From Bolinopsis microptera (lineage: Eukaryota; Ctenophora; Tentaculata; Lobata; Bolinopsidae), in the NCBI RefSeq assembly GCF_026151205.1, contig NC_087082.1:18259401-18323400 (forward strand): DNA of 64,000 bases, given 5' to 3'. Position 1 is the stretch's first letter. Each line of letters opens with the position of its first letter. Shown in pieces: positions 1-64,000 of this stretch. The notes beneath the pieces were generated by a model that had not been told where the DNA came from, made no database searches, and was given only the letters and a program-made list of their open reading frames with translations. Made by a program: the position numbers and the translations under genes.

Positions 1-199
1 TAGTTGTCTATGTCCGGTGTTGAGACCTGGTTTCAATGTTTTAGGAATTAGTTATGGACAATTCCCACATCAAAGTTGTGTAATGAACTTTATCAGATGC
101 GACTTTAGAACAATGCGTTGTTTAAAACAAAATAAACTTTGAGTTTGCTATACATGGTTGAAGTGAAATCTTGTTTTATTTCTCAATAAAGGGGAATTT

Positions 200-302
200 G
201 GGAATCTAGCTAGGCAAAGTCGGGGTACAGTCAGCGCACAGTTGGGGCACAGTTGAGTCTGTGCCCCAAGGTACCCCAGGTCACCTTTTTGCCTAGTTAG
301 AT
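200..302. repeat. Imperfect foldback (inverted repeat)
   Basis: The two ends are inverted copies of each other: AATCTAGCTAGGCAAA on the left and TTTGCCTAGTTAGATT on the right. The centre is a tight hairpin, TTGGGGCACAG against CTGTGCCCCAA. It looks like a decayed foldback element; no target-site duplication was identified. Confidence 0.55.
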
Positions 303-387
303 TACCAAGTGGCTGAATAAAGTTCCATTTCTGATTCCTGACTTCAGTAAAAGTGTACCGTGACACCGTCCCAGCAAGAAGTCTGAA

Positions 388-652
388 CATGCAGTTTGAA
401 CATGCAGTCTGAACATGCAGTCTGAACGTGCAGTCTGAACATGCAGTCTGAACATGCAGTCTGAACATGCAGTCTGAAAATGCAGTCTGAACATTAAATC
501 TGAACATGCAGTCTGAACATGCAGTCTGAACATGCAGTCTGAACATGCAGTCTGAACATGCAGTATGAACATGCAGTCTGAACATGCAGTCTGAACATGC
601 AGTCTGAACATGCAGTCTGAACATGCAGTCTGAACATGCAGTCTGAACATGC
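388..652. repeat. 13-bp minisatellite, about 20 copies
   Basis: Tandem unit AACATGCAGTCTG, with a few single-base variants. It leaves several frames open, which explains the long repetitive ORFs here; none looks like a gene. Confidence 0.95.
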
Positions 653-660
653 AGTATCTC

Positions 661-1575
661 AGTTAGACGGGATGATGTTATTAGCTGCATTATACACACT
701 CCCGGAAGTGTGTACAACTATTATATTGTAATGTTTACTAATATAACAAACCTCATTAATACGCCCTGACGAGTACACTTTTACACATTATTACTACATT
801 TTTAAATATTGTACACGCTTTTGCAATGTATACACGTGTATTCTGTGTAAGCTTATTACTGGTATCCTAGCAACTATATAATAACTTTTCAACAAATAGC
901 ATGTGTTGGCAGATACACAGCTGTTCCTTTTAACTGAGATGTAACAAGATTCTTACTTTTCTTTTAGATATACAAGACTGATAACGATACAATCTGTTTC
1001 CTGAAATGTTAAAACTTACTGTTTAGAAAACAACCCACATTTTCTCTTCTCAACATCCGTATTGCACTCTAGATCAGTGCACTGGTGGAAATGAACTTGT
1101 ATCTATTATATAATCAGTGGATATTATGTGGATTGTCGTTCTCAGAGCTATGGAAAGGGCTGGATAGCTAGCAAAGCGTTAAGACTGATGTTAAGATGTC
1201 AGAGCTAAGGTATCTGGCATAGTTCCAACAATCCCAAGAATTCAAAACACACTGTGGTCTGCAGTGTGTGGTATGAAGGTGTACTGCACACATCTTATTG
1301 TGTATAATACCGGATGTACGCGAGCCGTTAAGTCTAGTATTCAATATGTATAAGTCACGTGACCATTATAAGAGAGGTCTCTGAGACATATAATGGTATC
1401 TGCAGTATGTTCTGACTAGTCATGTGACCCTGGATTGTAACGAACACAATGGTAGAGATAGCACACAATGCTGCGTACTCCTCGCTGCACTACAAGATAT
1501 TGTAGCTAGCTATTGAAGTTAAATAATACAGACTGATTGGTTAGCAGTTCTACGGAAGAGGGGGCTTCTGAAAGA
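661..1575. other. Intergenic, nothing recognised
   Basis: AT-rich sequence with no ORF of coding character, no RNA gene and no repeat that I can identify. Confidence 0.5.
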
Positions 1576-1582
1576 GTTAAAG

Positions 1583-2191
1583 GTGATTGGTAATACTGCC
1601 AGCTGATTGGTTACTTAAAGGTTGTAATACTGCCAGCTGATTGGTTACTTAAAGGTTGTAATACTGCCAGCTGATTGGTTACTTAAAGGTTGTAATACTG
1701 CCAGCTGATTGGTTACTTAAAGGTTGTAATACTGCCAGCTGATTGGTTACTTAAAGGTTGTAATACTGCCAGCTGATTGGTTACTTAAAGGTTGTAATAC
1801 TGCCAGCTGATTGGTTACTTAAAGGTTGTAATACTGCCAGCTGATTGGTTACTTAAAGGTTGTAATACTGCCAGCTGATTGGTTACTTAAAGGTTGTAAT
1901 ACTGCCAGCTGATTGGTTACTTAAAGGTTGTAATACTGTCAGCTGATTGGTTACTTAAAGGTTGTAATACTGCCAGCTGATTGGTTACTTAAAGGTTGTA
2001 ATACTGCCAGCTGATTGGTTACTTAAAGGTTGTAATACTGCCAGCTGATTGGTTACTTAAAGGTTGTAATACTGCCAGCTGATTGGTTACTTAAAGGTTG
2101 TAATACTGCCAGCTGATTGGTTACTTAAAGGTTGTAATACTGCCAGCTGATTGGTTACTTAAAGGTTGTAATACTGCCAGCTGATTGGTGA
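1583..2191. repeat. 34-bp minisatellite, about 17 copies
   Basis: Nearly identical 34-bp units. Each contains CCAGCTGATTGG, which is a CAGCTG E-box overlapping an inverted CCAAT box, followed by TTACTTAAAGGTTGTAATAC. The near-perfect identity of the copies suggests recent expansion. Confidence 0.95.
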
Positions 2192-2900
2192 TAAACAATG
2201 TAGTGTTTTCTCTGAGAAGGGCACCCACTTGAACCCCCAGAGCAGACCAGGTGTGTAGGAGCAGTAGACATAGTTATGTATTGTAGTCTGTCCAGTCTGC
2301 CGGGTTGAGGAGGTATGTAGAATATAATAAGAGAAAGAGCCGGTGTTAGTCCCAGTTTAGGTCTGATTGTCTGATTGTCCCAGGGATTACCAGGTACTAT
2401 GTAATAGGGAACTATGTACTAGAATACGGGACTAGAGATGATCAGTATTTACTGGTAGTAGTTAGACTATCCTGCATTCCCCGTTATTATGGAGACTAGA
2501 ATAGGAACTGGTTCCCAATGTCATGGTTTATACATGCTAACTAATACCAACACTGTTTACAGTCAGCCTCACAGAATGCTAACAATGTTGCTGTTAACCA
2601 GCCACACCTCCCCAATCTCACCTTAACATCAGAGTTGGGACTATGTTATTGTATTGAAATATGTTATTGTACTGTGTTTATCATATTTTTATTGTTCCAT
2701 TTGTGTATATTACATTGGACAAACAGAGCTGACTTTAACCAGAGACATGAGCTAATAAACGAGTACAGAGCTACATAACATTTACAGCACATGAGACAGT
2801 ATAACACGTGAGACACTGAGGCAGGATACCACGTGAGCTTGAGACAGGATAGTATCAAGCATGCATAAAATATGATAGAATGCATAAAATATCACGAGAT
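2192..2900. other. Intergenic, nothing recognised
   Basis: No coding, RNA or repeat signal that I can support. Confidence 0.5.
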
Positions 2901-3042
2901 CATATCCCGGATTTGTCTAGGAAATATTTACTGGTTGTTTTGTTCCCCAGAAAAGTGCTGAACAGAGAAGCAGGATCACTGTTCTGGGAAACAAAACAGC
3001 AACTAATCATTATTTCCTAAATCTAAACAAATCCGGGATATG
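2901..3042. mobile_element. Foldback MITE-like element, about 140 bp
   Basis: The ends are inverted repeats: CATATCCCGGATTTG on the left and CAAATCCGGGATATG on the right. Similarity continues inward for about 50 bases per arm, for example GTTTTGTTCCCCAGAA against TTCTGGGAAACAAAAC. There is no coding capacity and no clear target duplication. Confidence 0.7.
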
Positions 3043-3927
3043 GATGTGTAAATATTTGGAGTGGTTGACATATTGTTTTAAATAGATTCAAGAAATATTA
3101 CACGTCTTGATGTTTACACAGTTTTAGTTATTCCACAACTAAAGGTCCCAGTTCCCACTGGTACAGGAGGGGGAATATAGAGTTTCATTGTTATGTTGTA
3201 AGATACCATTGTAGAATAACACTTTCACAGTTACAGATTTAATTATGGATATATTATGCGCAGTACGTACACATAAAACTGCACTTATAAATATGCAGTG
3301 GCACGTGAGCAAGTCGCTGCATAACATTGTTATATTGATCCATGTTATGCATTTAAAATACCAACCCTTCCTGCTCCGTGACATTCGACATATTTATACT
3401 TTATTCAAGCCATATTATGTCACATTATTACCTGACTAGCTTTAAACAGTGAAGCTCATCAAAATATAATGCTGGTTGAATTATACGTGTAAAGTTATAT
3501 CCGTGATATGGTGTAAATATTTATATAAATATTTGTGTAGCCGTGTAGATGATACAGCTGGGTTGTTCGGACCACTTTGAAGAGAATGTGTAGACACTGG
3601 AAAACAATGATACTCGCATATTTGACGAAATGAAATTTAAAATAAAATAGCATCGCATAGTACTTTACACCAAAATTTCTACATATTCATTATAAAGGAA
3701 TGCGGTTTATATTGATGATCTGATAACTAAACTTATTCTCTACAGATTAGAAAACACCGCTATAAAATAGCCGTGTGCCTTTAAAATAATTTTAATCACG
3801 ATTAAGTAAATGATCATAATTATGCTAATTATAATTATGTTAATCATAATTATGCTACTAATCGTAACTTCCCAGCTTGAAAAAAATTGATTTTCTGTGC
3901 TCCGAGGATGTCTGTCAGTACGCTTTA
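3043..3927. other. Intergenic, nothing recognised
   Basis: AT-rich, with simple AATTATGCTAATTATAATT-type low complexity near 3810-3870. No gene seen. Confidence 0.5.
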
Positions 3928-4126
3928 CAGTCAAACCAAGAATAACCGGGAATTTTTACCATCATCAACTAAATAAGCTCAATTCAATATGAACCCCTAG
4001 CCTTTTCACTAGGAATTCGCCGACTTACCGGAATTCTCCGAAATGACGGGAATTTCCGAATAACCGGGAAAATGTACACATGTCTGTCTTCGCCTAAGAT
4101 TCCCTGCATATTTGGAGGTTTGACTG
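3928..4126. mobile_element. Pogo/Tigger-like MITE, about 199 bp
   Basis: The termini are CAGTCAAACC and GGTTTGACTG, flanked on both sides by TA. CAGT-AAACC ends with a TA target are characteristic of pogo/Tigger-type Tc1-mariner elements; assignment to that group is inference. The interior holds several CCGGGAAT-like motifs and no transposase. Confidence 0.7.
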
Positions 4127-5576
4127 TATTCTGAAACCCTTGCAACACAACATGCAAACTAAAAAAAAAAACCGGCGTTCTTTAATTTAAATATTATATT
4201 ATTAATCAAAATTATATTATTAATTTGATCAACAAGCTTTACAGATACACGTATCAAATGCAGCAGAGATTTTCGAAAAGGAAATGCTGGCCAGATATCC
4301 CTTCTTAACTAATACACTAATTATACTAGGCGATTGAATTTCTCTTGGACCTTAAAACCGGAGACAGGACCCGTAACAAATTCTAATATAACATTAAATT
4401 AGTAAAATAACCAGCTCACCCCAGCTAAGGGAGTGTTAGGTGGTTTTTGTAACCATAGTAGGGGACTATAGCCGGCCATAACTTTCATATTGAATACGCT
4501 AATTATGGGTAAATGGCCAAAATTTTAACACAAAATAATTGTGGTATTATGATGCAGCAATAAATAAATATTCACTTCATCAATATGAATTGCAAGATAC
4601 AAATTTTAAAGTGTTTAAAAAGCTTGGACAATGGACATATTAAGTTGATAGTAATATAATAAAATTGCCATCTAGAATTAAGTTACATTCATGGCCTGAT
4701 AATACCGAAATAACTGTTGAGCCGTTTATAATAACATGGCAAAACTTAGTGTTGGAAGCATAGCTATAAGCTATAAGCTATAACCCCCGGCTATAACCCC
4801 CGGTAACAGTAAAATATAGGATTATTCCCTTGCCTTCAATATAACAAACATCTGAAAATGTAATATAACAATAATAACAATACCCCCTTATTTAAGTCAA
4901 ACTTCCGAGTAATTTTCTTTATACACCATTTAAATCTAAAACAATTAAACAACAGAATATCTGAAACTTGAATACCGATATATCACTCCGAACAATTGGC
5001 TAGCGGCCAATAATGGAGTATTGTTGATAATTATCATACAACCAAAATTTAAAACACTTTACACGGCTGCAGTTAAAACGACTGAGGACGGTTTTAAAAT
5101 AACACTGTGCCATTTAATATTGCACAGGTCACATTTTATCTACACTATTTTACATCGCCAGCTTCAATGATTCAACCTTTTGTTCCGTAAGGAAAAGGGA
5201 ATATTGTTACTGTAAGTCACTGCCGTTAAATAAGTTTTGTTTTTCAGAATACGTGACAGTATTTCTGCCAAATTTCTGACGAATTTTCTTGAATTTGTTC
5301 TCAGATTCATTAAAAACACGAAAACGGGCCTTTTTTTAAAGAAACACTGACGTACTACGAACTTAGTTAAAAGTTTAAAAGTCAAAACTAGCAAAGGACT
5401 TATTTCACGAACTTTACATTCATAAATTGAACAAAAATTATTGCATATTTTGAGGGGGACATTTTAACGTATTTAACAGCGATGATTAAAAAAGATCTGT
5501 GGCTCCCTCACGACGGAGTGATTAATTAATAAATAATTAATTTGAAAGGAAGTAATTTTAAAGGAGGGAACTGACG
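4127..5576. other. Region 3' of ATP10
   Basis: This includes the 3' untranslated region of ATP10 on the minus strand. I found no clear canonical AATAAA close to the stop codon. No other gene is visible; AT-rich. Confidence 0.4.
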
Positions 5577-6578
5577 TTACACAGTGACCTGAGCCATGTC
5601 TGAATCTTTTTTAGAGTCCTGGTTCCCCCCACCTATAGAAGCAGCTCTTAGACCCCCCATGGGTAGGAAGTCATTCTTAGCTAGTCTCTTCTTACTCTTA
5701 TACCAACACGAGTAGAATGAATCGTAAGGTTTCTTACTGTTAGTCTCGGAGCTGGTCAGGACGGAGAGAAGGACCCGGGGAAGGAAGGACAGGATGATGA
5801 CCAGGACCAGGTTTAACCACGTGATGGAGTTATCAAAGCTCATCTTGAAGGTGTAGTGGGGGTCCTCGTTAAAGAACTGCCAGAGGAAGTCCAAGGTGCC
5901 GTAGCCGTAGAACCAGGACATCTCAATGATGAGCGTCATGATTATTGTGACGACAAGGAGGACGGTGATGTTGGGACACCGGACCAGGAAGTTGAGGTTC
6001 ATGACAGTCAGGGAGATAAAGGTGAGACCTGCTCCGAACTCCAGCTTACTGATGGTACTGTCCCAGCAGGACATGGCGTGGATTGAGAAGACTATGATAC
6101 CGTGGTATATAGCTTCCAGACACGCTGCAATCTGATTAGTGTGGTTAAACACTTCGTTAAGTCTGCCTGCTCGGTAACCCCTCGGGTCGTGGAGAATCTC
6201 CTCCTTGCTCCCTCCGTACTGATTGAGTAGAAAGGAGATAAAGGTGCCGGGTGTTGTCCAGAAGGTGTTGAACGTCACCACAAGGAACTCTTCTTGTGGG
6301 AAACTCCCGCTGAAGCCGTTGAAGAACTGATAGAAGAGAGATAGGGTAGCGTTAAACAGGTTCTTGTAGAAGAAGTAGAATATAAAGTCTGATATGCGGT
6401 GATAAGTCCACTGTCCGTGTACTAACACCAGTTTTTGAAGCATTCTGAACTGCTCGATAGCGAAGTCGGAGGCCATGACAGCTTGTGTTCCCTCGCGTCC
6501 TGCAATGCCAATTCCAATGTCAGCTTGTCGCAACATTCCGACATCGTTTGCGCCGTCGCCCACAGCCAGTGTCATCAC
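5577..6578 (-). CDS. ATP10: ATP10 exon 8: GDGANDV and C-terminal membrane domain
   Basis: 333 codons plus stop. It opens with VMTLAVGDGANDVGM, then GIGIAGREGTQAVMASDFAI and HGQWTYHRISDFIFYFFYKN, followed by hydrophobic segments that fit membrane helices 5-10, and ends in a short polar tail (SKKDSDMAQVTV). Acceptor TACATTTCAG|GTG. This is the last coding exon. Confidence 0.95.
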   Translation of the reverse strand: MMTLAVGDGANDVGMLRQADIGIGIAGREGTQAVMASDFAIEQFRMLQKLVLVHGQWTYHRISDFIFYFFYKNLFNATLSLFYQFFNGFSGSFPQEEFLVVTFNTFWTTPGTFISFLLNQYGGSKEEILHDPRGYRAGRLNEVFNHTNQIAACLEAIYHGIIVFSIHAMSCWDSTISKLEFGAGLTFISLTVMNLNFLVRCPNITVLLVVTIIMTLIIEMSWFYGYGTLDFLWQFFNEDPHYTFKMSFDNSITWLNLVLVIILSFLPRVLLSVLTSSETNSKKPYDSFYSCWYKSKKRLAKNDFLPMGGLRAASIGGGNQDSKKDSDMAQVTV

Positions 6579-9500
6579 CTGAAATGTAGATGTGTGAGCT
6601 GTTGCTTAATTATAGGAATTAACTTGACATTGTACGGGGGTTGTTCACTTGATCTCCACATCTACATAACATTAACTCCACATCTACATAACATTAACTA
6701 CACATCCACATCTACATAACATTAACTATACATCCACATCTACATAACATTAACTATACATCCACATCTACATAACATTAACTATACATCCACATCTACA
6801 TAACATTAACTATACATCCACATCTACATAACATTAACTATACATCCACATCTACATAACATTAACTATACATCCACATCTACATAACATTAACTGTACA
6901 TCCACATCTACATAACATTAACTATACATCCACATCTACATAACATTAACTATACATCCACATCTACATAACATTAACTATACATCCACATCTACATAAC
7001 ATTAACTCCACATCCACATCTACATAACATTAACTCCACATCCACATCTACATAACATTAACTGTACATCATTCAGGATCTGGGAACAATCTAGGCCGTT
7101 CAATACAGGACAATACAATAGGATCAGTATTCTACCAGGGGCCGGGGGGGGGGGGGGGGGGGGGGGGGGCGGGGGTAAATATACTGGTTATATTTAATTC
7201 ATTATACTATTATAGGGTAGTATACATTTGCAGAATTTGCTTTTCTACATTGGAAGACTGTAAGGGATGATATATGCAATATTCGTTACTCTACACTGCT
7301 CTAAATATCGCTGCAAACGAAACCTGATAACAAAGATTTTTGCCTAATCATGACTCAAAATAACTTACATTAATAGTTAGAGTTAAATCATTTTACAACA
7401 AAAACGGAGAGGATACATGGTAGTCGCTAGAGCATTCCGTGTCCTTGACACTCATCCGGGTAACGTTTATAATTATCAAAACCAACAATTACAATCACAA
7501 TCACAATTACAATTACAGTTACAACCACAACCACAACCACAACCACAACCACAACCACAACCACAACCACAACCACAACCACAACCACAACCACAACCAC
7601 AACCACAACCACAACCACAACCACAACCTACTCACCCCAAGTTCCTCTCTGATAAGGGACACGAGTGAAGCCTTCTGTAGCGGAGTAACTCGACAACAAA
7701 TCACAGTCTGACAAGTCTGGCATAAAGCCAGGAAGTCCGTCCTCAACTCGTAACTCATGAGGTGCTCAATTGCACAGCCGTTAATTATCAGCGCCTGTTT
7801 GTGTACCTGAGGGATGTCTTGTTAGATGTGGTTATTTACTGAATATAAGTAAAGTAATAATCGTCGATCGTCATGATAATTTACCTATAAATTGCAGTGT
7901 ATAATTTTACTTTATTTATTTATTTATAATTGATAATAATGTACTGATTCATGATTGGTCTGCTGAAAATATAGCTTAGCTATATCAAAGGTAGTCTGGA
8001 AGAATTGTTTCCTGGTTTTCAAGATTGGTCCAATATTGGTTAAAATATTCGTAACAGCTGGTTTTAGATTAAGCAGTAAGGTTAACTTATACCTTAACCA
8101 GAGTTAGAGTGAAACGTAGACCGCGACATGCACAGATCAAATTCAGATAACTTAAACTTACAATTACAAGTCAATATTTCCTCAGAAAGATAATGTAAGT
8201 TGGTACCGTAAGTTACAAGGATTACAGATATAATCTGCAGACTGGTTCCCAGTTGCTCACATCCCCCGGCGGTGACTTCAACTCTCGCAAATTAGTTTTA
8301 ATCACAAACTCAGCTACACTGCAAATTCTCTCACCAATATTCAGACACTTTTGGGCGGTTTACTACACTTTGAGGTATGTGGGTTATGTCCAGCAGAATA
8401 TTTCTAGTTATCTGACTGTAAATATTTAAAGGTGCTAATCAGTCCGCAATATTCTGGAGGGTCACATTTCTTAAGAGTTAGAGGACACGTTCATTTCCAA
8501 ACGGTCAAAAGCGAAACCACATCAAATTTCTCTGAGATCATGGTTTACACTTTACAGGTTAATGATTCTTATTTAAGATAACATTTTCCGTTTTCAGCTG
8601 CATACGTATCCCTACACTGAGTACCTACAAGTTGGTTTGCAGTAAAACTAATGTTGCCACGTATTACTATTTACATGAGTAGTGAGCTCTACTCCAATTT
8701 ATCGTGGAAACCCTCCTACAGCACTACTACTACCCGTAACCAGGAATCCCGGTCGAGCTCTGCCCGTAACGCTCCTGCCACAGCTACATTCCTCTAACAT
8801 GAATACCACCTTGCTGTTTTACGTTATGCCTTGAGAAATGTTAAAAGTGTGCAGACGGACAGCATACAACTTTGTGCAGATAAGATTCATATCAGTTTGT
8901 TTACAAAATATGTGGATGTGCAGTTAGAATTGCTCTTGTACAGGCAACAAGGTTACCAGGTTCAGGTTTTTACTACCCTGCCATTCAAATTTCTACATAG
9001 TTTTTGTGAGAAAACTGAGCAGTTCTAGACGGTGAGGGAGTGGTGAAGATGTGTGGTGGAGTCTAAGTTCTGTGTAATAGTTTGTAAGTTTCAGAAGAAT
9101 TGGTCCAGCTACTCGGGTGAAAGTAAGTAGTAACTCGGAAGAAGCATGCAGTCTACAGCGATGTCTACAATCACTAGTAGTAGCAGATTCAGGTTGTTTA
9201 GGTACAATAGTAAGATTGATGGTGGGGCTGAGGAATTTGTAGAATTCCTTTACCTGCCCTCAGACAATATCCGCAATGTTTAGGGTTTAACAGGATACTC
9301 AGTAAAGTTTTAAAATGTAACTCCCAAAACTCAAAAGTACTTGGATATTCGATGTACGGTAAGTTAAAGAACTCCTGATCCAACGAGTGCTGAAGGCAGG
9401 AGTTTTTTTTTTCAGGGGTTCTATAAATTCTTTATGGTACGGCACAAGACAACAGTCTTGAGAAAATTTTCCGACCTAAATTTTGAAATTTGGTGCATTT

Positions 9501-12500
9501 CAACCGTGTCAAAAAATTGCCAAACGACTGTAACTACTTCCGACACATACTGTACACAGTACACATATTGTACACAGTACACAGTGAGAGGGAGGGAAGG
9601 AAGGAGGGAGGGAAGGGGCAGTACATACTACACAAAGTGGGGAGGCACCACACAGTGGGCCCCACTGAGTGGGGGGGGGCGACACAGTGGGCCCCACTGA
9701 GTGGGGGGGCGACACAGTGGGCCCCACTGAGTGGGGGGAGGCACCACACAGTGGGGCCCATTGAGTGGGGGGAGGCACCACACAGTGGGCCCCACTGAGT
9801 GGGGAGAGGCACCACACAGTGAGCCCCACTGAGTGGGGGGAGGCACCACACAATGGGCCCCACTGAGTGGGGGGAGGCACCACACAGTGGGCCCCACTGA
9901 GTGGGGGGAGGCACTACACAGTGGGCCCCACTGAGTGGGGGGAGGCACTACACAGTGGGCCCCACTGAGTGGGGGGAGGCACTACACAGTGGGCCCCACT
10001 GAGTGGGGGGAGGCACCACACAGTGGGCCCCACTGAGTGGGGGGAGGCACTACACAGTGGGCCCCACTGAGTGGGGGGAGGCAGTACACAGCGCACTAAC
10101 CTGGCCTGTAGGTGTGTGAGCCATGACCTCGTTCAGCTTCTGCCGTGTAGCCTCCTTTGTGGAGGTCTTGAACTTGTGGAGGAGAGTGTCTCGTGAGTAC
10201 ACTTGGGAACTGTAGCCGATACTGACCGCTGTTTCTTGCTTGTCTCCCGTCAGTACCCATACTACTATTCCTGAGATTTAGTGTGTAAGCTGTTCTGGGC
10301 AACAATTAGTGTGTTATTAGTGCGTTAGTTCTGGGTTTTTAGGTGTGTGACTATAATAAATAGTTCTGGGTAACATTTTTCCTTTTATTCTCCGGAAACC
10401 TAAGGTTCTAAGGTTCCAGTAGATGGGCCGGTCCTTATATCTAAAACATTGTACCAATCAGTACTTAGTAAGTTTTAATATGGTAACTCATGTTGTTTGT
10501 TTCCGTATTATGGATGCTATGGTAACCAAATACTAGCTAACTACGCCACATAGAAGGGTATGCTAATTGGCAAACTTCTGGGCCGAAACATGGCAGATAT
10601 ACTGACAATTTAAGTTATACGGTTATATAAGTGGGATAACTATTTTTATTTAATCGTATCAGCCTGAATCCATGGCCCCACTTTACTATCTATTTATAGA
10701 GGCAGAGCCACGAAGTTCACAGTAATCGAGTGACCGAGCCCGAGCGGCATTAGTTACAAAGAAATCTGCAGAATTGAATATTGTATACTTCCAAGGGGCA
10801 CTCATACGCAAGTCACAGAAATAATTGCCTCGGTCACCGTTAGAGGACTCCAGGAATTAATTTAATCTTATTAAAATATGTAACTTATCGGAATATTTTA
10901 TTAATATAATGTCACGATAAAATACCATTGATACTATTGCTAGATTTATAAATAATTCAAAATTAGATCAAGGCCCCGGTCGTTTAGCCGCCAATCAGAG
11001 GAGAGTCTAGAGCATAATATTATGTGTACAGAATTCAAACTATTTTGATCAGCTCCTCTGTTCGCATGAAAAATTCATTTTGCGGTTTCGAAGAAAAGGC
11101 CCCGATTGTAAATAGATGCCAAGTGCCAACTACCAAGAATTTAAATTCAATCTTGTGCAAAATCTCGAGTGCGAAAGGTATGATTTAGTTATTTTCGAGA
11201 TGATCAAATCAATACTAGACCAACATAGAGCTCCCAGAAAGATCCACAATGTAAAGGAGTAAAAGTTAATTAAATGAGGTTATCGATGAGTGAGTAAAAC
11301 AAACAAATAATACACAACAACGAAATTATAGACACCAATTCGGCGCTCTAAACAGAATAAAAACATGTTTAAAAACAAATTATTAATAACAATTTACAGA
11401 AGGGTGTATAATGTTGGTTTTTACATAAGTTAGATCACGATTCAATGGCTTGAATATAATATCTTTTTTGTGGCATGTTTTTATTGTCCAAGCATTTTAC
11501 AAATAATAACATTTATTTATTAATTTATAAAAATATAATAAGACTCTGTTTACCTGCAGCTCTAAGAGAAGAGAGGACCTCTGGGACTCCTTCCTGAAGC
11601 TTGTCTTCAACACCAGTACCACCTGAAACAAAAAAATTAAAATTAGCAGATTTAAATATCCAGAAAAATTATCTGCTAGCTGTTATGATATTATAATAAT
11701 GCAGTTCGAAATCATCAATATTTAAGCAATCAAATTCTACAATATTTATAACTAAACGTTTGTCCCCTAAGTTTTTTTCCACTACTTTTTAAATAGATAT
11801 AGTTTGATTATCAGCGGTATCGCTCTCACACATTATCATTATTGAATTGAAGGTCTGGTTTACGTGGTGATGTGTTAGTTACTGGACCTTCCAGAACTTT
11901 TCAATAAAGTTACGTGTATAGTGTATGTAGACTATTATAGTGTAAAGTGTATATACACTAGTGAACGTATACGTATTACGCGACGTTCATTAGGTGAACG
12001 TGGGAGAGATCTCAGATCGAGGGTAAACGCCTAAATAGCATTTAAACTTGTTAGCTCATTGTTGGGAAAATAAAACTAAGGCTCTTAATCGAAGAAAGGG
12101 AGTCGCCTAATATAATATCTTATCCTTATTAGTAACTAATCATATCATAAATTCACTGTGTATAACTCCCTGTTAACTGTTTATCATCAGACAGTGATTT
12201 AGTCTTATATGAACCTATGCATGGTAAAGCACAGCAAGGCCGACCAAGACAAAGCTACTTGTCTATGTTACTGAAGGAAGTTGGGACAAACTCTAAAGAG
12301 GAACTGCGAACCCTGATGCGGGACAGGGATATATGGAGGGGGTTATCTGGCTTAGTTCCGACATAGTAGTAGTAGTTAACTGTTTGACTTGACAATCGCA
12401 TTAGCAGATTAGAGTCACATTAATTACAAATAAGTGTGGCTAAACTTTAGAGTCACATATTTACATTATATCATAATATGCCGAATGATAGGAAACTTTA

Positions 12501-15500
12501 TTGAGGGTTAAATGAGGAGGGGTACCTGCTAAAGCCTAAAAGATCAAGAATCTGTCTATGATACCCAAGAGTATTATACCCAACATTGACCGGCGAACTG
12601 ATAGCTACTTCAGAAGCAATGAAACTACAATCTTCTAGATAAAATGAGTCTATGATACCCATTCAGTAAATCTACTTGTAGTCAACTGTAAACATAGTAT
12701 TAGCTATTTTATCCTAATTTTAAGTCTCACGAGGGCTTGCCTTTTGTTTTAATTTGTGGGGGAAGAAATGTTGCGGGGGGGGGGGGGGGGGGGGGGGACA
12801 AGTACGTTCCGCCGACCGCCACTGAACGTGACACGTGACAATCGCACTTTCTCAGGAATCTTGATAGGGGCGGTGATCCAAGACGTGGTCAAAAGAAAAT
12901 CCCGTGACTTAATATTACCCTCCCTGCGTCAGAGAATTCTTGTGAATTTGTGGACGAATTTGAAAAGAGTTGCCCTATATTCTGGAGGACATGTGTGTCT
13001 GAATCCCTGGTCATTAGTCATAGTCATTAGTAGTCATTAGTCATGATCTCAGGTGTGAACCTGGTCATTAGCTAACTACCGAAACATTTGTGAGAAACAA
13101 TTATCTTCGGGACCAATACCACATGACAGTGGTACGTGGGAACACGTGAGTAGTTCATTATATTATTGGAATACAGGTGGGACTTGTGGGGCTGTTGCTT
13201 AGCAACGGATTTGTCGTTAGTATTTTGGAAAAGATTGGAGATAACTATGCAGAGTTTGCAGATTGCTACAAATGAATATTATATATGCCGCTTGTTTACA
13301 GCGATACCTTGTGTAATTGAAAAGTTTTAACAAATTCTGCTGTAATAATGACAGTATTACCACATTACGATATCAGTATCACACTGATTACACAGCTACA
13401 GGATTGTGTATGTTGGCAAGCTTCAATATACGCGTGTAATTAATTGTGGTTTAAGCTTTGAATGTTTACACAATCCAATCAAGTGATGACTATACAGTAA
13501 GTTTGTCAACTTGGTTTACATCTTAACACATTTTAAACAGCATGCTCAGATGGCAAAAACTCAAGATTTGTTGTGATCTATTATAGAATATCGTGAAACT
13601 TATTCAATTTAGATCTCGAAATGCTCATTTTAATATTATGAGTACATACACTCAGTGAACATAGCAGCATGCTATGAGACTGTCAATATTGCGTTGTACA
13701 CGCAACATCCCAGCCTATGCTGCAGATTGTACATGAAGACTTGGTTCAGACACTTAATAAAATTATCGGTTAATGGTTTCGCTTACTAATTATCCGTTAG
13801 GCAATATTTTACTGGAACTATTACTGACGTCATAACCATAAGATTTGTGCTCTGTTTTTACAGAACATATTTCATCAGTTCTTGTGATCTGTATCGGGAG
13901 AATTTATAATTGGAAAACAATCTCCCGAAATTTGGCAGACTCAAAGTTCGAGCTACCACGAGTCCACGACAATGGAATATACTATACTTTCGCTGAATCT
14001 CAGCCTAAAGATGCCACGTTGAGATGGAATGCCATTGATTGGGAATTACCAGAATTATCAGTTCATGACTGATGACACAAACTATGTAAACGGGGATAAA
14101 TCATTAATCCTGATATGCGAGGGAGATGTTTACTGAGATCTGTACTTACAAATATTCTCAACCTTGTGACCTTTTACGGACGAAGCTTGATTAAACCCGA
14201 ACTAATATTACATGCATAATATGTTTATAATTTAAACAATGCCAGGACTATTCATGATTAATCTGGTACGTGATCACTAAAACCACAAGTGTGTTACATG
14301 ACCCAAGAGTAGCTACAGCCGGATATCCTGTTGCCATTGTTGAGCATAACAACTGTTTTATCAACTTCTCAGGCTCTTTTTAACTTTTTTTAAACAAATC
14401 AATGAAGAACCGCATTGATAATGGGATGTTTAATTTTACAATGTAATACAAGATGATGAGTGATGACACACCATGATCAAATGACAGGTATCTCACGTTT
14501 CTTTTAACCACTCATTACATTTTAATAAGATTTAAATTGAACGTCACGATCTAGTCACGTAGAGCCATGTGGGAATAATTTGACCAAAATATTCACAGCG
14601 ATTCTCAGGAATTCATTACGTAGGAAATAGCTGGCGTAGAGCCAACACATGCAATTCCTGCTGACGTTACAGTCTTGTGAGAGTTTTTAACTTACTTTTA
14701 ACTCACAAAGTTAACATTGTTATGCATGATGGAGGTGATCAAGCGGTGATTTAAATTATGACAGACAAAAAGATTGAAAGATCCCATCTCGTGATTTTTG
14801 AGGAAATTGATAATTCAAAATTAATTGTAGTTAGGGCATCGTGAAAATTGTCTGGGAAAAAATTTGCCCCAAGGGTTTCTGTGCAGAAATGTCCTTAGTC
14901 CCAAAAACCACCCAAAGAGTGGCACACTGTCCAGGTCAGGTCTGTTCAGCTTAATAGTTATAGAATATTCTCTCTAGGTACCTTACTATCAGACTTCATA
15001 AACTCTGCCGCTATATAATAAACATCAGGATTCAGGAAGACACTGAAAGCTAGATCATAATACTGACCTTCAGATAAGTTATTAGCATATTTATATAAGA
15101 ATTCTGGAGAAACAGATGCGTTCCAATTGCTTTCCGCATTGTGCTCAGATCTCTTTGAAAAGAGTTAATCCAATTAGCTCACGATTGTATGAGCACATCA
15201 TGAAATTTCAAAACAAAGCAGCCGCTATAAACCACATACACACACACACACATGGCATCTGTTCAGTTAGTAGAACCCGTGATATAGCGTGTGGTAACTA
15301 GTGGTAACTGGTGGTAACCACCATAGGTGCAGATTTCGTTTTGAGGTGAACTTTTAAGTTCCCAAAAAATTTTGCGAAATAGGGTGTTTTAGGCTAAATT
15401 GAAAGTTTAATGAATTTACAAAAATGTATGGTTTGGCATAATAATTGCCTACAATCCTGACCTGAGTAATTTCCCCCTTTGAGACTTTATTTTGGGTTGA

Positions 15501-18500
15501 AAATTGAGTTTATCGAGAGGAAGTGAAAAATCTCTGGTTCAAATTTGGATTTGAAGCCATGTTTAATTTTTTCTGTTGAGGTCAATTTTTTGCGCAGAAA
15601 GCGCTCGATTTTTGGGGAAAAAATTTAAGTTTGCTTTTAATTTTTAAGGTCCTGTCGGCACCTGAAATCGACGAAATCTGCAGGGGTGGTAACCACTAAC
15701 CACGCACCACTTGTTCAACCATAATTGAGAGGAGTTTTAAACGATTATCGATCACAATTATCTTGGGTTCTAGAACCGTATGGTAATATAAATCTACCAA
15801 ATGTGCTAAAATATAAACCTTGCTTATTGTACATGTTAACTATTTAACGCCCAAGAAACTCCCAATATGGTTAACTCACCTATCAAAACGAGATTTCTCT
15901 CAATAGAACTGCATGCTTTGCTAACAGCTTCAGCCCAAGAAACTCCCAATATGGTTAACTCACCTATCAAAACGAGATTTCTCTCAATAGAACTGCATGC
16001 TTTGCTAACAGCTTCAGCCCAAGAAACTCCCAATATGGTTAACTCACCTATCAAAACGAGATTTCTCTCAATAGAACTGCATGCTTTGCTAACAGCTTCA
16101 GGTTAACTCACCTATCAAAACGAGATTTCTCTCAATAGAACTGCATGCTTTGCTAACAGCTTCAGCCCAAGAAACTCCCAATATGGTTAACTCACCTATC
16201 AAAACGAGATTTCTCTCAATAGAACTGCATGCTTTGCTAACAGCTTCAGCCCAAGAAACTCCCAATATGGTTAACTCACCTATCAAAACGAGATTTCTCT
16301 CAATAGAACTGCATGCTTTGCTAACAGCTTCAGCCCAAGAAACTCCCAATATGGTTAACTGACCTATCAAAACGAGGTTTCTCTCAATAGAACTGCATGC
16401 TTTGCTAACAGCTTCATATGGTTAACTCACCTATCAAAACGAGATTTCTCTCAATAGAACTGCATGCTTTGCTAACAGCTTCAGCCCAAGAAACTCCCAA
16501 TATGGTTAACTGACCTATCAAAACGAGGTTTCTCTCAATAGAACTGCATGCTTTGCTAACAGCTTCATATGGTTAACTCACCTATCAAAACGAGGTTTCT
16601 CTCAATAGAACTGCATGCTTTGCTAACAGCTTCAGGTTAACTCACCTATCAAAACGAGATTTCTCTCAATAGAACTGCATGCTTTGCTAACAGCTTCAGC
16701 CCAAGAAACTCCCAATATGGTTAACTCACCTATCAAAACGAGATTTCTCTCAATAGAACTGCATGCTTTGCTAACAGCTTCAGCCCAAGAAACTCCCAAT
16801 ATGGTTAACTGACCTATCAAAACGAGGTTTCTCTCAATAGAACTGCATGCTTTGCTAACAGCTTCATATGGTTAACTCACCTATCAAAACGAGATTTCTC
16901 TCAATAGAACTGCATGCTTTGCTAACAGCTTCAGCCCAAGAAACTCCCAATATGGTTAACTGACCTATCAAAACGAGGTTTCTCTCAATAGAACTGCATG
17001 CTTTGCTAACAGCTTCATATGGTTAACTCACCTATCAAAAGGAGATTTCTCTCAATAGAACTGCATGCTTTGCTAACAGCTTCATATGGTTAACTCACCT
17101 ATCAAAACGAGGTTTCTCTCAATAGAACTGCATGCTTTGCTAACAGCTTCAGCTCAAGAAACTCCCAATATGGTTAACTCACCTATCAAAACGAGGTTTC
17201 TCTCAATAGAACTGCATGCTTTGCTAACAGCTTCAGGTTAACTCACCTATCAAAACGAGATTTCTCTCAATAGAACTGCATGCTTTGCTAACAGCTTCAG
17301 GTTAACTCACCTATCAAAACGAGATTTCTCTCAATAGAACTGCATGCTTTGCTAACAGCTTCAGGTTAACTCACCTATCAAAACGAGATTTCTCTCAATA
17401 GAACTGCATGCTTTGCTAACAGCTTCATATGGTTAACTCACCTATCAAAACGAGATTTCTCTCAATAGAACTGCATGCTTTGCTAAACTCCCAATATGGT
17501 TAACTCACCTATCAAAACGAGATTTCTCTCAATAGAACTGCATGCTTTGCTAACAGCTTCAGGTTAACTCACCTATCAAAACGAGATTTCTCTCAATAGA
17601 ACTGCATGCTTTGCTAACAGCTTCAGGTTAACTCACCTATCAAAACGAGATTTCTCTCAATAGAACTGCATGCTTTGCTAACAGCTTCATATGGTTAACT
17701 CACCTATCAAAACGAGATTTCTCTCAATAGAACTGCATGCTTTGCTAAACTCCCAATATGGTTAACTCACCTATCAAAACGAGATTTCTCTCAATAGAAC
17801 TGCATGCTTTGCTAACAGCTTCAGGTTAACTCACCTATCAAAACGAGATTTCTCTCAATAGAACTGCATGCTTTGCTAACAGCTTCATATGGTTAACTCA
17901 CCTATCAAAACGAGATTTCTCTCAATAGAACTGCATGCTTTGCTAACAGCTTCAGGTTAACTCACCTATCAAAACGAGATTTCTCTCAATAGAACTGCAT
18001 GCTTTGCTAACAGCTTCAGCTCGACCTTCCATCTTAACAGACGCCTGAAACAAAAGAGAGTTTATTATTTTCTCTGGAACATTCCAAAGTGGAGAGCCAG
18101 GTGTTGCCTAATTGTAGCAGGTAGTTCTGTGATTGCCTAATTGTGGTTATGTGACCTGAGCTCTGAAACAGACCTCACGTGTCCCTAGTGACCAGGTGTA
18201 CAAACATTGTAAGATTTTATTTGAATATGTATCAATCCTGAAACTGGTCTCCAGTTTCTTATGTTCCTGTAGGACCAACAATAAGACCGCCGTGTGTTCT
18301 GCACCTGTTACATTCATCATCGGCAACAAGGAACTTTGATCACTTTTATTACAGAACTATTACATTTATTAAACAGAGCTCTATCATTTTATCACAGTGT
18401 TACTTGTGGAGCTGAATTAACAGATAAGGAAAGCCTGCATGTAGAAAATATATAACATTTAATCACACTGGACAGAGAGGTGATTGCATGGCAATAAGAA

Positions 18501-21500
18501 GCAGTATATTATTGTAACAGTCCTTATCATCCAGTCCTCACTCCACAGTGGGCCTGGGAACTGTGTATCATAATTAATATTTCCACGGACAGGCTCTTTC
18601 AGCAAATATTGTAGGTAAACAGGTGCAATCCTATCACTTGTTTTTAGTGAGTAAAATCAACTGCAATAGGTAACAAGCAGTACATTGTGCGAGTGCATGA
18701 GTATGGGATAAACAAATAAATTCCAATATACTAGTCCTTGATATACTTGAATATTTCACAATACATACTAATCAAGATTTATCGTAACTTTCACGCGTGC
18801 GATTTGGATAATTTCAAATAACCTAATCAAGTAAAAGCATTAAAATAAAAGTTACTGTAAAGTAAAAGTAAAGTAGAACTAATCTTAATAGTGGTGTTAT
18901 TAAACTTTATTAAACTCACATGTCTGTAGCGGAGAATGAACTGCTCATACTCTGCCTGCTCCAGTATCTTGAACGCAAATGCTAGTGTCCTCAGTCCCTT
19001 TTTAGCAAACGAGTTGATCTGGCAAGGAGATTAGTTACTATCTAGTAGATTAGTTCATGGTTCTTTTTATCTAGCATCCTTTTATTTTGTTATCATTTGT
19101 TTTTATGAACAACTAATTATTTTTGTTAACGTCTCTTAGCCATGATCTACTAGTATAGTGTGAAAGTTCAACAATAGACGTCCTATAACCTGGCTATTGT
19201 AGCTGCTATACACTGTACAGGTGTTTGTAACTGTGTTAATATATAGTTATAAGTGTAGTGTAAACGTCTTGTATAGATTGTTATCATATACTGATACTGT
19301 GAATCATCATCCACTGTAGCACCGTGTATAACAATAGATCACGTGTAATAATAGATTTGGAAAACTCTCACTTACTAACCACGTGACCTTACTTCTAACG
19401 CTACCTTACTAACCACGTGACCTTACTTCTAACTCTACCTTACTAACCACGTGACCTTACTTCTAATTCTACCTTACTAACCACGTGACTTTACTTCTAA
19501 CTCTACCTTACTAACCACGTGACCTTACTTCTAACTCTACCTTACTAACCACGTGACTTTACTTCTAACTCTACCTTACTAACCACGTGACCTTACTTCT
19601 AACTCTACCTTACTAACCACGTGACCTTACTTCTAACTCTACCTTACTAACCATGTGACCTTACTTCAAACTCTACCTTACTAACCACGTGACCTTACTT
19701 CTAACTCTACCTTACTAACCACGTGACTTTACTTCTAACTCTACCTTACTAACCACGTGACCTTACTTCTAACTCTACCTTACTAACCACGTGACTTTAC
19801 TTCTAACTCTACCTTACTAACCAAGTGACCTTACTTCTAACTCTACCTAACTAACCACGTGACCTTACTTCAAACTCTACCTTACTAACCACGTGACCTT
19901 ACTTCTAACTCTACCTTACTAACCACGTGACCTTACTTCTAAATCTACCTTACTAACCACGTGACCTTACTTCTAACTCTACCTTACTAACCACGTGACC
20001 TTACTTCTACTCTACCTTACTAACCACGTGACTTTACTTCTAACTCTACCTTACTAACCACGTGACCCTACTTCTAACTCTACCTTACTAACCACGTGAC
20101 CTTACTTCTAACTCTACCTTACTAACCACGTGACCTTACATCTAACTCTACCTTACTAACCACGTGACCTTACTTCTAACTCTACCTTACTAACCACGTG
20201 ACTTTACTTCTAACTCTACCTTACTAACCACGTGACCTTACTTCTAACTCTACCTTACTAACCACGTGACCTTACTTCTAACTCTACCTTACTAACCACG
20301 TGACCTTACTTCTAACTCTACCTTACTAACCACGTGACCTTACTTCTAACTCTACCTCACTAACCACGTGACTTTACTTCTAACTCTACCTTACTAACCA
20401 CGTGACCTTACTTCTAACTCTACCTTACTAACCACGTGACCTTACTTCTAACTCTACCTTACTAACCACGTGACCTTACTTCTAACTCTACCTTACTAAC
20501 CACGTGACCTTTCTTCTAACTCTACCTTACTAACCACGTGACCTTACTTCTAACTCTACCTTACTAACCACGTGACCTTACTTCTAACTCTACCTTACTA
20601 ACCACGTGACTTTACTTCTAACTCTATCTTGCTAACCACGTGACCTTACTTCTAACTCTACCTTACTAACCACGTGACTTTACTTCTAACTCTACCTTAC
20701 TAACCAAGTGACCTTACTTCTAACTCTACCTTACTAACCACGTGACCTTACTTCTACTCTACCTTACTAACCACGTGACCTTACTTCTAACTCTCACTTA
20801 CTAACCACGTGACCTTACTTCTAACTCTACCTTACTAACCACGTGACCTTACTTCTACTCTACCTCACTAACCACGTGACTTTACTTCTAACTCTACCTT
20901 ACTAACCACGTGACCTTATTTCTAACTCGACCTTACTAACCACGTGACCTTACTTCTAACTCTACCTTACTAACCACGTGACCTTATTTCTAACTCGACC
21001 TTACTAACCATGTGACCTTATTTCTAACTCTACCTTACTAACCATGTGACCTTACTTCTAACTCTACCTTACTAACCACGTGACCTTATTTCTAACTCGA
21101 CCTTACTAACCATGTGACCTTATTTCTAACTCTACCTTACTAACCATGTGACCTTACTTCTAACTCTACCTTACTAACCACGTGACCTTACTTCTAACTC
21201 TACCTTATTAACCACGTGACTTTACTTCTAACTCTACCTTACTAACCACGTGACCTTACTTCTAACTCTACCTTACTAACCACGTGACCTTACTTCTAAC
21301 TCTACCTTACTAACCACGTGACCTTACATCTAACTCTACCATACTAAACACGTGACTTTACTTCTAACTCTACCTTACTAACCACGTGACTTTACTTCTA
21401 ACTCTACCTTACTAACCACGTGACTTTACTTCTAACTCTACCTTACTAACCACGTGACCTTACTTCTAACTCTACCTTACTAACCACGTGACTTTACTTC

Positions 21501-24500
21501 TAACTCTACCTTACTAACCACGTGACCTTACTTCTAACTCTACCTTACTAACCACGTGACCTTACTTCTAACTCGACCTTACTAACCATGTGACCTTACT
21601 TCTAACTCTACCTTACTAACCATGTGACCTTACTTCTAACTCTACCTTACTAACCACGTGACCTTACTTCTAACTCTACCTTACTAACCACGTGACTTTA
21701 CTTCTAACTCTACCTTACTAACCACGTGACCTTACTTCTAACTCTACCTTACTAACCACGTGACCTTACTTCTAACTCTACCTTACTAACCACGTGACCT
21801 TACATCTAACTCTACCATACTAACCACGTGACTTACTTCTAACTCTACCTTACTAACCACGTGACTTTACTTCTAACTCTACCTTACTAACCACGTGACT
21901 TTACTTCTAACTCTACCTTACTAACCACGTGACCTTACTTCTAACTCTACCTTACTAACCAGGCCACGTGACTTTACTTCTAACTCTACCTTACTAACCA
22001 CGTGACCTTACTTCTAACTCTACCTTACTAACCACGTGACCTTATTTCTAACTCTACCTTACTAACCATGTGACCTTACTTCTAACTCTACCTTACTAAC
22101 CACGTGACCTTACTTCTAACTCTACCTCACTAACCACGTGACTTTACTTCTAACTCTACCTTACTAACCACGTGACCTTACTTCTAACTCTACCTTACTA
22201 ACCACGTGACCTTACTTCTAACTCTACCTTACTAACCACGTGACCTTACTTCTAACTCTACCTTACTAACCACGTGACCTTACTTCTAACTCTACCTTAC
22301 TAACCACGTGACCTTACTTCTAACTCTACCTTACTAACCACGTGACTTTACTTCTAACTCTACCTTACTAACCACGTGACCTTACTTCTAACTCTACCTT
22401 ACTAACCACGTGACCTTACTTCTAACTCTACCTTACTAACCACGTGACCTTACTTCTAACTCTACCTTACTAACCACGTGACCTTACTTCTAACTCTACC
22501 TTACTAACCACGTGACCTTACTTCTAACTCTACCTTACTAACCACGTGACCTTACTTCTAACTCTACCTTACTAACCACGTGACCTTACTTCTAACTCTA
22601 CCTTACTAACCACGTGACCTTACTTCTAACTCTACCTTACTAACCACGTGACTTTACTTCTAACTCTACCTTACTAACCAGCACGTGACCTTACTTCTAA
22701 CTCTACCTTACTAACCACGTGACCTTACTTCTAACTCTACCTTACTAACCACGTGACCTTACTTCTAACTCTACCTTACTAACCACGTGACCTTACTTCT
22801 AACTCTACCTTACTAACCAGCACGTGACCTTACTTCTAACTCTACCTTACTAACCACGTGACCTTACTTCTAACTCTACCTTACTAACCACGTGACCTTA
22901 CTTCTAACTCTACCTTACTAACCACGTGACCTTACTTCTAACTCTACCTTACTAACCATGTGACCTTACTTCTAACTCTACCTTACTAACCACGTGACCT
23001 TACTTCTAACTCTACCTTACTAACCACGTGACTTTACTTCTAACTCTACCTTACTAACCAGGCCACGTGACTTTACTTCTAACTCTACCTTACTAACCAC
23101 GTGACCTTACTTCTAACTCTACCTTGCTAACCACGTGACCTTACTTCTAACTCTACCTTACTAACCACGTGACCTTACTTCTAACTCTACCTTACTAACC
23201 ATGTGACTTTATTTCTAACTCTACCTCACTAACCACGTGACCTTACTTCTAACTCTACCTTATTAACCACGTGACCTTACTTCTAACTCTACCTTACTAA
23301 CCACGTGACCTTACTTCTAACTCTACCTTACTAACCACGTGACCTTATTTCTAACTCTACCTTACTAACCACGTGACCTTACTTCTAACTCTACCTTACT
23401 AACCACGTGACCTTACTTCTAACTCTACCTTATTAAACACGTGACCTTACTTCTAACTCTACCTTACTAACCACGTGACCTTACTTCTAACTCTCACTTA
23501 CTAACCACGTGACCTTACTTCTAACTCTACCTTATTAACCAGGCCACGTGACTTTACTTCTAACTCTACCTTACTAACCAGGCCACGTGACCTTACTTCT
23601 AACTCTACCTTACTAACCACGTGACCTTACTTCTAACTCTACCTTATTAACCACGTGACCTTACTTCTAACTCTACCTTACTAACCACGTGACTTTACTT
23701 CTAACTCTACCTTACTAACCACGTGACCTTACTTCTAACTCTCACTTACTAACCACGTGACCTTACTTCTAACTCTACCTTACTAACCACGTGACCTTAC
23801 CTCTAACTCTACCTTACTAACCACGTGACCTTACTTCTAACTCTACCCTACTAACCACGTGACTTTACTTCTAACTCTACCTTACTAACCACGTGACCTT
23901 ACTTCTAACTCTACCTTACTAACCACGTGACTTTACTTCTAACTCTACCTTACTAACCACGTGACTTTACTTCTAACTCTACCTTACTAACCACGTGACT
24001 TTACTTCTAACTCTACCTTACTAACCACGTGACCTTACTTCTAACTCTACCTTACTAACCACGTGACTTTACTTCTAACTCTACCTTACTAACCACGTGA
24101 CCTTACTTCTAACTCTACCTTACTAACCACGTGACCTTACTTCTAACTCTACCTTACTAACCACGTGACCTTACTTCTAACTCTACCTTACTAACCACGT
24201 GACCTTACTTCTAACTCTACCTTACTAACTACGTGACCTTACTTCTAACTCTAGGTCTTACTAACCACGTGACCTTACTTCTAACTCTAGGTCTTACTAA
24301 CCACGTGACCTTACTTCTAACTCTACCTTACTAACCACGTGACCTTACTTCAATTCTAACTCTACCTTACTAACCACGTGACCTTACTTCTTACTCTACC
24401 TTACTAACCACGTGACTTTACTTCTAACTCTACCTTACTAACCACGTGACCTTACTTCTAACTCTACCTTACTAACCACGTGACCTTACTTCTAACTCTA

Positions 24501-27500
24501 CCTTACTAACCACGTGACCTTACTTCTAACTCTACCTTACTAACCACGTGACCTTACTTCTAACTCTACCTAACTAACCAAGTGACCTTACTTCTAACTC
24601 TACCTTACTAACCACGTGACCTTACTTCTAACTCTACCTTACTAACCACGTGACCTTACTTCTAACTCTACCTTACTAACCACGTGACTTTACTTCTAAC
24701 TCTACCTTACTAACCACGTGACCTTACTTCTAACTCTACCTTATTAACCACGTAACCTTACTTCTAACTCTACCTTACTAACCACGTGACCTTACTTCTA
24801 ACTCTACCTTATTAACCACGTGACCTTACTTCTAACTCTACCTTATTAACCACGTAACCTTACTTCTAACTCTACCTTACTAACCACGTGACCTTACTTC
24901 TAACTCTACCTTATTAACCACGTAACCTTACTTCTAACTCTACCTTATTAACCACGTAACCTTACTTTTAACTCTACCTTACTAACCACGTGACCTTACT
25001 TCTAACTCTACCTTATTAACCACGTAACCTTACTTCTAACTCTACCTTACTAACCACGTGACCTTACTTCTAACTCTACCTTACTAACCACGTGACTTTA
25101 CTTCTAACTCTACCTTACTAACCACGTGACCTTACTTCTAACTCTACCTTACTAACCACGTAACCTTACTTCTAACTCTACCTTACTAACCACGTGACCT
25201 TACTTCTAACTCTACCTTACTAACCACGTGACCTTACTTCTAACTCTACCTTACTAACCACGTAACCTTACTTCTAACTCTACCTTACTAACCACGTGAC
25301 CTTACTTCTAACTCTACCTTACTAACCACGTGACCTTACTTCTAACTCTACCTTATTAACCACGTAACCTTACTTCTAACTCTACCTTACTAACCACGTG
25401 ACCTTACTTCTAACTCTACCTTACTAACCACGTGACCTTACTTCTAACTCTACCTTACTAACCACGTGACCTTACTTCTAACTCTACCTTACTGACCACG
25501 TGACCTTACTTCTAACTCTACCTTACTAACCACGTGACCTTACTTCTAACTCTACCTTATTAACCACGTGACCTTACTTCTAACTCTACCTTACTAACCA
25601 CGTGACCTTACTTCTAACTCTACCTTACTAACCACGTGACCTTACTTCTAACTCTACCTTACTAACCACGTGACCTTACTTCTAACTCTACCTTACTAAC
25701 CACGTGACCTTACTTCTAACTCTACCTTACTAACCACGTGACCTTACTTCTAACTCTACCTTACTAACCACGTGACCTTACTTCTAACTCTACCTTACTA
25801 ACCACGTGACCTTACTTCTAACTCTACCTTACTAACCACGTGACCTTACTTCTAACTCTACCTTACTAACCACGTGACCTTACTTCTAACTATACCTTAC
25901 TAACCACGTGACCTTACTTCTAACTCTACCTTACTAACCACGTGACCTTACTTCTAACTCTCACTTACTAACCACGTGACCTTACTTCTAACTCTACCTT
26001 ATTAACCACGTGACCTTACTTCTAACTCTACCTTACTAACCACGTGACTTTACTTCTAACTCTACCTTACTAACCACGTGACCTTACTTCTAACTCTACC
26101 TTACTAACCACGTGACCTTACTTCTAACTTTACCAATTTCATCATCTCGCTGAGCTGGCCTAACTACTATTGTCTATAATTATTATGTAAAATCACACTT
26201 TCTAACCATATTGAATAGCAACTCATCCATATTGAACAGTTAATACTGATTATGAGAAAGTTGTACACGCTATTAGTGTCATGGTCACGTGACCTCGCAA
26301 TGAGTTACGGACTGGTACCATGCCTATACTCCTTTATAATACACCTCATACTGGGCTCATCACAAGCAATTAGTCAGTCCTCTAGAACATCCGCACAAAC
26401 AACTTATAATATCTCTCAACTAACTTACACTCAACTCTTAAAGTACATTCACTTCTACACTGTACCGGACACTGGACAGGATTATTTTGAAACTTACCTA
26501 CTACTGTACTAGTACTCAAACAATACATTCACTATACCAAATTGCTCTTACCAATACCAGGGTTGGAGGGGTACCCGGTACAATACATTCACTATACCAA
26601 CTTGCTCTTACCAATACCAGGGTTGGAGGGGTACAATACATTTACTATGAGACAAGATAAGTTTTATTTAGTTGTGTATTTTTCTTGAGTCTAATTTCAT
26701 GAAAACAATTTGTGCGTTGTTATATTAAAATGTAAACTCAGTCAGGATTATCGGGAAAGGATATAACCCTGGTAAATCGGTATTTTGATTGACACTAAAT
26801 AAACTGAATAATATTCACCACCTCCGTAGTCCGTACTAATAATAGCCTTAACAGGATTAAAATATACTAGTGAACAGAATAATATTCCTCTCCTTAACTA
26901 ATAAAACATAAAACAATTAATACACTAACATGATCAAGAGTAGCAGCTCTCAGCTCATCCTCCTCCTTGCTCTGCGAAGTCCGGAGTCTGCCGTACACTG
27001 CCGAATCAGCACCCTTCGTGTACATTACCATCTTCATGGTACGAGGATGAATCACAATAATACTCTGACACTTTCGGACCGAGTCAAAAGGAAGGGAGCA
27101 CAGTACCTGGCGTGGTTTAGGTGGTTAACTGTTGGGATTGTGAGTTAAAAGGAAGGGAGCACAGTACCTGGCGTGGTTTAGGTGGTTAACTGTTGGGATT
27201 GTGAGTTAAAAGGAAGGGAGCACAGTACCTGGTGTGGTTTAGGTGGTTAACTGTTGGGATTATGAGTTAAAAGGAAGGGAGCACAGTACCTGGTGTGGTT
27301 TAGGTGGTTAACTGTTGGGATTATGAGTTAAAAGGAAGGGAGCACAGTACCTGGCGTGGTTTAGGTGGTTAACTGTTGGGATTATGAGTTAAAAGGAAGG
27401 GAGCACAGTACCTGGTGTGGTTTAGGTGGTTAACTGTTGGGATTATGAGTTAAAAGGAAGGGAGCACAGTACCTGGTGTGGTTTAGGTGGTTAACTGTTG

Positions 27501-30454
27501 GGATTATGAGTTAAAAGGAAGGGAGCACAGTACCTGGTGTGGTTTAGGTGGTTAACTGTTGGGATTGTGAGTTAAAAGGAAGGGAGCACAGTACCTGGTG
27601 TGGTTTAGGTGGTTAACTGTTGGGATTATGAGTTAAAAGGAAGGGAGCACAGTACCTGGTGTGGTTTAGGTGGTTAACTGTTGGGATTGTGAGTTAAAAG
27701 GAAGGGAGCACAGTACCTGGCGTGGTTTAGGTGGTTAACTGTTGGGATTATGAGTTAAAAGGAAGGGAGCACAGTACCTGGTGTGGTTTAGGTGGTTAAC
27801 TGTTGGGATTATGAGTTAAAAGGAAGGGAGCACAGTACCTGGCGTGGTTTAGGTGGTTAACTGTTGGGATTATGAGTTAAAAGGAAGGGAGCACAGTACC
27901 TGGTGTGGTTTAGGTGGTTAACTGTTGGGATTATGAGTTAAAAGGAAGGGAGCACAGTACCTGGTGTGGTTTAGGTGGTTAACTGTTGGGATTATGAGTT
28001 AAAAGGAAGGGAGCACAGTACCTGGTGTGGTTTAGGTGGTTAACTGTTGGGATTGTGAGTTAAAAGGAAGGGAGCACAGTACCTGGTGTGGTTTAGGTGG
28101 TTAACTGTTGGGATTAGGAGTGAGCGAGAGTGGGTGTGGAGTGGGTGTGGAGTGGGTGTGGAGTGGGTGTGGAGTGGGTGTAGAGTGGGTGTGGAGTGGG
28201 TGTGGAGTGGGTGTGGAGTGGGTGTGGAGTGGGTGTGGAGTGGGTGTGGAGTGGGTGTGGAGTGGGTGTGGAGTGGGTGTGGAGTGGGTGTGGAGTGGGT
28301 GTGGAGTGGGTGTGGAGTGGGTGTGGAGTGGGTGTGGAGTGGGTGTGGAGTGGGTGTGGAGTGGGTGTGGAGTGGGTGTGGAGTGGGTGTGGAGTGGGTG
28401 TGGAGTGGGTGTGGAGTGAGCGAGAGTGGGTGTGGAGTGGGTGTGGAGTGGGTGTGGAGTGGGTGTGGAGTGGGTGTGGAGTGGGTGTGGAGTGGGTGTG
28501 GAGTGGGTGTGGAGTGGGTGTGGAGTGGGTGTCTGTGTTTTACTTCTAACTCTCACTCACTAACCACGTGAAGCGGTGGTTATGATGTTGCAAGTGAGAA
28601 TTACGTTTGGATGATGATCAAATGTCAAATGTCTGAGAATTTGACTTTTGTAATGGTATTATTGGTTTTGCTTACGTTAGTGAACATTTAATTGTGATCT
28701 GAAATGATCGCATATTGTACAATTAGGGATGATCGTTCAAATATTATGTAATATTTGAACGATCCCTAAACAAAGTTTTTCCATTTTGATGTACAATCTA
28801 TATTTCAAATAAAATGTTTAAAAAATAGCAGCAGCTGTTCTTACCTTGTATCTCATGATAACTTTCTGTTGTCTGACCACACAGCTCTCTGGAGTTCTCC
28901 TCAGAAGCACAAACCCGTACTCTCGCGCGGCGTTCACTAGTGACAACTCATCTGGAGACTCAGCTTCATACACAATACCGTTAAAGTCACGTGGGAGGTA
29001 CTGGGAGAAACTTGTGCCACGTCGACCCTCGGATGTCACCATGACAGTGTTGCAGATGGTCATGGCGATCACCACACTGTTGACATCTTCGTAGCCAGTT
29101 TTAGCTTCAAGTGCTTCTGCCAGAGCAGGATCAACAGGAGGTCTCTCGCCCCCATTGTCATCCATCTTCAAGTTATCTGAATTATTACCCGTCTTAGAGC
29201 TGCCAAACACTCTTCGACAAGCTGACATACATTTGAAAATCATCTTGTTTTCAGTCAAAGTTCCTGTTTTATCGGAGAAAACATACTGAACCTGCCCCAA
29301 ATCCTCTCCAATACTCATTGAGCGGCAGTTTATTGCCCTCTCACCAAAAAGATCGAGATCTTTCTGCAAGAGCCACATTTGCAGCAACTTGGTAATCTCG
29401 AGGAGGATATACAGAGACATTGGGATTAGCTGATTGAAAATAATGACAAACGTGAAGAAGGACAAGAAAGCAAGGTATGCTATCTGCTGAGTTTGGGGTA
29501 TCAAATAGGGTGCTACTTTGTACTCAGTCACAAAGTTATCTGTCATATTGATAACCCGGGTCATGTTATGGACCCTTGGATCTGAATAGGACCGCAGCCA
29601 CAGCCACTGTCCAAACGCTGATATGAAACATATCGAGATAAGGATTAAACACATGATCAAGATAGTGCCGTTCATCGTCCTTTCAATGTTGCTTATCTTG
29701 GTGCGACCCCCTTTATTGTTCTGCATGGCTTTTGTGTCATGACCAGCATACACTACCAGACCAACAACATAATCAGTGTTCTCAGCTCTGAACCTCTGAG
29801 GATAAAATTGTCTAAATTAAGAGTTCTATTTTCTTGTTCATGATGAAGATACCCGTTGAGTTCAGACAAATCATCGTTTGGCATATCAACACTTATATCT
29901 AATTCGAGATTTCGCAAACCGGTGGATTCCATGTTAGGAATACTAGCACAAGTCCTTTGTTTGAGATTGGTCTCACCATCCAGTGTGGAAGTGTCTGCAT
30001 AAGCAAAACCAAATTCATCAGATGTGTCGATAATGAGAATGTCAGTGGGAGCCTCTTCCTTACACACCACCTTGATGACATCTCCAACTTGTAATTCTTT
30101 CCACCTTTTCCGATAGTACTGCCCAGTTTTCTTATCATAGCACTGAGAGTCTCTACTGTTGATGCGATCATCTTGCTTGGCTCGTCGAATGTCCTCATAC
30201 AAGTCCTTGATAGCATCACTTAACAGTACTATACAAATAGGCATTATAGAAAAATATTTTCCGACTGCATTAAGCTGAGGGACCCAGTTCAATGCCAACA
30301 TGATTAAAAAGAACCAATTGGCCACTCTGTGAAACTGTTTGTATAAATTGAGAGGAACGAAATTCCACCATCTGTAGTTTGTTGTGCAGATACCGTTCTT
30401 TCTGAAGTCTGTATGTCCAAAAGCTTTTACATGTCTAGTTTTTTTGTTTTCCAT
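5577..30454 (-). CDS. ATP10: Class V P4-ATPase, ATP10-like phospholipid flippase (whole gene, 8 coding exons)
   Basis: P4-ATPases move phospholipids from the outer to the cytosolic leaflet using ATP, usually with a CDC50 partner. The joined exons give about 1125 residues: paired N-terminal membrane helices with the class V signature LNWVP (about 56), actuator loop LDGETNLK (about 158), PMSL in membrane helix 4 (about 345), phosphorylated aspartate in DKTGTLTE (about 395), ESPDE (about 499) and KGADS (about 568) in the nucleotide-binding domain, TGDKQE (about 686), GDGANDV (799-805), then six C-terminal membrane helices. FDSVRK, TGVEDKLQEGVP and VMTLAVGDGANDV point to ATP10 rather than ATP8 or ATP11. 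All junctions keep phase with GT-AG sites. It is shorter than vertebrate ATP10 proteins (about 1400-1500). One base is missing in the first block near 29780. The start at 30454 is the in-frame Met nearest the conserved part; 30475 is an alternative. Confidence 0.92.
6640..7072. repeat. 28-bp minisatellite, about 15 copies (ATP10 intron 7)
   Basis: Units of ACATCCACATCTACATAAC plus TAACTAT-type linker sequence. The array starts some 60-70 bases upstream of the exon 8 acceptor in the sense direction. Both ends carry variant units (TCCACATC). Confidence 0.95.
7144..7175. repeat. Poly-G tract (26 G, then C, then 5 G)
   Basis: An uninterrupted run of 26 G on the plus strand in ATP10 intron 7. Capable of G-quadruplex formation; exact length is likely unreliable in any assembly. 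Confidence 0.9.
7518..7629. repeat. (CCACAA)n hexamer array beside exon 7 donor
   Basis: About 18-19 hexamer copies abutting the exon 7 donor on the intron side. It creates long poly-QP, poly-HN, poly-V and poly-WL ORFs in several frames, none of them genes. Confidence 0.95.
7636..7806 (-). CDS. ATP10: ATP10 exon 7: P-domain CCRVTPLQK segment
   Basis: 57 codons, phase 0 at both ends, containing VICCRVTPLQKASLVSLI. Acceptor ATCCCTCAG|GTA, donor CTTGGG|GTGAGT. The hexamer array (TTGTGG on the sense strand) starts a few bases after the donor. Confidence 0.94.
7807..9635. other. ATP10 intron 6, unique part
   Basis: No exon with acceptable splice sites and no recognised element. A purine-rich stretch of GGGAGGGAAGGAAGG type lies near 9590-9615, before the 34-bp array. 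Confidence 0.5.
9638..10091. repeat. 34-bp GC-rich minisatellite, about 13 copies (ATP10 intron 6)
   Basis: Units contain CAGTGGGCCCCACTGAGTGG followed by GGGGAGGCACCACA. Each unit holds two overlapping inverted repeats (CAGTGGG-C-CCCACTG and CCCCAC-TGA-GTGGGG), so each can form alternative hairpins. Sequence beside the exon 6 donor (CTGTGTACTGCC) resembles the unit, suggesting the array grew from intron sequence next to that donor. Confidence 0.95.
10101..10270 (-). CDS. ATP10: ATP10 exon 6: VWVLTGDKQETA segment
   Basis: 170 bases, phase 1 in and phase 0 out. It encodes IVVWVLTGDKQETAVSIGYS and a charged stretch ending in HTPTGQ. TGDKQET is the P-domain hinge motif. Acceptor AATCTCAG|GA, donor GCCAG|GTTAGT. 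A 34-bp minisatellite begins within about 20 bases of the donor. Confidence 0.94.
10271..11553. other. ATP10 intron 5, no repeats
   Basis: AT-rich intron with no minisatellite and no recognised element. Confidence 0.5.
11554..11622 (-). CDS. ATP10: ATP10 exon 5: GTGVEDKLQEGVP segment
   Basis: 69 bases, phase 1 at both ends. It encodes GTGVEDKLQEGVPEVLSSL, the strongly conserved start of the second half of the P domain. Acceptor TTTGTTTCAG|GTGG, donor GCAG|GTAAAC. Confidence 0.95.
12217..12366 (+). pseudogene. LINE ORF C-terminal remnant
   Basis: An open frame of about 49 codons, MHGKAQQGRPRQSYLSMLLK then KEELRTLMRDRDIWRGL, ending in TAG followed by (TAG)n. The GRP...L...LM-x-DR-x-x-WRGL pattern is typical of the extreme C-terminus of non-LTR retrotransposon endonuclease/reverse transcriptase ORFs. 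It lies in ATP10 intron 4 on the opposite strand. A 5'-truncated dead copy. Confidence 0.65.
12775..12797. repeat. Poly-G tract, 23 G
   Basis: An uninterrupted run of 23 G in ATP10 intron 4 (poly-C in the transcript). Confidence 0.9.
12798..15296. other. ATP10 intron 4, unique part
   Basis: No gene recognised. A plus-strand ORF at 13845-14072 has no family resemblance that I know. A short (CA)n run is at 15238-15251. Confidence 0.5.
15297..15711. mobile_element. MITE-like element with inverted ends, about 415 bp
   Basis: The left end contains GGTGGTAACCACCATAGG then TGCAGATTTCGT. The right end contains ACGAAATCTGCA then GGGGTGGTAACCACTAACC, its inverted counterpart. The interior is noncoding. 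Exact ends and target duplication are unclear because the termini are built from short GTGGTAAC repeats. Confidence 0.6.
15848..17965 (-). repeat. Tandem array of ATP10 exon 4 plus its donor, about 29 extra copies
   Basis: Each unit on the sense strand holds the last 55 bases of exon 4 (GCTGAAGCTGTTAGCAAAGC through TTTTGATAG), then the donor GTGAGTTAACC (GTCAGTTAACC in a few), then a short linker. Units come in a long form of about 84 bp with the linker ATATTGGGAGTTTCTTGGG, and short forms of about 64-67 bp. Long units stay open in the exon's own frame, giving a 28-residue repeat containing AVSKACSSIERNLVLIGELT. Short units read into TGA just after the donor. The extra copies lack the pyrimidine-rich acceptor. 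Confidence 0.93.
17966..18044 (-). CDS. ATP10: ATP10 exon 4: SSIERNLVLIG segment
   Basis: 79 bases, phase 0 in and phase 1 out. It starts ASVKMEGRAEAVSKACSS and ends in IERNLVLIG, the segment just before the LLGATAVEDKLQ motif of P4-ATPases. Acceptor TTTGTTTCAG|GCG, donor ATAG|GTGAGT. From GCTGAAGCTG to the donor it is nearly identical to about 29 tandem copies downstream. Only this copy has a pyrimidine-rich acceptor and the unique first eight codons. Confidence 0.9.
18045..18919. other. ATP10 intron 3
   Basis: Ordinary AT-rich intron; no repeat or gene recognised. Confidence 0.5.
18920..19018 (-). CDS. ATP10: ATP10 exon 3
   Basis: 33 codons, phase 0 at both ends: INSFAKKGLRTLAFAFKIL and onward, matching the conserved FA-x-x-GLRTL segment of P4-ATPases. 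Acceptor TTGCCAG|ATC, donor CAT|GTGAGT. Confidence 0.93.
19367..26133. repeat. Very large 34-bp minisatellite, about 200 copies (ATP10 intron 2)
   Basis: About 6.8 kb of units built on TTACTAACCACGTGACCTTA followed by CTTCTAACTCTACC. Nearly every unit carries the E-box CACGTG. Variants (GACTTTAC, GTAACC, CATGTG, TATTAACC, and an inserted GG or GGCC) cluster in blocks, for example CACGTAACC units around 24750-25370, suggesting block-wise duplication. On the sense strand each unit contains GTAAGGT-like donor look-alikes. One stray copy lies at 28540-28570. Confidence 0.97.
26134..26929. other. ATP10 intron 2, 5' part, with a short duplication
   Basis: Mostly unremarkable. A segment of about 55 bp containing ACAATACATTCACTATACCA and ACCAGGGTTGGAGGGGTAC occurs twice at 26518-26640. 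No gene recognised. Confidence 0.6.
26930..27106 (-). CDS. ATP10: ATP10 exon 2: nucleotide-binding domain
   Basis: 59 codons, phase 0 at both ends. It begins VLCSLPFDSVRK and contains VMYTKGADSAV, the nucleotide-binding KGAD motif. Acceptor CGCCAG|GTACTG, donor CAT|GTTAGT. The acceptor and the first 21 exon bases are also the core of the adjacent 61-bp minisatellite; this copy is the one continuous with unique coding sequence. Confidence 0.92.
27107..28112 (-). repeat. 61-bp minisatellite carrying the exon 2 acceptor, about 16 extra copies
   Basis: Each 61-bp unit, read on the sense strand, contains the acceptor context CACACCAG|GTACTGTGCT or CACGCCAG|GTACTGTGCT plus the first 21 bases of ATP10 exon 2, then diverges to AACTCATAATCCCAACAG. 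The lowest-coordinate copy merges into the real exon 2. Entering the transcript at any upstream copy would hit a TAA within the unit. Confidence 0.95.
28124..28532. repeat. 12-bp minisatellite, (GTGTGGAGTGGG)n
   Basis: About 33 copies, interrupted twice by GAGTGAGCGAGAGTGGG. It lies in ATP10 intron 1 directly beyond the 61-bp array. Long VWSGCGVGVE and HSTPTPHP ORFs here are repeat artefacts. Confidence 0.95.
28723..28769. repeat. Hairpin in ATP10 intron 1
   Basis: TTAGGGATGATCGTTCAAAT pairs with ATTTGAACGATCCCTAA (one small bulge) around a short AT loop. It sits about 75 bases downstream of the exon 1 donor. Confidence 0.75.
28845..30454 (-). CDS. ATP10: ATP10 exon 1: N-terminal 537 codons
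   Basis: One uninterrupted block encodes membrane helices 1-4, the actuator domain, the phosphorylation loop and half of the nucleotide-binding domain. It ends at a strong donor, AAG|GTAAGA. The block reads in two frames: the first runs through ILRGSELR, the second resumes at NTDYVVGLVVYAGHD, and they join correctly if one A is restored near 29780. The lack of introns contrasts with the small exons that follow. An untranslated 5' exon is possible, since AATCTCAG just upstream of the ATG resembles an acceptor. Confidence 0.9.
29776..29784 (-). other. ATP10: Single-base frame break in ATP10 exon 1
   Basis: The sense strand reads CTGAGAACACTGAT where the family sequence LRNT(D/E) expects one more A after AGA. 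Both flanking frames are well conserved and the total exon length then fits the downstream phase. It is either an assembly or sequencing deletion or a real inactivating change; there is no splice signal to bridge it. Confidence 0.85.
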
Positions 30455-30524
30455 TGATCTGAGATTTTGATTCATTAGTTGTTGCAATACAACAATCATA
30501 CAGTAATCATACAATAATCATCTA

Positions 30525-31280
30525 GGAGACACTCTGAAAGACCTTCATTGGCTGCCTATTAGTTACAGAATTTAATACAAGTTATTGCTTCTTGTCTATA
30601 AATGTCTTAATGGTATGGCCTATGGGACCAGATTATTTAAGTAATATGTTTAAATATGCCAATTATAATCATCTTATCTATTTGACTGAACCTAGAGTTT
30701 ATACACAGTATGGAGAAAGATCGTTTCAGAAAGTTGGCCCTAAATTATGGAATGAGCTGCCTCTTGAAATTAAGAATTGCATGTCACTGGAATCTTTTAA
30801 AGTGTATCTGAAAACGTTTCTTTTTAAACGTGCTTATGATATTAATTAATTTATTATTTTTTCAATGTTTTTACTGTTAAGTGCATACCCTTAACCTTGT
30901 AATTTAGTGTATCAAGTCTTTACAGCTTTCTATGGTTTGGAACCTAAATGTGGATTGCTTTTCAGGTTTTCTTGTATCCTGACTTGTTTTCGTGGCACAC
31001 CTGTGCATTTTAAGTTGTTGTGCCACTATAATCTATAAGTTTAAATTATTATTACTATATCGGGTCTCAATAAGAGGTCTCGACTGCCTAGGCATCAAAC
31101 CTTGGCAATCGGTAATTTTCCTCTGGCCCGGAGTCAGCTGACCCTAGGGACCAGAGGATAAAGGCGTAGAGACTGTGTGTATCTAAAAAAGTGGTTGTTT
31201 TTAAAAGAGACAGGGCTTCCAACGCAAGGGAAGAAAAACGGGAGAAAGAATCACTTATTATTATTATTATTAATAATTGA
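30525..31280 (+). pseudogene. Degraded LINE 3' end
   Basis: Fragments in shifted frames read LKDLHWLPISYRI, YKLLLLVYKCLNGM, then YGERSFQKVGPKLWNELPLE and SLESFKVYLKTFLFKRAYD. This series is the usual C-terminal end of non-LTR retrotransposon reverse transcriptase ORFs (jockey/CR1/L2-type). A noncoding 3' tail follows, ending in a (TTA)n microsatellite near 31255-31278. It begins only about 70 bases upstream of the ATP10 start codon, head to head with it. Confidence 0.8.
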
Positions 31281-32154
31281 GTAAAGTATTAACCAGATGG
31301 CCTGAAATTCCTTATGATAAACCAACTGGTGAAAATGTAACAAGAATAAATTGAATATTTAAAAGATGGTGAATAACACTACAACAATAATTGTTGCCCA
31401 TCCCCAAATATCTATGACAAACAAATAATCTATGACAAACAAATAATGAAGACACACAGAATGATAAGCTAATGATCATGAAACTAAATACAGTAAAACC
31501 ATTAAGGAATCAGAAAACCCATGACAACAACAAAAAAATATACTAATTACCAGGCTGGTGCACACCAATGACAAGCACCATATTATCATTGGCACATCAG
31601 AACCCATCTATCAATGGATGCCTCGGATCTAGAAAACATGACCTGATGTATAACGGCTTATACTTATAATAGTATATTCCAGGCGTTAAAGCTTAGTGTT
31701 ATCAATCGCATTGCATGTTTAACTACCACGCCTCTACTAATTGCAAATTGCCTTTTAAATAAAATTGCTGTAAATAAACTCATAGAAGCAGTCCACCTTC
31801 TATTTTTACAACTCCTCATTGGTAACCATGGGATTGCATCAGGTAGAACTTAGATAATACAGCAATTTAACTTCACTCAAGTATCGCCACTCACTTGATC
31901 TACATTTACAAATGGGATTTGCAAGTAATGGAGTTACTTCACTAGTTCACTAGTTCACTTCTAGTTAACTAATTCGTGGTTTAAGCTCTTATTTTATTTA
32001 TGATTGAAGGAATGTAAAATAAAACTTATCGTTTCATTGAAAACTTATCGTTTCATTGACTAAAACTATACCACATGTAACTATTAGGGATTACTTTGCC
32101 CCACTTGGGTACAAATAACAGTTCTTATAACTGTTTGATACAACAGCCATGATA
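31281..32154. other. Intergenic, nothing recognised
   Basis: AT-rich with short local duplications (AACTTATCGTTTCATTGA twice near 32025-32060). No gene. Confidence 0.5.
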
Positions 32155-32645
32155 CCAGTGGCATAACGTTACCTGTTGGCCATTTTTCACACGAAAGCTG
32201 TTGGAAGATCCAAAGAGTGATGAATACATTATATAACATTTGCTTATGGTAATGCAGATAGTATCTACACCATTGATTCGAGCTCAGTAAATACGTTTAA
32301 ACATGTGACAACACCATAAATGGAAAAGCTTCACTCCTTTGTCTTTTCTACGCAATCCAACCAAGTTTGTTCCTAAATAAAAGCATGCCACTTGTGCCAG
32401 TGGCCCCGCCGACCCCGCTGTGTAGGGGGGGGGGGGGGCGTCATCTTAGGGGGCGCCCTATCGCCCGGGGTTTTAACTTTTGCTTTATTAATCGTCGTTT
32501 GAATGTGGGACAATTTTGAAAAACAGGCGTATCCTCTTAAATTATCTAATTTGTCCAATTTTAGGGAGGGGCGCCAAAAGGGGAGGGGCCAAAAGGGGGG
32601 CACTTTTTCAGCGGGAGACGCCAACAGGCAACGTTATGCCACTGG
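32155..32645. mobile_element. Element with inverted ends, about 490 bp
   Basis: The left end CCAGTGGCATAACGTTACCT continuing GTTGGC is matched in inverted form at the right end (GCCAACAGG, then CAACGTTATGCCACTGG). The interior has a 14-G run (32425-32438) and a GC-rich, GGGGCG-rich patch unlike the surroundings. No transposase. Family unknown. Confidence 0.65.
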
Positions 32646-33152
32646 CTTGTGCCATCAATTCTATGTTCCAGTGGTGCACCACGAATGCGCATTCGAGAGT
32701 TCTAACGGGTCGTTTACAAATTGTATTGCTATAATGTATGCTATGTCCTGGGGACACAAATTGAAGAATGCGGAATTACAGGCTGAGCCATGCTGCCTCA
32801 TAGTTATATATAGCCTGTCGCCACGTATCAAATAATGCTTCACATCACAAAATCATGATAGCAGAGCTACGAACTGTAAAATGAAATATGAAAGGGTTGA
32901 CAAGCACCTTACAGATTTATTGAGTTAGTTCTAGGTTAAGCAACACGACAGTTTTCTTTGAATAACATTTCTATAAATCTTTAAGTATTAGCTGTACTGG
33001 TGAACCAAATTTGTTTTGACACCGACAGTGATTTTTGGTTTTGATTTGTCAACGCTGAACGTTGATGATGATGATTAATCACTTTACACTCAATAACTTT
33101 AGGTAGCAAATTCATCCGAATCTGAATTTAAAATTTTCAATTAAACTCTTAA

Positions 33153-34404
33153 CGGGTGATACTCGTAAAATATCTGTTCCATATATTAGGACCGTCGACG
33201 AGTCCAACTCGGCGCGCGTCCTGGTAGGTTGTAAACTTACAGTTAAACTCATATCATTCACCTAGCCATGACACACGAGTCTCCTTGTACTGCGTGACGC
33301 GCTTGTTTCAAAAGCGGTCGCGCGATACTCTAGTGCAAGCGAGAGGGCTCTGGTTAGAGCAACTCATATCACACTATTACGTATTTGGTAGTATAATATT
33401 GAGTATGAATTAAAATATAATTTATACACTTTTTATTTGCCTGCATGTGCTTTTTATGCATTTAATTATAAATTACCCGCGCGTTTCGATGACATGGTTA
33501 AAATAGCGCGCACTATATTCACATAGCCATGTGCCTACGCGTACTGCGTGACGCGCTTGTTTCACAAGTAAAATATACTTTTTCTTTTTTGCCGCCTTCG
33601 GTAGTCGCGCCACGCGCTACTACAAGCGAGTGGGCTTTGGTTATGGGTCGCGCCACGCGCCACGCGCTACTACAAGCGAGTGGGCTTTGGTTATGGGTTA
33701 GAGCAAAGCAATTGCCATGCCCACAGGGGTGTCAAAGTGCAAAAAAATTAAACTGCTGCTAACTGCTAGCTTTTAACTGCTGCTGACTGCTTGTAGGTCT
33801 ATAACCTTCCAGGACGTTGCTCTATCCAGAGCCCTTGCGCTTGCAGTAGTGCGCGCCCGCCTGACTTGTGAAACAAGCGCGCCCGCAGTGGCGCGAAAGC
33901 ACATGGTTGGTGAAACCAGGACGCGCGCCGGGCTTTTACTAATACGCTCGCCCAAAAATTTTACATGACTTTAATTTGGTTTTATGGTTTTACAGCCGTA
34001 CAAAACGGTTTTTACCCTAATCCCAACCATAACCCCGCGCGCCGAAGCTATTATTATATATTATATATCCATAACCCTTACCACAACCCTAACCCGAGCC
34101 CTAAACATGCACAATCGAATTCATGTTTTACTATATAGCCTGTCACGTGACCAAAACGGTTTTTTGCCCATAACTCTCCTGGGAAGTGTTTTTACCCTAA
34201 GTCATGGGGGTGATTCGGAATTGAATCAGCGTCCAAAAATATACCGATTTAGATCAATTTCATACACAAAGGGCCTTTTCACAAGAATTTTCTTAAAATT
34301 TGGGCGAGCGATTTAGTAGAAGCGCGCGCGCCAAGCTAATTGGACTAATATTTGAAAGTGAAACAATGCAATATTTGAAACAAATATTTTACGAGTATCA
34401 CCCG
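33153..34404. mobile_element. TTAA-flanked element with TIRs, about 1.25 kb
   Basis: The ends CGGGTGATACTCGTAAAATA and TATTTTACGAGTATCACCCG are inverted repeats, each bordered by TTAA. TTAA target sites are typical of piggyBac-like elements, so this may be a nonautonomous member (inference). The interior is rich in GCGCGC and holds repeated modules in both orientations (GTGACGCGCTTGTTTC, CTACTACAAGCGAGTGGGCT twice) and degenerate CCCTAA-like runs near 34015-34110. No transposase ORF. Confidence 0.7.
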
Positions 34405-34450
34405 TTAACTGACTGCTGCTGACTGCCGCTATAAGTGATACAGTTACTGG

Positions 34451-35437
34451 TAGGTAGTGCGCCATCGACAGTGAGCCGCGCGTGCCGACTGTAGGATGGT
34501 TTTTTAGCGCTAATTTCGGCCAGCACAATTTTCTTCAAACAAATAGATATTAAGTATCCTTCCCGACCTCCGATTGCAACAAAAATTGATAAGCTTACTC
34601 ATAGACTTACAAGGAAAGTGTCCGAAAAGTTTAAAGCATATCCAACCATCAGACATTATGTTGCAGCTAAAAGCAGCGTATTTTGCCCAATTTGTATCAC
34701 TATATCAACTCCGATATCCACCAAATTTTTCGGACAGTTGTCAAAGCCCTATTGGAAGGTCGTCGCCAATTTTCAGAAGGATCTCATGCAAGGAACTAAA
34801 GATATATCCAAATAATACGACAAAAATCAACGAATTTGGTCAAATTTGGTCAAATTACGCGACTTTTACAGCTAATTTTGCTCCAAAAGCCGCGCACCAT
34901 CAAATATGGCACCTAGGCAAAACTCACTGATCTTTCCAAAAATAGGTAGTGCGCCATCGACAGTGAGCCGCGCGTGCAGACTGTAGGATGGTTTTTTAGC
35001 GCTAATTTCGGCCAGCACAATTTTCTTCAAACAAATAGATATTGAGTATCCTTCCCGACCTCTAATTGCAACAAAAATTGGTAAGCTTAATCATAGACTT
35101 ACAAGGAAAGTGTCCGAAAAATTTAAAGCATATCCATGATCCAACCATCAGACATTATGTTGCAGCTAAAAGCAGCGTATTTTGCCCCATTTTGATCACT
35201 ATATCAACTCCGATATCCACCAAATTTTTCGGACAGTTGTAAAAGCCCTATTGGAAGGTCGTCGCCTATTTCCAGAATGATCTCATTTAAGGAACTGGAG
35301 ATAAATCCGAATAATACGACAAAAATGGTCAAATTTGGACGAATTTGGTCAAATTACGCGACTTTTACAGCTACTTTTGCTCCAAAAGCCGCGCACCATC
35401 AAATATGGCACCTAGGTGAAACTCACTGATCTTTCCA
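34451..35437. repeat. Tandem duplication of about 490 bp
   Basis: Two copies (34451-34942 and 34943-about 35437), both beginning TAGGTAGTGCGCCATCGACA and ending AACTCACTGATCTTTCC. They differ by scattered substitutions and small indels, so the duplication is not recent. Noncoding. Confidence 0.9.
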
Positions 35438-35665
35438 AAAAGGTATGACAAATTTGGTATTGTGAAAATTCTCACAGTCTCTAGAAAACAGTGGTACAAA
35501 AATGAAAAAATTTTAAAATCCGAGCAAGTTTATTTTTATCGTGCACCCCCTACCAAAAAGGTATGACAAATTTGGTATTGTGAAATTTCTCAAAGTCTCT
35601 AGAAAACAATGGTACAAAAATTTTTAAAAACCGAGCAAGTTTATTTTTATGGAGCACCCCCTATT
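35436..35665. repeat. Tandem duplication of about 119 bp
   Basis: Two copies starting AAAAAGGTATGACAAATTTG and ending GCACCCCCTA, directly after the 490-bp duplication. Confidence 0.9.
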
Positions 35666-37175
35666 ACTGGGCGGCGCTCAGCCTGTCATTCTGCATTCCG
35701 CTGCAACGGCCAGTATGAAGTAGTGCATTCAGCATTGCACTTCGTGCTTCAAATCTGAATTTATACGAAGATTTGCAAAGGAATCTTGAGTGGAATCTTC
35801 AATAAAAATTAAATAGTTTATTTAAAAATTACGACGCACGACACACGATGAAATTAGTTTTTGTGATACTTTTAAAAGGTTGAACTTGAACAAAAAATAC
35901 AATAATTTTCATGTTCATTAAGTTTAAACCATAAAATTAAAGAGCTTATATTAATCTTAGTGATACTGATATCTACATTATAGCAGAAAGTACAAATTCT
36001 ATTAACATTCTCAGCTAATCACCAAACTCTCAAAGTCGTTTTTTTCTGCAGTTTACAGTTGCAGGTACTACTATTCTAAAGTTACGAAAACCCCTGCACC
36101 ATGCACAGTGCCCATTTTAATTTTACAAATTTCATTAATTGTAGATACAGGCCAACGTTTTATTCAGGGTTTTTCAAAGATGTTTCATCGTTCAAATCGT
36201 GGTGATTTTACACTGGCATCAAAATTTCATAAATTCATTCAAATCATTATAAATAAAGTTTCACCTATAAGTATAATTTAAATAATAACAAATAACATCA
36301 TATCTGTACATCATCAAAAATCATCTTTAAACAACAAATAAATACCAATTAACGGTCTTCGTACTACAATTCAAGTATTTTTGGCACGATTTTATTTCTT
36401 AAACCAAACGCAGCTATTTGCAAACTTTATCCTTTGGCTACAATTTCGTTACCTCTCGGTGAATCCATTTGATTTCTCTCTTTATCTCGTTTGGAGTTGT
36501 TTCTGCGACTTCCAAACGGTGATTTGACGACTAATCCTTTCATTATATCTGAAAAGATTTTCACGATTAGATGAGAGGTTCAATTCTTACAAACACATCT
36601 CAGAGAATATCATAACCATAAGATCTAAACATTGACATTCGCTTAAACCAGTAAGTATAAAACAAGATAAGAGTTAGATATGAAATCAGTGCAACGTTCG
36701 TTACAAGTGCCACTCGTAAGCTGTGAACATGAACACTACCAATAGTTTTGAGAGGCAAACCGAAAACAGATTGTCAAACGGGCGAAGAGTTTGAAAATTC
36801 GTTAAACATTGGTGGTCATTTTTGTAATTTCATAAAGTTCAATTCAAAGCGGACACAATTTACATCTGATTTCGGGAGCTATGTTGCCAACACCACTTTA
36901 GTTACATCGTAACTGTTATCATTTGTTACACTCTTAGAGATAGTATTCCTAATAAGGTCCTTAGGGACAATTCTGGACCAGTAAGCTGAAATGTTGATTA
37001 ACGTTTCAACAATTAATTTCTTGAGAAGCTTCCTAGATTCGGACATAATCCTTGATGTTTTAACCTCGTATCATGAACATCTTAAAAGGTGTCAGAATGT
37101 TGCTGAGTAACGGCTCAAAATTTGTTAATTGTATTTATAGCAATATCAATTTGCAACCTTAGACTTGAGTTTTCA
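35666..37175. other. Region 3' of CACNB
   Basis: This contains the CACNB 3' untranslated region on the minus strand. A candidate polyadenylation signal (AATAAA on the minus strand) lies at 36391-36396, about 780 bases after the stop codon. No other gene seen. Confidence 0.4.
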
Positions 37176-37439
37176 TTATAAGTTGTAAAACTCACTAGGA
37201 TTAAGCGAACTTCTGAGAAGCTGATCTGATCGTTTAGGTGCCTGGGTGGGTCTGCTAGCTTCATAATACTTGTTCAAATAAGTAATGAGATGATCTGCAG
37301 CATCTTCAAAGTTACATTCCTTTAGGACCACGTCAAATACCCGTTTGTCCAGGTCGCACAGTTTCTGAGCTGTGTACACCTGCGCGGCTGAACTTCGCTT
37401 CTGATCCGCACCTCTACTTTTTATTAGGTTCTGTAAAAT
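37176..37439 (-). CDS. CACNB: CACNB exon 10: GK domain end and C-terminus
   Basis: 87 codons plus stop: ILQNLIKSRGADQKRSSAAQ, then VYTAQKLCDLDKRVFDVVLK, then ECNFEDAADHLITYLNKYYE and a short tail ending NPSEFYNL. The family counterpart is VLQRLIKSRGKSQ...[36 protein letters not shown]. There is only a short C-terminal tail, unlike the long tails of vertebrate beta subunits. Acceptor TTTGTCTCAG|ATT. Confidence 0.95.
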   Translation of the reverse strand: MLQNLIKSRGADQKRSSAAQVYTAQKLCDLDKRVFDVVLKECNFEDAADHLITYLNKYYEASRPTQAPKRSDQLLRSSLNPSEFYNL

Positions 37440-40400
37440 CTGAGACAAAGTACAAGATCATATCAATTGGGGGACATATTTTGTCACAATTAAAACATCT
37501 CGCCAATTTAGTATTGTGTGGAATTTAAAGCCGGGCTTCCGCTAAGAACATATACTATCTGAGATAGATCGGCCTAAATGACACCTGAAAACCAACCTTC
37601 ATATTAGCAATCTTGATATGAACAAGAAGAGGAGCGATAGGACTTCTCTTCAGAGCAGTAGGACTGTTCACCTTCAGGTCGATAAAAAGAGCTTAAAAGA
37701 TTGGGAGGCTGTGAAAACCTGGTGCATCACGTGATCCATTGCCTCTGTGGGATTATGTTTAAGTGAACTATGGAGCCGATAAGATCATATTTGAAATCAG
37801 CTAATGAAAAAGTCTCGGCCCTTTGGGAGAATGGAAAATATAAACATGTAAACTATCATTCACTAAAAACTAAAATTATTAACATTAGTAACAATTTGAA
37901 ATACTAACCGGTTGTCCCCACGAGCGTCTTGTTAGCTAGAGCGTTATGAAAGGGTTTCAACCACTTCTCCTCAATATGTACCACCTCTAGTTTATCACCA
38001 AAAGCTCGCTTCAGAGCGTGGAACAGAGCTTTGTGCATGAGATCTGTCACATCAAAGTTACGGAGAGAAGGTCCGCAGAGAACGATGGGTCTGATCAGGG
38101 GGATTGCTTCGTAAGGTCCTTGGGCCTGGAAAGAAAAGTGCTTAGTAGAGACTAGGGTCAGATGTCATAATGAAGGCAACATTCAATTATTTGGGATTAC
38201 GGTAATAAATTAGTGGTTGAGACTACGAGCAAGGGTATTTGTAAAAACATCGCACATTACTGACGACCAATTAAAATAGTCAAACCTTCAAATCTTTTTC
38301 TGATATCCTCTGTTGAGCAATGTGGGAGATGTTTTCAGTGCTACCGTCAAGTTTGTCTTGCACTTCCTGACTCGGCGTTGGCTTTTTCGGGTCTTTGTCA
38401 AAGGAATGGGCCTTTTTACTGCGGGGGAATTAGGGTTAACATTTTAGTCTGAGACTTTGAGACTAGCAGCTGCTGCATTTGGAGGATATTTGATATGAGA
38501 ACGAGTTGGACTTAGACTAAAAAGGGAACCTTTTCAGTTTTCATTCATATTGAAGTTAAAATGATTTATATTTTCCAGTGGTGAAAAATAACGAATACCT
38601 TACTCGGGATTATTATGACCGGGATAAAGTGGTGGGTTTAGGGTAATTTCGCCATATTTTTCCCGAACCACATTTTCACCGGTCGTTAATAAACCCGCCT
38701 ACTCAGCTTTTAGGGTTCCCAAGGGGTATGGGTGCTCATATTTTAATCGTTGTCTTATATTCACTAAAGAAGACTATTGGGACACTTGTAGGTTTTTCGA
38801 CTTCATTTGGCTAAAATTGCAAAAAATTCACCTTTTTGCCCAATTCTTGTCATATATCCTTATTGTCAAATTTGATTTAAATAGGCCAATTTTTAATTTC
38901 TTAGGTATTGACTATCTCTACATAATGAAATAGGACTCAAAGTAAAAGTAACAGTTAAATTAAAACTTAAATTAATTAAAACTGATGAAACGGATGATCC
39001 AGATGAAGATAACGAAGATGATTACAACTTATTGGAAGACTAAACAGCTCTCCCTTTATCTTAACTAGCAGGAACCCGTCTAACCCTAAAATGGTGTCAA
39101 GACTCAAGAGACTAAAACAATTATTACCTATTTAAACCACTTGGGGTACCAAATTTTGGGCTCTAAAACTCCTATTTCTTGGCCAATTTTTTATTTTTTC
39201 ATGCTGATTTGGAGGCCATTAAAGCATTTGACCCAGTCAAAAAGGTTTCAGTTGTATATCTTTATGTCAATAGATCAACATCACATAAAAACTTTCAATA
39301 CTTGGGTCTGGGAGCAAAATGTTGGAATAATGTTCCAACAGATCTACGAAATCTGCCCGATGTTAAAAGCTTTAGTGATTCGTATAAGAAACAGCTACTA
39401 TCATCTATAACAACAGACCCTAATTATACCGTCGACAATTCATATGAAAAATTTTACACTGCAATCATAGTCGACGATAACTAAGTAACTTCTAATTCTT
39501 TTAAATCTGAGGCATATATAATTTATGTCGAAAAGATATTCCCTTTTTTACCACCTTACCATTCTGATTGATTTTGCACATGACTGACATGTTTTAACTG
39601 GAGAAGGGGTTCCCACAGTGGTAGTTTTATAAACCACTTTCAATTTATTGACCTATTATACTTAGTGGTAGTTTTATAGACCACATTTAATTTATTAACT
39701 TATCATACTTAGTATTTATTTTTGGTGACTGTATCACCCAGTTTTAACATTTGATAATTGTACAGTTTATTGACGACACATTGACTGAATGTTATTTTAT
39801 ATTCTAATTTATATTCTAGATATTTTATTTATTTTACAACAGACGACAACTTCCTGTTTTTTCTTCTATATTAGTTACTCATATCTCTTGTACAGACTTT
39901 TTTACAAGGACATTGACAAATGATACTCACATTAGGCATTCATTATTGCATCTAAATTATTTCACTTGCATTAGGCTTAGAAATTTATTCTCTGGTCAAC
40001 AGATTTCAAATGTTTAATTAATTTGTAGTATGACAGTAAGGTATATAAGAAGTTATTTAATTTTGCTTGGGCTATTATATTGACTAGGTATTGAGGTTTA
40101 ATGATGATATGGAATTTGAATTCTATATAAATTTACACTATGTGGTTGGGGCATTTTGCATAGTAAATATGGTTACTACTCATATATATCATATTATTTG
40201 ATTGGTATTCGATTTCTGATTATTTCTTAGGAATATGATTATTATATCTCAATTTGGCTTTAGGTAGGGTGCCCCGCTAAAAGAACTGGATTCTTCCAGG
40301 AAGCATCCCGTGCACAGACCTTGGTCTACATATATATTAAATTATTAACCATTCATTCTGTATGTGCACGAAAATTTATTTCAATCAATATCTTTGACGG

Positions 40401-43400
40401 TTTTTGCAGAAATTCGCGTTCAAGTTGATGCCGTGGTGTCAGTAAAATGGCACGGATAAATATATGTATATCGTCTCGCTTTATATATAGTAAGATATCG
40501 ATAGATAACGCTTCAAATGTTAAAAATTATTTTCCATCTAGTTTGATTAACCACGAGTCATTATTTCTGTCTACTTTCAACAATTATTGATAATTCGACT
40601 TGTTTCACAAGTTTTAGCAATGCGAAAATTTCTAAACTTGCTTATCTCTAATAAGGAAATTTACATCTTAGACAAAATTTTTGAATCTAAAATTGAAAGG
40701 TTGGACACCGGTAAAATGGCGACCGGGAAAATGTGGTGGGTTTTGAGCAATTTCGCCATATTTTTCCCCGAACCATATTTTAACCGGTCGTTAATAAACC
40801 TGTCGTAATAATCCCGAGTAAGGTAACTGCAAATTATAGAACTAACAGTGTGTTTGTGTCTTTATTGTTTATTTGCTGATTTAACGTTTCTGATACCAGT
40901 TTCTTCAACTTCATGGGTCTGAAATGAAAACAGGTATAATAGATTTAGAACTCATTGGTGATTTCATCAGTTTTCAGAGCAGTATCGCAGTAACTCCTCG
41001 CATTAAGATTAAAAGACTTTTTAAAAGAGACGAGACTCACGTAGGTACAAATCCGATTGGAGCGTCGCACTTTACTACACGTCCTATCCACCAATCCTCG
41101 TTGAATTGCTGAAGTTTAGGAGTTTCAAAGTCAATGAATCAGATTTTATTATAAAATTGGACAAACTGTGAGTTTTCATGATGGGGAATTGTCAGAGGTC
41201 ATTCACTTCATGACTGATCTCAATGCTTGCCTTGAACTCAACAATTAAATCCGTATTAAAGAAAAACAGCATCATAATGTAATTAAGTTTTAAAGTTACC
41301 GCTTTAATGTGAAGGCAATCCCTGGCTCGGAAAGTTACTGCTTTGCCGTGGATCGGAGAATCGTCGTCATGGAGTCCATTAAACGTTACATTTGATCTGA
41401 TTGCAAACTCAACTTTCATCGTCTGCGGGGAAAATATATTGATGACGGAAAAAACATGAGGTTTATAATTACACTTTTACAGTCCTAGGACGGTTTGCCA
41501 ACATATTTAGCCGATGCGAAATGTTCCTCACATTTTACTCTCATTTCGGAGTTGGTGTCAAATGACTCAATTAATTTTCAATTGCGCAGTAATTCTGCTA
41601 ATATAAAACATCAGTTTCTGCTGCACCTGATCTCAACCTGTGATACTTTTTTTCTCTCTCGAAAACCGAATCATTTAATAATGTTAAATTGCACCAAGAT
41701 CGCCTTAAAATATGCCTCATTTCACATCAGCGTGAAATACGGCACATACCAAATCTTCAAATGAGGAGTGATGATGGGAGCAATATAGTAAATATAGTTG
41801 TCGGTGTTAGTAACGAAAACAATTTCTGGTAGATTTACCATCTGCATCTTATCTTAATCTGATAGTCTAATCACTGAATAGCTCTTTGTAACCATACCGA
41901 AAAATATAATTTTGTAACAAAATGGCTTACTTTAACTTTGTGATTACCGATTAAAACAAAATTGTATTGTTGCAATGTTAAAATATCATGCTCGGCCTTA
42001 CGAGATCTATGCGATCTACATAAAGACTAAACTCTAGCTGATAAGTTTATTAGTTCATGTAATGTAAACATAACTGAAATTAACCACTCTACCCATTTAT
42101 TGGCCATTACTTAATTAAGATTAAAAGAATTTCAGCCAAAAGCCACCCTTGTTTGTGGCAAATCTAACACTCAACTTACAATTTCAATTGTTGTTTTACT
42201 GTGTTAATTAACAATACCAACCATCAACTTCTGATAATAGATTAGTCAAAGATCCGTGAATTTTATCACAAGAACACAACCTCACGTGTGATCGCTGAAG
42301 AACCTAGGATGAACACGTGGCTATGAAATCTGTATTTATATCTTACTTCTACGGAGATATAATCTTATTGAAAAGATAGCCCAGTGAGTAGTCCCTAGTT
42401 TTAGTCCCAAGAAATTATAGCACTTGATTTTAATGTACGTATATTTATACTTTCATAACCGGCTTTGAAGCTTTGTGTTTTGATTATAAGATTGTGAGTG
42501 TATTCATATAACAAAAGTATGTGAAAGCGAAGGAATTACAAACCTCGGCCTGGTTGATTTTATTCCAAGCATCGTTAAGCCCGTACTGCATGGGCGGGGT
42601 CATAGTTCCGCTCCACTTCTCCTTTATCTCCTTACAGAGTCTGAGGATACCCTCGTCTGTCCGTGTTCGGGGATCGTATTCGTACATTAACTTCTCCAAA
42701 ACCTGGGATGATGAAATATTAGATACATTGTTTCAGGAAACAACTATTATAAGGAGCACTGTAGTTTAGAATTCATAATGTTAACACGGTGGAAATTAAC
42801 TAATGAGTGAAAAATAATCAAAGTTTATGTCGTGTTTTCTGACGACACCCCATTCCGACATCTCATTTTACTTATTGAATGGTTAGTGTTAAATGTTTTC
42901 ATTAACCAAACCCCCAAGTCCTGTCTAGAAAAAGGCTTCCCTCCTTCCATCCTCACCCGCCTCTTCCACCCTCACCCGCCTCTTCCACCCTCACCCGCCC
43001 CTTCCACCCTCACCCGCCTCTTCCACCCTCAGTACTCACCCGCCTCTTCCACCCTCACCCGCCTCTTCCACACAACCCGCCTCTTCCACCCTCACCCGCA
43101 TCTTCCACCCTCACCCACCTCTTCCACCCTCACCCGCCTCTTCCACCCTCACCCGCCTCTTCCACCCTCACCCGCATCTTCCATCCTCACCCGCCCCTTC
43201 CACCCTCACCCGCCTCTTCCACCCTCACCCGCATCTTCCACCCTCACCCGCATCTTCCACCCTCACCCACCTCTTCCACCCTCACCCGCCTCTTCCACCC
43301 TCACCCGCCTCTTCCACCCTCACCCGCATCTTCCACCCTCACCCGCCTCTTCCACCCTCACCCGCATCTTCCATCCTCACCCGCATCTTCCACACCACCC

Positions 43401-46400
43401 GCCTCTTCCACCCTCACCCGCATCTTCCACCCTCACCCGCCTCTTCCACCCTCACCCGCCTCTTCCACCCTCACCCGCATCTTCCATCCTCACCCGCCTC
43501 TTCCACCCTCACCCGCATCTTCCATCCTCACCCGCCTCTTCCACCCTCACCCGCCTCTTCCACCCTCACCCGCCTCTTCCACACTCACCCGCCTCTTCCA
43601 CCCTCACCCGCCTTAATGCTAGCAAGTAGCAAACCTCTGCCTGTACCTCTGGGTCGTCATCATACAAATCTCCCCGCCTCAGTATTGCCTCCTTTGCCTT
43701 CTTCCAATGCGAACGAGCGAAGAATCCCGTCATTTTCTGTTACACTTTCACTTTGTTCGTCCAATATCCAGCTTGTCTTCGTTTGTTTGGTTTGGTTTTT
43801 TTGTTGTTTTTAGTTGTTTTATTGTTTTCCTTCGTCCCCTATTCTAACTGATCAGATCTCCTAACCACAATCCATCTAGCAAGACGAAAAATATAATGAA
43901 ACTTGAAAATTCATATCCTAAAACACAAAAAATGGGAGATCACGACGAAGCGAACAATGTTTCGATGAAAAACCTAACACCATCATTGACATTAATATAT
44001 TATATATTATTAGTACAGTGAGATGACACAAAACTTAAACACTACGAGCTAAAAGGATGAGGTATGCACAAAACAGAATACAATAAAACCAGTCGGCCAC
44101 CAAGACTCCAAAATAGTTACAAATCATGGAAGAGTAGAGGGTATCCATCGTAAAACTAGTTGCTGCCATTATTCATCCAGCATTACCAAGCCTAATGAGT
44201 TGCAGCGTAATTTCCAGATTTTAAGCTGGCTCCACGAGTATAGGCAGAGATTATACTGATTAGGACTTCATTACTCTTCAGTTTCAAGAGCTTCTCAAAT
44301 AAACAAAGATTGTACCAGCTGCACGGCAAGTTCAGGAGTGTTTCTGGTAAATTTATCGTTTAAGGTCTTGAATTAGAAAAATAAAATCTGCAGAAACCTT
44401 GCGATTTGTATACTGCAAGGGAGTCACAAAGTTTGAATTAAAAATGGCCTATTTTTACCATGACCCTTTATTTCTTTTACTTTCATGAGCTTACAGGCCC
44501 ATACGCCAAATCTGTGCAGCCCAAATGACCTCACAGGCGGAAGTTCAGTAACCATCTAGCACAGTGCTTTCCATACCAAAAATCAATACAACCTTGTAGC
44601 TTCTTCTCAGCAAAGTAGTGTGATTCGACCGTACGTGTGCTGTGAACGTAAAACTATCTACACATAACTCTAATATTTCCTGGGAGAAACGAGATAAATA
44701 CACCGCAAATATAACTGCAAATATTATTTTACTGATCTGCACAAGAACAGAATACTGCAGTAAGCCAATAATTCCTGCATGGCATTGAAAATAAGTGGCT
44801 AATAACATAATAAGAAGAAAGAATTACTGCTTTTAGGTAATTACTTCTGCTTGAACCTGATTCTAACAATAACGCAACGTCAGGATATGAGGATATGCAT
44901 CAGAAGCAATGATCTGGAAGAAGAAAACTGATATCGGTAATAATGCTAGCTGACTAGGGTAAAATTACGAGACATGCTGCCTATATTTAAACCTATTTTA
45001 CTGATTCATTATAGATAATTGCTAAACTTATGATTTGCAGTAACGATAACCACAATATTTTTAATTATGCGTGGAATCTGTTTTATTTCCAATTTGTTCA
45101 TGAATTAAAATGCTCCGCCAAAACTTGAATGAAAATTACCAATTAATCCAAGCTGAGCCATCAGAAACTGCAAAGCAAAAAGCCAAAAATAAAATCAGAC
45201 TCAAAGATGAAGCCACTTTCTCCTGCCAATGTCCTGGAATTTCTTGAACTTTTGGTTTAATATGTGCATAAATTAAAACGGTTACCAGGCGACGGGCGCA
45301 AAACGTTTTAAGCAATTTCTTAATCGCCGTAATTCACCTCTGATTTGCGGATTCCCAAGACCCGACTTAAAATAAAAAGGAGATTATTTCTTCCTTGTCC
45401 ATTATAGTCTACTTGGCTAGAATAATAAGTTGATATGCGATGGTTTACAATGATTTTCAGAGACGTCATCCCAATTAGCATAAAACATTTGTAAAATGTT
45501 GCGTGACACTTTCGTCAGCAGAAGTAGTTAAAATATGATCTCAGCAGCAGAAAATATCAAAATAGAATAGATAAAAACGAGATTCATGTGCAGATGGAAG
45601 ATTCAGCAAACAGACAGCACGATAATCACAGAATTCCAGTTTTCCGATTATTCAAATAAAAGTTATATTTAACTAACATTAAGTGTCAGGAGCTAGATTG
45701 ACGTGGTGAGTGGTCTGAGTGTCCAACTTAAATTACATTGTGCGCCAGCGGTCAGCCCCGCACGTGACGTCGTTCGGGCGCTTTAACTTAAAATCAGTGA
45801 CAGAAATCAACCCGCACTAAAAGTTGAATATGTTGAATAACAATGATCTGCGGCTTTTGTATCAGCAGCATTCCATTGAATTAATAAAATTCTGAAGAAA
45901 AGCGACGAAAAACGAGTTGAAGTTAAATTGAATCTGAGAGCGCTGCTGGGAGATATGCACCAGCAGATCAGATCACAGACAAAGAAATTATTCTGTCGGT
46001 AGCAGATTTATTATTCGTCAGATATGAGGTAACATGAACAATGAAGAAGGAAATGAAGAGTCGAATAGACTGTTTATTGCAATGAAGCTCAGAATGTGAT
46101 ATTAAATTCCTAGAGGTCAAGCGGTGTGATAGGAAATTGAATTCCTAACTAAAATTTAGCTGCAGATATAAAATTTAGCAGATATAATATGTATATACAG
46201 TTATATCTACTTCTGACAACCGTCATTTGTTAGAAATGTTCACAATCCGATAGTTCTATCATACCTTACTCGGGATTATTACGACGGGTTTATTAACGAC
46301 CGGTTAAAATATGGTTCGGGAAAAATATGGCAAAATTGCTCAAAACCCACCACATTTTCCCGGTCGCCATTTTACCGGTGTCCAACCTTTCAATTTTAGA

Positions 46401-49400
46401 TTCAAAAATTTTGTCTCAGATGTAAATTTCCTTATTAGAGATAAGCAGGTTCAGAAATTTTCGCATTGCTAAAACTTGTGAAACAAGTCGAATTATCAAT
46501 AATTGTTGAAAGTAGACTCTAGCAAATTCGTTGTTTTGAATTAGCATTACATGTTTACGTGTATCAAATAACCATTATGACTCAATTTGTAGAAAATCTT
46601 CGAAAGAATGCATCGTTCACATTGTTTAGAATTATGAATAAATGACTGATGAAACTGATTCATGTTATTGACCGTTTTAATTAATTCGAGTTTTAATTTA
46701 ACTGTTACTTTTACTTTGAGTCCTATTTCATTATGTAGAGATAGTCAATACCTAAGAAATTAAAAATTGGCCTATTTAAATCAACTTTGACAATAAGGAT
46801 ATATGACAAGAATTGGGCAAAAAGGTGAATTTTTTGCAATTTTAGCCAAATGAAGTCGAAAAACCTACAGCAAGTGTCCCAATAGTCTTCTTTAGTGAAT
46901 ATAAGACAACCATTAAAATATGAGCACCCATACCCCTTGGGAACCCTAAAAGCTGAGTCGGCGGGTTTATTAACGACCGGTGAAAATGTGGTTCGGGAAA
47001 AATATGGCGAAATTACCCTAAACCCGCCACTTTATCCCGGTCATAATAATCCCGAGTAAGGTATGTTAAACTCAGACCTCTTCAACAAAATAAACGGTCG
47101 GTGTACGTCTGGAAAATACAACAGTACTCGTGCTTAGGAAGATAACCGTGGAAAATACATACAGAATTGCAGGTTTTATGGGTCATTAGGAAAAGCACAA
47201 GGCACAGAAACCACAAAATGTTAGCGATACTCTGCTGGTCTACCGGATAGTCGATATTATGTCGTTATACTTATGTTCGTATCAGTCAATGCATATCCCT
47301 ACTACAGTACCATCCTACAGTAATGAGATCCTTTCTTCAACTTTATAGGGAGTACTAACTTTAATCTTTGTCAATAATTCTACTGTTGTGTTATTATCGA
47401 TATTACTTTATTATGATTATAATACGGTTGATGTCTCTCAGATCCGATCCTTCACAAAGCATAATGTATTCAGTCTGATTATAGGACTACGAAGGAAATG
47501 AATCCTATTGGCTATGAAGAAAGAAGTGTCATGTCAAGAAGTGACACTGACAAGAAGTTGTGGGATATAGAGGGGTAAGAATTCGTATACTTGATGAGTG
47601 ACTGTTATGTAAGCAGCGGATACAACGCCCCCACATATCTCAGATTGTTCCATACGGATCTCAGTTTCCCTTTGAGCCGACATCCTTTGTGTTTCAGAAA
47701 ATTAAAGTTCGTATCTCATGGCTTAGAGTCAATGAAATTCTTTATTAACATCCAATATGTTCACCCATTGTTATTAATTTATTTTTATGCATAAATTGCG
47801 AATGCTTACATACTTTTAAATAATTCTCAAGATCTTTAAACCCGCGTAAAAATAGCTATATCTCTAAAAAGGTATAATACATGGATTAACGTAGAGTTAT
47901 TCATATCATCCCGAATCAAAATAAATTCATAAACCATAAAATAGGGTTCTGTTCAAAAGCTAATCCAACGTATTCGGTAGAATAACAGTTTATTCTTGAT
48001 GATGGGAGAGAATTTCCCAGTTCTGCTCGATCTCCCGGTTACAAAAGTCACCATCACAAGCCTCCACCTCACAATTGTGTCCCTCTGTTCCTACGTTCTT
48101 AGTGAACTGCTTTAGCTTCCTCTTACACAGGAACTTCTGGATATCTCTATCCTTGTAGACACATCCGTTGAAGATCCAGGAGTAGGCTCCGATAGGGGGG
48201 TCTCTGATGCCAAGATCCATGTCAATTTCTGTCTTGTGGTAGTCTATCTTCATGGAGTAGCAGAGATGGTCCGGGGCACACATCCTGCCGTTCTTGGACT
48301 CTTTGTAGCAGTCGTACACGGCACCAATTCCACCGAGGTAGATCCTAGCGCAGGAGTCACAGGTTATCTCCGAGGTAACAGTGGGGGTCAGGCTTAGCAG
48401 GATCACCAGGGGTGCCAGCAGCATTAGAGTTCTTCTCATCTTTAAAACAACGATATATCGGGCAAACCAAACTAAAAATACGGATCGGTAATTGAAGGTA
48501 GAATAAAGTGCAGGCCGGTTGCTGAACACTTGTGCAGATTATCCTGTTCTGATTACGACTTGTTATCTTTAAAATCTTACTGGCTGAACCTAAATCTCAT
48601 TAAGCACCAATTAGTCAACCATCGGTAAAACCTTGGAGACTCAGCACAGGGGAAAGATAAATTGCACCTTCATAATGATAAAATCACATAATATTTTAAT
48701 TTGATAAATGGAGGAGAGCCTGATAACTGACGGCAAGGAAACTGGTTCATAGATAAAAACATGAGTTTAAAAACAATCAATTAAATGGAACATCAGCGTA
48801 AAATTTTGATGAAATTTGAGAATAAAAGCTCCGTAGTTTACGGCGGATTCCGAGGCATTTTTGATGAATTAGAACAGAAGTCGGCACGATTAAACGCACA
48901 CTGTCTGTCCTAGCAGCCGGTTCTGCAAGGTGGAGGTGCATAATTACATACAATAATAATATAATAACTTATAACAGAACCATACTACATCCGGTCTCCC
49001 TATGTTAAATCTAACGTTTTGTGAATATTTCCCGTTTTTCGGAGCCAACCCGGAGCGAATGTGAGATGAAGCATAAGTTTACCTAATGAACTTGAACGGA
49101 TATCAAAAAAGAAGCGAGAAGAAAAACTAGAGCGACGAGGAATTTTGCAGAGTTGTCTGAAGTGTCGAGAGATGGGTGATGTTGGCCGTGTACCAGGACG
49201 TGGCTACAGCTGCAAACTACACCGATCTCTTCACCGCACAGTGGAGGAGGGGTGTAGCCACACTTCGACAGCGGGCATGCACAGACGTACTGAACTGTCA
49301 TTCTCAACTTATTATAATATTAGGCTGCAGTTACTGGTCTATAACGAGTACCACGTCTTGGAGTTGAAATGAATGTCGGTAAACTTAGGCCGTCTGGTGG

Positions 49401-52400
49401 TACTGCAAAATAAATATGAATTATTGTGGTTAACACCCCAGTTCCATGGCCGGATATTATGCCAAATTATTAGACGGAGATCGTCTATACTGATATTTCT
49501 CCGGATATTTCTCCGGTTTGCAGTCCCACGACCGGAGACCATCTACGGTAATTCTGTATGATTCTGTATGATTCTGTATGAATTAATCTCTGAGAAATTC
49601 CCGGAGAGCTTCATCTCCGTCTAATACAGTAGACGGAGCCGGAGAATCATCTCCGGAGATGATCTACGGCCGAAAAGGACCTCCGTCTAATAATTTGGCA
49701 TAATATCCGGCCATGGAACTGGGGTGTAACCTGAGTCATTGCTTTGTTGACAATTTTGATGAGCAATATTAGATTGCCTTTCCAATATTGACCAGAGTTG
49801 AAAAATACGTATTTTACGAATTTTATAAAATATCAAAAATACGTTTAATACGGCGTATTTTATTTTCGTTGAATAAAATACGTAAAAAGCGTTATTGTAC
49901 CATTGATAGCTCCAATAAAGTAATAAGTACTATTGCTTTATATAAATTTACGATTTTATCAAAACTCGCGTAGCTCTGTCGTTTTTCACCTCGCATATGA
50001 CTTCAGAGTACTGGGCACGTGCTATACCAAAGCATTAAAGCGTTGAAGTTAAATAGAAATGTGTCTGAAGAAAATTCAAACGAATGACATAACTTAAGTC
50101 TTTGAATGAAATTTCAAGAAAAACGTATTTTAACGTATTTTTGACGTATTTTATTTCTAAGCAAAAATACGCAAAATACGGCGTATTTAAAAAATTATCT
50201 CACGTACTTTTCAACTCTGATATTGACTAGCTTTTGCGTTAAATATACCGACAATTGGCTGCGGAACCGGATCATAAGGCCAAATGCAAAATGGCTGTGA
50301 TTAAATGATAATCAGTCCTTGTTATGAATGTCTGACGATATCATCGACAGTATTCCAATTTACAAATATATAAATAATACCACAACTCCATCTACAAAAA
50401 TTCCAACACAAAAACTCACAATTAAACACAAAACTATTTTCACATCTCAACTTTTGCACAGTATAATAAGCGTGGCTCTATTTTTTTTTCATTTGGTTTT
50501 TGCTGTAAAAACCGTTTTGACCTTTTAGTGCACTGGCAAGGAAAAATCAGGCAGAAAGCCGCGTGAGAACGCACTTGAATTACTCGATTAGTACCAGGAG
50601 GCAGCTGGAGGCAAAAGTTTAGATTTGGGTCATCGGTCGGTAATAGTATAGCTTTAAATTGTAATCACCGCGACTTTTTGGTTTACAAATGAATTAGAAA
50701 ATGACATGAACCTATAAACTGAATGAACCTCGTCCGATTTCTCGTCTGATTAAATAAATCTTCAGATTAGAGCACTTAAGCTAGCTGCTCGGGCAGCTAT
50801 TATCTTGTTTTAAACTAGACAACCTAACTCAAATGTCCAAATGACGACGCGAGAAGTAAGCCAGAAATTTGCACGTTTCATAGCTGTTTGAAGCAGGTCG
50901 CCTGTCAGAAAATGAACTGATTATCGTTCGTTTTGACAAGGTGAATTAGATAATTACACTGAAGTACGCACAAGAAATGAAGTATGGGTGAAATGAGCCA
51001 ATTATTGCAGCACACGTTCTGAATTCACACGAACGTTTCCAGAAGGAAGATCAGATCGCACCGGCGGCGTCTCGATGACAGACGAATACTGGAATATGTC
51101 AATATTCAGAACTGCGAAAGCAGTACAATATACGGCGTACAGCCTCAATTGGTCTAAGTAAGCCCTGTCAACAACATAATTAAAAAACGGCATGGATTGT
51201 TGAAAAATAATAATCGGCTGCAGGAACGGAATTGAGATATCGTCGACATTATGTCGGCGTTTAGAATTCAGATAGGGGAATTATTAACAATACCAAGATG
51301 CGTATCCTTTAATTAAGAGTGAGATTAATTTGAATTTAGGAAAATCTGTGTACAGTGTCCATATAAACCTACAGAAACAATACTTGGGTCTTGGTTTGAG
51401 TATAGGTACGAATTAAAGTTAGGTTAACGATAACAATCATGACTAGATATTTAGATGTTCCTGTCTTTTAAAAAGCAGTTCTTTGTGACATTATAATTGC
51501 TCAATTAGACCTGATTAACTGGTAAAATGGCCCCCTGGGAGGTAAGATTGGACAATAATGCAAAACGTATCATTTTGGATATCGGCTCGTACTAATCCAG
51601 TAAATGACTTTGGACGGAAAGATCTGCATCAACAAACCGATGATACCATCTGAAATCGCTCAATTATAGACAGAACAATAGTTTGTAGTTAATATATTTG
51701 AATCGAAAATATTCGGCGTATTTAATTTCAATGAGTTAACTATTACATAAAGATATAAGTAAAGTGAGTAAACTAGTATAATTAACTAGTAATAGTCGAA
51801 TTAAGGAAGGCGAATTAAGAAAGATTAATATAATTGTCTGTTTCCTACTAGAAGTCGATACGATCTTTACGGTCGCAGGAGTATGTATCACCGACAAACA
51901 AACAAACTTATACTTAGGTTGAAAAGTATATTTTAATTGGTTGTGATTCATACTGGTGAGCACCAGAAACATCCATATTTTATTTAACCTTTCAGGAGCA
52001 AACATTTTATGGTTTTCCAAGAAACAAAAATCAAGCTACGTTCGTGTTGGTGATAATCACATACAGAAATCTAAATTAATTGTGCCGGTAAACCTGGTCG
52101 AAACATTAGCCGGGTAAAATCCACTGTTGAAAGCCAAAAATAATACGAAATTGATGAGAACGATGAGTAATAATCATACATCAATTAAGAGAGGAAGATT
52201 TCTATAATCTCGTCTGCAGATCATGTCAAGCCTTAACTTTGTGGTCGAAAATTCCAAGTTTAGCTAATTTCAACTAATCCGAATTATGGTATAATTAAAA
52301 CTCAACAAAATATAATCTGCAATTTTCCGCGAAATGTTTGTCCAGGTCGACAAAACATCTAGCTTAAAGCAGTGGCAGACTTTCAGGAACCAATCTGATC

Positions 52401-55400
52401 CGGCCTACAGAGAGATCAGATCATGTCACCCATTCAGTGACGCTTAATTGGTGATATGATCCATGGATCGAATTTTATTGACTTTGAAATGGGATAGACT
52501 CTTCGATAAAGATGTGACGAAGTTAAATTTTAATAATCTTTTAAATTTAAATTTAAATTTTGTAAAAGAACATTCTTGCACATTATTTATTTATAATGAT
52601 ATTTAGACATACCTGTCTTTTGAAAACTAGTTCTTTCTGATATTATAATTGATCAATTAGACCTGATTAACTGGTAAAATGGCCCCCTGGGAGGTAAAAT
52701 TGGACAATAATGCAAAACGTATCATTATTAATATCGGCTCAACTAATCAAGTAAATGACTTTGGACGACATGAATCGTTAATAGTTTAGTAAACCGATGA
52801 TACCATCTGAAATAACTTAATAATAGACAGAACAGTAGATTGTAGATTGTAGTTAATATATTTGTATTGAAAATATTCGGCGTATTTAATTTCAATGAGT
52901 TAACTAGTACAGTCAATAGGCGAATTAAGGAAGATTAACATAATTGTCTGTTTCCTACTTATAAGAGTCGATACGATCTTTACGGTCGCAGGAGTATGTA
53001 TCACCGACAAATAAAAAACTAATACTTAGGTTGAACCTAAATTCTAATTCAAATTGGTTGTGATTCATACTGTTCATCACCAAAAACATCAATTTTCTTA
53101 TTAAACTTTCAGAAGCAAACATTTTATGGTTTTTTAAGAAACAAAAACAAGCTACGTTCGTGTTGGTGATAATCACATACAGGAATCTAAATAAATGGGT
53201 CAGTAAAGCTAAAACTGGCTGAAACATTAGCCGGGTAAAATCCACTGTTGACAGCCAAAAATAATACGAAATTGATGAGAACGATGAGTAATAAATATAA
53301 TCATACATCAAAGAGAGGAAGATTTATATAATCTCGTCTGCAGATCATGTCAAGCCTTAACTTTGTGGCCGAAAATTCCAAGTTTGGCTAATTTCAACTA
53401 ATCCGAATTATGGTATAATTAAAACGAATCAAATTATAATCTGCAATTTTCCGCGGAATGTTTGTGCAGCCAACTATACGTATAAAGGCCGAAAAATATT
53501 TGGCTTGAAGGTGTCACATAAATGTCGTACAAAAATCACAGTCATAGATACAACGGTTTAAAAACTGAAAAGAATACAAACTATAAAATTCCAAATTTGC
53601 ACGCGAGATTCAAAAGACACGTCATAATCATTGATCAATCACGGATAAAGTTTAACTTTAGCCCAATTTCTGCAAGGCAAATGTCATGGTTGAAACATCA
53701 CGTATGATGATTAAGGACAATCTAATATGATTTGATTACAGTTGCCTTACAGCGGTGTTTTGTGCACTTCCATGAGAAATCTGTGCAGACAGGTATAATT
53801 TTCTTATTTAGTCGAATACAACATACCGGTCTAATATTTGTCTACTAGTAGTACTACAAGCTCAAGAAATCGGCTGATCTGATACAAAAAAGTCAAACAG
53901 GGTATTACAGCGAGTCTAAGAAATGCGTTATAATTTTAGCAAAATTCGGTGAAAGAACCTTATAAATACCAAGTTTTCAACACTAAAATATAAGCCGATA
54001 GGAAATAAAATATCCAAACATAATTGAAAGAATGTTAAATTTTCCTGCATCTGAACGAATAATTGGCATATACGATGAGGTGTTAATTAACTTCCCACAA
54101 TTATAGTTTTGTACCCAACAATGAATGTCACATTTTGTTTGTAAATTCTCCTGCAAAAGCAGGAAATATCCACAATATAACTCCTGGACAAAGCGGAAAG
54201 ATATAAATCAATACAACTCTGTAATCTTATAATGCACATTTTAAACATGAAACATAATACAGATTCGTATTATAGACTAAGAGTTTTAGACACAGTCGCA
54301 GTAGGTGCAAATTTGATTGCAGTAGGGAACACGCAAATAATAAGTTACACCAAGATATGATGAGCGTGACGCGAGCCCAATGTTGCCATGGCGACAATCT
54401 CTCATCATAAACTTTATACGACTTCGAGTTGATAAATCTTGCAATTCAATGATTGCTCAAATTCATCCTCTTAAGTTTTAATGGACATCTCAACCCCAAG
54501 ACAGGCTTTGTCGGTCTTTCTCGTCGACAAGAACCCCCTGCTCGCTTCCAGGACCATTTCAAAGATCTTTAAAATGCTAAGTTTCTGCTCCAAAATCGCC
54601 CTTTTCCGCAATTCACCCCCTTACCTATACCCTCATACCGTGAAATAACTTTCACTAGAAATTGCATTACTCGACGGCTGACTATCCATCTCAAATATTA
54701 CCATGATTCCCGCACCCCAATATCCAGATAAGCAGATACTACTCTGATTATTCCATACCCCCCTCTCCTCACACAAAATATGTAACAATATAAACGAGGA
54801 CACGTACCAGTATGTCCTGCTGTGGTAAAGGCGGGAATATAGTGGACTCTTTGCGGAGGCCGGGGACTATTTTACTCATCGGACCCAAAACACTTTCCTT
54901 CCTGGTCCGCTTTGGCATTGTGTGGGCTCCGTCCTCCGACATCTTACTCTGAAATGGATCACGTGTTAGTGGACATATAACTCTGAAATGGATCACGTGT
55001 TAGTGGACAGATAACTCTAAAATGGGTCACGTGTTAGTGGACAGATAACTCTAAAATGGGTCACGTGTTAGTGGACAGATAACTCTAAAAATGGGTCACG
55101 TGTTAGTGGACATATAACTCTGAAATGGGTCACGTGTTAGTGGACAGATAACTCTGAAATGGATCACGTGTTAGTGGACAGATAACTCTGAAATGGGTCA
55201 CGTGTTAGTGGACAGATAACTCTGAAATGGGTCACGTGTTAGTGGACAGATAACTCTGAAATGGGTCACGTGTTAGTGGACAGATAACTCTGAAATGGGT
55301 CACGTGTTAGTGGACAGATAACTCTGAAATGGATCACGTGTTAGTGGACAGATAATCTTGAGGATTGAGTAGATAACTGCCATTTACGCTGTCAACCTTT

Positions 55401-56872
55401 CACAATTTCTGGCATAAATTGCGAAATTATCAATGGTTCTATTTTATGAGCTATTCTACTCTAAGACTCCAATTTACTGCAATCGTTTAAAACTGTACAA
55501 CATTTCACAGACAGGTAGTGTAAACCGCAATCAGCTGTCTGAACAGTGAACATCAATAGTCTGGTACAACTGACAGCCTCAATATCATCCGCGAAACCAT
55601 TACTGAGCACAGGAAATATAATTGGAGAGTAGATCACTAGATGAGAGACGAGAGTAGATGACGATGAAGCTGACTATGAAGGCCGATTAAACCATCTAAC
55701 GAGACATTAGATCCAAGCTAGATAGTAATCCCGTACTACTTACATACTTGTAGAGTCAACTGTACTGGTAAGTAGCTGTACAAGCCTGCCCTATAACAGG
55801 GCGAATATTTGGGGAGGATGATTTCTCAAGACTTACCAAAAGCTATTAATTGCAGGATAAAAACTTATGAAATCAACTTTTTCAAACAATATTACAAGAA
55901 ATAATAAACGTTACATATAAACATAAAATGATAAAAGATCTAGTTAGACTTTATTAAAATATATGAAGGATCGAGTTAGACTAGTCTATAGCAAATGAAA
56001 AGACCCGCCCTCCATGAGATTAATTTTCATGAGGTTGTAACTTTTACACATTAAAACAATGAAACATTTTCTTTAACTAATGTAAATAATGTTAATATTG
56101 TTGCATTATTGATTAATGAAGAACAATAAAATAGCTTCAGTAATCGTTGATAGTATCCTTTATTAAAAAAGATAGTCTTGACGATTTGATCCACTTACCG
56201 TGTTCAATTTATAGCTAATTTTAACAGAACAATGTTTATTGCAGATCAAAAATAAAATTTTAGATCTAAAATTCGTCTGGGATCGCAAAGAATCTAGGAA
56301 ATAAGAAGGTACCATCCCCAGGAGTTACAGTAACCTATTATTTTCTGGAATGAAATCTGGAACAAATCTCAATGCTTATTGGTCATGATTTGGTTCGCCA
56401 TAAGACAGAAGCCAGATGCAAGATTCTAAATTAGAGACACAAATAAGACGCGGACAATGGACAAAAGTTCACATTTTAAATTTTTAATTGCTTTCAGTTT
56501 CCTGGAAATAAAGCAAGCAGGCTGATCCCTGGTTTCAAATGGCCGGTATAACCCTTTATATAATAACTTAAATATATGCAGTTTATATTTAGGTATCAAC
56601 CTTTACCCTTAGGGATTTTATTTCGGCTACTTTTTATTCTAGAAAATATCTGAAAGATAATGAGCACATGGCGGTCGGAGTAACGGATTAGGTCAAAACT
56701 ACGAAAATTTCAAGCAAACCAATTTTCAAAGATATTTTTTTATTGCAAGATATAAAATAAAATGATCGGATACCTCATCGACGGACACTGATTTGGCTGT
56801 TTTAGGTCTTGAGTCTTTTCCCAACGATATTCTTCCCGAAAAGGCGGGGTAGGTGAACTGGCGGTGATACAT
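37176..56872 (-). CDS. CACNB: Voltage-gated calcium channel beta subunit (whole gene, 10 coding exons)
   Basis: Cav-beta is a cytosolic SH3-guanylate-kinase (GK) scaffold that binds the I-II linker of Cav1/Cav2 alpha-1 subunits, raises their surface expression and tunes gating. The model gives about 466 residues: an N-terminal stretch of about 167 residues that I do not recognise; an SH3 core with VEFAIRSNVTFNG, FRARDCLHIKA and NEDWWIGRVVK; a hook region; and a GK domain with AIPLIRPIVLCGPS, NFDVTDLMHKALFHALKRAF, RSPIAPLLVHIKI, LQNLIKSRGADQK and FEDAADHLITYL. The P-loop is replaced by GPSLRNF, as expected for the non-catalytic family. Exons join in phase. About 30 residues normally present between the 'ANK' segment and the 'LFIDLK' strand are missing from the model; a matching frame exists in the intervening sequence but does not splice in phase. 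Confidence 0.9.
37597..37691 (-). CDS. CACNB: CACNB exon 9: GK domain, middle
   Basis: 95 bases, phase 1 in and phase 0 out: LFIDLKVNSPTALKRSPIAP, then LLVHIKIANMK. It matches [26 protein letters not shown] of the family. Acceptor CAATCTTTTAAG|CT, chosen because the frame is closed just upstream (TAA); donor AAG|GTTGGT. Confidence 0.85.
37692..37908 (-). other. CACNB intron 8 with a GK-like open frame
   Basis: Between exons 8 and 9 the sense strand contains, around 37740-37830, a frame reading AETFSLADFKYDLIGSIVHL. This resembles the family helix TRSSLAEVQSEIERIFEL, which is exactly the part absent from the spliced model. The available acceptor (CCCAAAG|G) and donor (ATCAC|GTGATG) both miss the needed phase by one base. 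It may be a real exon carrying an indel. Confidence 0.5.
37909..38125 (-). CDS. CACNB: CACNB exon 8: GK domain, first part
   Basis: 217 bases, phase 0 in and phase 1 out. It contains YEAIPLIRPIVLCGPSLRNF and DVTDLMHKALFHALKRAF, matching the family segment [36 protein letters not shown], and ends LANKTLVGTT. Acceptor TTTCTTTCCAG|GCC, donor ACCG|GTTAGT. Confidence 0.94.
38286..38418 (-). CDS. CACNB: CACNB exon 7: hook region
   Basis: 133 bases, entering with one base and leaving in phase 0: KKAHSFDKDPKKPTPSQEVQ, then DKLDGSTENISHIAQQRISE, then KDLK. It links SH3 to GK and is the variable hook of Cav-beta. Acceptor CCCCCGCAG|T, weak donor AAG|GTTTGA. Confidence 0.82.
38598..40823. mobile_element. 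TIR DNA transposon, about 2.2 kb, TA-flanked
   Basis: The ends are CCTTACTCGGGATTATTATG and TCGTAATAATCCCGAGTAAGG, each flanked by TA, consistent with a Tc1/mariner-type target. Inside each end is a module of about 90 bp (GGTTCGGG, ATATGGCGAAATT, AACGACCGGT) repeated in inverted order. A short acidic frame (TDETDDPDEDNEDDYNLLED, stop at 39043) could be a transposase tail, which is weak evidence. It sits in CACNB intron 6. Confidence 0.85.
39100..39484 (+). pseudogene. LINE 3'-end fragment inside the DNA transposon
   Basis: The frame reads NFQYLGLGAKCWNNVPTDLR, then NLPDVKSFSDSYKKQLLSSI. This is the G-A-K-x-W-N-x-x-P-x-x-L-R...SF-x-x-x-x-K pattern of non-LTR reverse transcriptase C-termini. 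RLKQLLPI just upstream is in another frame. It is 5'-truncated and frameshifted, and absent from the related shorter element at 46264-47061. Confidence 0.65.
41041..41108 (-). CDS. CACNB: CACNB exon 6: SH3 domain, NEDWWIGR part
   Basis: 68 bases, phase 0 in and phase 2 out: QFNEDWWIGRVVKCDAPIGF, then VPT. It matches the family motif (N/D)DWWIGRLVKEG...GFIPSP. Acceptor AACTTCAG|CAA, donor CCTAC|GTGAGT. Confidence 0.95.
41300..41422 (-). CDS. CACNB: CACNB exon 5: SH3 domain, first part
   Basis: 41 codons, phase 0 at both ends: TMKVEFAIRSNVTFNGLHDD, then DSPIHGKAVTFRARDCLHIKA. This aligns with the family segment VAFAVRTNVSY...F-x-A-K-D-F-L-H-I-K. Acceptor TCCCCGCAG|ACG, donor GCG|GTAACT. Confidence 0.94.
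42544..42702 (-). CDS. CACNB: CACNB exon 4
   Basis: 53 codons, phase 0 at both ends: VLEKLMYEYDPRTRTDEGIL, RLCKEIKEKWSGTMTPPMQY, then GLNDAWNKINQAE. With exon 3 it makes a helix-rich module of about 87 residues directly before the SH3 domain. Vertebrate Cav-beta has a short Glu/Arg-rich helix in this place. Weak donor GAG|GTTTGT. Confidence 0.72.
42945..43615. repeat. 19-bp minisatellite, about 34 copies (CACNB intron 3)
   Basis: Unit CCTCACCCGCCTCTTCCAC, with a second common variant (CGCATC). On the sense strand each unit contains GCGGGTGAGG, a donor-like string. The array starts about 20 bases after the weak exon 3 donor. The long Pro/Ser ORF across it is an artefact. Confidence 0.95.
43635..43736 (-). 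CDS. CACNB: CACNB exon 3
   Basis: 34 codons, phase 0 at both ends: KMTGFFARSHWKKAKEAILR, then RGDLYDDDPEVQAE. The acceptor (GTGTAACAG) has a poor pyrimidine tract and the donor is weak (GAG|GTTTGC). An alternative reading is a first exon starting at the Met at 43733. Family unrecognised. Confidence 0.65.
43737..46263. other. CACNB intron 2, 3' part
   Basis: AT-rich intron; no exon, RNA gene or clear repeat recognised. Confidence 0.5.
46264..47061. mobile_element. Shorter relative of the 38598 transposon, inverted, about 0.8 kb
   Basis: It has the same ends (CCTTACTCGGGATTATTACG and ATAATAATCCCGAGTAAGG), the same flanking TA and the same subterminal modules as 38598-40823, in the opposite orientation. 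About 1.5 kb of that element's interior is replaced here by roughly 170 bp of different sequence. Nonautonomous. Confidence 0.88.
47062..47988. other. CACNB intron 2, before the nested gene's 3' end
   Basis: Nothing recognised. A plus-strand ORF at 47591-47794 lacks family resemblance. Confidence 0.45.
47989..47994 (-). terminator. AATAAA polyadenylation signal overlapping the stop codon
   Basis: The Ly6-like gene ends GAATAAACTG: the TAA stop lies inside AATAAA. If used, the 3' untranslated region would be only a few tens of bases. Confidence 0.55.
47990..48439 (-). CDS. Secreted Ly6/uPAR-type three-finger protein, nested in CACNB intron 2
   Basis: 149 residues from MRRTLMLL. An N-terminal signal peptide (LLAPLVILLSLTPTVTS) is followed by EITCDSCARIYLGG at the predicted cleavage site. 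The mature part has ten cysteines in the Ly6/uPAR pattern: an opening C-x-x-C, a middle GCVYKDRDIQKFLC, and the diagnostic ending CEVEACDGDFCN. No hydrophobic tail follows (it ends NWEILSHHQE), so it is probably secreted rather than GPI-anchored. The ORF extends upstream to 48529, but the Met at 48439 directly precedes the signal peptide. Single exon as seen. It lies on the same strand as CACNB, inside its second intron. Proteins of this fold bind receptors or channels; the target cannot be read from sequence. Confidence 0.8.
   Translation of the reverse strand: MRRTLMLLAPLVILLSLTPTVTSEITCDSCARIYLGGIGAVYDCYKESKNGRMCAPDHLCYSMKIDYHKTEIDMDLGIRDPPIGAYSWIFNGCVYKDRDIQKFLCKRKLKQFTKNVGTEGHNCEVEACDGDFCNREIEQNWEILSHHQE
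48530..49082. other. CACNB intron 2, between the nested candidates
   Basis: Presumably contains the promoter of the Ly6-like gene; no TATA box or other element that I can assign with confidence. Confidence 0.4.
49083..49307 (-). CDS. Candidate cysteine-rich peptide or terminal exon with GPI-like tail
   Basis: The frame reads YVCACPLSKCGYTPPPLCGE, then EIGVVCSCSHVLVHG: seven cysteines in about 30 residues. A small-residue stretch (DTSDNSA) and a hydrophobic end (KFLVALVFLLASFLISVQVH) follow, which is the usual shape of a GPI-anchor signal. GC content is higher than in the flanks. There is no signal peptide in this frame, so it would have to be the last exon of a longer gene (a possible acceptor is GAATGACAG) or a chance ORF. 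No family recognised. It lies 0.6 kb upstream of the Ly6-like gene on the same strand. Confidence 0.35.
   Translation of the reverse strand: MRMTVQYVCACPLSKCGYTPPPLCGEEIGVVCSCSHVLVHGQHHPSLDTSDNSAKFLVALVFLLASFLISVQVH
49433..49727. mobile_element. Foldback MITE with 47-bp perfect TIRs, about 295 bp
   Basis: The ends begin ACACCCCAGTTCCATGGCCG and are identical for 47 bases in inverted orientation. The interior consists of further CTCCGG / GACGGAG inverted motifs and a GATTCTGTAT triplication (49550-49580). The long perfect arms suggest recent insertion or conversion. No clear target duplication. Confidence 0.88.
49793..50219. mobile_element. hAT-type MITE with 8-bp target duplication, about 427 bp
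   Basis: The termini are CAGAGTTGAAAA and its inverted form TTTTCAACTCTG, flanked on both sides by the 8-bp duplication ATATTGAC (49785-49792 and 50220-50227). CAGAG-type ends and 8-bp duplications are characteristic of hAT elements. The interior is rich in AAATACGTATTTT-like palindromes and noncoding. Confidence 0.88.
50228..51445. other. CACNB intron 2, unremarkable
   Basis: No gene or repeat recognised. Confidence 0.45.
51446..53468. repeat. Direct duplication of about 0.9 kb (two diverged copies)
   Basis: Copy A is 51446-52346 and copy B is 52598-53468, separated by about 250 unique bases. Shared landmarks include TTAGACCTGATTAACTGGTA, AAAATGGCCCCCTGGGAGGT, TTTACGGTCGCAGGAGTATG and AGATCATGTCAAGCCTTAAC. 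Several percent substitutions and small indels. Noncoding; no TIRs seen. Confidence 0.88.
53469..54807. other. CACNB intron 2, 5' part
   Basis: No gene or element recognised. Confidence 0.45.
54808..54948 (-). CDS. CACNB: CACNB exon 2
   Basis: 47 codons, phase 0 at both ends: SKMSEDGAHTMPKRTRKESV, then LGPMSKIVPGLRKESTIFPP, then LPQQDIL. Two RKES motifs look like possible basophilic kinase sites. Acceptor CCATTTCAG|AGT, donor CTG|GTACGT (strong). The acceptor is one of about 13 nearly identical ones because the 34-bp minisatellite next to it includes it. Confidence 0.72.
54949..55352 (-). repeat. 34-bp minisatellite carrying the CACNB exon 2 acceptor, about 12 copies
   Basis: On the sense strand each unit reads GTCCACTAACACGTGACC, then CATTTCAGAGTTATCT. 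It contains both an E-box (CACGTG) and the same acceptor context (CCATTTCAG|AG) as exon 2, and runs straight into the exon. Only the last copy continues into coding sequence. Confidence 0.95.
55353..56773. other. CACNB intron 1, unique part
   Basis: AT-rich; nothing recognised. Confidence 0.45.
56774..56872 (-). CDS. CACNB: CACNB exon 1 (start)
   Basis: 33 codons from ATG: MYHRQFTYPAFSGRISLGKD, then SRPKTAKSVSVDE, donor GAG|GTATCC, phase 0. Basic and Ser-rich, so probably disordered. Upstream lies a GAAAGTGAAAGAG-type purine repeat. Inclusion rests on phase, a donor and coding character, not on family similarity. Confidence 0.65.
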
Positions 56873-58500
56873 CCTCTTTCTCTTTCACTTTCACTTTCGG
56901 CAGATTATTCCACTTTCACTATGGTGTGTTTCACATAGCTAATCTCCTTGAAAGCTTGCCTGTTACTTAATTTCGTTGACTGCAGTCTACAACAAAGAAT
57001 CTAAAACGAATAAAAAACTCCAAAGCAGTAACAGTGTTATAGTGTCAAACAATCACAAAACGTCAAACAGTCACAAACAGTTACAAAACGTTTCAAATAA
57101 GTCTTCTCGAAACATCCTGAACGATTCTTACATCATGTATTTTGGTTGAAAAGAATAATATGCATTATAAACTGCAATTGCCGCAATTATCATTTACAAG
57201 ACAGGTGAATTTAGGTGGAGATAACCAATTTTCCCTGAAAAGCAAGCATAATGAAGCGCATCCAGCATCATCCGGTGTTTGTTCGGAGAAACAATCGATT
57301 TGATAATAAATAGTACCTAACTAACCATGACACTAAGTATTATAATATGTAAATAAGCAAATAAGCAAAAAATAATATTAAACACAAGTCACAAGATACA
57401 ACCCATTGGGTAGGTTGTCCAAAGTATCTGTTAACAGACAAGTAAATAAATTGTCGGTTCTATTTATTTTGCAGTTATGTCCGAAAACTAAAATTCAAGT
57501 TGGTGCAGTGTCAATTGGTATATTGTAACAGCTGACTGGATGATATCACCCTACTATACAGCTCACAGTTAACATACTCAAAACACATCAATATGACAAA
57601 ACCAGGCAATCTATTAGCTTATTAATGGCAAGGAGAACTAGAAGGTCCTGTTGTTTGGAGCTTCTAATCCACTAATTGCACTAATTATAAGGTAACTCCT
57701 TGACAGTACAGTTTCATGTGTCGTCTGTATTATGCAATAAAAAGCAGATACTTGGGTAAAAACATGCTAGTAGCACGGAATACCTGGTGCTAACTGATCA
57801 AATGTAAAGGGTGAAAGCTGTAAAAGATATCTGTAAAATATCGCTGCAGTTCCTTATACTCTCATAATAGTGCAGGTCGCTTATACAACTTAACATCAGC
57901 TTTTGTCAGAGATAACACCTACGTTAACTACACCTCGTTAACTTAACCAGCAAACCATGATGAGAATCCGCCACACAGCTTGAATAAACAGACAATATCG
58001 CAGCTGTAATCCGCCACACAGCTTGAATAAACAGACAATATCGCAGCTGTAACTTTGTAAAGACTGCTAAACTGATCAATGGACCGTTTGAGATTTAATC
58101 TTTCGTGTCTGTACAAGGGTAAACCTAGTGCAGTATCTTTGACTCCTTGAGTGATCTGCTAACAAAGCTAACAAAGCATTGATTAATTCTACAAAGCTAT
58201 ATTTTCAAATCGTGTATAAAGTAAATTTGTCGTATAATATGATCTATATTAGATTAACTATTAATGTGAGAGATCAGTTTAAGTTTCGAGTTGTCATATT
58301 AACGACGAGGTGGGGAAACTGTGCAGGCGGTGCTTTAACCTCGGAGTAACTTGTACCACCCACGTGCTTATTCCCTGACTACACGTGTTATGATGACATG
58401 TCACTTGGCATGACAGTTTGTCACGTGGCATGAAAGTTTGTCAAATAACAAGCTGGACGCGTATCATGTCAAACTTCTCCCAATTAGCTGAGGACTGGAA
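56873..58500. other. Region 5' of CACNB
   Basis: Presumed promoter region. It contains a purine repeat (GAAAGTGAAAGAG on the sense strand) directly upstream of the start, and a perfect 43-bp tandem duplication beginning AATCCGCCACACAGCTTGAA at 57965-58050. No TATA box assigned. Confidence 0.45.
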
Positions 58501-58519
58501 GGAGAGAGGGAGATATAGT

Positions 58520-58778
58520 GACGTCATGAGTATGACACGTGTGGGATATAGTTATAGTGACGTCATGTCACGTGTGAGATATTGTGACGTCATGTCACGT
58601 GTGAGATATTGTGACGTCATGGCACGTGTGAGATATTGTGACGTCATGGCACGTGTGAGATATTGTGACGTCATGGCACGTGTGGGATATAATAGTGACG
58701 TCATGACACGTGTGGGATATAATAGTGACGTCATGCCACGTGTGAGATATAATAGTGATGTCATAGCACGTGTGGGAT
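58520..58778. repeat. 27-30-bp minisatellite with CRE and E-box in each unit, about 9 copies
   Basis: Units contain TGACGTCATGGCACGTGTG: a full palindromic CRE (TGACGTCA) followed by a CACGTG E-box, then GATATTG or GATATAATAG. It lies about 1.6-1.9 kb upstream of the CACNB start codon. ORFs across it are artefacts of the repeat. Confidence 0.92.
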
Positions 58779-60173
58779 ATGTGAAGTAGACAGGACTGTC
58801 AAACCTTACATCTACCTCGGGTAATTGTGATTAACACGCATACAACCTCCCTAGCAGCTAGCTTCAGTCAGTAGCTCGAGTAAAAGCAATGTTATCACAT
58901 ACACACGGGGTGTGTTGTCAATATTGCAGCTCTCCGGAGAGCTAGTGATCCAATAACTGTCAGGAGGACCATGATAGCAACGCGAAATGGCAGAGAAATT
59001 GGCCGAATGTGGACTTGTCTAAGATAATATGTCTATACCGGTCCGGAATTAGACACACAACTTAATGGCAGAATAAAGCTCACATGGTAACGAGAGCAGG
59101 GGGGAGGGGATACTAATTTCCAATACTGCAATCTCTTCAACGGGCTTATAAGTACGTATGTCTTACGAAAGCATATTATAGCATATTAAATAGCATGTAG
59201 GTCGACAGCAAATGGAGGAGATAAAATAGTTTGCTAATGGTTTGGGTTTGTATATTTTAGGGGGTAGTAATTGGGAGTTGATATTGTTTCAACTTTTAGG
59301 TGTATATTTGATTATTTGAGGTAAAATTCTTGATTCCTCGTAATATCGTCGTTGATTAATAACTTGGCACTTTACCAAACTTTCAATCCTGTTTGTCGGA
59401 CAGTATTTCCTCAGAAATTTGATGCCATTCGGTTGTCTTTTACGCAGTTGATTTCCAAGTTCAGAATACTAAATAGGTAATGCAATCTAAAATTGATGCA
59501 GGTTAAATCAAAAGTTCTGCAACCTCAAACATTCAAAAACCGCAGCAATATTATAAACCTTATCTGCTTTCGGATCACCAGCGATGGGAAACTGAAGACT
59601 GGTGATTATAGAAGCTGATGATAATATGGTATCCATGGTTACAGAGTCTGCAAGTGTTGACAGTTAATTCTGTCACCCAACCCAACACTGTAATGATTGT
59701 CGCTGATGATTTAGGTCGGGGTGATGTTCCCTGGCAGGACGCTTTGGCGATAGCTCTTTGGCAATCCAGTAAGATTAGAAGACAATAAACAAATCGGGGT
59801 GCGGTAAATTGAGGTTTTACTGTATTTGAAGCTTCTGAAGCAACCACATGATTCCGCCTCCAGAGAAGTTCATATTTGCGAGATCGCAAGATTAAAACTG
59901 AATTAGTATTTAAAATAAGACAACAAACCCAGTAGTCATGTTTCTAGACGCAGCTGTACATAGATAAACCTGGCTATGTTTCTCTACCTAGATAATCCAC
60001 TTACGATTATACCATCTTTGTCTGATTGTCTAGTATCTGCACATTGTCTGGTATAATGTCTAGTTCTGCTATTTCTATTTAGACGCTCGAGCTATTGAAG
60101 TTCCAGGAGAATTCTGTCCGCCGCTTAGCCTTAAAGCGAAGTTATTGAACTTGCGGAACGCATTGTCAATATG
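58779..60173. other. Intergenic
   Basis: No gene recognised. A single pogo/Tigger-like end (GAGGTTTTACTGTA) is at about 59810-59823, with no partner found. Confidence 0.4.
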
Positions 60174-60223
60174 GTATGTGATTTGTGAAAGGATTGTATA
60201 CAATCCTTTCACAAATCACATAC
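60174..60223. repeat. Perfect 50-bp palindrome with no spacer
   Basis: GTATGTGATTTGTGAAAGGA continuing TTGTA meets its exact reverse complement at the centre (TGTATACA). The 25-bp arms have no loop. Confidence 0.92.
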
Positions 60224-60426
60224 ATAGCAAACATAATAGGGCTCCCATAATCATAGGACTCGATAATCTAACCCTCCTTTGGAAGCATAGAGATTGACGA
60301 CATACTACTTTTTTAATTGCTAATGACAAACTAGATTAATTACGTGAATTATACTCTGATATTATTGAGTACAATTTTAGAGACTTTTTTAGTTCTAGCG
60401 GATTACTGATGGTACATGTTTATTTT

Positions 60427-60544
60427 GTAAGGTCGGTTCTTTTGCGATAGTCAAAACGCGACAACTAGCGCTGGATAGCGCTATAGTTGTCGCCATCCAG
60501 CGCTAGTTGTCGCGTTTTGACTATCGCAAAAGAACCGTAAGGTC
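60427..60544. mobile_element. 102-bp hairpin flanked by an 8-bp duplication
   Basis: Perfect 41-bp arms (60435-60475 and 60496-60536; outer end GGTTCTTTTGCGATAGTC) surround a 20-base loop that itself repeats AGCGCTA and GTTGTCGC. GTAAGGTC flanks both sides exactly (60427-60434, 60537-60544). An 8-bp target duplication suggests a minimal hAT-type MITE. Confidence 0.88.
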
Positions 60545-63500
60545 ATATGAATGGGTCCCAATCCCAATGGACCGTCTACAATATAAAGGCTTTATTTTCA
60601 TTACAATAACCGCGGTGTCTTTATTAACTGCAAGCACTGAGAAGACTAGGACTCCAAGCTTAAACAAGCACTATGACTCACTACAGAAGTGTTAGGTACA
60701 AAAAATAAAAAACTCGTGTATCATCATACCTTTGAAAGTGTTCTCAGAACATTCATCATTCTCATCAAACAGCTCCGTCAGGGCCACGACAAGAACAGTT
60801 CAACAATATTTAAAATAAGAAAATAGCAGCGCAAGTTCAGGGTTGAGACGTTAGCCGGTATAGTGCTCAATTCTCAAGAAAACGCTTATTTCGGTAGAAT
60901 ACTATTCATAGCCGATTATTGGCGCCAGTTTTCTTTTAATTTGATTTATTCACTGCTCAAGCATGAAAATAAAGTAGAAATAGACAAGAAAACAATCAAC
61001 GGTAACTTTCTGATGGCATTCAGTCTAAACTCTAATCCGCCACTTATTACTCCTAACATCACTATTATTGTACTACTATTTCTCATCAGACTCAGTGAGT
61101 CTACCAATTATCCTCGTAATCTGCATCGCTATCATTGTACTTCAATTTATCATCAGACTGTATAGAGCCAAGCTATCATCTTTGTTACTATTCTGGTACA
61201 GGACCACCAATTGAAAATGGCAATTGCCGATCGTACTTTACAACGATTTGAAACAACAAAGCTCGCAACGCTATTCAACCGTGATATTTTTCGCTTATTC
61301 CAAATCTGAGGTTTACCAATCTCAACTGCAATCGACCATTAATAAGTTATTTGATAGTATATTATTTAAGAAACATTTTTTATGGTCCAGCATCGCGCTT
61401 GAATTATATTACGACTCATTATCCCAATTTAATAAATTAAGAAATTATACCCAAGACCTATTATATGGGATACGACGAAGCACATATTATCGTATTTATC
61501 AAAGTAAAACTGAACAAAGGAGAGTTTTTATCGTACGTGATACGGTGGAAAATAATTTATGAGTATGTTCTGTCCAGTAACTTATCTAAAAACTGATAAA
61601 CTAATGGATTATTTGCTTATCTTATCAGTTCTGAGCGAGTAACTGAATCAACGTGCCAGACTGTACCAAAAAACTCATTTTTATGGAGTAATGACCAGTG
61701 CAGGTCATGAACTTCAATGGTTTCAGATAAAACAAGCGTTAAGTTCAGTCGAAATCCTTTCAGGTTTTAACACATTTTGATACTGAAATACAACAAATTT
61801 ACAACAAATTATGTAATCATAACATTATAGTCAACAAAACATATTTAATCACAGAATCAGAAAATATATTACTAAAGAGCCTGGACTTAAGTTAGTAAGT
61901 AAGTCAGGGTTATTTGTTATATTCAAAATCAACTTCTTCCGACAAAACAATACATAGTGGAGATCTACAGAGATCATTATGCTACTCAAACACACATAGT
62001 CCACAAAGCAGTTAAATACAGGAGAATTCTGGTCACTGGTCAGTAATTTAGTAGTATCGGCTATTGAAACCATTGTCACTCTCAAGTTCTAACAGTCATC
62101 AGTCAGCTGATCTGTACGCACGTGTGTTGCTTTGGTAACACAATGAGTGCTCCTCTAATACATGACAATAGCGCTTAAAATATGCGCATATTATAAAACT
62201 AAAGAGAACAAATCTTGCATTTCGTGCCACAGAACAGTGCAATCATTCGAGTGAAATCGTAGCGACAAATAAAACACAAAAATTAACAACAGCACGTTAA
62301 TAAATTAAATACGAAATGTCCGTTATGTCTGTCATTTAAGTTAACATAACTAAGTTATTTCAATAATCTCTGTTATTTTACTACACCCATGGAGCAAAAG
62401 AAGAAGGTCTTTTAAATACAAAAATCAAACACGATTACTGGCGACGACAAGCCTAAAATGAACTTCAGTTCAACTCACAGAAATTTGGAAGATAAAGAGT
62501 TAGAAGTTTTGTCAGCAGCTTGACGAAATGAAGCAATTATCGAAGACGATTACTTGTTGTCGTCCGTCGTCGTGCCATGAGCATATAGATCCCGATACAA
62601 AGATCAGCAATCAAGTTAAAACAGTAATATTAGGAGGAGTAAACTAGACACCAACACCTTCAACAGGACCATCTTCCTTAACAGGTGTGATAAGATCATA
62701 TCTCACGTAAAATTCTTAATTCGTCTGTTTTTGTACTTCTACCTACTTGACTGATACTACTTCAATTGAGATCACAGTGTGGTGCGGAATCCGAAAATAA
62801 ATGTGACTTTTTAGGGATGATGATTAATCGCTCTACACTATCACGTGACTTACTTAAACACGTTCTCTAGATGGCCCTAGGAGACTATACAAATCCTCAC
62901 TCTTCTACTCTGGTCCCAACCGGCAACCCTAACCTTAACCCAATCCCTAACTCAAGCATGTGCTAAAACCGTAACCTTAACGAGAAATTAGACTAACTTC
63001 TTCATTTCACGTTATCGAAACAGAAGAACATTTCAACCCTAGGTTCATTTGGAGTCAGCATTCGAAATACATTGATTTAAGTTGGTGAAAAATCTTTTAG
63101 AAAAATCTCTAAGTACGAGTGAAGAGTGATTAAGCACGGTCAACGTTTGAGGATTGCGCAATCCGACAATAATTCCTCCATTTGAGGGTGACACAGGTTG
63201 GCACACAACAGGCAGCCTTTTCCACAACAAGAAGAGGGCATGAGAAGCAGGACAAGTGAGAGACAGGCAGGGAAACACTACAACACGGCTGTTTTATTAC
63301 CCGCCTCTCTTCAAAACCCAAACATTTACGATATATTAGCACAGCACGCTCACAGCTCTTGAAACTATTCAGCCGAGAGCCAGTTGACTCCGCGCTCGTT
63401 TACTTTATTCCCATTTTATTGTGGACTGTCACTTAATTTCCGCGAATCTAGGCCGCTCGTTAGCGAGTTAACGGTAGTCGCGTATAAGTGTGTCGTTACA

Positions 63501-64000
63501 ATATTGGCACACTCTGCACGGGCATTAGGGGAGATTACTATATATACCCGTGACGGCAACCAGCAAAAAGATAACCTTACAAAGTCTAACATGATAAACA
63601 CAGACAGATTTGTATATTATTTTGTAGAGTCAGTTTCAAGAATTCGTCTAAAATTTGGTGAAAATTCAGCACATAATCAGTGTTACTAATCCTGTGTGTT
63701 CATTTTTACCGGTGTCTGGCGAAGAAAATGTCCTCGCAGAAACCTTAGCAAAGAAAAAGCTATCACTGCTGCCAACAGTTAAGCAACGTTTCAACTGCAA
63801 GTCAACTTTTTACACCGTTGGGTTCCTTTTATAGGAATAAACAAATTATAAACAAATTATAAACTTACCCCTCGTCTCGATGTTAATTTCTTAAACGGTG
63901 TACTGCCTCGCCGTTCCCCAAGGAGTAGCTCCTGAAAGTTTGGGTGAAATATAGTGAAATACATTGCCTGAGTGTCATAAGAAAGTAAGAACAAGACAAT
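60545..64000. other. Intergenic, nothing recognised
   Basis: Several ORFs of 60-110 codons on both strands lack family resemblance or coding bias. A degenerate CCCTAA-like patch (AACCCTAACCTTAACCCAAT) is near 62926-62950. No RNA gene found. Confidence 0.4.

Follow-up and report, generated by a model that had tools for sequence, protein, structure and literature searches.

Tandem arrays of splice junctions in a P4-ATPase gene, and probably in other genes, of the ctenophore Bolinopsis microptera

The spliceosome's choice among identical neighboring sites is a long-standing question, approached in the past with artificially duplicated sites, and classic minigenes with duplicated splice sites were used to test scanning and proximity rules. 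In human genes of segmental duplications, variable internal tandem repeats (30 bp and 4 copies on average) occur at exon-intron boundaries and change splicing, and the sections of that study drawn on here report 27 cases of intron modification among recent paralogues (De Grassi and Ciccarelli 2009, PMC2812944). Dual-specific splice sites are described, in the relevant part of another study, for UBC and other tandem-repeat genes, the UBC units being coding and included in variable number (Duan et al. 2024, PMC10809524). Introns may also be gained by tandem duplication of exon segments, as outlined in parts of the literature (e.g. PMC4974935, PMC2891723), and introners, as characterized in the portion of the source used here, are repeated intronic elements with splice sites, scattered over many genes (Gozashti et al. 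2022, PMC9860276).

The window analyzed here, a stretch of 64,000 nucleotides, carries a P4-ATPase (flippase) gene on its minus strand, from about 30454 to 5580, whose exons and two junction arrays are listed in Table 1. Exons Eb to Eh form one open frame when joined in silico. A 690-residue query compared with solved structures matched phospholipid-transporting ATPases, the best being entry 6k7g ('Phospholipid-transporting ATPase', E=1.2e-128), which we take to be ATP8A1. The label ATP10, given to the gene in an earlier note on this DNA, is a tentative one: the protein is a P4-ATPase, with 6k7g as its closest solved relative. The Pfam family PF05176 (ATP-synthase assembly ATP10) was rejected for the array gene as describing the wrong gene, and a search with it gave zero matches, though its controls gave zero matches likewise. 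An apparent one-base frame shift is present at window positions ~29780-29795, between RGSEL of the N-terminal exon part and NTDYVVG, and may reflect a genuine lesion or an error of the assembly.

Table 1. Exons and junction arrays of the P4-ATPase gene (window coordinates)
Feature	Position	Strand	Basis
Exon part Eb (NTDYVVGLVVYAG...MRYK), contains DKTGT	28845..29780	-	joined frame, protein match
Acceptor-bearing minisatellite, 17 x 61 bp, each CAG|GTACTGTGCTCCC; last = real exon start	27081..28121	-	repeat finding, joined frame
Exon Ec (VLCSLPFDSVRKCQSIIV...); the acceptor array derives from its start	26930..27106	-	joined frame
Exon Ed (INSFAKKGLRTLAFAFKILEQ...), upstream neighbor of Ee	18920..19018	-	joined frame
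Coding exon Ee (...SSIERNLVLIG, 79 nt), from which the array unit derives; its donor GTGAGT immediately follows 17966	17966..18044	-	joined frame, protein match
Donor-bearing minisatellite, 30 copies (first = real exon end), 64/67/84-bp steps	15848..18021	-	repeat finding, unit matches, joined frame
Exon Ef (GTGVEDKLQEGVPEVLSSLRAAG), acceptor of the donor-array intron	11554..11622	-	joined frame
Exon Eg (IVVWVLTGDKQETAVSIGY...)	10101..10270	-	joined frame
Exon Eh (VHKQALIINGCAIEHL...)	7636..7806	-	joined frame
Last coding exon Ei (VMTLAVGDGANDVGM...)	5580..6578	-	start: joined frame; end: open frame only

The end of exon Ee and its donor are amplified in tandem, as the earlier note had proposed (about 30-fold): 30 core copies were found on the minus strand, a number that, like all array copy numbers given here, derives from one assembly. 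Each copy consists of the last 53-55 bases of Ee, which agrees with the 55 proposed, and a donor. The donor sequence given for all of them, GTGAGT, is present in 26 of the 30 copies, the remaining four having GTCAGT. Over 51 exon bases, and with the exon counted as a copy, 20 of the 30 are identical to the exon, eight have 1 difference and two have 5. All 26 AGGTGAGT octamers on the minus strand of the window lie inside the array and the plus strand has none, which excludes a chance origin. Having head-to-tail units of high identity in the size range of ~10-100 bp, the array is a minisatellite. Eight unit variants can be told apart in it, and long forms prevail toward the intron, shortened ones toward the exon; the copy beside unique intron sequence has the full 84-bp form. 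The intron whose start it occupies measures 6343 bp (17965 down to 11623), and a single acceptor serves this intron, so the picture of about 30 donors facing one acceptor was correct.

A mirror image of this arrangement, absent from the earlier note, precedes exon Ec of the same gene. A unit of this second array joins an acceptor to the 26 bases that open Ec, and in the upstream copies one of these bases differs. Searched against the 264.65-Mb genome, the donor unit gave 30 matches and the acceptor unit 17, all of them at the P4-ATPase locus among the matches listed, and the units were rejected as introners on this ground. Tandemly duplicated (alternative) exons were rejected as well, since the exon's acceptor is not repeated in the donor-array units.

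Each of the 30 donors was joined to the next exons in silico. The frame stays open with donor 1, and all 29 later donors yield the same stop, ...LIGELT*; the prediction that skipping of the first donor gives a premature stop therefore holds in a stronger form than was claimed. The account of the individual units stands for the most part. The long units are open in the exon frame (84-bp steps, 28 residues), and the first unit after the real exon is of the short type, the first step being 64 bp. Short units were said to run into TGA right after the donor, as do the 64-bp steps and eight of the ten 67-bp steps, and units 4 and 8 (67-bp steps) depart from this by reaching TAG a few codons later (by eye). 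All 16 upstream acceptors of the Ec array lead to a stop within the first extra unit. At both junctions the exon-proximal site alone is thus productive in silico, since every alternative choice (29 of 29 donors and 16 of 16 acceptors) ends in a stop.

A paralogous P4-ATPase place on contig C5 matches across the Ee junction in one open frame, with 44% identity, so the intron between Ee and Ef is absent from this paralogue. Birth of the intron by tandem exon duplication is disfavored and was rejected, because the intron start, GTGAGTTAA (GTGAGTTAACC), is not a copy of the downstream exon start, GTGGTACTGG. Three other repeats are present in the gene: in the Ec-Ed intron a minisatellite whose 34-bp unit occurs about 198 times (window 19363-26134), a 34-bp array that begins about 10 nt past the end of Eg (9639-10091) and a GGTTGT hexamer array that begins about 8 nt past the end of Eh (7521-7628).

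Arrays at other genes were looked for in a sample of 20 pieces of 10 kb, namely 10 myosin matches, 9 dynein matches and the one listed P4-ATPase paralogue place. Tandem Repeats Finder (TRF) arrays of period 8 or more and 2.5 copies or more numbered 74, only one of which, in a myosin gene (L009), has a homology-backed junction. This donor array has 22 units of 40 bp with the exon end ...ALHYIVHYYAQ followed by GTAGGAGAG (Pfam E 5e-11, over the cut-off), and its breakpoints have 5 nt in common, CCTTC (by eye). In another piece (L006, 4838-5060) a repeat resembles a 3-copy acceptor array, at an exon without a homologue to prove it. A further myosin piece (L001, 3513-3986) contains two adjacent matches to one stretch of the myosin head, within a listed open frame of 1218 residues, and these are possibly a duplicated exon.

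The position of the sampled arrays relative to exons was compared with random re-placement. When the 39 intronic arrays were re-placed within their own gaps between exon matches, 8 were within 10 nt of an exon-match edge versus 2.4 expected (p = 0.001); at other distances the values were p = 0.075 (0 nt), 0.003 (15), 0.014 (25) and 0.024 (40), all with exon edges that are approximate because they are taken from profile-match edges, some of the matches having stops, and with unrecognized exons ignored. Re-placement within whole pieces gave 10 of 74 arrays within 15 nt versus 3.1 expected (p = 0.001), a signal that weakened to p = 0.03-0.11 when arrays with units of at least 25 bp were taken.

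Donor motifs are enriched in tandem arrays across the genome. Taken as a triplet whose gaps measure 26-56, AGGTRAGT has 3363 matches (1557+1806) versus 193 (80+113) for the reversed, non-complemented control, triplet matches not being equal to loci. Single AGGTRAGT sites, those in arrays included, number 19244 versus 15618 reversed; as this is a 1.23-fold excess, the excess of the donor motif sits in arrays. A point-mutated donor (AGCTRAGT, G+1 to C) has 898 triplets and its reversal 12, so that by matches the donor excess over the mutated form is 3.7-fold only. In the 200-kb gene sample, 3 of 13 donor octamers were inside TRF arrays and 0 of 15 reversed ones. Counted as distinct arrays among the matches listed, 100 donor matches make up 5 arrays in C1:1-2.51 Mb, versus 6 arrays in 39.7 Mb for the reversed and 8 in 48.7 Mb for the mutated pattern. 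The difference in density has a binomial P of 1.3e-4, or 1.3e-3 with the neighboring sushi arrays merged, and it is a larger donor excess than the match count gives, on a basis of 5 arrays at one chromosome end. The donor matches listed are all on the plus strand; the listing seems to give one strand first, and if it does the comparison is conservative, as the donor density then covers one strand.

Nine donor-triplet arrays were fetched, all 5 from the C1 list and all 4 from the complete CAGGTAAGTA list. A coding junction is probable in five of them. Two are donor arrays at sushi-like exons (L021 and L022, Pfam E 0.043 and 0.0038, below the curated cut-off), and a third is a donor array at a dynein exon (L023), which was matched in a PDB comparison (E about 1e-8) and for which a Pfam search with the peptide found no dynein match. 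The other two are acceptor arrays, at a copine exon (L025, Pfam E 1.5e-4, below the curated cut-off) and at a TAF2 exon (L027, Pfam E 1.6e-13, over the cut-off). Adjoining the dynein array, the heavy-chain exon itself has an in-frame tandem duplication of 171 bp, or 57 residues (L023, 849-1175). The TAF2 array (892-1261) is made of 37-bp units, TTATTTCAG|GTAAGT..., that end at the exon, and each unit looks like a complete mini-intron with a dual-specific site. Three of the nine are without a coding junction, though near a probable one. One of these lies just upstream of a methyltransferase-like frame (L024, E 0.012), with the motif antisense. The other two start about 10 and 20 nt beyond the donor of a CH-domain exon (L028) and of an exon for the collagen IV C-terminal domain (L029), with the donor excluded and the motif antisense. 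On the exon strand they read as repeated ACTTACCTG inside the introns just after the exon (L028, 1040-1569; L029, 1011-1567), which is presumably the sequence of the 5' end of U1 snRNA. The ninth array (L026) was assigned to neither class. Besides C11, junction arrays are present on contigs C1, C2 and C8.

The reversed and mutated patterns together had 14 distinct arrays among the matches listed, eight of which were fetched (L030-L037). They include a dynein acceptor array (L032, Pfam E 0.0012, below the curated cut-off) and an array that runs across the end of a receptor-like frame (L033); contact with gene features is therefore not a property of donor-motif arrays alone. In the receptor-like case, a 53-bp array (574-898), the unit repeats the final codons of that frame together with its stop codon. 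One control is array throughout, with no flank to judge (L037), another is without a clear pattern array by TRF (L030), and in the remaining four of the eight no recognizable junction was found. Acceptor-motif triplets (TTTYCAG) number 1837 versus 402 reversed, a ratio that we do not lean on because the arrays listed include several short simple repeats, and two of those fetched (L038, L040) resemble coding-sequence repeats. The first of these two has a 41-bp array of 8 copies (540-873) that is open in all three frames and lies between seemingly coding stretches in different frames. Three more acceptor-pattern arrays (L039, L041, L042) were placed in no class.

We consider it likely that these minisatellites arose by tandem duplication across splice junctions and are tolerated through normal use of the exon-proximal site, the P4-ATPase arrays being one case of several to many. 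The founder of the donor array would have been one 84-bp tandem duplication spanning the exon-intron junction, followed by growth and by loss of small pieces (the 67- and 64-bp units) through slippage or unequal exchange. A founder duplication with later deletions and re-copying fits the full 84-bp copy at the unique intron and the shortened exon side; the founder breakpoints have 2 nt in common, GC (by eye). Repeated blocks within the order of the units were not significantly in excess of shuffles (242/2000). The spliceosome would normally take the exon-proximal site, that is the first donor or, in the second array, the last acceptor. We propose that the array survives because the mRNA is then unchanged, occasional use of another copy leading to a premature stop. 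The intact frame and the recurrence at other exons suggest near-neutrality, and the mirror acceptor array, like the arrays of other genes, has the appearance of a mutational product of a general kind.

Could the copies instead take part in splicing? The first donor might be joined to the AG of a later unit and re-spliced, the intron being removed stepwise with the same final mRNA. Such recursive joining is conceivable because AG|GT stands in every unit in the same context, in 30 of 30 donor-array and 17 of 17 acceptor-array units. Dual-specific sites are moreover enriched in human tandem-repeat genes, according to the portion of the study cited for UBC (PMC10809524), and in the TAF2 array a good acceptor is fused with a good donor every 37 bp. 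In the donor units of the P4-ATPase gene, however, the tract that precedes AG (CTCGTTTTGATAG) makes a weak acceptor (by eye), and steps of 37-84 nt are short, so that on the sequence we regard this reading as unlikely. Somewhat less probable still is a regulated switch for productive splicing, a possibility raised in the earlier note. Skipping of the first donor would here direct the transcript to decay, with the productive share tuned by a bound factor or by copy number. The early stops from the 29 later donors and the 16 upstream acceptors are what it predicts, but the GTRAGT donor sequence by itself often brings a stop right behind it, and one of the sushi-like arrays (L021) lacks the property, the frame staying open for about ten units when its first donor is skipped. 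Selection of the arrays as many U1-binding sites, which would define the exon or shield the intron from early polyadenylation, could account for the enrichment of donor motifs in arrays and for the U1-like 10-11-bp repeats near exons; we think it very improbable, as these repeats (10 bp in L029, 11 bp in L028) are antisense to the neighboring exon and acceptor arrays exist as well. Long arrays are difficult to assemble at their true copy number, but that one junction copy was multiplied by the assembler is scarcely credible given the eight unit variants, mostly long on the intron side and short on the exon side, and the similar arrays on C1, C2, C8 and C11.

Duplication across junctions with exon-proximal site use, the reading that we prefer, has a bolder form, which we put forward tentatively and with somewhat more doubt than belief. 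Splice junctions would be preferred seeds of amplification, hundreds of donors and many acceptors would now be arrays with as many as tens of identical competing sites, and for the genes to stay functional the choice of the exon-proximal site would have to be near-errorless or the copies removed recursively. Rough totals for donor arrays are ~170, at ~20 of the 3363 triplets per array, and up to ~1000 when the density over the initial 2.5 Mb of C1 is extrapolated.

Splice junctions are indicated as starting places of minisatellites, and junction arrays would mislead the prediction of genes and the mapping of splices from short reads. The genome seems to offer natural versions of the duplicated-site experiment, in which conserved genes carry as many as tens of donors or acceptors that share an identical context. 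Because these arrays of identical sites are natural, ordinary long-read RNA could answer the question of site choice directly. In the literature searched, we found no report of a genome with splice junctions amplified on this scale, nor of splice-junction minisatellites in ctenophores.

In comparison with classic minigenes, several identical donors or acceptors compete in both, and here they are natural and in tens of copies. Introners, as far as the part of the source used here describes them, likewise have repeated intronic sequence with splice sites, whereas the donor unit occurs here at one locus only, among the matches listed (PMC9860276). Tandem duplication of exon sequence is shared with intron gain as outlined in the sections drawn on (PMC4974935, PMC2891723). 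UBC, in the portion of the paper considered, has in common with the P4-ATPase arrays the tandem units each with AG|GT (PMC10809524); the copies here, however, are intronic and run into a stop if included, and their AG is a candidate acceptor only. Minisatellite units across exon-intron boundaries are known in human, and according to the sections of that study used here the copies there are few, whereas they reach about 44 here, in several unrelated genes and with a genome-wide enrichment of the donor motif (PMC2812944).
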